Translations under genes and position numbers: made by a program
In this document: one piece after another, positions 1 through 39,164 of the stretch
How positions within the stretch are numbered: position 1 is the stretch's first letter
Layout: the number at the start of each line of letters is the position of its first letter
From: a virus
Direction: 5' to 3' (one strand)
DNA length: 39,164 bases
Virus record (IMG/VR): IMGVR_UViG_3300036651_000587
Coordinates: 1 to 39,164 of that record
Notes under the pieces: model-generated
Databases searched by the model: none
Told to the model about the DNA's origin: nothing
Seen by the model: only the letters and a program-made list of their open reading frames with translations

Positions 1-88
1 AGAAGGAACGCGCCCTATCCCATTTGCACTTTTTATCCCCCGATGGGTCATAATCAGCAAAGCCCAATTAATCAGCAGGAATTCAGCA
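1..88. other. Left end of cos/terminase-binding region
   Basis: No gene lies here. Three near-identical 9-base direct repeats (TAATCAGCA at 51-59 and 69-77, AATTCAGCA at 80-88) run up to the small terminase start. They resemble terminase-recognition iterons beside a packaging site. A 13-base sequence (CGCGCCCTATCCC, 9-21) recurs at the other end of the window (39137-39149). Assignment as cos is inferred from position between the HNH gene and the terminases. Confidence 0.5.
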
Positions 89-475
89 ATGGACCAAATC
101 AAAAGCACGCGTGGAGGCCCCCGCCCGAACTCAGGCGGTTTTCGTCCTGGCGCTGGACGCAAGCCGAAAGCGCCGGCGAAACTGGAGATTGACGCGCCTT
201 TGAGGGTTGAGCCGGTTAACACCAAGGTTGAGACGCCGTCCGACCCAGTCCAGCCTAAGGAGTACGACTCGTTAGACTTCCTTCGGACCTGCATGCGTGA
301 CCCGTCATTGGACGAAAAGCAGCGCATCCGAGCGGCTATCGCTTTGGCTCAATACGAGCATGTAAAGCGCGCTGATGGCGGAAAGAAGGACGCAGTGAAG
401 GATGCCGCAGAAAAGGCCAGCGGAAGCAAGTTCGCGCCTTCTGCCCCTCCCCTAAAACTGGTTAACACGCATTGA
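89..475 (+). CDS. terS: Terminase small subunit (TerS)
   Basis: 128 residues. TerS recognises the packaging site and hands DNA to the large subunit. The N-terminus carries the basic Gly-Arg-rich signature usual in phage small terminases (GGFRPGAGRKP, residues 16-26). The middle (about 60-95) is a helical segment suited to ring oligomerisation, and the C-terminus is Lys/Ala-rich. The ATG follows an AGGA at 77-80. The stop overlaps the TTG start of the large terminase (TTGA), so the pair is translationally coupled. Identity rests on the N-terminal signature and on position directly before terL and next to the putative cos region. Confidence 0.85.
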   Translation: MDQIKSTRGGPRPNSGGFRPGAGRKPKAPAKLEIDAPLRVEPVNTKVETPSDPVQPKEYDSLDFLRTCMRDPSLDEKQRIRAAIALAQYEHVKRADGGKKDAVKDAAEKASGSKFAPSAPPLKLVNTH

Positions 476-2151
476 ACCGACCTACTTGGTCAACCGCCTG
501 CAAGGATTGGGAGGCCCGTCTGGTGGGCCGTCAGTCCATCATTCCCCCGCCAATCTATTCTGAGCAGGCAGAATACGCTTTAGGCATCTTTAAGCAACTA
601 AAGGTTGTTGACCTTCCCGGAAAGCCTACTTTCGGTGAGTGCTGCGAAGAATGGGTATTCGACTTTGTGCGCGCCATCTTTGGTGGATATGAGGCCGAAA
701 CCGGAACCCAGCTAATCCGTGAATACGGGCTAGTCATCAGTAAAAAGAACTCGAAATCTACCATTGCGGCGGGCATTATGCTAACCGCTTTGATAGTTTG
801 CTGGCGTGAGGAAGAGGAGCATTTGATTCTCTCGCCCACAAAGGAAGTCGCTGACAACAGCTTTAAGCCAGCGGCTGCAATGGTCCGCGCTGATGAAGAA
901 TTAAGCGCAATCTTCCATATTCAGGAACACGTCCGCACAATTACCCACCGCATCAGTCGCAATAGCCTAAAGGTTGTCGCCGCTGACAGTGACACCGTTT
1001 CGGGCAAGAAATCGGGCCGCGTCATGGTCGATGAACTTTGGGCGTTTGGCAAGATGGCCAAAGCCGCTTCGATGTTTATGGAAGCCTTGGGCGGGCAGGT
1101 TTCCAGAGATGAGGGCTGGGTTATTTACCTGACCACACAGAGCGACGAGCCACCAGCAGGAGTGTTTAAGGAAAAGCTCGATTATTGGCGGGACGTGCGG
1201 GATGGCGTGATTCACGATCCAAAGACGCTTGGCATCCTTTATGAATTCCCTGCGGACATGATTAAGGCCAAGGCCTATCTACAGCCTGAAAACTTCTATG
1301 TAACGAACCCCAATATCGGACGTTCGGTGAGTGCTGAATGGCTGGCCGACAACCTTAAAAAGAACACTTCCAAGCAGGATGGATCATTTCAGCAATTCCT
1401 TGCCAAACACCTAAACGTAGAGATTGGCCTGAATCTCCGCTCTGACCGTTGGGTCGGCGCTGACTTCTGGGAGTTATCCGGCGAACCTGGTCTTACGCTA
1501 GATACCATGATGGAGCGATGCGAGGTTATCGTTTTCGGCATCGACGGTGGCGGGCTGGATGACTTGCTAGGATTGTCAGCTATTGGGCGGGAGATTAAAA
1601 CAGGGCGCTGGCTGCATTGGGCGCACGCGTGGGCTCATAAGATCGTGCTAGAGCGCCGTAAGGAAATCGCACCTAGGCTTCACGACTTTGAGAAACAAGG
1701 AGATTTAACCTTTGTTGACCGGCCCGGTGAAGATGTTGTTCAGGTCGCTGACGTGATTTGCCGTGTTCGTGATGCCAGATTGTTGCCAGCGAAAGACTGT
1801 ATTGGGGTTGACGCTGCCGGAATCGGGGCGATTGTCAGCGAACTGCAAAGCCGTAAATTCACTGATGAACATCTAATAGCAATTTCTCAGGGCTGGAAGT
1901 TAAACGGGGCAATCAAGACCGTAGAGCGGATGCTGGCGGGTGGAGAAATGATCCACGGCGCGTCTAGTCTTATGGCTTGGTCTGTAAGTAATGCGCGAGT
2001 TGTGCCGGTTGGTAACGCAATAACCATTAACAAGCAAATCAGCGGGACCGCTAAAATTGATCCGCTGATGGCTACATTTGACGCCGCAAGCCTAATGGCG
2101 CTTAATCCGGTATCGTCAAAAAAGTCCCTAGTTCTTGCAATAGGTGGTTAG
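472..2151 (+). CDS. terL: Terminase large subunit (TerL)
   Basis: 559 residues, TTG start. This is the ATPase/nuclease motor that fills the prohead. A Walker A variant is seen at residues 90-97 (SKKNSKST), typical of the Terminase_1 (HK97/P27-like) group, with Walker B at about 184-188 (VMVDE). The C-terminal nuclease shows the expected Asp-rich strands, FGIDGGG (about 355-361) and IGVDAAG (about 444-450). Length is normal for the family. It overlaps terS by 4 bases. Its membership in this group agrees with the HK97-like protease, capsid and portal that follow. Confidence 0.95.
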   Translation: MNRPTWSTACKDWEARLVGRQSIIPPPIYSEQAEYALGIFKQLKVVDLPGKPTFGECCEEWVFDFVRAIFGGYEAETGTQLIREYGLVISKKNSKSTIAAGIMLTALIVCWREEEEHLILSPTKEVADNSFKPAAAMVRADEELSAIFHIQEHVRTITHRISRNSLKVVAADSDTVSGKKSGRVMVDELWAFGKMAKAASMFMEALGGQVSRDEGWVIYLTTQSDEPPAGVFKEKLDYWRDVRDGVIHDPKTLGILYEFPADMIKAKAYLQPENFYVTNPNIGRSVSAEWLADNLKKNTSKQDGSFQQFLAKHLNVEIGLNLRSDRWVGADFWELSGEPGLTLDTMMERCEVIVFGIDGGGLDDLLGLSAIGREIKTGRWLHWAHAWAHKIVLERRKEIAPRLHDFEKQGDLTFVDRPGEDVVQVADVICRVRDARLLPAKDCIGVDAAGIGAIVSELQSRKFTDEHLIAISQGWKLNGAIKTVERMLAGGEMIHGASSLMAWSVSNARVVPVGNAITINKQISGTAKIDPLMATFDAASLMALNPVSSKKSLVLAIGG

Positions 2152-2152
2152 A

Positions 2153-2275
2153 ATGGCATGTAAATGTATCGACAGACAACGTAAGCTCGTGGCTTTTCTA
2201 TGCAAGCGCGGGTTTTCGGCCATGTGTAAGCGCGCGCAGGCTCGGCTTGAAAAGATGGAAGCGAACGAAAAATGA
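2153..2275 (+). CDS. Small Cys-rich protein between TerL and protease
   Basis: 40 residues, starting MACKCIDRQRKL, with four cysteines (3, 5, 17, 25) and many basic residues. The ATG begins two bases after the terL stop. The stop is ATGA-coupled to the protease start, exactly filling the gap between two essential genes, which argues that it is translated. No family is recognised. The CxC start plus two later cysteines could bind a metal, but this is speculative. Confidence 0.6.
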   Translation: MACKCIDRQRKLVAFLCKRGFSAMCKRAQARLEKMEANEK

Positions 2276-2850
2276 AAACCACTCAACTAGCTTACAGTCA
2301 ATTCCAGATCAAGGCGATTGACGAAGAGCGCCGCATTATTACGGGCTTGGCTACTTCGCCTGAGCCTGACCGCGTAGGCGACATTGTTGAGCCCCTTGGT
2401 GCTACCTTCAAAGAGACGATCCCGTTTCTATGGCAACATCGCCACGATTCGCCAATCGGTGAAACCCGCCTGAGCAAGCCCACAAAAAACGGCATCAAGT
2501 TTGTATCCACCATTGCCAAGGTGGAAGAAGAAGGCCCGCTTAAGACCATGCTGGATATGGCTTGGCAGTCCATCAAGGCTGGTCTGGTGCGCGGCGTCTC
2601 CATCGGCTTCCGTCCTACAAAATACGACTACATGAGTGAAGGCGGCGTCCGCTTCACCGAGTACGAGATTTACGAATTGTCAGCAGTGACCATCCCCGCG
2701 AATGCAGCCGCGACGATCCAGAGCATTAAAGCGCTGGACTTTCGGCCCGGCTTCGATGGTCCTGTTCGCCTAATCACCCGCGCTGAAAAGCCGCGTGACC
2801 CTAATGCCGGAATCAAGTTGATCCGGCCATCTGATGCCGTCCGGTTTTGA
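2272..2850 (+). CDS. HK97-family prohead serine protease
   Basis: 192 residues. This protease (Peptidase S78/U35, HK97 gp4 family) cleaves the capsid scaffold domain and itself during prohead maturation. Family landmarks are present: GLATSPEPDRVGDIV (25-39), the His region LWQHRHDSPIG (53-63, H56/H58), the nucleophile Ser110 in RGVSIGF, and the YELSAVTIPANAAA block (134-147). ATG start, coupled to the preceding small gene. It lies directly before the major capsid gene, as expected, but without a portal gene in front of it. Confidence 0.93.
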   Translation: MKTTQLAYSQFQIKAIDEERRIITGLATSPEPDRVGDIVEPLGATFKETIPFLWQHRHDSPIGETRLSKPTKNGIKFVSTIAKVEEEGPLKTMLDMAWQSIKAGLVRGVSIGFRPTKYDYMSEGGVRFTEYEIYELSAVTIPANAAATIQSIKALDFRPGFDGPVRLITRAEKPRDPNAGIKLIRPSDAVRF

Positions 2851-2895
2851 ACCCGGCCCGCCAGAGTTATATCCCTTAACCTTTTGGAGCATCAA

Positions 2896-4332
2896 ATGAA
2901 AACTTTTGCTGAACAACTGGCCTCTTTGCAGGCCACCCGAGATACTAAAAACTCGGAAATGAAATCCGTCATGCAGAAATCTGTTGACGAATCCCGCTCG
3001 CTGGAAACCGGCGAAGCTGAGCAGTTCGACACGCTGAAAAGCGAAGTCAAGCGTCTCGATGAGGACATTGCCCGCCTCAAGGGCATGGTCGAAGATGACA
3101 AGCTGACGCTAAAAGCTGTTGACGACAACGAAAGCCGCAGCACCAAATCGCACGGCGGTTCTGGCGTTTTGCAATTGAAGGCCGCCCCTGAAAAGCTGGA
3201 GCCTGGAATTGCCATGGGCCGTTACGCTATGTGCCTGATGAAAGCCAAAGGCGATCACCAGATGGCATTCCGCCTCGCTGAAAAGCACTTCCCTAATACG
3301 GAAGGCGTCGTGCGCACCTTGAAAGCTCAATCCGAAGGTGTAAACCTTGAAGAGCTGATGAAGATCAAGGCGACAGTTGCCGCTGGTGATACCCAAAACG
3401 CCACCTGGGCCGCTCCGCTGGTTGATGCTGCCACCTTCCAAGGTGATTTCATCGAGTTCCTGCGTCCTCGCACCCTGATCGGTCAGGCTAACTTCCGTCG
3501 CGTGCCTTTCAACGTGCGAATCGGCGGTCAAACTGGCGGCGGTTCGGCTAACTGGGTTGGCGAAGGCAAGGCTAAGCCTGTCACTGCGTTTGCATTCAAC
3601 GCAATCACCGTGCCATGGACGAAAGTTGCTGCAATTTCTGTCATCACGCAGGAACTCGCACGCTTCTCCGATCCTTCCGCCGCCGCTCTGGTCCGCGATT
3701 CGCTGGCCGATACGGTGATTGAGCGCATCGACATTGACTTGCTGGACCCAGACAAAGCAGCCGTGGCGAACACTTCGCCTGCCGGTCTGCTGAATGGTGT
3801 CACGCCAGTTGTGACCGGTGCAATTGATCCGGGCGATCCTGTTTCGGTTCGTTGCGCAATCGCGCTGTTGTGGGCTCAGTGGGATTCCACCTACCTTGGC
3901 GCACGTCCTGCGTACTACACCACGCCTGCGGTCGCCCGTATGCTGGCGTTCTCGCGCGACCCGCTCGGCACCCGTGCATTCCCTGAGATGACGCCTCAAG
4001 GCGGCTCCCTCGATGGCGTGCCAGTCCGTGTGTCGCAGTATCTCGCCAACAATGGCGGTTCTGGCGGTGCATTGCTGGCGCTGATCGATGAGGCCGAAAT
4101 CTTCTTGGCTGATGACGGTGCTGTGACTGTGGACATGAGCGATCAGGCCACTATCGAAATGTCGGACACTCCAGCCGGTTCCAGCAACCCAACGGTTGTT
4201 GCCTCCGGTACGCTGCCAGTCAGCATGTGGCAGACCAACTCAATTGCATTTCGCGCGGAAAGATTCATCTGGTGGGGCAAGCGCCGTGCCGGTGCTGCTC
4301 AGTGGATTGACGGTTTCCCGACCAGCTGCTGA
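2896..4332 (+). CDS. Major capsid protein, HK97 gp5-like
   Basis: 478 residues. It forms the icosahedral shell. Residues 1 to about 95 are highly charged and helical (a coiled-coil delta domain acting as scaffold, removed by the upstream protease). The rest matches HK97-fold capsids, for example an N-arm/E-loop region after residue 150 and a glycine-rich central part. A TTG lies 12 bases upstream in frame, but the ATG at 2896 is preferred because GGAG (2886-2889) is correctly spaced from it. A strong terminator follows immediately. The cleavage point is not evident from sequence alone. Confidence 0.92.
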   Translation: MKTFAEQLASLQATRDTKNSEMKSVMQKSVDESRSLETGEAEQFDTLKSEVKRLDEDIARLKGMVEDDKLTLKAVDDNESRSTKSHGGSGVLQLKAAPEKLEPGIAMGRYAMCLMKAKGDHQMAFRLAEKHFPNTEGVVRTLKAQSEGVNLEELMKIKATVAAGDTQNATWAAPLVDAATFQGDFIEFLRPRTLIGQANFRRVPFNVRIGGQTGGGSANWVGEGKAKPVTAFAFNAITVPWTKVAAISVITQELARFSDPSAAALVRDSLADTVIERIDIDLLDPDKAAVANTSPAGLLNGVTPVVTGAIDPGDPVSVRCAIALLWAQWDSTYLGARPAYYTTPAVARMLAFSRDPLGTRAFPEMTPQGGSLDGVPVRVSQYLANNGGSGGALLALIDEAEIFLADDGAVTVDMSDQATIEMSDTPAGSSNPTVVASGTLPVSMWQTNSIAFRAERFIWWGKRRAGAAQWIDGFPTSC

Positions 4333-4335
4333 TAG

Positions 4336-4363
4336 AAAAGGGGGCCTTCGGGCTCCCTTTTTT
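4336..4363 (+). terminator. Rho-independent terminator after major capsid gene
   Basis: An 8-bp GC-rich stem (4339-4346 with 4351-4358, one G-U pair) closed by a TTCG tetraloop is followed by six T residues (4358-4363), with flanking A/T pairs. It is textbook in form. It lies in the middle of the structural operon, so it probably lets the capsid gene be transcribed in excess over the portal and later genes. Confidence 0.9.
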
Positions 4364-4379
4364 CCGACTAAGGAGAATC

Positions 4380-4658
4380 ATGGAAACAGTCCCTTTTACT
4401 TTCAAGCGCGGCGGGCGCACAAAGGTCATCACGACGACTCAAGCCAAAGTGCTTGCGCGTGCTGGACTCGGCACCTACGAAACCCGCGATATGGCAACGA
4501 TGCCAAAGATTCAAAAGCCGATGGTTGCCGCTACTGGTGACGGTCTGGACGAAATGGACAAAGCCGCTTTGCACGAACTGGCTAAACAACGTGGATTGAC
4601 CTTGCACCATATGCTTGGTGCGGATAAAGTTCGCGCAGCACTCCGCGAAACACCATGA
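4380..4658 (+). CDS. Small structural-module protein, SAP/Rho-N-like C-terminus
   Basis: 92 residues, unknown function. AAGGAG (4370-4375) gives a strong start just after the terminator. The C-terminal third (DKAALHELAKQRGL then KVRAALRE, about 59-91) has the helix-extended loop-helix pattern of SAP or Rho-N-like modules found in many phage head proteins. The N-terminus is basic. The stop is ATGA-coupled to the portal gene. A role in head assembly or as a portal accessory is inferred from position only. Confidence 0.7.
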   Translation: METVPFTFKRGGRTKVITTTQAKVLARAGLGTYETRDMATMPKIQKPMVAATGDGLDEMDKAALHELAKQRGLTLHHMLGADKVRAALRETP

Positions 4659-6031
4659 AATTATTTGGATTCAACATTGGCCGCGAAAAGCGCGCACCTG
4701 ACTCATTGAGTACGGTTGATGGCGGCTGGCGCAATGGCTGGAAGCGAATTCTTGAACCGTTTACCGGAGCCTGGCAACAAAATATTGAGGAAACGCGCGG
4801 CGACCTCATCACCTACCCAACGCTTTACGCATGCTTGTCGCGCCTCTCGACCGATATTGGCAAGCTGCGTTACTTGCTGATGCAGCGCGATAGCAATGGG
4901 ATTTCCAGAGAGATTACGAATCCTGCTTACTCGCCGGTTCTGAATAAGCCCAATAACTACCAGACGCAATCCCAGTTTCGGGAATACTGGCTCCTCACCA
5001 AGCTCACGCAGGGCAATGCCTACATCCTCAAGCGCCGTGACGAACGTAAGGTTGTGGTTGACCTCTACGTCCTTGACCCAGAGCGCGTTATGCCAATGGT
5101 GTCGGACGCTGGCGAGGTCTATTACCAGCTTTACACCAGCCCCCTTAACACGCTTCCGCCCGATTACCCAGCCGCAAACCTGATCGTTCCTGCGTCTGAA
5201 ATAATCCATGACCGTTGCATGACGGTTCATCACCCGCTGATCGGCGTGCCCCCGCTTGCTGCCGCCCATTGGCCCGCGCTCAAGAATATGAAGATCATGC
5301 GCAGCGCTACAGAGTTCTTCGCCAACAATGCCCAGCCCGGAGGCCTTCTGACCGCTCCGGCTGGCATGACTGAGGACGATGCCAAGAAGGTTCAAACCTA
5401 TTGGCAAACAGAATTCCAAGGTGGAAAGTCCGGCAAGGTCGCAATTATCGGCGCAGATATGAAGTTCACCAGCTTTGCCATGAAGTCGATTGACTCTCAG
5501 ATGGTCGAGCAGATGCGCTACAGTGATGAGCAGATTTGCCAGCCGTTCGGTATTCCACCATTCATGGTTGGTATCGGTTCAATTCCTTCGGGCATGGGAG
5601 TGGATGGCGTCTATCAGTTGTACTACCAGAACGCCCTGCAAACCCACATCGAGCATATGGAAAACCTGCTTGATGAAGGTCTGCGTATTGCAGCGCCAAT
5701 GGGCGTAGAGCTTGATCTAGAACCTCTCTTGCGCATGGATACAAGCAAACGTGCTGATGTCGCTGTTAAGCTGGTTGGTGGTGGTATCGAGACTCCGAAC
5801 GAGGGCCGTATGCGGTTTAACTACCCACCTCTTGAGGGCGGCGACACTGTATACATGCAGATGCAAGACTATCCTCTGGACCAAGTGCGCCTCAACAAAA
5901 TCGATCCGGTCGAGCCACCAGCCCCCGCTGCCCCATCCGCAGCAGATACAGCCGCAGCCGATCAAGCACGCGCTATCATTGAGACTGACCGCGCTATTGC
6001 GGCGATGAAGAAAGGACTATCCCATGTTTGA
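4655..6031 (+). CDS. Portal protein, HK97 gp3-like
   Basis: 458 residues. It forms the dodecameric portal at one capsid vertex through which DNA enters and leaves. The sequence has the Phage_portal family pattern: a YPTLYACLSRLSTDIGKL N-terminal helix (about 49-66), the ANNAQPGG segment (about 223-230), and QICQPFGIPPFMVG (about 292-305). The C-terminus is Ala/Pro-rich. It is placed after the capsid gene rather than before the protease, an uncommon order for HK97-type head modules. The next gene overlaps its end by 8 bases. Confidence 0.93.
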   Translation: MKLFGFNIGREKRAPDSLSTVDGGWRNGWKRILEPFTGAWQQNIEETRGDLITYPTLYACLSRLSTDIGKLRYLLMQRDSNGISREITNPAYSPVLNKPNNYQTQSQFREYWLLTKLTQGNAYILKRRDERKVVVDLYVLDPERVMPMVSDAGEVYYQLYTSPLNTLPPDYPAANLIVPASEIIHDRCMTVHHPLIGVPPLAAAHWPALKNMKIMRSATEFFANNAQPGGLLTAPAGMTEDDAKKVQTYWQTEFQGGKSGKVAIIGADMKFTSFAMKSIDSQMVEQMRYSDEQICQPFGIPPFMVGIGSIPSGMGVDGVYQLYYQNALQTHIEHMENLLDEGLRIAAPMGVELDLEPLLRMDTSKRADVAVKLVGGGIETPNEGRMRFNYPPLEGGDTVYMQMQDYPLDQVRLNKIDPVEPPAPAAPSAADTAAADQARAIIETDRAIAAMKKGLSHV

Positions 6032-6671
6032 CCCGGAAAAGTTCGGCGCTGCCATGGGCGAAGCCATCAAAAACGCGATAGAGCCGTTGCAAAAAGAGAT
6101 TACCGCATTGAAGTTGCAACTTGCAGAAGCTCCTAAGCCTGAGCGGGGACCAGCCGGTGAGCGTGGCGAGGCTGGACCAGTCGGCGCTACCGGCGAAAAG
6201 GGCGCGGATGGAATCGGCGTAGCTGGTGCAATGATTGATCGAGAGGGCGCATTGCAGTTGACGCTTGCCAATGGTGAAGTGAAAAACCTTGGCATTGTCG
6301 TTGGCAAGGATGGCATCACGCCAGAATCGGCAAAAGACGGTAAGGATGGCATCGGCTTTGATTCGTTCGAGCTTGAATACATTGCCGAATCGCACGAGGT
6401 ACTCGTAAAGGCCTCTGCTGCTGGCAGGGTCAAAGAAATTCGCTACCCCGCTGGCGGCATCCGGCCTGCTGGTTATTGGCGTGAAGGCGCTAAGGCGAAG
6501 TCTGGTGAAGCATGGGTGCATGACGGCTCCATGTATATCGCTCTCAAAGACACATCAGAAATCCCGACTACAAGAAGCGAATGCTGGATCATTGGCGCAC
6601 GACGCGGCAAGGACGGCGATAACGTGATTCGTCAAGTCAAGCCCGCTGGTCCAATTGCCTTGGGGAAATAA
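6024..6671 (+). CDS. Collagen-like head-associated protein
   Basis: 215 residues. Residues 1-37 form an amphipathic, coiled-coil-like segment. Residues 42-67 hold about eight Gly-X-Y triplets (GPAGERGEAGPVGATG...), the signature of a collagen-like triple helix. A beta-rich C-terminal part follows, with an aromatic motif (YWREGAKAKSGEAWVHDG, 151-168) reminiscent of small carbohydrate-binding modules, and a second short Gly-X-Y patch (about 195-199). The architecture suggests a trimeric fibre or decoration. It sits between portal and head-tail connector genes, so a capsid or neck fibre is the best guess. Confidence 0.7.
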   Translation: MFDPEKFGAAMGEAIKNAIEPLQKEITALKLQLAEAPKPERGPAGERGEAGPVGATGEKGADGIGVAGAMIDREGALQLTLANGEVKNLGIVVGKDGITPESAKDGKDGIGFDSFELEYIAESHEVLVKASAAGRVKEIRYPAGGIRPAGYWREGAKAKSGEAWVHDGSMYIALKDTSEIPTTRSECWIIGARRGKDGDNVIRQVKPAGPIALGK

Positions 6672-7051
6672 TGGCCCTCGAATTTGTCACCAAGGATGAG
6701 GCCTACGCTCAATTGCAACTGGACTCGACCGCCTATGATCCATGGCTGGCGATCTGGATTCCTGCCGTTAGCGCTGCCGTGTTGTCCTGGCTGAAAGAGG
6801 AATGGCGCTGCTATGTTCCTTTAGAGGATTCTGACGGACAGCCCTTCATTGACTCAAACGGCGACCCGATTCCATCCGCTACGGTTCTGCCGCTGGTAAA
6901 GGCGGCTGTCTTGGTTGAGCTTGCGCAGCAACGGCGCTTCACAGACGGATCAGGCGCTGCGGCTGTCCCTTCGCATTGGGGCCATGGCTTTGTGCTTGGG
7001 GCAGGCGCTACAAGCCTCCTTGCGGCCCTGCGTAAATCTACGGTGCAGTGA
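6671..7051 (+). CDS. Head-tail connector, gp6-like
   Basis: 126 residues. The pattern matches phage gp6-like connectors (Phage_connect_1): an N-terminal alpha-helical start (LEFVTKDEAYAQL), a loop, then a long helix (TVLPLVKAAVLVELAQQR, about 75-92) and a short C-terminal helix. These proteins form the ring under the portal. TAATG overlap with the collagen-like gene and overlap with the next adaptor gene fit a tightly coupled neck module. Confidence 0.8.
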   Translation: MALEFVTKDEAYAQLQLDSTAYDPWLAIWIPAVSAAVLSWLKEEWRCYVPLEDSDGQPFIDSNGDPIPSATVLPLVKAAVLVELAQQRRFTDGSGAAAVPSHWGHGFVLGAGATSLLAALRKSTVQ

Positions 7052-7413
7052 TGGGACTTAACGCGGGCCGCCTCCGTCATCGCGTGCAGCTACAGCAATC
7101 AGTTCCTATAATTGATAGCAATGGCGATGCCGAGCAAAACCAAGAGACTGGCGAAGTTGTCTTGTATTGGCAAGAAGTCGCCGAAGTCTGGGCAGCAATT
7201 GAACCCATCAGCGGACGCGAATTTATCCAGTCTGCCGCGATCCAATCCAAGATTACAGCGCGCATCATCATCCGCTATCGCTCCGACATTAACGCCGCCA
7301 TGCGTGCAATCCATAACGGAAAAATCTACAACATCGAGGCTGTTCTACCTGACCCTGATTCAGGTTTGGAATGGCTGACTCTCCCCTGCTCAGAAGGCGT
7401 AAACAATGGATAG
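7051..7413 (+). CDS. Head-tail adaptor / head closure protein
   Basis: 120 residues. It resembles the Phage_H_T_join (SPP1 gp16/HK97 gp7-like) family: an N-terminal MGLNAGRLRHRVQLQQ strand, VWAAIEPISGREFIQSAAIQ, and the IRYRSDINAAMRAIHNGKIYNIEAV core. It closes the head after packaging. ATG at 7051 (TGATG overlap with the previous stop) is preferred to a GTG three bases upstream. Normally the tail-completion gene follows directly; here a seven-gene cargo block intervenes. Confidence 0.85.
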   Translation: MGLNAGRLRHRVQLQQSVPIIDSNGDAEQNQETGEVVLYWQEVAEVWAAIEPISGREFIQSAAIQSKITARIIIRYRSDINAAMRAIHNGKIYNIEAVLPDPDSGLEWLTLPCSEGVNNG

Positions 7414-8386
7414 CATTCTCATTACCGGCGCTGCTGGCTTCATAGGCCATCATCTTGTTGATGTGATTTTGAAAGAGACAGATTGGCAAGTAACGGTAAT
7501 TGACGGGCTAGATTGTTCAGGAAACCTTAACCGACTAGCCGAAATCGGGGCTGTCAACAACTCTCGCGTTAAGTTCATTTATCACGACCTACGTTCGCCG
7601 ATCAATGAACTATTGGCCGCTCAGATTGGCCCACAAAACTACATCGCCCATTTGGCTGCTGGCACTCATGTAGACCGCAGCATTGATAAGCCCATGGAAT
7701 TTGTTCTGGATAACGTAGTTGCCACTTGCAACATTCTGGAATTCGCTCGACAGGCCAATTCGAAGTTTCTTTATTTCAGCACTGATGAAGTATTCGGCCC
7801 AGCACCCGAAGGCGTGAACTATAAAGAAGATGCACGCTACAACTGTGGTAATCCTTACGCTGCTACCAAGGCGGGTGGCGAGGAATTGGCGGTTGCGTAT
7901 GCCAACACTTACGGTCTAAAGGTTTGCATAACCCACACGATGAACTGCATCGGCCCGCGTCAGCACCCTGAGAAATTCCTACCGATGACTATTGCAAAGG
8001 TCATGGCTGGTAAACAAGTTTTGATTCACAGCAATAAAGACCGCACCAAAGCAGGCTCTCGGTTTTACATTCATGCCGAGGACGTGGCGCAGGCTGTTTT
8101 GGTTCTGTTCAAAGCGGGAGCTACAGGTAAATACAATATCGTCGGTGAGCGTGAGCTAGACAATCTCCAACTTGCTGAGTGGGTCGCGCTGGCCTGCAAG
8201 AAAGACTTGGATGCCGAACTAGTGGACTTCCACTCAAGCCGACCCGGCCATGATCTGCGCTATGCCCTTGACGGTTCCAAGATGCTTCAAGAGTTCGGCT
8301 GGAAGCCATCCCGAACGATTGACCGCGCTATTGCCGAAACAGTGGAGTGGAGTTTGGCTAATCCTCAGTGGCTGCTTAAAGCGTGA
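7406..8386 (+). CDS. NAD-dependent sugar dehydratase/epimerase (RmlB-like)
   Basis: 326 residues, extended short-chain dehydrogenase fold. The Rossmann motif GAAGFIG is at 8-14. The active-site triad region STDEVFG (125-131, with T126-D127-E128) and Y151-x3-K155 (NPYAATK) match dTDP-glucose 4,6-dehydratases, where Asp-Glu does the dehydration chemistry. The likely reaction is nucleotide-sugar 4,6-dehydration supplying an activated deoxysugar. The exact substrate cannot be read. It is the first gene of the cargo block and overlaps the head-closure gene by 8 bases, so it is co-transcribed with virion genes. Confidence 0.88.
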   Translation: MDSILITGAAGFIGHHLVDVILKETDWQVTVIDGLDCSGNLNRLAEIGAVNNSRVKFIYHDLRSPINELLAAQIGPQNYIAHLAAGTHVDRSIDKPMEFVLDNVVATCNILEFARQANSKFLYFSTDEVFGPAPEGVNYKEDARYNCGNPYAATKAGGEELAVAYANTYGLKVCITHTMNCIGPRQHPEKFLPMTIAKVMAGKQVLIHSNKDRTKAGSRFYIHAEDVAQAVLVLFKAGATGKYNIVGERELDNLQLAEWVALACKKDLDAELVDFHSSRPGHDLRYALDGSKMLQEFGWKPSRTIDRAIAETVEWSLANPQWLLKA

Positions 8387-8901
8387 CAACTTGGGCAATT
8401 CTCGCTACCGGCCCAAGTATGTCGCAGGCTGTAGCAGATAAAGTAAAAGGCCGCGTTAAGACGGTTTCGGTAAGCGATGCTTATAAGCTGGCTCCGTGGG
8501 CTGATATTTTGGTATCAACCGATGGCAGATGGTGGAAGCATCACCCAGAAGCTGTAGAACTCCCGAAACCCAAGTTCTCAGCCACACATCATTGGAATGC
8601 TGTTCACGGTGTTGAGTCGTGCTTAGAGATGGGGACACATGTAAACAGCGGGCTTCTCGCCTGCCACATCGCCATTAAATATGGGGCTACTAAACTCCTA
8701 TTGCTGGGATTCGACTTTCGGCCCGGGCATTTCTTTGGCGATCATCCGGAGCCCCTTAAAAACACCACCACCGCAAGATATGAGGTTTTCCAAAAGCAGT
8801 TCGAGGGATTCAATCCTTTTGGCGTAGAGATAGTCAATTGCACCCCATATTCTGGCCTCAGAGCCTACACAATGAAAGACCTAGATGCGTGCTTGGCTTA
8901 G
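8383..8901 (+). CDS. MAF/DUF115-like glycosyltransferase-related protein
   Basis: 172 residues, GTG start overlapping the previous stop. The pattern ATGPSM (8-13), SDA, VSTDGRWW, then VNSGLLACHIAIKYGATKLLLLGFDF (about 88-113) is that of the MAF_flag10/DUF115 (MptE-like) family. That family includes motility-associated transferases that attach nonulosonic acids to protein, and a group of uncharacterised phage proteins. Biochemical function here is inferred, not shown. It sits between a sugar dehydratase and capsule-type transferases, which supports a role in glycan making. Confidence 0.65.
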   Translation: MTTWAILATGPSMSQAVADKVKGRVKTVSVSDAYKLAPWADILVSTDGRWWKHHPEAVELPKPKFSATHHWNAVHGVESCLEMGTHVNSGLLACHIAIKYGATKLLLLGFDFRPGHFFGDHPEPLKNTTTARYEVFQKQFEGFNPFGVEIVNCTPYSGLRAYTMKDLDACLA

Positions 8902-9601
8902 TCTGCGGCATCCTGATTCCGCGCGTGCGCGTGCGTTTCACACTGGGCTGGCGCGGCTGGGCTACACCATTGCCAGCGGAACTACGACGAACCCTGGCCC
9001 GAAAGATATTCTGGTTAGCTGGAATATCCTCAGAGATGGCGTCGGTGCTTCCGAGGCTTTTAAAGCTAGAGGATTGCCGGTCATCGTGACCGAAAACGCA
9101 TTGTGGGGCAACGATTTCATGGGCGGTGACTGGCTGACAATCGCCAAAGACTCGCATAACCTCGCTGGTAATTTCCCAGTCGGAGATTCTGAGCGCTGGG
9201 ATAAATTAGGCGCTCGACTAAAGCCAATCCGTGACGAGGAAGATACGGTAATCTTGCCACAGCGCGGCATCGGACAACCTCCGGTGGCTATGCCCAGAGG
9301 GTGGGCTGAATCAGCCTTGGAGCGCTATGGTGGCAGGGTTCGTCTGCACCCTGGAAAGCGTGAGACTATCCCGCTGGAGCAAGACCTTCACTTTGCGGGT
9401 CGCGTAATTACTTGGGGAAGTGGCGCAGCGGTTAAGGCTTTGATGTGGGGTATTCCCGTAATCTCAGAGCTTCCCAATTGGGTGGCTGAACAGGACAACA
9501 CCGATGCGGGGAGGCTGGCTATGTTGCGCCGACTTGCTTGGTGTACTTGGACGCTGGAAGAAATCGCAACTGGCGAACCATTTAAAAGGCTGCTTACATG
9601 A
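8885..9601 (+). CDS. Putative GT-B glycosyltransferase, capsule-synthesis type
   Basis: 238 residues. The C-terminal half has a donor-site pattern seen in KpsC/LpsZ-like and other GT-B proteins: VILPQRGIGQ, RLHPGKRE, then TWGSGAAVKALMWGIPVISE (about 176-195). The short N-terminal half is divergent. Overlaps both neighbours (17 and 4 bases). The donor and acceptor are unknown. A similar layout appears in the gene at 10988, so the block may hold two related transferases. Confidence 0.6.
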   Translation: MRAWLSLRHPDSARARAFHTGLARLGYTIASGTTTNPGPKDILVSWNILRDGVGASEAFKARGLPVIVTENALWGNDFMGGDWLTIAKDSHNLAGNFPVGDSERWDKLGARLKPIRDEEDTVILPQRGIGQPPVAMPRGWAESALERYGGRVRLHPGKRETIPLEQDLHFAGRVITWGSGAAVKALMWGIPVISELPNWVAEQDNTDAGRLAMLRRLAWCTWTLEEIATGEPFKRLLT

Positions 9602-10449
9602 AACTCCTTTTCACTGGCAAGGGCGGCAAGTCTGGAAGCTGGCAGATACGAGCCCGCGAGGTAGGCGAAGCATTGGGCGCTACAGTCAAGGCGCACTCTA
9701 CTCTTGAGGAATGCCAGGCTGCCGATGTTATCGTTGTAGTGAAGCGGATAACTCCGCAGCTTCTGGCAAACATCCGAGCCAGCGGCCGGCCATGGGTGTT
9801 CGATACCGTCGATTTTTTCCCACAGCCCGACTGCACCGTCTGGAGCCGAGAGCAGACCATTGAATGGGTGCGCGGCCGGCTGGATTTCATGCAGCCCACG
9901 GGCGTGGTTTTTGCCAATCAGCGCATGCAGCAGGACATCGGTTGGGCCGGGCCGCAAACCGCGATATATCACCATCACCGGCCGGGCATTCGTATAAACC
10001 CTATACGCGAGAAAATCCAGACAATTGGCTATGAAGGCGCGCCCCAGTTCATTGAAGGCTGGGAAGCGGCCATCGGAGAAGCATGCGCCGACCTTGGCTG
10101 TGCCTTCACGGTCAACCCGCGCGAACTGGCGGATTTGGATGTGGTGCTGGCGCTGCGCGGGCCGCGGCATAACGGATACGCGCAGCAGCATTTTAAAAGT
10201 AACATTAAATTGGCAAACGCTCATGCAAGTGGCACGCCGTTTATTGGAATGCCAGAGGATGGTTATGAAGAAACTCGAACAGGTGTTGAGTACTGGGTAA
10301 AGCGGCCGGCTGATCTATTGCCAGCATTGCGATGGCTTGAGTCCCAGTCCGCACGCGAACAAATAAGCGAAAGATTTCTTCAGGCCGCATATCCGGTTGA
10401 CAAGGCCGCCACTAGTTTGCGTGCATTTTTAGAAACTTTAGCCCGCTAA
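9598..10449 (+). CDS. Putative glycosyltransferase (GT-B-like)
   Basis: 283 residues. It starts MKLLFTGKGGKSGSWQIR, a typical opening Rossmann strand and Gly-rich loop. The C-terminal half (NIKLANAHASGTPFIGMPEDGYEE, about 202-225) looks like a nucleotide-sugar binding region of GT-B enzymes. No catalytic residue can be assigned with confidence. ATG start, coupled to the upstream transferase. Local composition is rich in GGCCGG tetrads compared with the structural genes, hinting at a different origin. Confidence 0.55.
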   Translation: MKLLFTGKGGKSGSWQIRAREVGEALGATVKAHSTLEECQAADVIVVVKRITPQLLANIRASGRPWVFDTVDFFPQPDCTVWSREQTIEWVRGRLDFMQPTGVVFANQRMQQDIGWAGPQTAIYHHHRPGIRINPIREKIQTIGYEGAPQFIEGWEAAIGEACADLGCAFTVNPRELADLDVVLALRGPRHNGYAQQHFKSNIKLANAHASGTPFIGMPEDGYEETRTGVEYWVKRPADLLPALRWLESQSAREQISERFLQAAYPVDKAATSLRAFLETLAR

Positions 10450-10479
10450 TGGAAAGTTCTTGCAATTTGAAATTGGAAA

Positions 10480-10998
10480 ATGCAAAATACTTCCATGACA
10501 ACCGCAAACAGAATTCGAGAACTTCTTAATTACGACTCTGCAACTGGTGGTTTCACGTGGAAAATTTCACCTTGCCGGTTTATTAAAGCTGGAAATGTTG
10601 CTGGTCACGTAAGCCCAGAAGGTTACATCGTGATCGGCATTGATTACAAAGTATTGAAGGCTCATCGTTTGGCGTGGCTGCATTTTCATGGAGAACTCCC
10701 AACCGGTTTGGATATTGATCACATCAATGGACAGCGAGGGGATAACCGCATTGAAAACTTGAGACTATGTACTGTTTCTCAGAATTCCCAAAATCTGCAG
10801 CGCGCTTATCGAAACAACAAAAGCAGCGGCATTTTGGGCGTTTATTGGCATAGTCAGGCAAAAAAGTGGCAGGCCAAAATTCAACTGGACGGCCGGCCAA
10901 AATCTTTAGGCCTTTACCTCACCAAAGACGAGGCGGCTGCCGCATACGCCAAGGCTAAGCGTGCCATGCATCCGTTCGCCTCTGCTTATGCAAGTTGA
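10480..10998 (+). CDS. Free-standing HNH homing endonuclease with AP2 domain
   Basis: 172 residues. An HNH_3 domain is recognisable: HRLAWLHFHGELP (about 64-76), LDIDHINGQRGDNRIENLRL (about 81-100, with D-H, N and the second N of the ββα-metal fold). A C-terminal AP2-type DNA-binding domain follows (SSGILGVYWHSQAKKWQAKI, about 115-134). Such genes are selfish elements that cleave phage DNA lacking them. It lies inside the glycosylation block, overlaps the next gene by 11 bases, and has a weak ribosome site and AT-richer sequence than its neighbours, all signs of later insertion. ATG 10495 is an alternative start. Confidence 0.88.
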   Translation: MQNTSMTTANRIRELLNYDSATGGFTWKISPCRFIKAGNVAGHVSPEGYIVIGIDYKVLKAHRLAWLHFHGELPTGLDIDHINGQRGDNRIENLRLCTVSQNSQNLQRAYRNNKSSGILGVYWHSQAKKWQAKIQLDGRPKSLGLYLTKDEAAAAYAKAKRAMHPFASAYAS

Positions 10999-11773
10999 AA
11001 TCCTGAGCGGCATAGACCCATCTATTACAGCCGCGCGATGGCTGAGGGCTATTGAAATAGCCATTGCTCAGTCGGGAGATAGCCCGACTAGGACGGCAAG
11101 CTATCTGGGCGGCTCGCAGGTGCTGGTGTTGTTCGGTGTCGGCGCTCCGGTCCATGACCAAGCCCGAAAAAAGCATATCGAGGCGGGTGGGCGCGTGGTT
11201 CACTTTGACATGGGATACTTTGGCGATCGCAAGAGTTATGTTCGCCTTTGCATAGACGCCGATCACCCTCAAGACCTGCTAGACAATGGCCCGCACGATT
11301 CTGGCCGGTGGGACGCGCACGGGATTGAATTGCGGGAGGACGCCAACCCATCCGGCACAATCCTGCTTATCGGTCTTGGCAAGAAATCCCGCGCTTATCT
11401 TGGGCTGAGGCATTGGGAGGCCAAGACGCTTGCACGGTTGGAGGCAGAATACCCGGACCGCCAAATAATCTACAGGCCAAAAGGGCGTGACGATTTAAAT
11501 CTAGGCATCCATGCTGACCCAACAACGCCAATAGCTGAATTGCTACTGGGCGCTTCCATGGTGGTATGTCGCCATTCAAACGTAGCAGTTGATGCCGCTA
11601 TTGCGGGAGTTCCGTTTACAGCGGAAAATGGCGCGGCGATGTGGCTATTGGGTCGGGAATTCACCCGACAGAATCGGCTAAAGTTCTTAAGCCGTCTGGC
11701 TCATTGGCAGTACAAAACAACCGAAGCGCCCGAGGCATGGGCGTTTGCTAAAAGGATGATTTCATGCGGCTAA
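10988..11773 (+). CDS. Putative capsule-type glycosyltransferase (GT-B-like)
   Basis: 261 residues from ATG 10988. An upstream in-frame ATG at 10961 would add nine residues overlapping the HNH gene and looks less natural. Features are LLIGLGKKSRAYLGL, IIYRPKGRDD, and GASMVVCRHSNVAVDAAIAGVPF (about 205-227), a pattern shared with capsule-polysaccharide transferases and many phage proteins of unknown role. It overlaps the methyltransferase that follows by 10 bases. The substrate is unknown. Confidence 0.6.
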   Translation: MQVEILSGIDPSITAARWLRAIEIAIAQSGDSPTRTASYLGGSQVLVLFGVGAPVHDQARKKHIEAGGRVVHFDMGYFGDRKSYVRLCIDADHPQDLLDNGPHDSGRWDAHGIELREDANPSGTILLIGLGKKSRAYLGLRHWEAKTLARLEAEYPDRQIIYRPKGRDDLNLGIHADPTTPIAELLLGASMVVCRHSNVAVDAAIAGVPFTAENGAAMWLLGREFTRQNRLKFLSRLAHWQYKTTEAPEAWAFAKRMISCG

Positions 11774-12261
11774 ACATTGGTGCAGGAAACAAGCGGCTAG
11801 AAGGCTATACAGGCGTTGACGCGGTTGAGCGCCCAGCCGCCGACATTGTTGCGCCTGCTTGGGCCATCCCTTTGCCTGATGGAGTAGCAGATGAAATCTT
11901 GGCCGTCCATTTGTGGGAGCATTTCTACCGTTGGCAGTGCGATGACGTTATCAAAGAATGGCATCGTTTGTTAAAACCTGGGGCCGATCTGTGCCTTGAG
12001 CTTCCCGATATTTGGAAGTGCTGCGAAAACCTGATTAGCGGCGTTCGCGGCAAGCATCCCGACCAGTTGAGCATGTGGGGACTCTATGGCGACCCGAGAG
12101 ACGGCGACGAATTTATGTCGCATAAATGGGGGTGGACTGCTGCAACTTTGATTGAGTACCTTAACGCCAATGGCTTTGAAGGCGCGCGAGAAGTGCCGAC
12201 GCGCTTCCATCGGGCAGGCGCTCAGCTTCGGGATATGCGGATAGAGGCCCGCCGTGCTTAA
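11764..12261 (+). CDS. SAM-dependent methyltransferase (class I)
   Basis: 165 residues. Motif I LNIGAGNK (3-10) and acidic D19 of YTGVDA bind S-adenosylmethionine. HLWEHFYRW (49-57) and a post-motif KPGADLCLELP (71-81) match Methyltransf_11-type small-molecule methyltransferases. It is embedded among transferases, so methylation of a sugar is the most likely role, as in O-methylated surface glycans. No DNA or rRNA methyltransferase motif is visible. Confidence 0.75.
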   Translation: MRLNIGAGNKRLEGYTGVDAVERPAADIVAPAWAIPLPDGVADEILAVHLWEHFYRWQCDDVIKEWHRLLKPGADLCLELPDIWKCCENLISGVRGKHPDQLSMWGLYGDPRDGDEFMSHKWGWTAATLIEYLNANGFEGAREVPTRFHRAGAQLRDMRIEARRA

Positions 12262-12922
12262 GTTGTTCTGCGGGTATGAATCCCGAGAGAGCGCCGGTTT
12301 CCACACGTTTGTTCACAGCGTATTAAGTCGAGCCTCCAAGCCAGTTAGCATAATCCCATTGGCCCGCATGGGGCTTCCGGCTGGGTCAAATGCTTTCACG
12401 CTCTCCCGCTTCCTTGTCCCAATGCTTTGCGGCTACGAGGGCCGCGCAATCTTCGCTGACGCCTCTGACATGCTCATGCTTGGTGACATTGCCGAACTGG
12501 ATGCGCTCTACGACCATGACAAGGCATTGCAGGTTGTCCAACATCCCGATTACGTCAGCCTCCACCCGCGCAAATACATCGGGACAGAGATGGAATGCGA
12601 CCAGACGAATTACGTCAGAAAGAATCAGGCATCGCTGATGATCTTTAACTGCGCCCATCGTGCATGGCGTGGGCTGGACTTCCAGAGCATCGAGCAAGCA
12701 AAGCCGCTGGACCTCCTCCAGTTCGCAGAGCTGCATGATTCCGAGATTGGCGCGCTCCCCCCTGAGTGGAATGTCCTGATTGATGAAGGGCAAGACGACG
12801 CCAATGCAAAGCTGATTCATTTCACGGCAGGCGTGCCTTGGTTCAAGCATTACCAAAACGCTCGACGGTCTAAAGACTGGTTTGAAGAGTACGAGGCAAT
12901 GAGCGGGATTCGTCATGGCTGA
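12254..12922 (+). CDS. GT8-like (GT-A) glycosyltransferase
   Basis: 222 residues, GTG start overlapping the previous stop. The run SRFLVPMLCGYEGRAIF then ADASDMLMLGDIAEL (about 51-82) matches the family 8 pattern in which a DxD-type motif (here DAS-D) binds the metal-nucleotide. KLIHFTAGVPWF (about 191-202) corresponds to the conserved C-terminal His region. It is the last gene of the cargo and overlaps the tail completion gene by 8 bases. Confidence 0.7.
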   Translation: MLKLFCGYESRESAGFHTFVHSVLSRASKPVSIIPLARMGLPAGSNAFTLSRFLVPMLCGYEGRAIFADASDMLMLGDIAELDALYDHDKALQVVQHPDYVSLHPRKYIGTEMECDQTNYVRKNQASLMIFNCAHRAWRGLDFQSIEQAKPLDLLQFAELHDSEIGALPPEWNVLIDEGQDDANAKLIHFTAGVPWFKHYQNARRSKDWFEEYEAMSGIRHG

Positions 12923-13382
12923 TACATTCGCAATCAAAGGCTTAGATGACTTGCATGAGAAGTTCAAGGCCATCACCTATGACATGAAATACAAGGGCGG
13001 ACGCTTTGCCCTCCGCAAGGCTGCTCAGGTTGTCAGGGATGCGGCCAAACAAAACGCCATGCGAATGGATGATCCGCAGACCGGTCGAAGTATTGCAGAC
13101 AATATTATTGAAAAGTGGAATGGCCGGGTTTATAAAGCTACAGGCGACCTAGGATTTCGTGTAGGGGTTCAAGGTGGGGCCAAGTCTGAAAAAAGTAATC
13201 CTGACTTGGGGCCGGGTGGCCCGACGTTTCATTGGCGTTATCTAGAGTTGGGCACTGAAAAGCAAGCAGCTCAGCCATTCTTGAGACCGGCCATGGAGAA
13301 TAATATCGATAGAGTTGTAACGACTTTTGTTGCACAATACGGTAAGGCCCTAGACAGGGCGATAGCCAAAGCTAAAAAATGA
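12915..13382 (+). CDS. Tail completion protein, HK97 gp10-like
   Basis: 155 residues. It begins with a globular start (FAIKGLDDLHEKF) followed by the ALRKAAQVVRDAAKQNA helix, and has the C-terminal LELGTEKQAAQPFLRPAME motif (about 110-128) diagnostic of HK97-gp10_like tail-joining proteins. This marks the return to ordinary neck/tail genes after the cargo block. ATG start, overlapping the upstream glycosyltransferase; ATGA overlap with the next gene. Confidence 0.9.
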   Translation: MADTFAIKGLDDLHEKFKAITYDMKYKGGRFALRKAAQVVRDAAKQNAMRMDDPQTGRSIADNIIEKWNGRVYKATGDLGFRVGVQGGAKSEKSNPDLGPGGPTFHWRYLELGTEKQAAQPFLRPAMENNIDRVVTTFVAQYGKALDRAIAKAKK

Positions 13383-13762
13383 GTTTTCCCCCAATCTTTG
13401 CGGCTGTAAACGTCGCTCCGGTGCAAGCGCTATTGAAAGCGCCGGGGGGCGAACTTCGCTTTTATTTGTTTGGCCGTGCACCTCAGAATGTCATCAAGCC
13501 CTATGCCGTGTGGCGTCAGGCTTACGGCTCGCCAGAGAACTATCTGGGCAACCGGCCAGATATGGACTCTTTCGGAGTGCAGGTTGATGTGTATGCCGAC
13601 CCAGCCCAAGGCCCAGCCGTCGCCCGCGCTGCTGCAATGGCAATACGTGACGCCATCGAAACAAAGTCGTACATTACTGCATGGCGCGGCGAATCGCGCG
13701 ACCCGGACACGAATAACTACGTTTTCAGCTTTGACAGTGATTGGCTAACCCCGCGCCCATAG
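13379..13762 (+). CDS. Tail terminator (DUF3168 type)
   Basis: 127 residues. The arrangement APVQALL then RFYLFGRAPQNVIKPYAVWRQAYGSPENYLG, DSFGVQVDVYAD, AVARAAAMAIRDAIE fits DUF3168/lambda gpU-like terminators that cap the tail tube. It follows gp10-like and precedes the tube protein, as in HK97-type tails. Coupled to the previous gene by ATGA. Confidence 0.85.
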   Translation: MSFPPIFAAVNVAPVQALLKAPGGELRFYLFGRAPQNVIKPYAVWRQAYGSPENYLGNRPDMDSFGVQVDVYADPAQGPAVARAAAMAIRDAIETKSYITAWRGESRDPDTNNYVFSFDSDWLTPRP

Positions 13763-13830
13763 TTCCCCCCGCCCTTTTGGGCATTAACCCGGCTGTAAAA
13801 TCGGCCAACTTTCCCCAAAAGGAGTTTTCC

Positions 13831-14307
13831 ATGAGCATCGCAACCCAAGGCACACAGCTTTACTTCATTGATCCCGATACCGGCCTGTCGGTCGCAGTGG
13901 ATTGCATCGTCAGCATGAATCCTGGCACTGCCCCGGCTTCCCAGCTTGATGACACTTGTCTAGAAGATCGTAGCGGCTACCGCAGCTTTAAGCGCGGATT
14001 GCGTACTCCCGGTGAAGCGGCAATGACGATCAACGCCGATCCACAAAACGCCAGCCATGTTCGCCTTTATGAGTTGTCGCAAGGCATCGCCAATGACAAC
14101 ATTCAGTTTGCACTTGGCTGGTCTGACGGCACTGCGGCCCCGACTGCTGACACCAACGGCGAATTCAACCTGCCGAGCACCCGTACTTGGTACACGTTCG
14201 AGGGCTACATTGCTGACTTCCCGTTCGACTTCCAGCTTGATGCGCTGGTTACTTCGGATGTGAGCGTGCAGCGTTCTGGTGCAGGCGTCTGGGTTCCTAA
14301 GGCATGA
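13831..14307 (+). CDS. Major tail tube protein
   Basis: 158 residues. A short beta-rich protein (MSIATQGTQLYFID at the N-terminus, YELSQGIANDNIQFALGWSDGT in the middle) of the phage tail tube type. It forms the hexameric rings of the tail. The ATG at 13831 has a strong AAGGAG (13819-13824). An in-frame TTG 90 bases upstream was rejected because it overlaps the previous gene and has no ribosome site. The strong site fits a protein made in high copy. Confidence 0.85.
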   Translation: MSIATQGTQLYFIDPDTGLSVAVDCIVSMNPGTAPASQLDDTCLEDRSGYRSFKRGLRTPGEAAMTINADPQNASHVRLYELSQGIANDNIQFALGWSDGTAAPTADTNGEFNLPSTRTWYTFEGYIADFPFDFQLDALVTSDVSVQRSGAGVWVPKA

Positions 14308-14729
14308 GCGGCATTAGCCTTGCCGAACTGATGGAGAAGGGCGGCTTTGTGTCGCCTGACCTCATCAAGAAAACGGTTACTTGGGCTGGCGCAAAAGGCG
14401 GGACTACGGACTTTGATATTTACATCAAGCCCCCATCCGCCGCAACGGTAGACCGTGGCGCTCGTGCGCTTCGTGCTACTGGCGACAACAACGAGGAAAG
14501 CTTGGCCCCGCGCCCTTTGCTTATCTCGGCAACCGTATTCTTTGACCCTGAAGGCAAGCAAGGGATAACTTATGCCAAGGCTTGCGAGTTGAAAGAAGAC
14601 TTGTGCCGGGTGCTTTACGAGGCCGTGACCAACGTAGTCAATGACGGAGCCGAAGACGCAAAAAACTCAGTACCGGCGACGAGTTCTGGTTTGAGCTTGT
14701 CGCCTGCGGCATCGGTGGACGCACAGTAA
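14304..14729 (+). CDS. Tail assembly chaperone, short form (gpG-like)
   Basis: 141 residues. Placed between tail tube and tape measure and ATGA-coupled to the tube gene, it is the lambda gpG equivalent: a chaperone that coats the tape measure protein and recruits tube subunits. Near its end (codons 119-121) lies a canonical -1 slippery heptamer. Most ribosomes read through to 14729 and make this form. Sequence is not similar enough to name a family beyond this positional assignment. Confidence 0.8.
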   Translation: MSGISLAELMEKGGFVSPDLIKKTVTWAGAKGGTTDFDIYIKPPSAATVDRGARALRATGDNNEESLAPRPLLISATVFFDPEGKQGITYAKACELKEDLCRVLYEAVTNVVNDGAEDAKNSVPATSSGLSLSPAASVDAQ

Positions 14730-14974
14730 CGGAAGCGAAAAATAACATGAGCCACGCCGAAGCGATGGGATGGGCCGAGTACATCAAGCGCAACGGCTCG
14801 CTTAATGTTGGTGCGCGTCTGGAGAATTCGCTTGCTTCGGTTATGGCACTGATGGTCAACCGAACTGGAGGCAACAAAGGGCAGCCCGTAAGTGCTTCTG
14901 ACTTTCTGCCGAAGCGCGTGCAGGATTCTCCAAAACCAATCAGCTTGGCTCAGGCCATGCAGGCATTTAAATAA
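14304..14974 (+). CDS. Tail assembly chaperone, -1 frameshift form (gpGT-like)
   Basis: Joined reading 14304-14666 then -1 into 14666-14974, about 223 residues. After A AAA AAC the -1 frame stays open for 102 codons with no stop, ending next to the tape measure gene. It carries a T domain (FWFELVACGIG, MSHAEAMGWAEYIKRNGSLN, then SASDFLPKR). The T part has no good start of its own upstream of an internal ATG at 14747. This is the conserved G/GT arrangement of long-tailed phages, in which the minor fused product binds the tube protein. Confidence 0.9.
14660..14704 (+). promoter_or_regulatory. Programmed -1 ribosomal frameshift signal
   Basis: The slippery heptamer A AAA AAC (14660-14666) is exactly in register with the zero frame. 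After an 8-base spacer a 9-bp stem follows (14675-14683 with 14696-14704, one G-U pair, 12-base loop). Slippery site, spacer length and stem together make a complete stimulatory signal of the E. coli-type kind. Confidence 0.9.
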
Positions 14975-14983
14975 GGTCATATC

Positions 14984-17116
14984 GTGGCAACCCGTTCACT
15001 TGGTACGCTCACGCTCGATTTAATTGCCAAGATTGGTGGATTTGAGGCTGGGCTTGGGAAGGCAGAGAAGGAAGCCCAGAAGCGCGCCAAGGCTATTGAA
15101 AAGGTTTTTGACCAAGCAGGTACAGCCGCAGGCGTAGCGTTCGGTACAGCCGTGACTGCGGCCCTTGCTGGGGCTGTAGTGTTCGACCGCCTCATAAAAC
15201 AAGTCGGTGACTTCCAAGACATAGCGGAAAAGACTGGCGGGAGTGCGGAGGGCTTCGCATCGTTCGCGGTTGCCGCTGCAACGGCTGGCACGGAAATTAA
15301 TACCGTTGCCGCTGCGTCTATCAAACTGACGAAAAGCCTTGTCGGTGTTGACGACGAATCCAAAGCCGCAGGCGCGGCACTGACCGCTCTTGGGATTAGC
15401 GTTAGCGACTTCAAGCAATTAGCCCCAGAAGATCAGCTAGAGAATGTCGCCAAAGCTCTTGCGGGCTTTGAGGACGGTGCGCAAAAAACTGCCGTCGCTA
15501 TGGCTTTGTTTGGTAAGGCTGGAGCCGACTTGCTGCCTTTCCTGAAAGAGCTTGAACAATCGGGAGGCCGTCAAGTAATCCTTACTGCGGAACAAATCAA
15601 ACAAGCTGACGAATACGCAGACAGCCAAGCAAGAGCCACTGCGCAACTTAAACAGTATGCGCAATCGGTAGCGGTTCAGATGCTTCCGGCGCTGACTGTA
15701 TTCACTGATGCAGTTAAAGACGTAGTTAAAGAACTTTACGACTTGGGCGATGCCAGTAAGAGTTTAACTGGCGAAAATCCAATTGAGATGTTCGCCCAAG
15801 ATTCAGCCATAGCTCTTGCGAAAATCGTTGATGGCGTGATGAATGCTGTGAAGGCCTTTAAAGCCCTTTACAGTAGTGCAAATGTTTTATCAAAGCTCAC
15901 GCCTCAGGCGGTTGTGGCTGGACTTGCTACTGGGCCTGCAACATATGCTGAAAGTGTTAAAAAAAGCATTCAAGAGGCAAGTAAAGATATTGATGGATTG
16001 AGTGTCGGATTTGGATTTGCGGATCGGGTTAAGCAAGGATTTGAAAAATCCGCCAAAGATAAAACCTTTTCGAAGTATATCAAGGAAGAGGCTAAACGTC
16101 TTGAAGATGCCTTTGGTGCTGGCTTGGACGGCGCAAAACCAATCCTTAACTTTGAAGGTAAAGTTGGCAAAGAAAAGAAAACCTCAGGAGCAAAGCAGTC
16201 AGAAGCCGACCGCTATCTTGAGAGCCTACAAAAACAGTTACTAAAAACTGAAGAGCTAAGTGTTGCCGAAACTGTTTTGGCTGATATCGCTTCGGGTCGG
16301 CTCGGTACAGTAACCCAAGAACAACAAGCCTCAATACTTGCAACGGCTAAGCAAATCGACGCTGCACGCGCCTTGGAAATAGCCATCAAAGACCGCCGCT
16401 CTGCTGTAGTTGCCGAAGGAGAAGCTGTAGAGAAAGTAAACGAAGCCTACCAATCCCGCCTGAAAACCTTGATTGACGCCACGCCATCGGCCATTCTTGA
16501 GAAGCAGCGCTCAGATGTTAAGTTGCTCACCGATGAATTCGAGGCGGGCCGTCTGTCTGAGGAGGCCTATCTGGAGGCGGTAACCGCACGACTCGACCTT
16601 ACCGCCGACAAGCTGAAAGAAACCAAGGACTTCGCCAAGGAGTTTGGGCTGACATTCAGCAGCGCGTTTGAGGATGCGATTGTTGGGGGCAAAGAACTAA
16701 GCGCTGTTCTGCAAGGGCTGGTTAGCGATATTGCAAAAATCGTTGTGCGTAAAACCATCACCGAGCCAATAGGTAACGCAATTAGCGGTGCTTTTTCTAG
16801 CGGCTCTGGTGGTTTCTTTTCTGGAATCGCTTCTATGTTTGGCCTTGGCGCGCGTGCTGCGGGTGGTCCAGTATCGGGCGGCTCTCCCTATCTGGTTGGT
16901 GAAAAAGGCCCAGAGATTGTTGTGCCCGGACGGTCAGGGACCGTCATTCCAAATAACATGCTCAGCAATTCAGGCGGGGTTAATGTCACGCTGTCCCCTA
17001 CAATCAATATTGATAGCCGCTCCGACATGAACCAAGTTCAAGCCTTGGTAGGTCGCGCAATGCGTGCAAGTCAAGCCCAGCTTATTGACCAACTCCAAAC
17101 CGCAGGCCGTCTATGA
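14984..17116 (+). CDS. Tape measure protein
   Basis: 710 residues, GTG start. It sets tail length and is ejected ahead of DNA. It has long helical stretches, an N-terminal hydrophobic patch (AAGVAFGTAVTAALAGAVVF, about 45-64), and the C-terminal glycine-rich end common in lambda-family tape measures (GGPVSGGSPYLVGEKGPEIV, about 627-646, then VIPNNML). At the usual 0.15 nm per residue its length predicts a tail near 105 nm, a rule-of-thumb inference. Follows the frameshifted chaperone. Confidence 0.92.
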   Translation: MATRSLGTLTLDLIAKIGGFEAGLGKAEKEAQKRAKAIEKVFDQAGTAAGVAFGTAVTAALAGAVVFDRLIKQVGDFQDIAEKTGGSAEGFASFAVAAATAGTEINTVAAASIKLTKSLVGVDDESKAAGAALTALGISVSDFKQLAPEDQLENVAKALAGFEDGAQKTAVAMALFGKAGADLLPFLKELEQSGGRQVILTAEQIKQADEYADSQARATAQLKQYAQSVAVQMLPALTVFTDAVKDVVKELYDLGDASKSLTGENPIEMFAQDSAIALAKIVDGVMNAVKAFKALYSSANVLSKLTPQAVVAGLATGPATYAESVKKSIQEASKDIDGLSVGFGFADRVKQGFEKSAKDKTFSKYIKEEAKRLEDAFGAGLDGAKPILNFEGKVGKEKKTSGAKQSEADRYLESLQKQLLKTEELSVAETVLADIASGRLGTVTQEQQASILATAKQIDAARALEIAIKDRRSAVVAEGEAVEKVNEAYQSRLKTLIDATPSAILEKQRSDVKLLTDEFEAGRLSEEAYLEAVTARLDLTADKLKETKDFAKEFGLTFSSAFEDAIVGGKELSAVLQGLVSDIAKIVVRKTITEPIGNAISGAFSSGSGGFFSGIASMFGLGARAAGGPVSGGSPYLVGEKGPEIVVPGRSGTVIPNNMLSNSGGVNVTLSPTINIDSRSDMNQVQALVGRAMRASQAQLIDQLQTAGRL

Positions 17117-17730
17117 GTGTCATCGCCCTACCGGATTCGCTCTGCACCAGCACCTTTCGGTGGAAACTCGTCCGCAATCAAATTGCCAGCAAGTCTCCTT
17201 TTGGTAGCCAAGCGCTGGAAGTCGCAACTCCTCAATGGACCTGCTCAATGGCGGGAGTGCCTGAGTATGTCCAAGAGGCAAAGATTCTTGAGACCTTTCT
17301 AGAAAAGCTGGCAGGGCTTGCCAATCAAGTAGCTGTTTATAACCGCGTCTACCCGGTCCCAGAGGGGACCATGCGTGGTTCTATGGTGCTAGACGTTGCT
17401 GCGGACGATGGCGACCTGACGCTGACGATTGATGGCGGTCTCGGCCAAGCTGGACAGACATTGCTAACTGGAGACTTGCTGGGCATCGGCACGGTAACCA
17501 CGCAGCAGGTTCTAAGGATCGCATCCGATGCGGTTGCCGATGGAAGTGGCGTTATTGTTGTAACGCTGGTCGCACCTGTTCGTGGCGACTTCCCTATTGG
17601 CACTCAGGTTCGTTGGGACCGTCCGGCTGCATTGTTTCGCCAGCGCGAGGACAATACCGGGATCGAATACCAGCCGGGGCGTATCGGGCAACCTTGGGCA
17701 CTCGATCTTGTTGAGGACTGGAGGCCCTAA
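17113..17730 (+). CDS. Minor tail protein (distal tail position)
   Basis: 205 residues, unknown family. It overlaps the tape measure stop (ATGA) and has an all-beta look with a repeat-poor, barrel-like pattern (STFRWKLVRNQIASKSPFGSQALEV at the start; QREDNTGIEYQPG near the end). By position, between tape measure and the tail-tip set, it should be the lambda gpM/distal-tail equivalent. Confidence 0.65.
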   Translation: MSVIALPDSLCTSTFRWKLVRNQIASKSPFGSQALEVATPQWTCSMAGVPEYVQEAKILETFLEKLAGLANQVAVYNRVYPVPEGTMRGSMVLDVAADDGDLTLTIDGGLGQAGQTLLTGDLLGIGTVTTQQVLRIASDAVADGSGVIVVTLVAPVRGDFPIGTQVRWDRPAALFRQREDNTGIEYQPGRIGQPWALDLVEDWRP

Positions 17731-18308
17731 TGACTCCAGACCAGCAAGACGCCGCTGAGTTGCCCGTCGTTCCGTGGGCCTATTTTGTTGAGATGCAATT
17801 CGCCAGCGCTACGGTGCGGGTGTGCAATTTCAATAAAGACTTTGAATGGGGTGGCTTTACTTGGCGTGGCCTTGGCTCACTTGGCTCTATCAGCGAGATT
17901 AAATCTAGCGAAAAGATCGAGCCAAATCCGGTAACGCTTTCGCTTAATTTAGCTCAGCCCGAATGGCTCGCCCTAGGCGTCGGCCCAGTCGAAGAATACC
18001 GGGGCTTGCCGGTAATCATTTATCAGTGCCCCCTTGACCCGCAGCACCGCCTTATCGACCTTCCCGCCGTAGCGTGGGCGGGTGAAATGGACGTTGTTAG
18101 CGCCAGCGTAGAAGCTGACGGCGGTGCCAGCCTCCAAATGCGTTGCGAGCCTGCTGCGAAGCGTCTGCGACGCCGCGTACCGTTGCGCGTCAATCCGATC
18201 CAGCAGCGCCAGCGATTCCCCGGTGACTCAGGCCTCGACTACCTGCCTGACCTGCTCGCCACGCCTCAGACATGGCTCAGCATTCGATTCCAGACCACTC
18301 AGCGATGA
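17730..18308 (+). CDS. Minor tail protein, gpL/DUF2163-like position
   Basis: 192 residues. It starts with TPDQQDAAELPVVPWAYFVEMQF and contains FNKDFEWGGFTWRGLGSLGSISE (about 34-56), a pattern seen in phage proteins that attach the tail-tip hydrolase and tip. TAATG overlap upstream, ATGA overlap downstream with the peptidase. Assigned by position and the early WGGFTWRGLG stretch; no catalytic motif is visible. Confidence 0.65.
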   Translation: MTPDQQDAAELPVVPWAYFVEMQFASATVRVCNFNKDFEWGGFTWRGLGSLGSISEIKSSEKIEPNPVTLSLNLAQPEWLALGVGPVEEYRGLPVIIYQCPLDPQHRLIDLPAVAWAGEMDVVSASVEADGGASLQMRCEPAAKRLRRRVPLRVNPIQQRQRFPGDSGLDYLPDLLATPQTWLSIRFQTTQR

Positions 18309-18670
18309 ATTACGCCCGATACATCACCGACCACCTTGACAAGCCTTTCGAGTGGGGAAAGCACGACTGCATCACTTTTGCCGTGGGCTGGCTGTCACGC
18401 CGGGCCGGTGTTGAATGGTTCCCCGGTGCACCCGCCCCAGTGTGGTCAAATGCGATTGAGGCGCGGCGCGCGGTGCTTGATGCGGGCGGCTTGCAAATCG
18501 CATTTGATGCGGCGTTGAAGCGCATCGACGTGGCGGCTGCGCAAGATGGCGACGTGACGTTGATTGGCCGCACAGTTTATTTATTCACTGGGCGCCACAT
18601 CGTCGCGCCCGGCCCGAACGGTCTGGTATTCATCGACAGGACACAAGCCCCATGCGCCTGGTCGCTCTAA
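18305..18670 (+). CDS. NlpC/P60-like tail hydrolase (DUF6950 type)
   Basis: 121 residues from ATG 18305. An earlier in-frame ATG at 18272 is less likely because 18305 is ATGA-coupled to the previous stop. KPFEWGKHDCITFAVGWL (about 12-29) gives the catalytic Cys of papain-like NlpC/P60 folds; a later His (RHIVAPG, about 99-105) may complete the dyad. These small proteins sit in the tail tip (lambda gpK-like position) and may open peptidoglycan during DNA entry. It overlaps the tip gene by 19 bases. Confidence 0.8.
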   Translation: MNYARYITDHLDKPFEWGKHDCITFAVGWLSRRAGVEWFPGAPAPVWSNAIEARRAVLDAGGLQIAFDAALKRIDVAAAQDGDVTLIGRTVYLFTGRHIVAPGPNGLVFIDRTQAPCAWSL

Positions 18671-21600
18671 TTCTTTTGCTCTGCCCGGCTGTGGCTTGGG
18701 CCGATCCTGTGTCGCTTATCGGCTTGGCCGTCGGGACGCTGGGCGGCACTGCATTCACCATCGGCACGTTCGCAGTGACTTGGGGCACCATCGCGTTCGG
18801 CGCGGCCTCGCTGCTTTATGGCAACGCTGTCCAAAAGAAGCAGGAGCAACGCGCAAACGATGCGCAACGCAACGCGCAGGCGCAGGCTGAGGCGGCGCGT
18901 GTGGCTGGCCTTAAAGACCGCACTGTCTCAAGTGTGACCACAGAGCAAGCCTACCGATATGTTTACGGCAATGATCGTGTTGGCGGGACTATCGTTGCAA
19001 TCCTTACCAGCGGCGCACGGGATGAATACAAACACGTCGTCGCCGTTTTGGCTCAGCAGGAAAGCGAGTCAATCGGAGAGGTGTATTTGAATAAGGTTGC
19101 CGTCGGCCTGCTGGATGCGAATGGTGACGCGACGGGCGGACAGTTTTTTAAAACTCGAACTGAATCTTTCACTCAGAACTTTTTTTCTGTACCTTTTGTA
19201 TTGAATGCCACTCCGATTTCAGGCACCTTATCAATTGTGGGCGTCGAGCTTGTCCCCAACATTAATGGAAACTTTGAGAGCCGGTCAGTCTCTTTGTCAT
19301 ACACGCTTGTCGGAAATACAATAACCGCTATAGATACAGCCGGTTTGATGGTAGAGCCTGATTACATAGCCTCATACCAATCTCAATTTGGCGATTCGAT
19401 GATCCGAATTAAAAAGCATCTTGGCGCTGATAACCAACCCGTCGATTTCGATTTGTATAACGAACTTGGCCCGGCTGTTTGGCCGCTCTCTGCGCAGCTT
19501 CGTGGTCAAACCTACGTCTACATTCGCTTCAATCTCAACCAGGCAGAATTCCAAGGCGGCTTGATACCCATTGAGGTTGATCTGACCGGAAAGAAACTCT
19601 ATGACCCGCGCACCGGCTTGACGGCGTGGAGTGAGAACCCAGCGCTGGTTGCGTATGACTATCTTTCAAGCGAACTGGGTGGTGTGCCCGCTTCGGTATT
19701 GCCGTTGGCAGGGTTCATCTCAGCAGCGAATGATTGCGACGACATTGTGTCGACGCCCGATGGGGCTTGGACTGGAAAGCGCTACACATTCAACGGCACG
19801 ATTGACAGCGATGAGGGGCAGGAGCAAGTGCTTGAAGTTATCGCGCAGTCGATGGCGGGTGGCATTGTCGCAACCACGTGGGATATTTACGCTGGCAAGT
19901 ATCGCGCCCCTGTGATGGCGGTAAGTCAAAGCGACATTGTTGGCGAGTTCGCCGTAAGCCCCGGCTTGCCGTTGAACAATATTTACAACACGGTAAAAGG
20001 TCAGTACGTCGGCCCGGAAAACAACTACATCATCAACGACTACCAGCCGTATCAGAATGATACCTATCTCGACGCAGACGGTCAGGAGTTGGCGACCAAC
20101 ATCAATCTGCCATACACCAGCACACAACAGCGCTGCACGAATTTGGCGCGCGTGTTCATGGAGGACAACCGCAACGGGTTCTCGATGACTGGATTGTTTT
20201 CGCTAAAACTTTTCGGCGTCAAACCGGGCGACCGCATAGCCTTCACGTCGCCATTTTTTGGGCAAGACTCCAAGATTTTCCGCATGACTGACAAGGCTTT
20301 CGGGGCGGGTCAGTTTGTACGATGCGGATTCAAGGAAGATAGTCCGGAAATTTATGACTTGGCCGATGCGACGGTTATTGACCAGACGCCGAACACGAAT
20401 CTCCCGAATCCTTTTGACATTGATGACATCCAATCGCTCACGCTTGAGTCAGGTGACGATCAGCTTTTGATTCAGGACGACGGAACTATTGTCTCCCGCA
20501 TCCTCGCAGTGTGGCCCCAGTCAACCTCTCCCGGAATCATTCAAAACGGTCAGATTGAGATTCAATATCAGGCAGTCGGCGCGACTGAGTGGCAGTCCGC
20601 GCCAATACTGCCCGGCGATGCGACTGAGGCTTATCTGACGCCAGTTGAGGACGGCACGTTTTACAGCGTCCGCATCCGTGCGACGAATCCTTATCTCAAT
20701 GTATCGAGCGATTGGACGTATGCAGCATTGCATCAGGTGATTGGAAAGACCGAGCCGCCGCCCGATGTTTTGAACTTCACAGCTCTGGACAATACGTTCA
20801 CGTGGTCGCCCGTGGTTGCAAAGGACTTGGCAGGCTACGAACTGCGGTTCAACTACGGCCAAAACACCACATGGGGCGTGGCTACACCCTTGCATATCGG
20901 AATTGTCACTGAGTCGCCGTGGACGCCTGAGAACTACCCATCGGGTGCAGTCACTGTGCTTATCAAGGCGCAGGACACGACGGGCAATCAAAGCGAAAAT
21001 GTCGCGGCGATTTTTACGAATCTTGGCGACCCTATTGTTGAAAACCTGATCGAGACCTATGACGACAAGGCGGCGGGCTTTCCGGGTGTCAAAGTAAACG
21101 GCACGGTAGTCAGTGGCGACTTGCTTGCCGACGACTCGGGTGATTTGTTTTGGGGTGATGACGGGGCGAGCTTCTATGGTGAGGACGGCGCGCTGTTCTG
21201 GCCTCCGTCTACGTATTTGCAAATGACCTACACGACCACCTACACGGTCGATGCAAATGAGGTCGGCTCCCGTCTGACATTGCTGACCGATATTGAAGCC
21301 GCTTCGTACACGATTCAATATCGATTCGGCACGCAGGGGCTGTTCTGGGGCGCAGACGATGCGTTTTTCTGGGGTGACGATGCGGCTCTGTTCTGGCCTG
21401 CAGCCACAGAATGGCAGACTTGGCCGGGCGCGATTGAAAACCTACCAGCCGGTGAGATTGAAATTCGCATCATCACCGAGTCGGGTTCGGTGCGCGGCGC
21501 TATCCGTGAGCTGACTTTGCAGTTTGACGTTGAGGACGAAACCGAATTTTTGAACGATGTGAATATCGCGCCGGGCGGCACGCGTTTGGTGCTGACAAAA

Positions 21601-21786
21601 TCGTATCGTTCTATCAAAAATATTCTGATGACTTCGCAAGCGGTCGGTGGCAACACGCCAATTCCTATTGTGTTGGATAAGAACGTGGGCCTCGGCCCCC
21701 TTGTGGCCACATACACTTCTTTGGTTGGCGGCACCTCGGTCGCTGGTAAAATAGACGCTCAAATCCAGGGCGTGAAAGGTCTTTAA
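18652..21786 (+). CDS. Tail tip / host specificity protein (gpJ-like)
   Basis: 1044 residues, the largest protein. Residues 60-600 contain the gpJ-type core (VYGNDRVGG, NPALVAYDYLSSELGG, RCTNLARVFMEDNR), followed by fibronectin-like domains (about 610-790). The N-terminus is unusual: a signal-peptide-like start (MRLVALILLLCPAVAWAD) followed by a glycine-rich hydrophobic stretch to about residue 57. Near 828-920 two copies of an FWGDD/FYGEDGALFWP motif occur. The role is docking to the receptor and control of tail opening. Confidence 0.9.
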   Translation: MRLVALILLLCPAVAWADPVSLIGLAVGTLGGTAFTIGTFAVTWGTIAFGAASLLYGNAVQKKQEQRANDAQRNAQAQAEAARVAGLKDRTVSSVTTEQAYRYVYGNDRVGGTIVAILTSGARDEYKHVVAVLAQQESESIGEVYLNKVAVGLLDANGDATGGQFFKTRTESFTQNFFSVPFVLNATPISGTLSIVGVELVPNINGNFESRSVSLSYTLVGNTITAIDTAGLMVEPDYIASYQSQFGDSMIRIKKHLGADNQPVDFDLYNELGPAVWPLSAQLRGQTYVYIRFNLNQAEFQGGLIPIEVDLTGKKLYDPRTGLTAWSENPALVAYDYLSSELGGVPASVLPLAGFISAANDCDDIVSTPDGAWTGKRYTFNGTIDSDEGQEQVLEVIAQSMAGGIVATTWDIYAGKYRAPVMAVSQSDIVGEFAVSPGLPLNNIYNTVKGQYVGPENNYIINDYQPYQNDTYLDADGQELATNINLPYTSTQQRCTNLARVFMEDNRNGFSMTGLFSLKLFGVKPGDRIAFTSPFFGQDSKIFRMTDKAFGAGQFVRCGFKEDSPEIYDLADATVIDQTPNTNLPNPFDIDDIQSLTLESGDDQLLIQDDGTIVSRILAVWPQSTSPGIIQNGQIEIQYQAVGATEWQSAPILPGDATEAYLTPVEDGTFYSVRIRATNPYLNVSSDWTYAALHQVIGKTEPPPDVLNFTALDNTFTWSPVVAKDLAGYELRFNYGQNTTWGVATPLHIGIVTESPWTPENYPSGAVTVLIKAQDTTGNQSENVAAIFTNLGDPIVENLIETYDDKAAGFPGVKVNGTVVSGDLLADDSGDLFWGDDGASFYGEDGALFWPPSTYLQMTYTTTYTVDANEVGSRLTLLTDIEAASYTIQYRFGTQGLFWGADDAFFWGDDAALFWPAATEWQTWPGAIENLPAGEIEIRIITESGSVRGAIRELTLQFDVEDETEFLNDVNIAPGGTRLVLTKSYRSIKNILMTSQAVGGNTPIPIVLDKNVGLGPLVATYTSLVGGTSVAGKIDAQIQGVKGL
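21142..21400 (+). repeat. Duplicated FWGDDA motif inside the tail tip gene
   Basis: Two coding repeats, about 21142-21204 and 21337-21400. Each encodes roughly 20 residues of the form LFWGxDxAxFxGxDxALFWP rich in Trp, Phe, Asp and Gly. They flank a beta-rich segment of about 45 residues. Regularly placed aromatic and acidic residues suggest a metal- or sugar-binding turn; function is not known. Confidence 0.75.
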
Positions 21787-21788
21787 TC

Positions 21789-22727
21789 ATGGCAACACTT
21801 CCAACACGTGCGTCAATCGTCAGCGGCACGACGACCAATGCGCAGCAAAAAGTAAATCTTGGCGATCAGCGAGACTTTTTGGCCGACCTGCTTGGCACCG
21901 ACAGCAGCAATAAAGCCGCAGCACGTGCGGCACTCGGTGCAATAGCGATAACAGACGTGAAGCAGATACGATCTATCGCTGCGTCAGTCGCAACGAACGC
22001 GCTAACCCTTACCGTCAATCCGGCCACTCTCGATTTCCGCTCACCCACATCGAGCAGCGGGGCAATCAATACCCGCACCCTTGCCTCACCCGCGTCACTC
22101 GTGATTTCGAGCGGCTCTACTTTGGGAACAACTAACGGAACTCCGTCTCGATTGGCTGTCCTGCTTATAGATAACGCGGGTACGCTTGAGGTTGCCGTAT
22201 CTAACGTCTCAGGCGGCGTTGATTTGAGTGAAGTCGGGTTAATTTCTACTACAGCTGAAGGCGGCGCTGGGGCTGCGGATAGCGCCAATGTTGTTTATAG
22301 CGTAACCGCTCGATCTAACCTGCCATACCGCGTTGTAGGTTATGTCGATAGCACACAAGCTACCGCCGGTAGTTGGGCAACAGCGCCGAGCGTTATCCAA
22401 GGGCAGGGTGGAGAGGCGTTTGCCTCACAAGCTTCCATTGGGCAGGGTCAGACATGGAAAAACTTGACGGCAAGCCGTGCTATCGGCACGGTCTACGTAA
22501 ACACGTCAGGCAAGCCAATGCAAGTCAGCATTGTCGGCCAGGAAGTTTCTGGGAATGACTACGCGATCTTGTACGTGAATAACATCGCCGTTGCCTATTC
22601 TGGACAGTTCGGCGCAACCGTCACCGCTGTGACCACGATGACCGCCATCGTTCCGCCTTTTGGTGCGTACTACGTCGCAAATACCGTCGGTGCGTGGAGC
22701 AAGCTCTACTGGGCCGAATTGAGCTAG
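21789..22727 (+). CDS. Tail fibre-like protein
   Basis: 312 residues. It begins with an adaptor-like segment (LPTRASIVSGTTTNAQQKVNLGDQRDFLADLLG, about 4-36) common to fibres that attach beneath the tip, followed by Ser/Thr/Ala-rich beta structure and a jelly-roll-like end (VYVNTSGKPMQVSIVGQEV near 237-255). It is directly downstream of gpJ and upstream of the spike, consistent with a minor fibre or spike adaptor. Confidence 0.75.
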   Translation: MATLPTRASIVSGTTTNAQQKVNLGDQRDFLADLLGTDSSNKAAARAALGAIAITDVKQIRSIAASVATNALTLTVNPATLDFRSPTSSSGAINTRTLASPASLVISSGSTLGTTNGTPSRLAVLLIDNAGTLEVAVSNVSGGVDLSEVGLISTTAEGGAGAADSANVVYSVTARSNLPYRVVGYVDSTQATAGSWATAPSVIQGQGGEAFASQASIGQGQTWKNLTASRAIGTVYVNTSGKPMQVSIVGQEVSGNDYAILYVNNIAVAYSGQFGATVTAVTTMTAIVPPFGAYYVANTVGAWSKLYWAELS

Positions 22728-22729
22728 AA

Positions 22730-24064
22730 ATGACAATATTGCTCGCTGTCACACCAAACGACGCCGACCCAGTAACGCGGGCTGCTAACCACATCGCTTT
22801 GTGCGCGATGGAAGCCGGCAACAGCTACGCATTGCCCAGCGGGTGCATTTACCTTCCGCGTGATGCGCTGATTCCGCTTCCCGAAAACACACGGTTGCAG
22901 GGTGAGGGTGAGAAACGCACGACGGTGATGGGTGATGGCGACATATTCAAAATCAACACAGCGTCTGGTGCGTCTGGCAACCGTGAGCTGTCGGGTTTTG
23001 GAATCGCCAATGAGGCTGTAGAAGGGGCACACCTGGTGTTTGACCTTCAGGACGATCTGCGAGGACTGCGGCTGACTGATATGTTTTTTGGTAAAGCAAA
23101 GCGGCATCTCGACGCGCAGAGCTTGAACCAATCCGCGACTGGCGGGACGGTCCGCAGTGTGGTGATTGACGGCTGCGAATTCACCGGCGCGTCATACGCT
23201 TCCCGGATGTTCCGACACGTCATCGGCTACACAGAGCGCGATTGCAAGACACACCACAATCAGGCGGGGCTGTGGCTGTCCAGCGGCTCAAATATGCCGC
23301 TATCAATCGCTGACGTGACGTTGCACGGCGAATTTTCCGATAACAACCGTTATGGGCTCTACGCTGGAGGCGATACCGGCGCAGGTGAAATCAACGGCAT
23401 CACCATTTTGCCGGGCTCGCTATTCGAGCGCAATTGGCTGGTCGCGCCTCCCTTCGGGACCAAGGGCGGTGACATCATTCTCGAAACCACGACGAACAAA
23501 AAGGTTTTGGGCTTCCGGGTGATGGCGGGCGCGCGCCTTGGTGCGCCGTCCATTGGTCAAATAGAACGCGTCAGTATCAGCCCGAACGGCGGCGGATACA
23601 TTGGGCCGGTTCATCTGGGTGATTGGGTGCAGGTCGGCAACGTGCCTCTGTTCACTTTTGCAAATTCCGCGAAGTTGAAAATTACGCGAGACCAATGCCC
23701 GGTTGCCGATGAGCAAACAGAAATAGCAGGGGAAGCAGCGACGATCTTTCGCTTTCAAGACCGCAACGGGATCGCAATGCAGCAAAGTGCGGCAGCAACG
23801 CTTCTGATATCCGTAGTCGACGCTGCGACAGGAGCGAACTCGTGTGATTACATTTTGCAGTTCTGTGGAAACTCCAACGGGCTCAGCGATTACAGCTTTT
23901 TGCAAGTTCACCGCCAAGCGCGTGGTGCGGATGTTGGCCTGTCATCCACCCCTTTCGGTCTGTCTCCCGAAGGTGGTGGCGGATTGAAGTTGATCTATCT
24001 GAAAAGCGCGAGCATAACCAAGGTGCGCGTGACGGTGAAATGCATCAGTGCATACAACGGATGA
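22730..24064 (+). CDS. Tail spike, beta-helix (pectate-lyase-like)
   Basis: 444 residues from ATG 22730, which lies three bases after the previous stop; a GTG 36 bases upstream would overlap. The start resembles pectate-lyase-like spikes (NSYALPSGCIYLPRD then LPENTRLQGEGEKRTTVMGDGDIF, about 31-70), followed by repeated short beta rungs (VVIDGCEF, ITILPGSLFERN). Such right-handed beta-helix spikes bind and often cut surface polysaccharide. The C-terminal 130 residues look like a separate receptor or trimerisation domain. No catalytic residues can be named. Confidence 0.8.
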   Translation: MTILLAVTPNDADPVTRAANHIALCAMEAGNSYALPSGCIYLPRDALIPLPENTRLQGEGEKRTTVMGDGDIFKINTASGASGNRELSGFGIANEAVEGAHLVFDLQDDLRGLRLTDMFFGKAKRHLDAQSLNQSATGGTVRSVVIDGCEFTGASYASRMFRHVIGYTERDCKTHHNQAGLWLSSGSNMPLSIADVTLHGEFSDNNRYGLYAGGDTGAGEINGITILPGSLFERNWLVAPPFGTKGGDIILETTTNKKVLGFRVMAGARLGAPSIGQIERVSISPNGGGYIGPVHLGDWVQVGNVPLFTFANSAKLKITRDQCPVADEQTEIAGEAATIFRFQDRNGIAMQQSAAATLLISVVDAATGANSCDYILQFCGNSNGLSDYSFLQVHRQARGADVGLSSTPFGLSPEGGGGLKLIYLKSASITKVRVTVKCISAYNG

Positions 24065-24125
24065 CGTGTCACTTTTTCCTACACATGTAACGTAAAATAC
24101 GGCAACCCAACAATAAAGGTAAGAC

Positions 24126-24539
24126 ATGCCGCCACAGAATAATTTAGACCTAGTCGGCATGTTGATTATTGTTCTAGGCTTAGTATTTAGTCCTCAGTTG
24201 GCCGCAGTTTTAGCGCCTTACACCGCTGTTCTATTGGGGGCGCTCATTGGTACCGGCTGGGGCCTGAAGCGCAGAGAGGCCGAAACTACGCTCAAGTCCA
24301 CCTTGCTATTTGTTACGCTGATGCTTGGCACCTGCCTTATAGTCACAATGCCGGTAGCGGTCTATCTGCAACGCTATACGGGTGAAAACACATATCAATG
24401 GCTGCTTGCTCCAGTTGCTTTTCTGATTGGGTTTGTTGGCGAAGATTGGCCGACAGTCGGCTCTAAGGTGTCAGTAATATTCTGGCGCATAGTGGGTAAG
24501 AAGGCTGACGCGATTGTCAATGCCGACAAGAAAGAATGA
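24126..24539 (+). CDS. Putative holin 1 (multi-span membrane protein)
   Basis: 137 residues. Hydrophobic segments lie at about 8-24, 26-46, 59-80 and 90-105, and the C-terminus is charged (KKADAIVNADKKE). It is the first gene of the lysis cassette. Holins form inner-membrane lesions that release the endolysin, which here has no signal peptide and so needs one. Which of the two holin-like genes triggers lysis and which restrains it cannot be told. Confidence 0.6.
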   Translation: MPPQNNLDLVGMLIIVLGLVFSPQLAAVLAPYTAVLLGALIGTGWGLKRREAETTLKSTLLFVTLMLGTCLIVTMPVAVYLQRYTGENTYQWLLAPVAFLIGFVGEDWPTVGSKVSVIFWRIVGKKADAIVNADKKE

Positions 24540-24543
24540 CGCT

Positions 24544-24858
24544 ATGAACTACCTTGTTCTCAATTTCGTCAACCTCGTGCTGTGCTTCATGTGGGGATGG
24601 TCTGCAATGAGCCGACTTGCCATGATGCATGGCGAGGTTATCTACCGGATTCAGGCGCTCTACCTTTTTATATTCGTCTCATCGTTCTTTTGTGGCGCTC
24701 AGTTCTTTATCTTTGGTACTTACGCAGGATTGCCAGATGTGATGGGTTCTAGCGTGATACTTTCGTTGATGTGGGCCGGTGGTTTGCGCTGGAAAGATGG
24801 TCCGCCAGATGATGTTGTCTCGGCTCCTGCGCCACTTAATATGGAGTCACGGTTTTGA
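24544..24858 (+). CDS. Putative holin/antiholin 2
   Basis: 104 residues from ATG 24544; a start 30 bases upstream would overlap the preceding gene. Three likely membrane spans at about 3-22, 38-60 and 66-80, and a short polar tail. The stop is coupled to the endolysin TTG start. Two adjacent small membrane proteins before an endolysin commonly act as a holin/antiholin pair; this assignment is positional. Confidence 0.6.
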   Translation: MNYLVLNFVNLVLCFMWGWSAMSRLAMMHGEVIYRIQALYLFIFVSSFFCGAQFFIFGTYAGLPDVMGSSVILSLMWAGGLRWKDGPPDDVVSAPAPLNMESRF

Positions 24859-25337
24859 AAACATCCTCAAACGGCATTCAGGTTCTTCACCACTTTGAAG
24901 GCTGCAAACTGACGGCTTACCCCGACCCTGCAACGGGCAGCGCTCCGTGGACCATCGGCTACGGCGATACCGGCCCAGACGTAGTTCCAGGCTTGACCAT
25001 CACACAAGACGAGGCCAATGCTCGATTTGAAAAAAGGCTGTCCAAAGAATTTGAACCCGGCGTTATGGCTGCACTTACGGCTACACCCAACCAAGGCCAG
25101 TTCGACGCAATGGTCTGCTTGGCCTACAACATCGGTTTGGGCAACTTCCGCAGCTCTACCCTGCTTAAAAAATTCAATGCTGGCGATGCTGATGGTGCGG
25201 CTGAGCAGTTCCAGCGCTGGGACAAGGCCGCTGGTGTGAGTATGAAAGGCCTACGCCGCCGCCGCGCCGCTGAAAAAGCGCTATTCAACGGCATGACCGG
25301 CGATCAGGCTATTGCGGTTGGCGCGGCTGTGCAATGA
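24855..25337 (+). CDS. Endolysin, GH24 lysozyme (muramidase)
   Basis: 160 residues, TTG start coupled to the holin-like gene. It has the T4-type E-D/C-T triad: E15 in HHFEG, the YPD region (22-24), and T39 in IGYGDTG. The rest (QFDAMVCLAYNIGLGNF, LLKKFNAGD) is standard for GH24. It cleaves the MurNAc-GlcNAc bond of peptidoglycan. No signal peptide or signal-anchor segment is present, so release through holin lesions is expected. Confidence 0.93.
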   Translation: MKTSSNGIQVLHHFEGCKLTAYPDPATGSAPWTIGYGDTGPDVVPGLTITQDEANARFEKRLSKEFEPGVMAALTATPNQGQFDAMVCLAYNIGLGNFRSSTLLKKFNAGDADGAAEQFQRWDKAAGVSMKGLRRRRAAEKALFNGMTGDQAIAVGAAVQ

Positions 25338-25804
25338 ACCCCTTTACCCTCCTAAGCCCCGGACGATGGATACTTTACGGGCTGTTCGCCTTAGCCCTAG
25401 TAATCGGCGCTTATGCACTCGTTGACCATATTGGGGATGTGCGGGAGGCCAAGGTGGTGGCTCGATATGACAAAGCCATAGAAGAAGAAAAAGAGCGCGG
25501 CAGACTTAAAAGCATCGATCTACAAGGCAAAGCCAACAAGCTCAAAAAGGAAAAAGATGATGAAATTGCCGCTATCAATACTCGCCATGCCGCTGCTATT
25601 GCTGGGTTGCGCAACCGCCCCGAACGTCGCGCAGACTTGCCCAAAGTTGCCAGCTCTTGTTCTGGAGTATCCGGAAAGGAACTGGCAAGGGGAGATGCAG
25701 AGTTTCTTATCGGGTACAGTGCCGACGCTCAAAAGCTCAGTTCAGTCCTCAAACAATGTGAACGTCAATACAACGACGCCCGCCAAGCCTTAGAAGCTAA
25801 ATAA
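25334..25804 (+). CDS. Inner-membrane spanin (Rz-like)
   Basis: 156 residues. One N-terminal membrane segment (about 12-30) is followed by a highly charged coiled coil (about 40-95) in the periplasm. Coupled to the endolysin stop (ATGA). Rz-type spanins bridge to Rz1 in the outer membrane and fuse the membranes in the last lysis step. The Rz1 gene lies inside it in another frame. Confidence 0.88.
   Translation: MNPFTLLSPGRWILYGLFALALVIGAYALVDHIGDVREAKVVARYDKAIEEEKERGRLKSIDLQGKANKLKKEKDDEIAAINTRHAAAIAGLRNRPERRADLPKVASSCSGVSGKELARGDAEFLIGYSADAQKLSSVLKQCERQYNDARQALEAK
25557..25793 (+). CDS. Outer-membrane spanin lipoprotein (Rz1-like), embedded in Rz
   Basis: 78 residues, read in a different frame entirely within Rz. 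The signal ends in a lipobox LLGC with the lipidated Cys at 18; the mature part is small and Pro/Asn/Thr-rich (TAPNVAQTCPKLP). This nested arrangement is known for lambda-type spanins. It is proof of a Gram-negative host envelope. Confidence 0.88.
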   Translation: MMKLPLSILAMPLLLLGCATAPNVAQTCPKLPALVLEYPERNWQGEMQSFLSGTVPTLKSSVQSSNNVNVNTTTPAKP

Positions 25805-25808
25805 CCGC

Positions 25809-26051
25809 TCATGGCGCTCCATCCTTTGGGGCAAGGTCGGCGGCACGGACGTATGCGTCTCGCATTTCTGTGGCTTTGCGCATGACCGGCGCTGCTGGAG
25901 GCCTCTTTGACTGGCACTCGCTGGAGAATTTGATTCTCACGGTGTTCATGGTCGAGCCAAAGGGGCCGGGGTATTCCGGAACAAAAACACTTGCGGAAAC
26001 CGTGTAAGGCTGCGGGTAAGGCTTCATCCGCTTGAGGTGACGTACTTTCAT
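25809..26051 (-). CDS. Hypothetical protein, MKVRH N-terminus
   Basis: 80 residues, last gene of the leftward operon, converging with the spanin genes four bases away. ATGA-coupled to the Lar-like gene. Its first residues (MKVRHLKRM) nearly match those of the 52-residue protein at 26844-27002 (MKVRHRKRLM), suggesting a shared short N-terminal module or a duplicated translation start. Function unknown. Confidence 0.6.
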   Translation of the reverse strand: MKVRHLKRMKPYPQPYTVSASVFVPEYPGPFGSTMNTVRIKFSSECQSKRPPAAPVMRKATEMRDAYVRAADLAPKDGAP

Positions 26052-26419
26052 CCTTCGCCCCTATCCTGCTGACCGCCCGATGCAGCGGAATTCTCGGTCA
26101 GTTCCCTGGCGAAGGCCAAAATCGATGCCTTGTCAAACGTGTAATCGTCGCGGTCCGGCGAATTCGGCTCGCCAACCATGCAAATCCCATGGTCACCAGC
26201 TAGCCACAAAATCTTCTCATCGGTTATCGCCACTACAGGCAGCACCGCAGGCGGTGGGGTTTGAGCGCGGGTGTTCCACTTTTCAATGTTCTCGGCAAGG
26301 TTCGCATCCTCGCCCTGGTCTGGGCCTTCTGCGCAGCATCGCCCACAGTAAACGCGCCAGTTTCCCCAGATTCCTGCAAGTCCTCCGCAAAAAGGGCACG
26401 GTAAAAGTTTCTCGCTCAT
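26048..26419 (-). CDS. Lar-family restriction alleviation-like protein
   Basis: 123 residues. The N-terminus LLPCPFCGG (about 5-13) and a second pair YCGRC (about 24-28), then ENIEKWNTRA, are the zinc-ribbon pattern of Lar/Ral-like proteins. Rac prophage Lar lowers type I restriction by changing the balance of modification. The C-terminal extension is variable and of unknown role. ATGA-coupled on both sides. Confidence 0.8.
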   Translation of the reverse strand: MSEKLLPCPFCGGLAGIWGNWRVYCGRCCAEGPDQGEDANLAENIEKWNTRAQTPPPAVLPVVAITDEKILWLAGDHGICMVGEPNSPDRDDYTFDKASILAFARELTENSAASGGQQDRGEG

Positions 26420-26847
26420 GGCTTCACTTCGCTTTGTTGGGCGGCGTTGTCTCTCATATTTCCCGATTTATCCGCCACAACGGTTTTTGCTGCTAATGCA
26501 CGCTCCACAAGCGGGGCGCTATCCTGCTGACCAGCGACTGGGGCGGCGTGAATCAACTTCGACACCAACACGTCCATGCGGTCGCAGACTTCGTTGAGAG
26601 TGTGGCGAATTTCGCCAACAGGCTGGAGGTCGCGCATCGCCCGGAAGTAAGCCAGCATCCCAGCAGGCACAGCAACTTGCGGTTGGGCGGCGATGGCTGC
26701 CCAGTACCCAGCATTCCACCCGTCTCGATGGTCGGGTGGCACGTGCGATGCCTTCGGGTGATAGGGTAGGAACTCATTACCCTGCCGCCATGGGCCCTTG
26801 TAGGCTTCGCGTGCCGCATCCACTGCGGTCTGGCTGGTGTCGGTCAT
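26416..26847 (-). CDS. Hypothetical protein
   Basis: 143 residues from the ATG that is ATGA-coupled to the 52-residue gene upstream; a longer in-frame version would overlap that gene completely. The N-terminal half (DAAREAYKGPW, GWNAGYWAAIAAQPQ) resembles short phage accessory proteins, and the C-terminal half is helical (EVCDRMDVLVSKLIHAAP). Function unknown. Confidence 0.65.
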   Translation of the reverse strand: MTDTSQTAVDAAREAYKGPWRQGNEFLPYHPKASHVPPDHRDGWNAGYWAAIAAQPQVAVPAGMLAYFRAMRDLQPVGEIRHTLNEVCDRMDVLVSKLIHAAPVAGQQDSAPLVERALAAKTVVADKSGNMRDNAAQQSEVKP

Positions 26848-27002
26848 GGCTGGGCTTTCAGGTGTTTGTGAAGCGCTCGGGCAACAAAAGCGTCGCGCTC
26901 GGCATCCGTCATTTTGTTCAAGCGGTCTGCCAGCCAGGCAGGGCAACGAATGGTTTCTGTGATGCGCGGTTGCATGAGCCGCTTGCGGTGTCGGACTTTC
27001 AT
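26844..27002 (-). CDS. Small basic protein, MKVRH N-terminus
   Basis: 52 residues. It fills the gap between its neighbours exactly, with ATGA overlaps at both ends. After the basic MKVRHRKRLM start the sequence ITETIRCPAWLADRLNKM, then DAERDAFVARAL, reads strand-helix-helix, as in ribbon-helix-helix DNA-binding proteins. That fold is a guess from pattern. Confidence 0.65.
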   Translation of the reverse strand: MKVRHRKRLMQPRITETIRCPAWLADRLNKMTDAERDAFVARALHKHLKAQP

Positions 27003-27520
27003 TTGTCGCCCTTCACGCTCTCGGCTTTACTGGCGAGAATGGCGGCGTCAACGGCGCTGTCGAGTGTGGCGAACTCGGTCAGATTGAGCATGCCGTCAAC
27101 CTGAGAAAAGTGGTCAAACCTCCGCAGCCAGCGATACCGCTCTGCATCCTTGCCATCACCCGCAGGCACGGAGGCTGGAGGGGTGTTCGGGTATACCCAC
27201 TCTTCCATAGTCAGGCCGGAAGCTGTGAGGGGGCCGCAGCATTCACGCCGAAAGCAACTAGACGCGCAGTTGTGGTGGCACTTCCCCCCGTCCATGCAAG
27301 TAACGCCTAGCTTTTCAACCGGCGCGGCACTCTGTGCGCTGGCTTGGCGTGATTGGGCGAGTTGTTGCTCAAACATCGATGCAACGACCTCCGAGAACCT
27401 GCGTGCACGTTCCGATTGACCGTGCCGCATTGCCATGCCGTATTCGGTGAGTCGCACATTGAATTCGTGCAATTCAGGATAGACCTCGCCGCTTGCTGGC
27501 TGTGTGTTCTGTTCTGCCAT
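26999..27520 (-). CDS. Hypothetical Cys/His-containing protein
   Basis: 173 residues from MAEQNTQPAS, chosen because AAGGAA precedes it at the right distance; longer in-frame starts overlap the next gene. The centre has a cluster of Cys and His (CMDGGKCHHNCASSCFRRECC, about 74-94) that likely binds zinc. The C-terminus contains KDAERYRWLRRFD, a short motif common in phage accessory proteins. Confidence 0.65.
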   Translation of the reverse strand: MAEQNTQPASGEVYPELHEFNVRLTEYGMAMRHGQSERARRFSEVVASMFEQQLAQSRQASAQSAAPVEKLGVTCMDGGKCHHNCASSCFRRECCGPLTASGLTMEEWVYPNTPPASVPAGDGKDAERYRWLRRFDHFSQVDGMLNLTEFATLDSAVDAAILASKAESVKGDK

Positions 27521-27813
27521 TTTTATTCCTTGGTTGTTTGATTCGCCAGCGCATCGCCAGCGACACGCGCCGCAGCCAGCACCCGATACCAGCAAGTCAG
27601 GCTGATGCCGTGGAAACCTTTGTCGATGGCTCCGCGTTGTGCCGCCTCTTCTTCGCCACGCGCCCAGCGCTGGAGGGCATAGGCGATAACTTCACGGGTT
27701 TCCATAGAGTCGTCATAGCCGCACGCAATCAATTCGCGCAAGCCTGCGGCCACATCAATCCGGTCGACGTTGTGACCGGCGACAAGTCCTGTTCGCATTT
27801 TTATTCCTTGGTT
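27518..27813 (-). repeat. 18-base direct repeat of translation-start sequence
   Basis: The sequence CATTTTTATTCCTTGGTT occurs at 27518-27535 and again at 27796-27813. On the coding (-) strand it is stop codon, ribosome site and start ATG of two successive genes. Upstream of the second copy only a remnant reading frame of about 21 codons (27801-27866) ends at the repeated stop, consistent with deletion of a gene between repeats. Confidence 0.75.
27523..27798 (-). CDS. Hypothetical protein
   Basis: 91 residues; the ATG follows AAGGAATAAAA. No family recognised. Predicted mostly helical (ETREVIAYALQRWARGEEEAAQ). Both its start region and the start of the next downstream gene share an identical 18-base sequence covering ribosome site and start codon. 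Confidence 0.6.
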   Translation of the reverse strand: MRTGLVAGHNVDRIDVAAGLRELIACGYDDSMETREVIAYALQRWARGEEEAAQRGAIDKGFHGISLTCWYRVLAAARVAGDALANQTTKE

Positions 27814-27898
27814 TGCACTGGGGCGCTATCGGGAGCGGTTGGGGTGGGCAGACAAAGTGCGCGCACTTTTCATAATGGCGGTTACGGCAGCATCAACG

Positions 27899-28195
27899 TC
27901 AGAAGGGCGGAAGTCCGTCGTCATCGTCAAAACCTGCTGTGCGGGGTGATGGGCGAAGTGGGGCCTCTTGCCTGCGCTGTGGTGGCGCAGAGCGTTGCGG
28001 GGCGCTTTGGCGCTGTTCCTTGGGCTTTGCAGACAGACTGAGCATTCGCTTCTCGCCTACCGGCTTAATCCAGCCGCTTAGCTCATAAACAACACCGCCT
28101 ACCATGAGGTCACCGCGATAGTCTGGACGTGCTGGATTGTCGCCTTTGTCGTTGTGGAAAAGGGCTCCATTGCCCTCGCGCGGTTCGTATGCCAT
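27899..28195 (-). CDS. Small recombination partner with SSB-like acidic tail
   Basis: 98 residues. The N-terminal half (about 1-58, NGALFHNDKGDNPARPDY then YELSGWIKPVGEKRMLSL) looks like a compact OB-like strand pattern. Then comes a disordered Gln/Arg/Pro linker, and the protein ends DDDDGLPPF, very close to the DDDIPF tip by which bacterial SSB recruits partners. It directly follows the ERF recombinase gene, so it probably binds single-stranded DNA or imitates the SSB tail. It is not a standard full-length SSB. Confidence 0.65.
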   Translation of the reverse strand: MAYEPREGNGALFHNDKGDNPARPDYRGDLMVGGVVYELSGWIKPVGEKRMLSLSAKPKEQRQSAPQRSAPPQRRQEAPLRPSPRTAGFDDDDGLPPF

Positions 28196-28197
28196 AG

Positions 28198-28815
28198 TTA
28201 CACCTTCTGTTTATCGGCTTCTGCCATTTTCTTGATGCTTGTGCGGATGTTGCTTGGCAAAATCCCCCACAGAGCCATGATTTCCTCGTTGTCGTTGAGG
28301 GACTTATATTCTTCGTAGGCCCCGATTTCCTGGCCCCCGTTGAATTTCTCTTTGATGACCTCTGCTAGATCAACAATGATGCTCTGCTTGCGGCTGGACA
28401 GTTGCTCCATTGCATCAGTCAGCGCACCACGCGCAGTAATGTGCGGTACGTCGTTATCGTCATCAGACACGATGCCAAGCAGCGCCGAGAGGGCATACCG
28501 GCGTTTGTAGGTCACCTCACCACCGAAGCCCTGCATGTTTGCGTGGTCACGGTTGAGAAAGGTCTCGGACTCCAGCCATTGGCCCGAACGGTGGAAAATC
28601 CTGGTCGTCAGTACATCGGCGTTAACCGCCTGAGAGAACATCAGCCCATGTTTTTGCATGAGGGGCGCGATGTATTCAACGATGGCATCTAGCGGGGCAT
28701 ACTTGAAGGAGTACTTTCCGGCCTTGACCTCCTTGGTTTTTGGGACCGCCTTGAGTTCGCCTTGAAGGGCAAAAACAGCCTCGGTTACCTTGTCGAGTGA
28801 TTCACTTGTTTTCAT
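28198..28815 (-). CDS. erf: ERF-family single-strand annealing recombinase
   Basis: 205 residues from ATG 28815 with a GGAGGA site; an earlier in-frame ATG lies inside the upstream gene. It has YSFKYAPLDAIVEYIAPLMQ (about 35-54) and GGEVTYKRRYALSALLGIVS (about 99-118), with the following DDDND, which are signatures of P22 Erf-type proteins. These anneal complementary strands and circularise or recombine phage DNA without RecA. It is ATGA-coupled to the upstream gene. Confidence 0.9.
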   Translation of the reverse strand: MKTSESLDKVTEAVFALQGELKAVPKTKEVKAGKYSFKYAPLDAIVEYIAPLMQKHGLMFSQAVNADVLTTRIFHRSGQWLESETFLNRDHANMQGFGGEVTYKRRYALSALLGIVSDDDNDVPHITARGALTDAMEQLSSRKQSIIVDLAEVIKEKFNGGQEIGAYEEYKSLNDNEEIMALWGILPSNIRTSIKKMAEADKQKV

Positions 28816-29093
28816 TGCAGTTCCTCCGTGCAAAGCCGAGCGATTTCCTCGGTGTGTTCCTTGAAAAACCGCGTCCGGATGATTTGGACCGCGTTGTCGC
28901 GCTGCTCTGCCGTAGCCTGCGCACCAAAAAGCAGTTCCACCAATTCAGCCGTGCTAATTGACAAAAAGTAAGCCGATGGCTCGCGGTCAGTGCGCGCACA
29001 TTCCAGCCAGCCAGCCAGAACGCCGGGTTTGGCGATGTATTCCTCGCTGACCATCTTCCACTGGTGGGCGGGGTTGGTTATTTGGTCGTACAT
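28812..29093 (-). CDS. Hypothetical protein upstream of ERF
   Basis: 93 residues from MYDQITNPAHQW; GGAAT sits before this ATG, while an upstream in-frame ATG (29162) lies in a region with an inverted repeat and is less likely. The sequence is acidic and helical toward the C-terminus (AEQRDNAVQIIRTRFFKEHTEEIARL). Function unknown; coupling to erf suggests a recombination accessory. Confidence 0.6.
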   Translation of the reverse strand: MYDQITNPAHQWKMVSEEYIAKPGVLAGWLECARTDREPSAYFLSISTAELVELLFGAQATAEQRDNAVQIIRTRFFKEHTEEIARLCTEELQ

Positions 29094-29133
29094 AAATGGT
29101 ATTCCTATCACCAAAGTTTGAGAGAAAGGGGTT

Positions 29134-29156
29134 CGGGGCTTGAGAGTTATGCCCCG
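29134..29156. promoter_or_regulatory. Perfect inverted repeat CGGGGC-N11-GCCCCG
   Basis: A 6-bp perfect inverted repeat (29134-29139 and 29151-29156) with an 11-base spacer, in the 118-base gap (29094-29211) before the ERF part of the leftward operon. It could be an operator or a hairpin in the leader RNA. On the leftward strand a weak TTAACA lies upstream, but no convincing -10, so I do not claim a promoter. Confidence 0.4.
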
Positions 29157-29211
29157 CTTCAATAGGCTTGGCGCACTGCATAGCAGGGAGAAAAGACTAA
29201 GATGTTAAGTA

Positions 29212-29427
29212 TCAACCCTGTTTGCGAAACCGCCTCATCAAGTTAGTAGTCACTCTCTCGGCATCAAGCGTCAGCGCGTGATGTTCCGAAAAACCACGGT
29301 GGGTTGACAGGTCTGGAATGCGGGTTGCGCCGTAAGTGAGTGCTTCCTTACTGGCAAGCGCACTACTCATGCGGGCCACCTCAGAAGAAACCCACTGTTG
29401 GTAGTAGGGGTTTTCAGAAAGCATCAT
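29212..29427 (-). CDS. Hypothetical protein
   Basis: 71 residues from the ATG that overlaps the stop of the membrane protein gene upstream (ATGATG). The sequence (SENPYYQQWVSSEVARMSSAL) is helical with no recognised family. It is followed by a 118-base gap before the next leftward gene. Confidence 0.6.
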   Translation of the reverse strand: MMLSENPYYQQWVSSEVARMSSALASKEALTYGATRIPDLSTHRGFSEHHALTLDAERVTTNLMRRFRKQG

Positions 29428-29663
29428 GCCAGCATCCCGACAACCCAGCCCACAACAAACCCCAGCGCACCAAACGCCAGCACCCACAGCGCAGCATTGC
29501 CGATGAGGTAGACGCCATCACAGACTATTCCGCGCAGGTTAATGGACGGTTCTGGCTGGACTGGCTCGCCATCGATTGGCGGGCTTTTGATAAGTGCCAA
29601 CATGGATAGTGGCAGGCCGATGCAGATAAGGGCGGCTAGGATGAGTGTTGCTGTGTTGGTCAT
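29424..29663 (-). CDS. Small two-span membrane protein
   Basis: 79 residues from MTNTATLIL, ATGA-coupled to the upstream gene. Membrane spans at about 6-25 and 54-78 with a Pro-rich loop between. Function unknown; early phage membrane proteins of this kind sometimes act in superinfection exclusion, but nothing here shows it. Confidence 0.65.
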   Translation of the reverse strand: MTNTATLILAALICIGLPLSMLALIKSPPIDGEPVQPEPSINLRGIVCDGVYLIGNAALWVLAFGALGFVVGWVVGMLA

Positions 29664-29821
29664 TGCATCACCTGCTTTTGTACTGGTTTGGCAAACAGCC
29701 ACTTGTCGCCAAGCATGGCAACGCTGGCAAGCCATTTCCGACGATTCGCCTTGTTAACCGACAGCGGCACCCATTCAGAAGAATAGAGGCGCACGGCGTG
29801 GCGCATTTGTTGGATGTTCAT
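29660..29821 (-). CDS. Small basic hypothetical protein
   Basis: 53 residues, beginning MNIQQMRHAVRLY, with ATGA overlaps at both ends, exactly filling the space between neighbours. Trp-rich (about 4 of 53) and basic. No family recognised. Confidence 0.65.
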   Translation of the reverse strand: MNIQQMRHAVRLYSSEWVPLSVNKANRRKWLASVAMLGDKWLFAKPVQKQVMQ

Positions 29822-30057
29822 TTGGTGGCTCCGGTTGCTTTGGCAGGTTGGCCGATGCGCAAATCACTGACGCGCTCAACGCAGCTGGTCCCGCCCATCA
29901 GAAGGCGTTGACGTTCAGCCTCTTTATCTGCCGCTTGCTTCGACGGCCAATAGTTTGTCACGCGTCCGCTAGCGTTTCCACACCGGCAGCGCCATGTTTC
30001 GCCCTCCTCGCCAGTCATAAGCACAGCGATAGGCCCCGGCGTATGTTGTGCAGTCAT
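29818..30057 (-). CDS. Hypothetical protein with CxC motif
   Basis: 79 residues. A CRCGN motif near residue 24-28 and a following basic helix (KQAADKEAERQRLL) are visible. Starts MTAQHTPGPI, a common opening of phage early proteins. ATGA-coupled on both sides. Function unknown. Confidence 0.65.
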   Translation of the reverse strand: MTAQHTPGPIAVLMTGEEGETWRCRCGNASGRVTNYWPSKQAADKEAERQRLLMGGTSCVERVSDLRIGQPAKATGATK

Positions 30058-30176
30058 TTGGAAAGCCCTTCAAAAAGAAGCCATGCGAATATCAAGCCGA
30101 GAGAGATTGCCAAGGAAAGGTCCTTGATCGTCTCGCGGCGACGTTCGCGCTCTGTTGTTGTTCGGTAGTGGGTCAT
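30054..30176 (-). CDS. Single-span membrane mini-protein
   Basis: 40 residues. A basic, Arg-rich N-terminus (ERERRRETIKD) leads into one hydrophobic segment (about 20-36, LSLAISLGLIFAWLLF). ATGA overlaps at both ends support translation. The positive-inside rule puts the N-terminus in the cytoplasm. Function unknown. Confidence 0.65.
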   Translation of the reverse strand: MTHYRTTTERERRRETIKDLSLAISLGLIFAWLLFEGLSK

Positions 30177-30577
30177 ACAACCTCGATGTTTTCGATGAGC
30201 CAGTTCAGGCGGTGGGTTACTAGTTCGTGGTCGGTGCCGGTGAATCCTTCGTCAACATCACAGACTCCTCGCCGAGCAAACATTCGCCATTCTCCAAATA
30301 AATACGTTGCCACATCACAGCCATGAGCACGGCCTTTCCATGGCATGCCTTCCGTATCAAAATCGATACCTTGGGCTGAAAACTTTGGATAAGCTGCACA
30401 CCAACCGCCAAAACACGCCACCGTCCCACAAGAAACTGGCTCTACATCGCGACCAGAATATTTGCGCCAAAAGTTTAAACCTTCAATGACATTCTCGGGT
30501 GGCACGCTAGGCCACATCACCTCAAGCGCCTCAATCGCGTTATCACGCTGCTGCTGGGTTACTGTAATCTTTCCCAT
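30173..30577 (-). CDS. Hypothetical protein with CGTxAC motif
   Basis: 134 residues. CGTVACFGGWCAA (about 50-62) is a recurrent motif in small phage proteins of unknown role, with two or three cysteines near an aromatic patch. A good AAGGGGA site precedes the ATG. The gene is ATGA-coupled downstream. Function unknown. Confidence 0.7.
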   Translation of the reverse strand: MGKITVTQQQRDNAIEALEVMWPSVPPENVIEGLNFWRKYSGRDVEPVSCGTVACFGGWCAAYPKFSAQGIDFDTEGMPWKGRAHGCDVATYLFGEWRMFARRGVCDVDEGFTGTDHELVTHRLNWLIENIEVV

Positions 30578-30578
30578 C

Positions 30579-30752
30579 TCAATTCCCCTTATGTTTAGCC
30601 AGCAAAATTTCGGCAGTGGTGCGTATCTTGTCGTTGAGCGTGTCGTCCCGAATCATCTGGACGAACTTCAGCAGAGAGTCGCGCTCTTTCATGAGCTTGC
30701 GGATGTGGCCGTTTGCCTTGCGGGCTACGGTTGCTGATTCGTTTTGTGTCAT
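30579..30752 (-). CDS. Small helical protein
   Basis: 57 residues, charged and helical throughout (NGHIRKLMKERDSLLKF). Its stop TGA lies two bases before the next ATG, inside that gene's ribosome-binding leader. Likely a coiled-coil dimer; function unknown. Confidence 0.6.
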   Translation of the reverse strand: MTQNESATVARKANGHIRKLMKERDSLLKFVQMIRDDTLNDKIRTTAEILLAKHKGN

Positions 30753-30767
30753 TCTGTGACCTCGGCA

Positions 30768-30929
30768 TTAGTAATCGAAAGAGTCAACATCAGGGTTGCC
30801 AGACAAGAATTCTTCGTCGCGCTTTGCTTGGCAAAAGCCGTCAATAAATTCGGGAGTTTTTCCGTCGAGAGAAAAGCCATCGTGGTCATTTTTTCCTGCT
30901 GCGTATCCGATGTGATATTCGTTTGTCAT
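30768..30929 (-). CDS. First gene of the leftward operon, small acidic protein
   Basis: 53 residues, beginning MTNEYHIGYAAGKND and rich in Asp and Phe (about 15 of 53 acidic). AAGGAA precedes the ATG. The pattern GYxxGxxD...F..GFCQAKRDEEF resembles small phage proteins with a GxxxG-type repeat, but I cannot name it. It lies next to the divergent control region, so it is probably transcribed early. Confidence 0.6.
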   Translation of the reverse strand: MTNEYHIGYAAGKNDHDGFSLDGKTPEFIDGFCQAKRDEEFLSGNPDVDSFDY

Positions 30930-31040
30930 TTCCTTGCATCCTGTTTGTGTTGCGATGGGGTAATTCTGGCGGCTAAAAAATATATTTCCATCGGTATAAA
31001 CCCTTATGGACTTTTTGTTTTCAAGTCCGACAATTTAGGC
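30930..31040. promoter_or_regulatory. Divergent early promoter region
   Basis: The only place where leftward and rightward transcription diverge. It is AT-rich in the middle. A rightward candidate is TTGCGA (30950-30955), 18-base spacer, TAAAAA (30974-30979). On the other strand TTGAAA (31019-31024 reversed) stands upstream of TATACC or TATATT, with imperfect spacing. At least one promoter for each operon must lie here or nearby; the exact boxes are uncertain. Confidence 0.55.
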
Positions 31041-31238
31041 ATGAACCCAAATATCCTTGAACACCATCACGCAAATGGGACATGGCTTTACGCTATGAAA
31101 TGCGCATCGCCAGCATCCGAACCGGGTGATTGGCAAGCGGCCACGGTAGCAATACTGCTGACCGCGCTAGAACTCGCCACACCCAACCTGACCGCACAAC
31201 AGCGAGCAGACCTTATTAACCAACCAGAGGAGAATTGA
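31041..31238 (+). CDS. Hypothetical protein, first rightward early gene
   Basis: 65 residues from MNPNILEHHHANG. No strong ribosome site is seen upstream. No family recognised. The C-terminal part (TVAILLTALELATPNLTAQQRADL) is helical. It is the first gene downstream of the divergent control region. Confidence 0.55.
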   Translation: MNPNILEHHHANGTWLYAMKCASPASEPGDWQAATVAILLTALELATPNLTAQQRADLINQPEEN

Positions 31239-31240
31239 AG

Positions 31241-31462
31241 ATGAAAACCCAATCCCAACAAGAGCGCGACCGCCTGGCCAGCGAATACCGCGCAGAGCGT
31301 GCAGCACGCTGCCCAAAGCTAACGCCATCCATCACGTGGACGAACGCCACGACGCGGGGTAGTTACACCGGGAACAGCATGAACAGCGGCAGAGCTGGCG
31401 CTGACGAGCATTTGCAGCATAAAAGCGCCGCGATGGGTGCGCAGATTGTGAGGCACGTATGA
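31241..31462 (+). CDS. Hypothetical protein
   Basis: 73 residues from ATG 31241, for which AGAGGAG (31226-31232) is well placed; a TTG six bases upstream is too close to it. The N-terminal part is highly charged (QQERDRLASEYRAERAAR), the rest is Thr/Ser-rich. Function unknown. The stop overlaps the next start. Confidence 0.5.
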   Translation: MKTQSQQERDRLASEYRAERAARCPKLTPSITWTNATTRGSYTGNSMNSGRAGADEHLQHKSAAMGAQIVRHV

Positions 31463-31725
31463 AAGTACGCACACGGCAATTGCCAAACGATATGTTCGTC
31501 GTTGAGGTGAGTGGTTTTACGACTGGTTATCAATGGGTTGGCGCTGGCACTTGGGAGGGCACGTCTAAGCTTTCCATTGATCGTGGGACCAGCACAAAGA
31601 GCCTCTGCACACACCCTCCGGGCGACAACCATTACGCCACGCTTTGGCATAAAGACTCAGCAGCCGCCAAAGTTGCAGAACTTGAAATTCGCTCACTGCT
31701 TGGCGAAGAAAAGGAAAAATCATGA
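31459..31725 (+). CDS. Hypothetical protein
   Basis: 88 residues, beta-rich start (MKVRTRQLPNDMFVVEVSGF) and acidic helical end (KVAELEIRSLLGEEKEK). It opens with MKVR like two leftward genes, probably by chance. ATGA-coupled to both neighbours. Function unknown. Confidence 0.6.
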   Translation: MKVRTRQLPNDMFVVEVSGFTTGYQWVGAGTWEGTSKLSIDRGTSTKSLCTHPPGDNHYATLWHKDSAAAKVAELEIRSLLGEEKEKS

Positions 31726-31955
31726 CCAAACACCAACTAGCCTACCGCAAGGCGCTCATCGACAAGGGCCTGCCCGAGGTTTATGCGCATATGGCGGCTG
31801 TGAATTTTGATCACGCACTTAGTTCTACTTATCCACCAATAAGGCGCTGTCTGTCAATGTTAGTCGGGGGTTATTTCTTTTGGGAGCTAACACCAGAAGG
31901 AGAGTTTTTCTGGAATGCCATTTACAAAGAGGCACAAGACCATGACGCCCATTGA
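31722..31955 (+). CDS. Hypothetical protein
   Basis: 77 residues (MTKHQLAYRKALIDKGL at the start, FFWELTPEGEFFWNAIYKEA near the end). Aromatic-rich. The FFWExTPEGxxFWxxIY pattern is typical of small phage proteins without known role. The following HTH gene starts inside its end. Confidence 0.6.
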   Translation: MTKHQLAYRKALIDKGLPEVYAHMAAVNFDHALSSTYPPIRRCLSMLVGGYFFWELTPEGEFFWNAIYKEAQDHDAH

Positions 31956-32253
31956 CCTAGGCCAAATCGGCGGAACAGGCCCCGCCAAAGCCCACCGAGG
32001 CGGCACCAAACCCACCAGCGCAGCCGCCTACGACTCAATCAAACCCAGCATCACCGAGAGCCAGCAGCGCGTGCTAGACCGCCTTAAAGAGCGCGCATTG
32101 ACCGATCACGAGCTATCCGAATCGCTGCAAATGAACCCCAGCACGCTACGTCCAAGGCGAGGTGAGTTGCTGGCGATGGGGCTGATTCGGGATAGTGGCG
32201 AGACGCGGCAAACTGGGTCGGGTCGGGCGGCTATTGTTTGGGAGGTGGTATGA
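31942..32253 (+). CDS. Winged-helix DNA-binding protein
   Basis: 103 residues from MTPIDLGQIG. Residues about 36-102 (ESQQRVLDRLKERALTDHELSE, then MNPSTLRPRRGELLAMGLI, RDSGE) read as a winged helix like the MarR/ArsR or DprA-C type, with a beta-wing at GSGRAAIVWEVV. A disordered Gly/Ala/Pro leader precedes it. Probably an early regulator or replication accessory. ATGA-coupled downstream. Confidence 0.65.
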   Translation: MTPIDLGQIGGTGPAKAHRGGTKPTSAAAYDSIKPSITESQQRVLDRLKERALTDHELSESLQMNPSTLRPRRGELLAMGLIRDSGETRQTGSGRAAIVWEVV

Positions 32254-32402
32254 CTGCTCCCAGCATTGGCAAATTCAACCTGAACGACCTACTCGGCGCA
32301 TGGTTTTGCATTACAAATATGCACGACTTCCACCCAGAATACAAAGCTGCTGAATTGTTATTGACGGAATATTTTGACTGGCTTGAGGCAAATAGCGCTT
32401 GA
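32250..32402 (+). CDS. Small hypothetical protein
   Basis: 50 residues, ATGA-coupled to the winged-helix gene. An acidic, aromatic helix-rich sequence (FNLNDLLGAWFCITNMHDF). Its last codons overlap the -35 box of the candidate RNA promoter that follows. Function unknown. Confidence 0.6.
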   Translation: MTAPSIGKFNLNDLLGAWFCITNMHDFHPEYKAAELLLTEYFDWLEANSA

Positions 32403-32427
32403 CTCATAGCGCCAGATGGTGTGCAAT
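32399..32427 (+). promoter_or_regulatory. Sigma70-like promoter before gene-free region
   Basis: TTGACT (32399-32404), a 17-base spacer, and TGCAAT (32422-32427), matching the sigma70 consensus at 5 of 6 and 4 of 6 positions. A transcript would begin near 32434, at the start of the structured gene-free stretch. It lies at the end of a gene and is not needed to express the tightly coupled genes before it, so it most likely drives the downstream element. Confidence 0.6.
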
Positions 32428-32433
32428 ATACAT

Positions 32434-32850
32434 ATCTGCGGATTGGTAACCCGTGGTAGTCAGCGAACGACGAGCCGTAACCCTTTTCAGGAGAGCGGGC
32501 TTGTTATGCCAAAGGACACTGGGTCGCTCCATGTCTCTAGGCGGTCACCAGCCCTAGCCCGTTCCCTTGAGAAGGGTTTGTCGCTTGTGACCTCAAAAAC
32601 TGTATCCCCACCCGTACTCCACACGTCAGCAGTGGGCCTGCATGGGCCGCTTGGAGTAAAACACCGGCAGCGGAACACCCCCGCAACCAGCCGACCGGCC
32701 TTTTTGTCAGGGACCGAACAATACTCGCGCATAACGGTGGAAACAGGCGCTTGTAGATTGAATGACAGCCTCAAGGGACTCTGGTCAGCAATGATGGGAG
32801 AGGGCAGGAATCGTAGGGATTCCACCCTTGTAGGAACTATGGCTTAACAG
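32434..32850 (+). ncRNA. Candidate structured non-coding RNA (about 0.4 kb)
   Basis: This is the only long gap in a gene-dense phage (461 bases, 32403-32863). Nested inverted repeats cover most of it: 32494-32501 with 32556-32563 (8 bp, one G-U); 32514-32522 with 32529-32536; 32543-32548 with 32587-32592 (perfect GGTCAC, crossing the first, so a possible pseudoknot); 32564-32568 with 32572-32576; 32616-32621 with 32652-32657 enclosing two inner stems; 32665-32673 with 32681-32693; 32705-32709 with 32763-32767; 32801-32812 with 32818-32828 (10 bp with a small bulge). Frames across it look like chance openings rich in Ser, Thr, Arg. No match to tRNA, tmRNA, 6S, RNase P or group I intron landmarks was seen. 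A replication origin is the main alternative. The 3' end is uncertain. Confidence 0.55.
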
Positions 32851-32863
32851 AAATGGGGAACAA

Positions 32864-33250
32864 ATGAATGACGCTAAACGAGGTAAGTTGGCCTATGCGC
32901 TGACTAAACGGATGGTGATCGATATGCCGTCTGCGAGGGCTTTGGTTGATGATGCGGTCAACGACTCGGATGGCTGTCCGCATGGGTTTCGCTTTATCGT
33001 AAATGACTGCCTGAGATGCGGCGCTCCGATTTGTTGTGGTCGGTGTTGTTCTGAGGACGCACTTCTAGAAGGTGAGGCGACCGACGATATGGTCTATGCA
33101 TACCTTGAGGCGAATACAGCCTATTGGGAGCAGACTGACAAAATCCCCACACCACCAGGAAGGTGGAGAACCGGAACACCCAAAGAGGCAACAAAGGCGG
33201 GATTGCGTGCGGTGCTAGAACTGTTAAAGCGGAAAGAAGAAAATGACTGA
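32864..33250 (+). CDS. Hypothetical Cys-rich protein
   Basis: 128 residues. A Cys cluster CPHGFRFIVNDCLRCGAPICC then GRCC (about 38-62) suggests a small zinc-binding unit. The C-terminus is helical. GGGGA precedes the ATG. It is the first gene after the candidate RNA. Function unknown. Confidence 0.65.
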   Translation: MNDAKRGKLAYALTKRMVIDMPSARALVDDAVNDSDGCPHGFRFIVNDCLRCGAPICCGRCCSEDALLEGEATDDMVYAYLEANTAYWEQTDKIPTPPGRWRTGTPKEATKAGLRAVLELLKRKEEND

Positions 33251-33653
33251 TTACGAAGTAACCAATCTTACGGCGGTAACCTGCCTTCTTTGCAATGGCG
33301 CTGGACACAAAACGGCACACCTGAGAGTAGGAGAATCAGACTTTGAAGAACATGATGTTGATTGCCCGGTTTGCAGTGGTTCCGGTATGGTTCATCGAAA
33401 TCTTCAGGCATACATTCATGCGCTGGAAAAACGGAATCACGCGCTTAGTCAAGAGGCTCATGATTGGTGGACCATGGCGCATGAACTTAACAAAAAAAAG
33501 GCGGCATGTCTGCTTCCTGAAAATATCGAAAAGTTGGTGTTGGAAGAATTCAGTAGCCGGGGCGATCATGAAGCGCAGGGTTTAGACGCTTATTGGAAGG
33601 CGGCGTTTAAAGATGGCGCTAACTTTATGGCGAAAGAGTTCGGCTGTGTTTGA
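33243..33653 (+). CDS. DnaJ-type zinc-finger protein
   Basis: 136 residues. Two CxxCxGxG motifs (CLLCNGAG about 16-23; CPVCSGSG about 43-50) form one DnaJ-like zinc-binding unit without a J domain. The rest is helical. Such stand-alone zinc knuckles are common in phages and may support protein interactions; the specific role is unknown. Overlaps the truncated gene that follows by 8 bases. Confidence 0.7.
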   Translation: MTDYEVTNLTAVTCLLCNGAGHKTAHLRVGESDFEEHDVDCPVCSGSGMVHRNLQAYIHALEKRNHALSQEAHDWWTMAHELNKKKAACLLPENIEKLVLEEFSSRGDHEAQGLDAYWKAAFKDGANFMAKEFGCV

Positions 33654-33786
33654 TCTCTTCGGCGACACCATAACCACGCCATCCCCATCAACAACCCGTA
33701 TGCCAAGCGTAATCAACCTTTCGCACGGCTTCATAGATTGGTGGCTGGCATATCCTAGAAACAGCCGCAAGGTGGCAACATGTTGA
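33646..33786 (+). pseudogene. Truncated copy of the replication-domain gene, cut by HNH
   Basis: 46 codons, GTG start. It reads MFDLFGDTITTP, then HGFIDWWLAYPRNSRKVAT before an early stop. The intact gene at 34238 reads MLDLFGDTNTSP, then FGFSEWWKAWPAGPRKVAK and continues for 140 residues. The copy therefore breaks at the conserved RKVA point, exactly where the HNH gene begins (its ATG at 33780 overlaps). It is best read as the 5' stub of the original gene left upstream of the inserted endonuclease. Confidence 0.75.
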
Positions 33787-34244
33787 CGCGTGAAAGCATT
33801 GGTTTATTGGTTAGATATGAGCCCGAGTCCGGTAAGTTTTTTTGGCTTGTAAATCGTGGTTCTCGCGCTAGGGTTGGAAATGAAGCCGGATGGGATAGGG
33901 CTGATGGGTATCGGCAGATTCGCATTGAAAACAAAATTTACTATGCGCATCGTCTTGCGTGGCTATCAGTGCATGACGTTTGGCCGGAACTTGTTGACCA
34001 TATAAATAGAAATCCTGCTGACAACAGAATTATCAATCTTAGATTGGCCAATAAGAGCATCAATGCGATAAACAGCTATGCCTCAACCAAAAATACCTCT
34101 GGTTTTAAAGGCGTTTCTTGGTCTAAAGGGATGAAAAAATGGCGCATGAGCCATCAAGCATCGGGCGTGCTAAGCCGAATGTATTTCGATGATGCGGCCA
34201 CTGCTGGAGCGGCATATTTAAAGATCGTGGAGGCCAAATGCTAG
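33780..34244 (+). CDS. HNH homing endonuclease with AP2-like domain
   Basis: 154 residues. The HNH_3 pattern is HRLAWLSVHDVWP (about 59-71), LVDHINRNPADNRIINLRL (about 73-91), with a C-terminal AP2-like part (TSGFKGVSWSKGMKKWRM). AT-richer than its neighbours. It sits between the 5' stub and the intact copy of the same gene, overlapping both. It is related in architecture, but only distantly, to the enzyme at 10480. Confidence 0.88.
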   Translation: MLTRESIGLLVRYEPESGKFFWLVNRGSRARVGNEAGWDRADGYRQIRIENKIYYAHRLAWLSVHDVWPELVDHINRNPADNRIINLRLANKSINAINSYASTKNTSGFKGVSWSKGMKKWRMSHQASGVLSRMYFDDAATAGAAYLKIVEAKC

Positions 34245-34660
34245 ATTTGTTCGGCGATACCAATACTTCCCCCTATATTCCGTCAAGTCGAAAATCAAGC
34301 CGTCTTTTAAATAGTGCTTTTGGATTTTCGGAGTGGTGGAAGGCGTGGCCCGCAGGCCCCCGCAAAGTAGCCAAGCAACAAGCTCTCGACAAATGGGCGC
34401 GCTTCGAGTGCGCAACCAGCGCAACACTGATCTTGCAGCACACCGAATGGATGAAAACTCAGCCAGATTGGCTCAAGGACAACGGAGCATTCATCTGCGC
34501 GCCGCTTGTTTACTTGAACCAGCAACGGTGGGCCGACTGGCAACCAGAGCCCGAACGCCCCAAAAAACAGGGCGAATTAGAGCGCATAAAAGCCCACATA
34601 GGCGCACCAATGCCAGATTCAATCAAAGCGCTCAGGGCGCGTATTAGGGGAGTAACGTGA
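34238..34660 (+). CDS. Phage replication-type domain protein (WxxWPxxxRKVAK)
   Basis: 140 residues. WWKAWPAGPRKVAKQQALDKW (about 31-51), then WLKDNGAFICAPLVYLNQQRWADW (about 84-107), is the pattern found at the C-terminus of many phage replication/primosome-type proteins. Here it stands alone. No helicase, primase or polymerase gene is visible, so this may be the main link to host replication. It overlaps the methyltransferase start by 4 bases. Confidence 0.65.
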   Translation: MLDLFGDTNTSPYIPSSRKSSRLLNSAFGFSEWWKAWPAGPRKVAKQQALDKWARFECATSATLILQHTEWMKTQPDWLKDNGAFICAPLVYLNQQRWADWQPEPERPKKQGELERIKAHIGAPMPDSIKALRARIRGVT

Positions 34661-35421
34661 ATGGCCTGGACAATCAGCAACTCCCTGATGAGGGATTACG
34701 AGAACTCCACCTCTTCGCTGGCGCGGGTGGCGGGATACTCGCAGGCCAACTTAACGGAAACACGTGTGTTTGTGCCGTCGAACGAGAGCCCTACGCCCAA
34801 GCCGTCCTTGTGGCACGACAAAACGATGGGACGTTTCCCCCTTTCCCGATTTGGGATGATGTGCGCACCTTTGACGGAAAGCCATGGCGCGGAATTGTTG
34901 ACGTGGTTTCTGGCGGCTTCCCTTGTACAGACATCAGCTCAGCCAGGACAAACAGCGCAGTTAACGGAGAACAAAAAGGCCTCGACGGAGAAAATAGCGG
35001 GCTCTGGACTGAGCAAGCGAGAATCATTCGTGAAGTGGAGCCCATCGAGGTACAAGTGGAAAACTCCCCAAATCTCACTATTCGGGGACTTGAGCGAGTC
35101 TTGTGGGACCTGGCCGAGATGGGGTTCAATGCTAAATGGGGAGTGTTATCAGGAGAAGCCGTTAACGCCCCTCATGAGCGGGAACGGATGTGGCTTGTGG
35201 CTACCCACCCCGACCGCGCACAACGCAAAAGAGGGGAATTATCCAGCCGAAAGAACCAGGAATACGCCGACCTTGGCCGCTGTACTTGGTGGAAAGATAA
35301 ACCCGGAATTCACGGAGTGGATGATGGGGTGGCCCATCGGACACACCGACTTAAAGCCATCGGGAACGGCCAAATCCCATTGGTTGCGGCAACAGCATGG
35401 CGAATGCTCGGGGGCGAATGA
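34657..35421 (+). CDS. dcm: DNA (cytosine-5) methyltransferase
   Basis: 254 residues, GTG start. Motif I LHLFAGAGGG (18-27), motif IV GGFPC with catalytic Cys90, motif VI ENSP (135-138), motif VIII HERERMWLV (173-181) and motif X GNGQIP (236-241) are all present, so a full C5-methyltransferase is encoded. The usual PCQ is PCT here (Thr91). It would methylate phage DNA against host restriction. A second open frame of equal length lies over it, see the next entry. Confidence 0.9.
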   Translation: MNGLDNQQLPDEGLRELHLFAGAGGGILAGQLNGNTCVCAVEREPYAQAVLVARQNDGTFPPFPIWDDVRTFDGKPWRGIVDVVSGGFPCTDISSARTNSAVNGEQKGLDGENSGLWTEQARIIREVEPIEVQVENSPNLTIRGLERVLWDLAEMGFNAKWGVLSGEAVNAPHERERMWLVATHPDRAQRKRGELSSRKNQEYADLGRCTWWKDKPGIHGVDDGVAHRTHRLKAIGNGQIPLVAATAWRMLGGE

Positions 35422-35425
35422 ATGA
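34661..35425 (+). CDS. Overprinted phage protein in +1 frame of dcm
   Basis: 254 residues, ATG start four bases after the dcm start and stop four bases after its stop. It is not a random frame. It matches a known phage protein pattern, often annotated near or as DNA methylase: SRFGMMCAPLT (62-72), AELLTWFLAASLVQTS (77-92), ISLFGDL then TWPRWGSMLNG (138-160), LPTPTAHNAK (181-190), INPEFTEWMMGWPIGHTDL (213-231). The stop is ATGA-coupled to the next small gene, as expected if translated. Function is unknown; it is probably linked to the methyltransferase. Confidence 0.75.
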   Translation: MAWTISNSLMRDYENSTSSLARVAGYSQANLTETRVFVPSNESPTPKPSLWHDKTMGRFPLSRFGMMCAPLTESHGAELLTWFLAASLVQTSAQPGQTAQLTENKKASTEKIAGSGLSKRESFVKWSPSRYKWKTPQISLFGDLSESCGTWPRWGSMLNGECYQEKPLTPLMSGNGCGLWLPTPTAHNAKEGNYPAERTRNTPTLAAVLGGKINPEFTEWMMGWPIGHTDLKPSGTAKSHWLRQQHGECSGANE

Positions 35426-35532
35426 GCTACAAAGATGCAATCAACCTCCTAGACCGCCGCCGCGAGGGCGCAATTATCCCGGTTTATCTCATTGATATAG
35501 CGCTGAGGGTTACGGGTGATCTGGATGATTAA
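35422..35532 (+). CDS. Small protein coupled to the overprinted gene
   Basis: 36 residues, beginning MSYKDAINLLDRRR. The ATG overlaps the stop of the overprinted frame (ATGA) and the frame overlaps the start of ninG. Short but well packed between neighbours. Function unknown. Confidence 0.55.
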   Translation: MSYKDAINLLDRRREGAIIPVYLIDIALRVTGDLDD

Positions 35533-36109
35533 AACCATCAAGCAAAAGGCTTGCAAAGTTTGCGGTGAAAACTTCATACCTTTTCGGTCTTTGGAAAACT
35601 GGTGCTCACCTGCCCATGGGGCGATTCTTGGTGCTGCAAAACTTGAAAAAGCAAAAGCTAAAGAGCAAGCCGCCGACCGCAAGGAGACGAGGGCTAAGCT
35701 GAAAGAAAAGAAGGAGGAAAAGCGCGGCTACTGGTTGGAATTAGCTCAGAAGGAATTCAATAGCTTCATTCGCCTGAGAGATCAGATAGCCGGGCATGCC
35801 TGCATATCTAGCGGTAGGCCGTTAAATTGGTCTGGAAATCAAGTAGACGCTGGACACTTCAGGAGTCGAGGCTCAGCCCCTCACATGCGCTTTGTTGAGG
35901 AAAACGTCCACGCCCAGAGCAAGTACGAGAACCGCTATATGTCAGGCAATGCGCCCGGCTATAGGGTTGGATTAATCGCCAGGATAGGCCTAGAGGCCGT
36001 CGAGGCGCTGGAAGCTGACCAAGAACCACGCCGGTACACCATTGACGACCTAAAGGCCATTAAACAAACTTACGCCGACAAGGTGCGAGCTTTGAAGGGT
36101 GAAAAGTGA
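35525..36109 (+). CDS. ninG: NinG-like recombination protein
   Basis: 194 residues from ATG 35525; a GTG nine bases upstream is less likely. An N-terminal zinc ribbon (C10, C13, C27, H31) is followed by a Lys/Glu-rich coiled coil (about 36-72) and a core containing VDAGHFRSRGSAPHMRF (about 111-127), characteristic of lambda NinG (Rap family), which resolves branched recombination intermediates in lambda. Works with NinB and ERF here by inference. Confidence 0.88.
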   Translation: MIKTIKQKACKVCGENFIPFRSLENWCSPAHGAILGAAKLEKAKAKEQAADRKETRAKLKEKKEEKRGYWLELAQKEFNSFIRLRDQIAGHACISSGRPLNWSGNQVDAGHFRSRGSAPHMRFVEENVHAQSKYENRYMSGNAPGYRVGLIARIGLEAVEALEADQEPRRYTIDDLKAIKQTYADKVRALKGEK

Positions 36110-36435
36110 GCGAACGATTGCCCGCACCGCCTAAGACTGGCTGGCCTGCCGCAATGATGCAGGACGATTGCGGGCCGCTGAGCAAGTGGTTTGCCTCAAG
36201 ACTTGGTGCTAAACACCTTGTCAGGCTGCAAAACCAGCCCAAACCCTTCATACGTCAAGCCCACCGCTACACCTACAGAGGACGCTCAGTCATGGCGCTG
36301 GAATACGGAACAGGCATGGTCAAGGTGTCCGAGATCGACATGGAGCGGCAATATCCATACTGCCCGGCTGAGACGGTGGATTCGGCTGAGTTGGTGCCGG
36401 AGCCTATGAAATATTACAAAGACAGTCTGCCGTAA
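36106..36435 (+). CDS. Hypothetical protein
   Basis: 109 residues, GTG start overlapping the ninG stop. The first half (PPKTGWPAAMMQDDCGPLSKWFASRLG) recurs in phages near ninG but has no known role. A promoter-like sequence for the next gene lies just after its stop. Confidence 0.6.
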   Translation: MSERLPAPPKTGWPAAMMQDDCGPLSKWFASRLGAKHLVRLQNQPKPFIRQAHRYTYRGRSVMALEYGTGMVKVSEIDMERQYPYCPAETVDSAELVPEPMKYYKDSLP

Positions 36436-36442
36436 ATAGTTC

Positions 36443-36470
36443 TTGCGTTGCCCGATAAGGCGTGCATAAT
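36443..36470 (+). promoter_or_regulatory. Promoter immediately before small HTH gene
   Basis: TTGCGT (36443-36448), a 16-base spacer, CATAAT (36465-36470). The predicted start point (about 36476-36478) falls at the ATG of the downstream HTH gene. No Shine-Dalgarno sequence lies between. The transcript may be leaderless, like lambda cI from PRM. Confidence 0.6.
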
Positions 36471-36477
36471 AGCGCTC

Positions 36478-36663
36478 ATGCAGAAAACAATTGAACGCCT
36501 TATCAAAAAACACGGTGGGTTGCGGCCATTGTCTCGCGCCATTGGCATTAGCCCCTCTTATCTCCAGCGGATGCGCATTGGTGAAAAGAACGATCCTTCG
36601 CCGGAAGTGCTGGATAAGTTGGGATTGGAGCGTGTGGTTAGTTATCGGAGGAAGCGCAAGTGA
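36478..36663 (+). CDS. Small HTH (Cro/XRE-like) regulator
   Basis: 61 residues. LSRAIGISPSYLQRMRIGEKN (about 18-38) is a helix-turn-helix of the Cro/CI type, followed by PEVLDKLGLERVVSYRRKRK. It has its own promoter-like sequence and no ribosome site. It is too small for a CI repressor with a C-terminal dimerisation domain. It is likely a Cro-type switch protein for early genes. Confidence 0.75.
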   Translation: MQKTIERLIKKHGGLRPLSRAIGISPSYLQRMRIGEKNDPSPEVLDKLGLERVVSYRRKRK

Positions 36664-36923
36664 AAACTCTTAAGTTCTGGAATGGGCGCTGGGAAAACCG
36701 GCAACATATTTACATTGCTGCATATTCCCAGGCTGACGCAATTCGCATGATTGAAGAATGGCTTGGCCGTAAACCGCGCGGCATTGAAACCGAGTTTCGA
36801 GTGTATTACTCGCCATGCTGGGGCAACACTATGGAATCTGTAGCCAAAGAGCGAGGGATTTGGGTTGGTGTCGCCAATCAGTACGGAACAGTGCCATACA
36901 GAAGGTTTCCAAAGCAGCCATGA
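36660..36923 (+). CDS. Hypothetical protein
   Basis: 87 residues, GTG start overlapping the HTH gene stop. Beta-rich, aromatic (KFWNGRWENRQHIYIAAYSQADA, about 5-27; FRVYYSPCWGNTME, about 46-59). No family recognised. ATGA-coupled to ninB. Confidence 0.6.
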   Translation: MKTLKFWNGRWENRQHIYIAAYSQADAIRMIEEWLGRKPRGIETEFRVYYSPCWGNTMESVAKERGIWVGVANQYGTVPYRRFPKQP

Positions 36924-37318
36924 CTGACAAAGCCCTATATCGCTTAATTCACTCAGAAGCACGCAGCAGGGCCGCACAGCACTGCATGGAAGCGCCAGAT
37001 GGGTGGATTGTGCAGATTAAGCCGCCTACACGCAGTTTGGATGCCAATGCCGCAATGTGGCTTGTTCTCGATGCTTTCAGCAAGCAGCTTCAGTGGCCGG
37101 TTAATGGTGTGCTGGAGTGGTTGACGCCTGAAGAGTGGAAAGACCTGCTCAGCGCCGCATTCAAGCGCGAGACGGTCAGGGTCGCCATGGGGTTGGATGG
37201 CGGCATGGTGATGCTGGGATTGCGCACTTCAAAGCTACCCAAGGCGGTGTTTAGCGAAATGCTGGAGTTTATGCACGCAACAGCGGTACAGCGCGGCGTG
37301 GTGGTTTACAAGGATTAA
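36920..37318 (+). CDS. ninB: NinB-like recombination protein
   Basis: 132 residues from ATG 36920; a longer in-frame version starts inside the preceding gene and is rejected. The central part (RSLDANAAMWLVLDAFSKQL, then LTPEEWKDLLSAAF) matches lambda NinB, a single-stranded-DNA-binding Red-recombination mediator. Together with ERF, NinG and the SSB-tailed protein it forms a complete phage recombination set. Confidence 0.88.
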   Translation: MTDKALYRLIHSEARSRAAQHCMEAPDGWIVQIKPPTRSLDANAAMWLVLDAFSKQLQWPVNGVLEWLTPEEWKDLLSAAFKRETVRVAMGLDGGMVMLGLRTSKLPKAVFSEMLEFMHATAVQRGVVVYKD

Positions 37319-37324
37319 CCGAAC

Positions 37325-37344
37325 TCGGCCCGGTTTTTGGCCGA
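37325..37344 (+). promoter_or_regulatory. Perfect hairpin between ninB and membrane gene
   Basis: TCGGCC (37325-37330), 8-base T-rich loop, GGCCGA (37339-37344), just upstream of a GGAG ribosome site. No T tract follows, so a terminator is unlikely; mRNA end protection or translational control is possible. Confidence 0.4.
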
Positions 37345-37359
37345 TAACTGGAGTGGTAT

Positions 37360-37632
37360 ATGGTTTCTCTGTTCGTTATGTTGTCGATCCCGTTGCTTAT
37401 TTTGTGGAGGGCGTGTGTATTTGTGCAAATGTGGGCATGGTTTATATCGCCGGCATTTGGATTGCCTCAACTGACTTATCCGGTCGCAATTGGTATTTCA
37501 GGAATCTTCGGCATGTTGACCTATCAGCAAAAGCAGAAGTCAACCGAGGACTTGTCGTCAATGTACGTCACTGCGATGCTTGTGCCAGCCTTGACGCTGC
37601 TCATCGGCTACATCGCAAAACAATTCATGTAA
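37360..37632 (+). CDS. Membrane protein, three spans
   Basis: 90 residues; GGAG precedes the ATG. Hydrophobic segments at about 3-29, 39-54 and 69-86. An alternative frame over the same bases (37353-37640) has no such character and is rejected. A small membrane protein in the middle/late region could be a holin-like or exclusion protein; no evidence decides. Confidence 0.65.
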   Translation: MVSLFVMLSIPLLILWRACVFVQMWAWFISPAFGLPQLTYPVAIGISGIFGMLTYQQKQKSTEDLSSMYVTAMLVPALTLLIGYIAKQFM

Positions 37633-37639
37633 ATCCATA

Positions 37640-37867
37640 ATGACCAAAGAGACAGTAAGGGCCGCACTAAAGGCCGCTGATGACGGAATGACCATTGCTG
37701 AACTGGCTTGGTCAGTTAGCAGGCCCGACACGAACGTAAAGAAAAGCCTCGCAGCCATGCCAGATGCTTACATTGACCATTGGAGAAAGGCCAAGCGAGG
37801 CCCGCATAAATACGCTGCTGTTTACATGGTGGTCGATGTACCAGAGAATGCACCAAAGCCCAACTAA
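37640..37867 (+). CDS. Winged-helix-like small protein
   Basis: 75 residues. TKETVRAALKAADDGMTIAELAWSVSRPDTNVKKSLAAM (about 2-40) reads as helix-turn-helix DNA-binding, followed by a beta wing (HKYAAVYMVVD). Possibly a late regulator, as no Q-type antiterminator is recognised. Inferred only from fold pattern. Confidence 0.55.
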   Translation: MTKETVRAALKAADDGMTIAELAWSVSRPDTNVKKSLAAMPDAYIDHWRKAKRGPHKYAAVYMVVDVPENAPKPN

Positions 37868-37936
37868 CATCGCCCGGCGCAACGTGAGCGCATCCTCGCC
37901 GCTACCCCACGGCAATCACGGAGGGGGTGAAACGGT

Positions 37937-37986
37937 CCGACCAGCGCGCTGTGCGTAAAGAATTTACCGGATGGTCGGTTTTGTTT
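37937..37986 (+). terminator. Branched terminator-like structure
   Basis: An outer perfect 7-bp stem CCGACCA (37937-37943) with TGGTCGG (37972-37978) is followed by TTTTGTTT. Inside are two small hairpins, CGC/GCG (37945-37955) and GTAAA-GAA-TTTAC (37955-37967), giving a three-way-junction shape. It lies in a 135-base gap before a small gene with a strong AAGGAG. A terminator is the simplest reading; an attenuator is possible. Confidence 0.55.
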
Positions 37987-38002
37987 AACCAAGGAGCTGT
38001 AT

Positions 38003-38152
38003 ATGTTTATGAAATGGATAAGACGCGTGACTGGCAGGCAGCATTACACCCTCCGCGTTGTTGTTGAATGTAATGATGAAAAAACGATGGCAGAGGCGCT
38101 GGAGGCGATCAAAAAGGCTTTTCAGAAGCCAGTCCCAACCAACTACGGATAA
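38003..38152 (+). CDS. Small hypothetical protein after terminator
   Basis: 49 residues, AAGGAG before the ATG. Basic start (MFMKWIRRVTGRQHY) then a beta strand and helix (EALEAIKKAFQKP). Function unknown. It lies right after the branched terminator-like structure. Confidence 0.6.
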   Translation: MFMKWIRRVTGRQHYTLRVVVECNDEKTMAEALEAIKKAFQKPVPTNYG

Positions 38153-38160
38153 ACCATGAC

Positions 38161-38343
38161 ATGTCTTGTAAAGCCTGTGAACGACGACGCAAATGGATGC
38201 TCAAATGGATCGGCATCGCCTATGCCCGCGCAAGAGGGTTGCCAGAGCCAGCCTCACAAGTGGATAAAAGTAGCGCCGGGAGTGGAGTGCAACCCCATTT
38301 ACCTGATAGAGCGGTTGAGGCAAAACGGCAATCTGCCAAATGA
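38161..38343 (+). CDS. Small CxxC basic protein, overlapping the next gene
   Basis: 60 residues. The start MSCKACERRRKWMLKWIGIAYARARG is a recurring phage pattern: a CxxC followed by an Arg-rich, amphipathic helix. It overlaps the following frame by about 120 bases. The N-terminal part looks real; the C-terminal part may be drift within the overlap. Function unknown. Confidence 0.5.
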   Translation: MSCKACERRRKWMLKWIGIAYARARGLPEPASQVDKSSAGSGVQPHLPDRAVEAKRQSAK

Positions 38344-38500
38344 ACCCATGCAAGACCTTTGCCGAATCATGGCCATGCAGGTCGAGGCCATCAACCGCCT
38401 GGCCGCCAGCAATGAGGCATTAGTACAAGCCATGGCAGAAGGCGACCAAGGCGAGGAGCAGCCATCAGGCACTTATATGGATGGGAGTAAGGCGCGATGA
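38222..38500 (+). CDS. Hypothetical protein
   Basis: 92 residues from ATG 38222; an earlier in-frame ATG at 38156 would run wholly over the CxxC gene and is less likely. The body (HKWIKVAPGVECNPIYLIERL, then DLCRIMAMQVEAINRLAASNEAL) is helical and typical of small phage proteins of unknown role. ATGA-coupled to the membrane gene that follows. Confidence 0.55.
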   Translation: MPAQEGCQSQPHKWIKVAPGVECNPIYLIERLRQNGNLPNEPMQDLCRIMAMQVEAINRLAASNEALVQAMAEGDQGEEQPSGTYMDGSKAR

Positions 38501-38664
38501 ATAAGCCCACATCTGGTCAAGTGGCGAGGGCCATCTACCTGTCACTTAATCCTGCTGTGGGCTTTGCCCTTATGTGGATGGGAGATGGGCTCAATTCCGC
38601 TTTGTTGACAGCCATCTGTGTAGCGGCATTGGTTTGGCTAATATTCCAAGCCTGTAAGCCTTAA
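38497..38664 (+). CDS. Small membrane protein
   Basis: 55 residues, starting MNKPTSGQVARAIY. Hydrophobic segments at about 18-28 and 36-51 (LLTAICVAALVWLIF). ATGA overlap with the preceding gene. Function unknown. Confidence 0.65.
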   Translation: MNKPTSGQVARAIYLSLNPAVGFALMWMGDGLNSALLTAICVAALVWLIFQACKP

Positions 38665-38683
38665 TAAGAAAATACAGATAAGT

Positions 38684-39025
38684 ATGCGCTCACTTAAACA
38701 ATCCCTGCGTAAGTATGAAGCACCAAGGCCAAGGGCAATACCCAGCTCCAGTGAGCAGCGCCTATCAGGTAGAGCACTACAGACCAGAAGGCTCAATGTA
38801 TGGACCAAGAGCCCATACTGTGCAGTATGTGGCAGGTTGACCGCATACCCCCATGGCTTCGAGCTTGACCACGTAGTAAGGCTAGATCGGGGTGGGCCTG
38901 ACATAGAAGCCAATACACAGGTGCTATGTGCATGGGTAGGAATAGACGGCACGAGGCAAGGGTGCCATGCAGCCAAGACGGCAGAGGAGGTCAGGCAGGG
39001 CGCTACCAAGGGCAAGCACGAGTAG
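38684..39025 (+). CDS. HNH endonuclease of the packaging module
   Basis: 113 residues. CAVCG (about 46-50), FELDHVVRLDRGGPD (about 59-73), NTQVLC and GCHAAKT (about 93-99) form the ββα-metal HNH fold with zinc cysteines. Located directly before the cos/terminase region, it is the terminase-associated HNH found in many HK97-like cos phages, where it works with TerL in cutting or specific packaging. It is different in type from the two homing HNH-AP2 enzymes of this genome. Confidence 0.88.
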   Translation: MRSLKQSLRKYEAPRPRAIPSSSEQRLSGRALQTRRLNVWTKSPYCAVCGRLTAYPHGFELDHVVRLDRGGPDIEANTQVLCAWVGIDGTRQGCHAAKTAEEVRQGATKGKHE

Positions 39026-39164
39026 TGAGGGCTAACATCATTCATATTTGATGGTGTGTACTCACATATAGGTGGCGGCGCACTGAAAAGGTGCGGGGGG
39101 AGGGTGAAATATGGAAAAGAATGGTCCGACGGAAACCGCGCCCTATCCCTCCCCGATCTGGGGG
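39026..39164. other. Right end of cos/packaging region
   Basis: No gene; G-rich patches (for example GGTGCGGGGGGAGGG at about 39090-39104) and the 13-base sequence CGCGCCCTATCCC at 39137-39149 that is also at 9-21. An open frame of 18 codons from ATG 39111 runs off the end and, if the ends join, would overlap terS out of frame. I regard it as chance. This is the expected cos location. Confidence 0.55.

Follow-up and report, generated by a model that had tools for sequence, protein, structure and literature searches.

Sequence comparison places positions 32434 to ~32845 (+ strand; both ends are approximate), a stretch matched by two covariance models, R1 and R2, of the phage genome analyzed here in a family of large structured noncoding RNAs that lies outside Rfam 15. 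We consider it likely that the family represents a stand-alone accessory phage RNA gene, whose noncoding product of ~400–480 nt would most likely act in trans. The window, i.e. the whole stretch of DNA analyzed, is the 39,164-base virus record IMGVR_UViG_3300036651_000587, by gene content a lambdoid-like tailed phage. It has a terminase gene and leftward-running Erf and SSB genes; its early operon runs rightward and includes an HNH gene along with genes for a replication-initiation protein, NinG and NinB. The RNA occupies a gap between a gene that stops at 32402 and one that starts at 32864. The original prediction had assigned this gap to a large structured RNA that has a promoter of its own, and this main point is supported by the existence of homologs, by covariation that includes pseudoknots, and by a promoter whose distance from the RNA 5′-end is conserved.

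At least 104 homologous elements (76 non-redundant) were collected, nearly all on contigs of uncultured tailed phages. Direct DNA searches, including one with the window copy alone as a query, revealed no relatives; the first ones were reached via the replication gene, as collinear similarity in locus L005 and a shorter stretch in L006. A conserved core pattern matched 48 viral stretches, which appear to be true elements with the exception of L024 and L050. The core covariance model R1 also matches L007–L010, which had been found without this pattern. A second pattern gave at least 120 matches; 71 out of 72 new loci among the matches listed also match R1. The window itself scores 99.7 bits against R1 (E 8e-25) and 97.4 bits against R2, but these scores are not independent tests since its sequence sits in the seeds of both models.

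The RNA is carried by 2 out of 50,697 GenBank phage records, both from Manatee Spring. GenBank hypothetical proteins annotated across the RNA in MW202484.1 (33533–33892) and MW202674.1 (5130–5377) are probably spurious. Three additional queries of the phage collection recovered only one of the two Manatee Spring phages again, or nothing. Five pattern matches were obtained in a collection of 84,980 genomes, and the only genuine one, in Zeimonas arvi, is the sole copy in a bacterial genome; a covariance model scan of the order to which Z. arvi belongs was positive for 1 of 399 genomes, while a class-level genome scan with R2 gave no matches and also missed the known positive. All 12 carrier records checked contain one RNA each. 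In L091, part of the RNA core is duplicated in tandem: a second GTCAGGGCGCG..GGGCTG..AAGAAACA precedes the core located at 2175 by ~70 nt. Ten divergent loci (L042, L061, L007–L010, L070, L082, L115 and L121) keep the core and are devoid of the typical H4/PK2 segment described below, which in L042, L061, L007 and L115 is replaced by a GGTGCAAATCC-like (T-loop-like) sequence; these relatives probably form a second subclass.

The promoter upstream of the RNA is sigma-70-like (32399–32427, + strand) and consists of a –35 element TTGACT (32399–32404), a 17-nt spacer and a –10 element TGCAAT (32422–32427). It had been recognized in the original prediction, though it begins 4 nt ahead of the start given there for the gene-free stretch. 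TGCAAT ends 8 nt before the first 5′ hairpin, P1; it is a weak –10 element, below the 4-of-6 score used for homologs, and the window promoter taken alone did not pass a consensus scan. Its placement, by contrast, is conserved in homologs. When elements were aligned on the first base of P1, the –10 hexamer ended 6–8 nt upstream in 34 out of 45 of them (75.6%), compared to 3.6% at control offsets; a –35 element is also present in many. Because the position of the –10 box before the 5′ hairpin is fixed to such an extent (76% versus 3.6%), we conclude that the RNA has its own promoter. In L035 and L123-type loci, a terminator hairpin lies just upstream of the RNA with TTGAC in its loop and a T-run that constitutes the promoter spacer, so that terminator and promoter are fused within about 35 nt.

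At the opposite end lies a conserved 3′ tail, CTTGTAGGAACTATGGCT (32827–32845, + strand), containing a start-codon-like CTATG (32837–32841) that here opens a 2-codon ORF. The RNA 3′-end was placed by the position where conservation across homologs stops, CTATG plus a few bases, and by an empty site found in a close relative (L183, see below).

All structural elements described below are on the + strand. The 5′ part starts with hairpin P1 (CTGCGG/CCGTGG, 32436–32456), whose loop TGGT pairs with ACCA at 32547–32550 to form pseudoknot PK1; both were derived by inspection of the window sequence and four relatives with the same 5′ type (L005, L033, L067 and L071). This type differs from the commonest one, type I, in which the first hairpin loop likewise pairs with a downstream strand, and this equivalent of PK1 covaries in 28 type-I sequences (E about 8e-7 for the best pair). 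A crossing helix P2, AGCGA (32462–32466)/TCGCT (32524–32528), has equivalents that were likewise identified by inspection: CTGACA/TGTCAG in L005, CTCGTAG/CTACGAG in L033, CACAAC/GTTGTG in L067 and CTACAC/GTGTAG in L071. In the centroid fold, 32479–32578 comprises a long hairpin P3 (AACCCTT..AAGGGTT, CGGGCT..AGCCCG) and, downstream of it, a U-rich tract; both have equivalents in homologs.

The core contains helix H2, formed by CTCCA (32617–32621) and TGGAG (32652–32656), whose pairs covary between GC, CG, AU and UA; it encloses a conserved hairpin AGCAGTGGGCCTGCATGGGCCGC (32628–32650). Helix H3 (CGGC/GCCG and GCGG/CCGC, 32664–32693) follows. In the 3′ part, helix H4 (32695–32716; 98% of alignment cells paired) exposes a loop TTGTCA (32704–32709), which is the first half of pseudoknot PK2, the second being TGACAG (32763–32768). 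Helix H5 (TAC..GCGC/GCGC..GTA, 32722–32755) exposes a loop GGTGGAA (32736–32742), the first half of PK3. The second half, TTCCACC (32820–32826), overlaps with helix H8 (GGAATC/GATTCC, 32807–32826), which was derived from the sequence. An enlarged A+T-rich insert was observed in the loop of another 3′ helix, H7, in L017, L103, L111 and L138.

Across homologs, pairing in the PK2 interaction between the H4 loop and the GAAT-TCGCTG segment extends to 99.5% of cells, and two-sided changes are seen in five out of six pairs; for the PK3 interaction between the H5 loop GGTGR and YCACC at the 3′-end, 100% of cells are paired. The window can form both pseudoknots, as TTGTCA/TGACAG and GGTGG/CCACC, and this agreement is an independent test since neither of them is contained in the models. 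For the 3′ domain, an alignment of 33 sequences (A4) was built without a structure model. In it, 92.9% of cells at the 37 proposed pairs are paired, compared to 35–45% in slid controls, and there are 256 two-sided changes versus 83 in shuffles. The core is supported likewise by the pairing comparison, apart from H1 and the inner H3 pairs, which are supported weakly or not at all. A tree-based covariation test on 57 sequences aligned with the covariance model, R-scape style but simplified, revealed about 20 pairs with E < 0.05, all mostly canonical and including those of PK2 and PK3. The covariation is decisive for an RNA fold, its three pseudoknots included.

Folding of the single window sequence is less telling: its minimum free energy of –161.4 corresponds to z = –1.02 on the + strand, with 20 out of 100 shuffles equally stable, and z = +0.86 was obtained for the – strand. 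Several stems, crossing ones among them, are present in the window as had been predicted, but the claim that their density exceeds chance does not hold by single-sequence energy; it holds for the covarying helices and pseudoknots shared with homologs.

No recurrent cognate neighbour protein was found across the loci examined. Flanking genes vary and encode replication-initiation, terminase, major head or Erf proteins, and the L013 copy runs antisense to both flanking genes, all genes nearby being on the opposite strand. In nine phages with near-identical major head proteins (93% or more), the RNA is present in eight and absent in L183, where the upstream terminator runs straight into the head-gene promoter (TTTTTTTGCCTA/GAAAATAGTTGACACA; the slash marks the junction). 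In L180, the RNA lies between sequences matching these flanks (GGTCTA/TACTTG..RNA..CTATGGCTA/AAAAAATAGTTGACACA). Because the close relative L183 lacks the RNA so cleanly, we regard the RNA as a discrete unit and not as a leader of the head gene. In these two phages (L180: 2335–2500; L183: 2330–2500), the stretch that separates the RNA, or the empty site, from the gene for the major head protein contains another conserved leader, which is rich in hairpins and has a promoter of its own (TGTGGATAACCCGTAAGGGCC...). Of the roles suggested in the original prediction, a regulator of early genes is disfavoured by the variety of neighbours, by antisense placement and by clean absence from a close relative, and the same observations disfavour a structured replication origin.

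Homology, structure, promoter position, noncoding nature, varied location and the presence or absence of the RNA as a cassette come directly out of the computation. From the sequence-level picture we infer that the RNA would be transcribed by host RNA polymerase from its own sigma-70-type promoter, starting with the first nucleotide of P1. The RNA folds in three linked parts: a 5′ part (P1, PK1, long hairpin and U-rich tract), a core rich in invariant positions (H1–H3), and a 3′ part in which H4, H5, H7 and H8 are tied together by PK2 and PK3. As a folded RNA or a ribonucleoprotein, it would then most likely act in trans on a host target, in the manner of a moron-like takeover or counter-defence RNA. 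Such a reading fits because the RNA has its own host-type promoter, occurs in a single copy at varied positions, is present or absent as a unit, and has a fold under selection. A single-copy RNA gene recurs in many unrelated environmental phages, its fold kept by selection while the gene is gained or lost as a clean cassette, which points to an RNA-based phage function that has been overlooked by databases and in cultured phages.

It is also conceivable, though we regard it as unlikely, that the RNA is a very long structured 5′ leader that controls in cis how the following gene is translated, similar to a riboswitch or a thermosensor. This reading keeps some weight because the start codon of the 3′ tail opens the next gene in some phages: 47 out of 56 elements have this codon, and in 14 it starts an ORF of at least 60 codons, which in several cases resembles a replication initiator. 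PK3 and H8, which vie for overlapping bases just upstream of the start codon, lie beside a Shine-Dalgarno-like stretch with the AUG at the 3′-end; the promoter sits at the RNA 5′-end; and a search for a terminator at the 3′-end of the window RNA was negative, which counts against a stand-alone gene. However, ORFs opened by the tail are mostly short (median of 12 codons, 15 or fewer in 27 out of 47, and 2 in the window), the downstream genes are unrelated among loci, a downstream gene on the sense strand is not general, as L013 demonstrates, and in L183, which lacks the RNA, the head gene retains a promoter and leader of its own. We read the 3′ tail as an RNA motif that serves as a translation start in some phages.

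The same tail suggests a more speculative and rather doubtful possibility, that the RNA engages host ribosomes to reprogram or poison host translation. The body with multiple pseudoknots would lead to a conserved G-rich stretch and the 3′ start codon, often with a stop a few codons on; the RNA could thereby capture initiating ribosomes as an internal-entry or trap RNA, to which a real gene may have been joined in some phages.

A catalytic role, as a ribozyme or an intron-like RNA, could be suspected from the compact fold with several pseudoknots and from near-invariant unpaired stretches, but we consider it very unlikely, as no Rfam ribozyme or intron matches and the position is intergenic, with no interrupted host gene seen. 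HNH genes near some copies, the window included, are what speaks for a guide or scaffold RNA of an RNA-guided nuclease (omega-RNA-like); a constant adjacent nuclease is absent, HEARO is unmatched in Rfam, and no variable guide segment was seen, making this highly improbable. Replication-initiation genes do follow the RNA in some phages, yet a DNA site, such as a structured replication origin, is hardly credible given that other copies adjoin terminase or head genes, that compensating changes obey RNA pairing, G-U included, and that the promoter is placed for transcription. Finally, there is next to no chance that the gap is a protein-coding gene: its 143-codon ORF (32416–32847), although uninterrupted in L005 and over the whole window copy, starts with an ATG upstream of the inferred transcription start, and its frame is open in just 11 out of 75 homologs and closed in the other 64. 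Searches of phage records and viral contigs revealed no relatives of the encoded protein, which matches no Pfam family and gave no significant match to PHROGs. There is no conserved reading frame across the family, and the stretch is gene-free, as had been claimed.

With Rfam 15 gathering thresholds, no match was found in the window or 14 homologous loci, and at E ≤ 10 there were chance matches only (in the window, one to a miRNA). The suggestion that the RNA is novel is therefore borne out, and comparison with Rfam, proposed together with GOLLD, ROOL and HEARO, gave no matching model. No earlier description of the RNA was found in the open-access literature. We rate the family as new because no described RNA family matches it in sequence or structure; in a looser sense, a large phage RNA of unknown role has precedents. 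ARAGORN detected no tmRNA (tRNA-like ends, tag frame) in the window or 60 loci. The put RNA of phage HK022 is a short, cis-acting antitermination RNA; it shares with the window RNA a structured nature and location in an early phage operon, but is far shorter, and copies of our family can be antisense to their neighbours or outside early operons. HEARO/omega-RNAs are, similarly, large structured RNAs of mobile elements and phages, and HNH genes occur near some family copies; in contrast to them, the family has no constant adjacent nuclease, of the IscB/IsrB type or other, and no Rfam match.

Nearest in kind are GOLLD and ROOL, both large phage RNAs whose function is poorly understood (PMC12286853), though Rfam models assign the family to neither. 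GOLLD, first found in lake and marine DNA, is a large ornate RNA encoded by phages and prophages, with a more variable 5′ part and a conserved 3′ part (PMC12286853). The family RNA is also large, phage-borne and variable in its 5′ but conserved in its 3′ part; it differs in size (about 400–480 nt versus over 800), in structure, in the lack of an Rfam match and in the lack of tRNA proximity, as tRNA genes occur in 3 out of 60 loci scanned and near the RNA in only two of those (L053 and L055). ROOL, a large RNA of phages and prophages with no known protein partner (PMC12286853), has several pseudoknots, as does the family RNA, which is smaller, lies outside tRNA islands, is almost absent from cultured genomes and has no Rfam match. 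A homo-oligomeric RNA cage is a characteristic of ROOL, and the family RNA may possibly work as an RNA particle like GOLLD or ROOL. Beside these two, the family adds a class of large RNAs with covariance models and well-defined ends.

Follow-up and report, generated by a model that had tools for sequence, protein, structure and literature searches.

A freestanding HNH endonuclease gene between a putative 5' relic of one allele and a complete second allele of a putative phage replication gene

The window, by which we mean the whole stretch of DNA that was analysed, consists of 39,164 nt of virus DNA in one metagenome-derived contig (IMG/VR record IMGVR_UViG_3300036651_000587). The locus described here contains the following features:

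33243..33653, plus strand: upstream gene for a 136-aa protein that has CxxC motifs and is weakly DnaJ-zinc-finger-like; its stop overlaps the GTG of the stub
33646..33786, plus strand: the stub, a putative 5' relic (46 codons) of one replication-gene allele, ending RKVA-T-C-stop
33766..33777, plus strand: RKVA codons of the stub, CGCAAGGTGGCA, the last bases homologous to relatives (sequence; alignment with L003 and L019)
33780..34244, plus strand: gene for a freestanding HNH endonuclease, 154 aa, with HNH_3 and an AP2-like C-terminal part and a shortened tail (PF13392, phrog_99, family alignment)
34227..34241, plus strand: final codons of the HNH gene, gtggaggccaaatgc, with GGAGG (sequence)
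34238..34660, plus strand: intact second allele, 140 aa, resembling the C-terminal part of replication-initiation/primosomal proteins (phrog_9474, phrog_270, phrog_9327)
34657..35421, plus strand: C5-methyltransferase gene (PF00145, E 4.7e-25); its start overlaps the stop of the intact gene

Reading of the sequence indicates that starts and stops overlap along this entire chain of genes, from the upstream gene to the methyltransferase gene. The stub frame opens with GTG at 33646, not with ATG, and has 46 codons and a stop at 33784-33786 (translation MFDLFGDTITTPSPSTTRMPSVINLSHGFIDWWLAYPRNSRKVATC). The HNH ORF spans ATG 33780 to TAG 34244, and ATG 34238 and TGA 34660 delimit the intact gene; the HNH start codon is located inside the last codons of the stub (acATGTTGA) and its stop codon inside the start of the intact gene (ATGCTAG). 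The RKVA codons of the broken gene hold AAGGTGG, 4 bases ahead of the HNH ATG, a Shine-Dalgarno-like sequence that may supply the HNH ribosome-binding site. Likewise, the GGAGG in the last HNH codons is likely to be the ribosome-binding site of the intact gene. These junctions bear on the idea that the contig is an assembly chimera in which two phage strains were joined at the HNH gene. The record is a single one derived from a metagenome, which speaks for such a join; however, coding sequences overlap tightly at both junctions and suitable ribosome-binding sequences are present, an arrangement that would be rare in a random join, and we regard a chimera as very improbable.

Neither the locus region nor 24 kb of the window had a match among phages in megablast. 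Among the viral contigs searched, the upstream gene (33243-33653) has no close relative and 32864-33250 has partial ones only. By eye, a stretch at 32416-32850 (gagggcaggaa...tccacccttg...ggaact.tggct) resembles one upstream of the same replication gene in contigs L019 and L017; it had no match in Rfam.

The intact 140-aa protein matches phrog_9474 (E 3e-12) and also phrog_270 and phrog_9327. The C-terminal part of these three families is matched by all five aligned members of the small family to which the protein belongs, and the N-terminal domain of the phrog families is absent in all five. On this basis the product of the intact gene is predicted to be a small protein related to the C-terminal part of phage replication-initiation/primosomal proteins. 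The protein is 63% identical to its counterpart in L003 (contig 3300015050_000778) and 64% identical to that in L004 (tblastn). The close IMG/VR relatives have 133-142 aa and a common M-x-DLFGD start, which indicates that the intact gene is full length and that the stub is truly truncated.

The original prediction, made from the DNA sequence, was that the 5' end of a gene is present twice around the HNH gene, and this was confirmed. When the intact protein was searched against the window's own record, the stub matched its residues 2-46 with 48% identity (E 3.2e-9), and the local alignment of the stub with the intact gene scored 113, compared to a best score of 48 in 2,000 shuffles. The same prediction had the stub ending exactly at RKVA, where the HNH gene begins. 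This is correct for the homology of the stub to relatives, which stops at the RKVA codons (about 33777), 2 bases before the HNH ATG, but not for the reading frame, which continues past RKVA with T, C and then a stop and has the HNH ATG inside its end. The stub sequence and the alignment of the relatives agree that the HNH gene is located at a site where a gene was cut off at its RKVA codons. The locus retains nothing of the stub gene beyond RKVA, and so the arrangement is not a simple insertion. The empty-site relatives described below are diverged (63% aa), and therefore the exact base at which each junction lies cannot be given.

The stub displays a closer relationship to another contig than to its neighbor. 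It has 70% amino acid and 75% nucleotide identity with the L003 gene, but only 48% and 55% with the intact gene 450 bases away, and a tree built from the N-terminal codons places it with L003 (bootstrap support of 92 with nucleotides and 78 with amino acids). Between stub and L003, dN is 0.21 and dS is 0.72; therefore, the stretch that they have in common evolved as coding sequence, a result that is silent on the time since truncation. Judging from these comparisons, the two 5' ends represent two lineages and are not duplicates of each other, which is why recombination with a relative, as originally proposed, is needed to explain the locus. The 45-codon 5' end retained in the stub would be a non-functional relic that may still aid translation of the HNH gene.

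Several scans of IMG/VR with different patterns, the last one using a motif near the opposite terminus of the protein, provided eight relatives of the replication gene. Each of them has one uninterrupted copy of the gene in the record searched, several of these records being fragments, and no HNH gene at the site; hence they represent the empty sites that had been expected in relatives without the HNH gene. Scans of genome contigs for the replication gene found no relative. An old tandem duplication, with one copy later truncated by the HNH gene, would also place two 5' ends in succession, and HNH-free relatives with both copies would have pointed to it. However, all eight relatives are single-copy in the record searched, of which several are fragmentary, and the stub resembles the intact gene less than it resembles L003. 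We consider such a duplication quite improbable.

It was also originally suggested that the second 5' end alone restored the interrupted gene: the HNH gene and a foreign 5' end would have inserted at RKVA, and the foreign end would continue in frame into the 3' end of the resident gene. This would exactly mirror the mobile ORFs of fungal mitochondria, which provide a precedent (PMC3630166). The core of the intact gene (residues 46-101), which is 82% and 80% identical to L003 and L004, respectively, while its N-terminus is 61% and 60% identical, might be read in favor of such a fusion. However, the N-terminus of the replication gene is variable in all of the pairs compared, and by nucleotides the N-terminus of the intact gene is also nearest to L003. 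Furthermore, a maximum chi-square scan of the intact gene, a weak test with only seven diverged relatives, found no breakpoint at or near residue 45 (RKVA); the best breaks fall in the variable tail, with p values, uncorrected for multiple testing, of 0.015 to 0.9. With no 3' half of the stub gene at the locus and a whole allele downstream, this part of the prediction was not upheld, and a fusion at RKVA appears improbable.

The HNH protein matches PF13392 (HNH_3; E 1.3e-11, 44.4 bits against a curated cut-off of 24.8) and phrog_99 (E 4.6e-50); it has no sequence match in the PDB. In the family alignment its catalytic motif (AHRLAW, VDHIN, DNR) is unbroken, as is the AP2-like region (GVSW...KW...YF..A.A), which aligns with T5 hegE, KpV52 and others. 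The protein ends in IVEAKC, without the last ~8 residues of its relatives, and the sequence of its tail also differs from theirs. The gene has a GC content of 45%, compared to 54% for the window, which is consistent with a newcomer.

Relatives of this HNH protein occur in thousands of phage records, and the nearest HNH proteins are ~50% identical. The freestanding phage HNN-AP2 homing endonucleases (phrog_99), including T5 hegE/F-TflV and those of Klebsiella phage KpV52 and Xanthomonas phages Xp10 and Xop411, have the same domain plan, an intergenic position and overlaps with neighboring genes. They differ from the window in the flanking genes: at 30 other loci of the family, taken from phage records, IMG/VR contigs and the window's own second HNH gene, none has a truncated upstream copy of the downstream gene, only short matches that are at chance level or of low complexity, whereas the window gives E 7e-12 in the same test. 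That second gene (10480-10998, 39% identity) lies between genes at 9598-10449 and 10961-11773, with no repeated flanking gene. Elsewhere, Acinetobacter phage Abp1 (L061, 761-3495) has two parts annotated as DNA polymerase, with one HNH gene between them and two further HNH genes on their flanks. In contig L017 a related HNH gene is present ~500 bases downstream of the replication gene. The IMG/VR scans found no second contig with an HNH gene at the same site.

Our preferred explanation, to which we assign a probability of about 0.58, is that the HNN-AP2-type freestanding HNH gene marks a junction at which a complete second allele of the replication gene took the place of the first, and that the 5' end of the first allele was left as a relic. 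The following observations lead to this reading: the stub is nearer to L003 than to its neighbor, relatives have empty sites, the HNH gene is intact, the junctions overlap, the HNH gene has a deviating GC content and there is published precedent. In T4-like phages, freestanding homing nucleases cut genomes that do not have them, and the repair copies the nuclease gene and its flanks from the donor (PMC2988022). Such intronless homing (SegF/gene 56, MobE, the split nrdA of Aeh1) resembles the window in having a freestanding nuclease at a gene interruption or allele replacement (PMC2988022). Likewise, nuclease genes are found at boundaries of allele exchange in ICP1 and its relatives (PMC10448857); the window would also have a nuclease gene at the border of an exchanged allele, but its border would lie within one gene, with a 5' relic left behind.

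The steps could have been as follows. A resident L003-like allele, now the stub, would have been broken at or near the conserved RKVA codons, presumably by the HNH endonuclease. Repair or recombination with another phage would then have brought in the HNH gene and a complete, diverged allele, if the transfer went in this direction. All of the resident allele downstream of RKVA would have been lost and its 45-codon 5' end would have stayed, with the AAGGTGG of the relic's RKVA codons serving the HNH gene and the GGAGG of the HNH 3' end serving the intact allele. Thus, we infer that the locus is the scar of a nuclease-associated allele replacement, in which cutting by the HNH protein at RKVA and homing, as opposed to illegitimate recombination, are plausible components. 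An allele swap associated with a nuclease gene is a known kind of event; the leftover 5' relic is unusual. Several points stand against an allele replacement: no donor was found, the nearest HNH being ~50% identical, the relatives are diverged, the layout is known from one contig and it occurs in none of the 30 other loci.

The simplest reading of two 5' ends from two lineages is that either the whole second allele came in, or the HNH gene and the stub came in. In the latter case the intact gene would be the resident one; the HNH gene would have split an L003-like gene earlier in another phage and subsequently moved, together with its left flank (the stub), to a position before the resident gene. 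The same anatomy would result, co-conversion of flanks is normal in homing (PMC2988022) and the upstream gene (33243-33653) has no near relative that could tell the native side. However, this would require a donor whose replication gene is split and perhaps defective, and the scans turned up no contig of this kind. We consider it unlikely, though the most probable of the rival readings. Nor did the scans find a donor in which this HNH gene adjoins an RKVA allele.

The closest published parallel is provided by the mobile ORFs of fungal mitochondria, in which endonuclease ORFs bring in the C-terminal end of a gene from a foreign source, while the native one persists as a relic and resembles relatives more closely than the working copy does (PMC3630166). 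As in Allomyces atp6 and Glomus atp6, atp9, cox2 and nad3, an endonuclease gene is located between what would be the native and foreign versions of a gene (PMC3630166), and by its identities and its place in the tree the stub is likewise closer to relatives than the working copy. However, in the fungal cases the C-terminus is exchanged and an in-frame fusion hybrid results (PMC3630166), whereas the window has an N-terminal relic and no detected fusion point, which would make it an N-terminal mirror image. In addition, the fungal nucleases are of the LAGLIDADG and GIY-YIG types and that of the window is an HNH. Among phages, the split genes Aeh1 nrdA and T4 mobA have kept both halves (PMC2988022). 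The two nrdA halves work together (PMC2988022), while the window has no 3' half of the stub gene and carries a whole second allele after the HNH gene.

A more specific and rather unlikely variant is that the HNH gene and a resistant allele, or the 5' end of such an allele, form a cassette and move together: the HNH protein would cleave the conserved RKVA site in the replication gene of other phages, and the cassette would supply a working replacement in the same event. If so, the window would provide the phage N-terminal counterpart of the fungal mobile ORFs. If the allele replacement is correct, the locus would be a snapshot of a freestanding nuclease gene entering a gene that the phage needs, whose function is kept through a full replacement allele, and the relic would date and place the event. 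It would also link intronless homing in phages to the exchange of gene ends in fungal mitochondria. If the locus is merely an ordinary recombination scar, it would be one more nuclease gene that marks a boundary of phage exchange.

The probability that the HNH gene resides inside a self-splicing intron or a similar element, and that splicing connects the stub with the gene downstream, is close to nil. An in-frame junction between the RKVA of the stub and the KQQ of the intact gene would be feasible, but there is no Rfam intron match at E up to 1, and the entire interval is coding, which leaves no room for an intron core; on these two grounds a group I or group II intron was rejected.

Two other regions of the window display patterns of their own. 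A second ORF of 254 codons (34661-35425; phrog_1008, E 9e-21) lies in the +1 frame of the C5-methyltransferase gene (34657-35421) and starts 4 bases later. Both frames of the methyltransferase gene are open over 199-304 codons in six other phage records (L071-L076), in which the second frame is 32-57% identical to that of the window, and after shuffling of synonymous codons the second frame stays open over an equal length in 0-2.7% of the shuffles for each gene. From its sequence the overlap looks like conserved dual coding; a literature search on dual coding in methyltransferase genes found no paper. Finally, the region at 7406-12922 has a cluster of genes whose translations, judged by eye, look like those of epimerase/glycosyltransferase-type genes, and the cluster is apparently located among head-tail genes.

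Follow-up and report, generated by a model that had tools for sequence, protein, structure and literature searches.

Two near-co-extensive overlapping frames of phage genomes probably encode a split cytosine-5 DNA methyltransferase

We analysed a locus of IMG/VR virus record IMGVR_UViG_3300036651_000587 (positions 1-39,164; this whole stretch of 39,164 nucleotides is called the window) at which two open reading frames, A and B, cover nearly the same DNA. Both frames are confirmed to be real, conserved and under selection. They likely code for the two subunits of one split cytosine-5 DNA methyltransferase (C5-MTase). Frame A would be the large subunit, comprising the AdoMet-binding and catalytic domain (motifs I-VIII) plus motif X, and frame B the small subunit, whose C-terminal half would give the target-recognition part and motif IX. 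This hidden second frame was met again in hundreds of phage and prophage loci, mostly without annotation. As annotation keeps only one frame, the arrangement is hidden.

Layout of the two frames

The two frames lie in a +1 relation, with starts and stops each 4 nt apart, exactly where the first-pass annotation had placed them, and together they span 769 bp. The locus is organized as follows.

34238..34660, + strand: upstream gene of 140 aa, replication-initiation/primosomal-like (phrog_9474, E 3.2e-12), with its stop TGA inside GTGAATG
34647..34663, + strand: initiation region GGGGAGTAACGTGAATG, with a Shine-Dalgarno-like GGGGAG, the GTG of A at 34657 and the ATG of B at 34661
34657..35421, + strand: frame A, 254 codons, GTG start, TGA end; proposed large (catalytic) subunit of a cytosine-5 DNA methyltransferase with motifs I-VIII and X (PF00145, AF2, VIA-align)
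34661..35425, + strand: frame B, 254 codons in the +1 frame of A, ATG start, TGA end; proposed small subunit of 254 aa, with target recognition and motif IX (phrog_1008, A-preserving shuffles)
35422..35532, + strand: 36-codon ORF, its ATG overlapping the stop of B (ATGA in the sequence)

In GGGGAGTAACGTGAATG, the TGA of the upstream gene (34658-34660), the GTG of A and the ATG of B overlap, and a single Shine-Dalgarno-like GGGGAG is present. The arrangement NTGAATG is found in 123 of the 150 relatives with an aligned start, and a Shine-Dalgarno-like sequence in 129 of them. The coupling of B to the next gene through ATGA, which had also been proposed, was borne out, as the TGA of B overlaps the ATG of the 36-codon ORF. 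The pair is flanked by an HNH endonuclease/replication-initiation-like pair and by ninG (33780-34244 and 35516-36109 of the window), surroundings that correspond to a lambdoid replication-recombination region.

Frame A carries the catalytic part

Frame A matches Pfam PF00145 (E 4.7e-25) and phrog_363 (E 2e-52). Conservation in A is concentrated in motifs I to VIII and X, and the interval between VIII and X is unconserved (0.22-0.39). The following motifs were located.

34705..34734, + strand: motif I (LHLFAGAGGG; conserved columns in A6)
34903..34938, + strand: motif IV (VVSGGFPCTDIS), with the catalytic Cys, in a PCT variant (sequence, relatives)
35053..35073, + strand: motif VI (QVENSPN; ENSP in 234 of 273 relatives)
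35164..35199, + strand: motif VIII (NAPHERERMWLV; H173, R175 and R177 invariant in A6)
35308..35400, + strand: motif X region (RLKAIGNGQIPLVAATAW; A conservation 0.88, A3/A1 divergence ratio 2.05, helices 223-236 and 241-252 of the A model)

In canonical C5-MTases, the target-recognition part and motif IX lie between motifs VIII and X of a single chain. Among the hallmarks of the PF00145 family, motifs I, IV (PC), VI (EN), VIII and X are all present in A, and motif IX and the target-recognition domain are missing from its chain. Neither conservation nor the AF2 model revealed these two parts in A, and no REAARLQxFP-type element is found between VIII and X. The earlier statement that one frame holds all C5-MTase motifs is thus incorrect.

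The AF2 model of A has a mean pLDDT of 81.3, with values mostly >90 in the catalytic domain and <50 at A193-209 and A215-226; residues A193-226 are predicted to be disordered. VIA-align superposed the model on M.HhaI with a Z score of 22.8 over 210 residues (rmsd 3.5), the aligned spans being residues 13-254 of the model and 11-321 of the chain. As modelled, A is a catalytic domain followed by motif X, from which the small domain is absent, with a gap at its place.

The PCT form of motif IV had been considered a possible price of satisfying two frames. PCQ is found in 260 of 268 relatives and PCT in 8, the catalytic Cys is kept and nothing links the change to B. That idea was dropped, the T being an uncommon variant.

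Frame B carries a motif-IX-like element

Frame B matches phrog_1008 (E 9.1e-21 in the window), and this profile was matched in 28 of 28 relatives. No B examined matched Pfam above the cut-off or beyond chance, Pfam and NCBIfam searches with B gave nothing useful, and a PDB sequence search with the B profile gave nothing credible. The phrog_1008 profile, which matches the +1-frame protein, is labelled DNA methyltransferase, a function label that was probably inherited from the overlapping gene. Three parts of B call for attention.

35024..35152, + strand: middle part (WKT..SLFGDL..TWPRWGSMLNGECYQ), a zone of dual constraint over motifs V-VIII of A (resampling, predicted strands)
35197..35304, + strand: segment with selection in frame B (LPTPTA..GGKINP; conservation, codon-position divergence)
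35297..35353, + strand: motif-IX-like element INPEFTEWMMGWPIGHTDL (B conservation 0.87; pLDDT 83-88 in B201-230)

In the middle part, the real score exceeded all resamples in 85-94% of loci, and strands are predicted at B125-134 and B156-163. Over 35197..35304, conservation is 0.22-0.39 in A versus 0.37-0.62 in B. The most conserved element of B, LNPxWVEWLMGWPxGWT(DL), is located at the VIII-X gap of A and has the form of C5-MTase motif IX, for which the in-chain canonical element RLTPRECARLMGFPDTF serves as comparison. The pattern LxPxxxxxLMGxP occurs at the expected place in B, and in the loci that we call type 2, where motif X is in B rather than in A (type 1), it is in line with motif X. 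An hhalign comparison of the B profile with 12 canonical MTases gave no significant match (probability 0.1), and a profile comparison of the type-2 IX-X region with canonical IX-X gave a colinear, non-significant alignment (E 0.0022, probability 13%). The putative motif IX of B is therefore a match at the level of the pattern, with the right position and order. AF2 predicted B alone poorly (pLDDT 59.7; six rows from annotated phage records were left out of the AF2 input alignment), and this low-confidence model had no fold match in the PDB.

The pair recurs in phages and prophages

A tblastn search with B identified 46 phage records, in nearly all of which the annotation at B is a methyltransferase or hypothetical protein gene. 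IMG/VR, GTDB genomes and phage records yielded 214 loci, most of them fetched with B. B is +1 relative to the best frame for A in 213 of them, the remaining one is frame-swapped, and so are a handful of others in the set. Since this set had been chosen by B, the survey was repeated from A alone. All 55 IMG/VR loci chosen in this manner have B, eight of them being frame-swapped or having motif X in B. A PF00145 search of 22 bacterial genomes gave the same picture, with B in 17 of 17 MTases of the A clade (A profile >200 bits) and in none of 13 canonical MTases. For phage MTases such as those of Vibrio 1.091.O and Pseudomonas PS-1, B was missed by BLAST and found by profile. In the more distant branch of Paenibacillus phage Leyra and in added plasmid and phage loci, B occupies the same relative frame (58/58).

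Among 79 Pseudomonas genomes, 7 had a phrog_1008 match, in each case in an open frame free of stops. The 14 control genomes had no such match, although PF00145 is present in 10 of them. Searches of phages, plasmids, IMG/VR records and GTDB genomes did not turn up a stand-alone B. Every B examined overlaps an MTase frame, so that the second protein does not behave as an unrelated gene independent of its host gene. The first-pass annotation had regarded B as a separate known family and the dual coding as a rare oddity. The family itself has been seen only in the +1 frame of methyltransferase genes of this kind, and every member of the A clade examined carries it.

In Stenotrophomonas phage SOVA965 (L049, 1706-2431), the MTase CDS as annotated begins within the gene, and in the C-terminal half the identity to the window is higher for B (57%) than for A (46%).

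Both frames are constrained beyond chance

We permuted the codons of A synonymously, which keeps the A protein and its codon usage, in 100 shuffles. On average, a shuffle introduced ~5-5.9 stops into frame B of the window, and in all 100 of them that frame was interrupted. For the 131 held-out loci, outside the profile-building set, the B-family score is 276 bits on average for the real sequences versus 131 bits for the shuffled ones, and the real B is above all 100 shuffles in every case (131/131). About half of the B-family score survives the A-preserving shuffles. This half is a by-product of the conservation of A, and hence matches to the N-terminal part of the B profile alone prove little; a canonical MTase of a Streptococcus phage, read in its +1 frame, scores 47 bits there against the B family. 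The gain over the shuffles is largest at positions 191-229 of the B-HMM (58.5 bits, 100% of loci). It is seen in 94% of loci at positions 126-165, whereas positions 51-90 (44%) and the variable stretch 166-190 (29%) show little gain.

Codon-position divergence was determined for 253 pairs, which, like the loci, are not independent samples. The ratio of divergence at the third to that at the first position of A (A3/A1) is 1.5-3.8 over motifs I-IV, where the third position of A is freest, and 1.2-1.7 over motifs V-VIII. It falls to 0.36-0.45 in the LPTPTA-to-LMGWP segment, where the first position of A, i.e. the third of B, is freest, and at motif X the ratio of 2.05 marks the return to A. Thus, the frame under selection switches from A to B and back to A along the gene. 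This is the order expected if the catalytic domain, the recognition part with motif IX, and motif X were dealt over the two frames.

Counts of stop-free frames per region are partly built in, open B ORFs having been chosen, and the case therefore rests on the shuffles, the loci chosen by A, the codon-position divergence and the regional resampling. Constraint in both frames among relatives, which the first-pass annotation had left for comparison of related phages, was established by the 253 pairs, with selection in both A and B segments. That annotation would have given up dual coding if one frame had no homologues elsewhere and if its openness followed from the codon constraint of the other. 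The former is what we found, in that every B examined overlaps an MTase frame; the latter is contradicted by the shuffles and the divergence.

Natural rearrangements of the motifs

In four loci (L093 of Paraburkholderia, L116, L126 of an archaeal MAG and L311 of a Streptomyces plasmid), A ends soon after motif VIII, and the B ORF contains the motif-IX element and then motif X. Motif X is likewise in the B ORF in L260 and L274, and the motif-IX-like element is followed by motif X in one ORF in L360-L364, of which L360, L362 and L364 resemble L311. In a tree of motifs I-VIII, the loci with motif X in B are scattered among type-1 relatives (L093 by L227, L260 by L259), which suggests that motif X probably moved between frames more than once.

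Other loci show different combinations. In the metagenome contigs L269, L270 and L272 (about 1435-2340), which come from three samples, motifs I-VIII are joined to the C-terminus of B in one ORF, with the N-terminal two thirds of B in a second ORF and motif X in a third frame. Mycobacteriophage mcgavigan has motifs I-VIII, LLPTP repeats, the motif-IX element EWMMGWPAGWVT and motif X in one 439-codon ORF, and the same parts are found as two overlapping 'DNA methylase' genes in Arturo and Mori. Metagenome contigs may hold indel errors, and any single frame-swapped locus, or mcgavigan, could reflect a sequencing or assembly indel. Taken together, the rearrangements indicate that A and B hold pieces of a single enzyme.

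Further irregularities were noted. L030, L044 and L276 show frame swaps near motif IV; the difference between L030 and its close relatives lies at a G-rich tract (GGGG) and may be due to an indel error or to slippage or phase variation at this site. In L068, L080, L105 and L167, A has an in-frame stop between motifs VIII and X across which B is open, and motif X would need its own start. In Mycobacterium phage Llama (L051, 1935-2694), gp74 and gp75 are both called DNA methyltransferase, and the A frame is shifted mid-gene. In Mycobacterium phage Thibault (L373, 1386-3187), a canonical C5-MTase gene is apparently split by an HNH endonuclease gene, and motifs IX-X are in a separate downstream ORF.

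A split enzyme and the alternatives

We propose that one ribosome-binding site serves the two starts of NTGAATG, 4 nt apart. Ambiguous initiation at closely spaced starts has been shown in Escherichia coli for AUGUG and GUGUG (PMC9841429). Once translated, B would assemble with A into a heterodimer, the two jointly forming the cleft for DNA, and the enzyme would methylate the phage DNA; the small-subunit fold of B is part of the same proposal. Active C5-MTases have been assembled from detached fragments of M.HhaI, M.BspRI, M.BsuRI and M.SssI (PMC3404938). The arrangement may have originated by frameshifts in a once single-frame MTase gene, through a pair of indels, the first between motif VIII and the recognition part and the other between IX and X. 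Type 2 would then have arisen first and type 1 after it.

An alternative is that B is an independent protein, for instance a regulator or an anti-restriction protein, that overprinted dcm, as had been suggested at first. Selection acts on most of B, B-HMM positions 1-50 included, and B has its own start and a coupling to the downstream ORF. We nevertheless consider this unlikely. Among the loci examined, B was not found without the overlapping MTase frame, motif X is in the B ORF of several relatives, which makes B part of the enzyme there, and A by itself lacks both a conserved recognition part and a motif IX. The evidence points to the missing half of the same enzyme rather than to a separate family. 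The same division of motifs could also be overcome by programmed frameshifting from A to B, and possibly back, which would yield a conventional single-chain MTase. The canonical motif order does run from A to B to A along the DNA, and the ORFs of L269, L270 and L272 fuse motifs I-VIII of A to motif IX of B. We regard this as quite improbable, given that a start codon for B follows that of A by 4 nt in the 123 relatives mentioned above and that B is open through motifs I-IV, which a later shift would not need (~217 stops expected over 172 loci, a count biased by the choice of open ORFs).

That B might be a non-functional frame, kept open by the codon bias and conservation of A, accords with the half of its family score that the A-preserving shuffles retain. 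Nevertheless, the stops, the family score and the codon-position pattern all depart from expectation, and constraint in the LPTPTA-LMGWP segment falls on B, with A nearly free there, so that this explanation has very little to recommend it. Two subunits of one split enzyme thus remain the reading that we favour. On a broader scale, we lean slightly towards a clade with obligate nested subunits, comprising phage and prophage MTases from Proteobacteria to Paenibacillus, actinobacteria and archaeal MAGs, in which motif X moved between frames several times by frameshifts, and, as part of the same proposal, towards such frameshifts as a way by which one gene could naturally become two co-extensive ones.

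If the split-enzyme proposal is correct, very many of the phage genes annotated as 'DNA cytosine methyltransferase' (~230-300 aa) each specify just one half of the enzyme. Recoding for synthesis would then give clones that are inactive or of undefined specificity, and predictions of specificity from A alone would look at the wrong frame. Few sets of co-extensive overlapping genes on the same strand would be as broad as these loci in dsDNA phages. Their frame swaps, and the presence of motif X in either frame, would represent natural experiments on two frames sharing one DNA, and the enzymes would be natural split methyltransferases for targeted-methylation tools.

Comparison with known systems

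A search of the accessible literature yielded no account of the general two-frame arrangement. Both frames have been annotated in some mycobacterial and Paenibacillus phages, and no text that we found explains them. The Leyra genes gp61 and gp62 overlap in this +1 relation, the latter being nested in the former, and each is named as a DNA-cytosine methyltransferase; gp75/76 of Arturo and gp5/6 of Mori are doubly annotated phage methylase genes as well. Such double annotations were made case by case, whereas most records annotate one frame only, as MTase or hypothetical protein. In a known phage methylase gene with a second protein in another frame, that protein is an inserted selfish homing endonuclease and not a part of the enzyme.

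The A model aligns to the catalytic domain and motif X of M.HhaI, which, in contrast, has its target-recognition domain and motif IX in the same chain. The gene for the small subunit of M.EcoHK31I reportedly overlaps that for the large one in an alternative frame. This two-polypeptide MTase has motifs I-VIII and X on its large chain and IX on the small one (PMC3404938). Like the large chains of M.EcoHK31I and M.EaeI, A has motifs I-VIII and X, and the motif-IX-like element is in B. However, the frames of the window are co-extensive (254/254 codons) with starts 4 nt apart, and B spans the apparent recognition part. The predicted target-recognition domain of M.EcoHK31I is placed in the large subunit by the literature, whereas our split model would place it in B. 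The family described here, likened to that enzyme by motif layout, consists of phage and prophage MTases and is broader, with exchange of motif X. In M.AquI, the alpha subunit carries motifs I-VIII, and the beta subunit part of the variable region and motifs IX-X (PMC3404938). This layout is shared by L093, L116, L126 and L311, in which A ends after VIII and B has IX and X. In contrast, motif X is in A in the window (35308-35400) and in most relatives, and the two genes overlap heavily.
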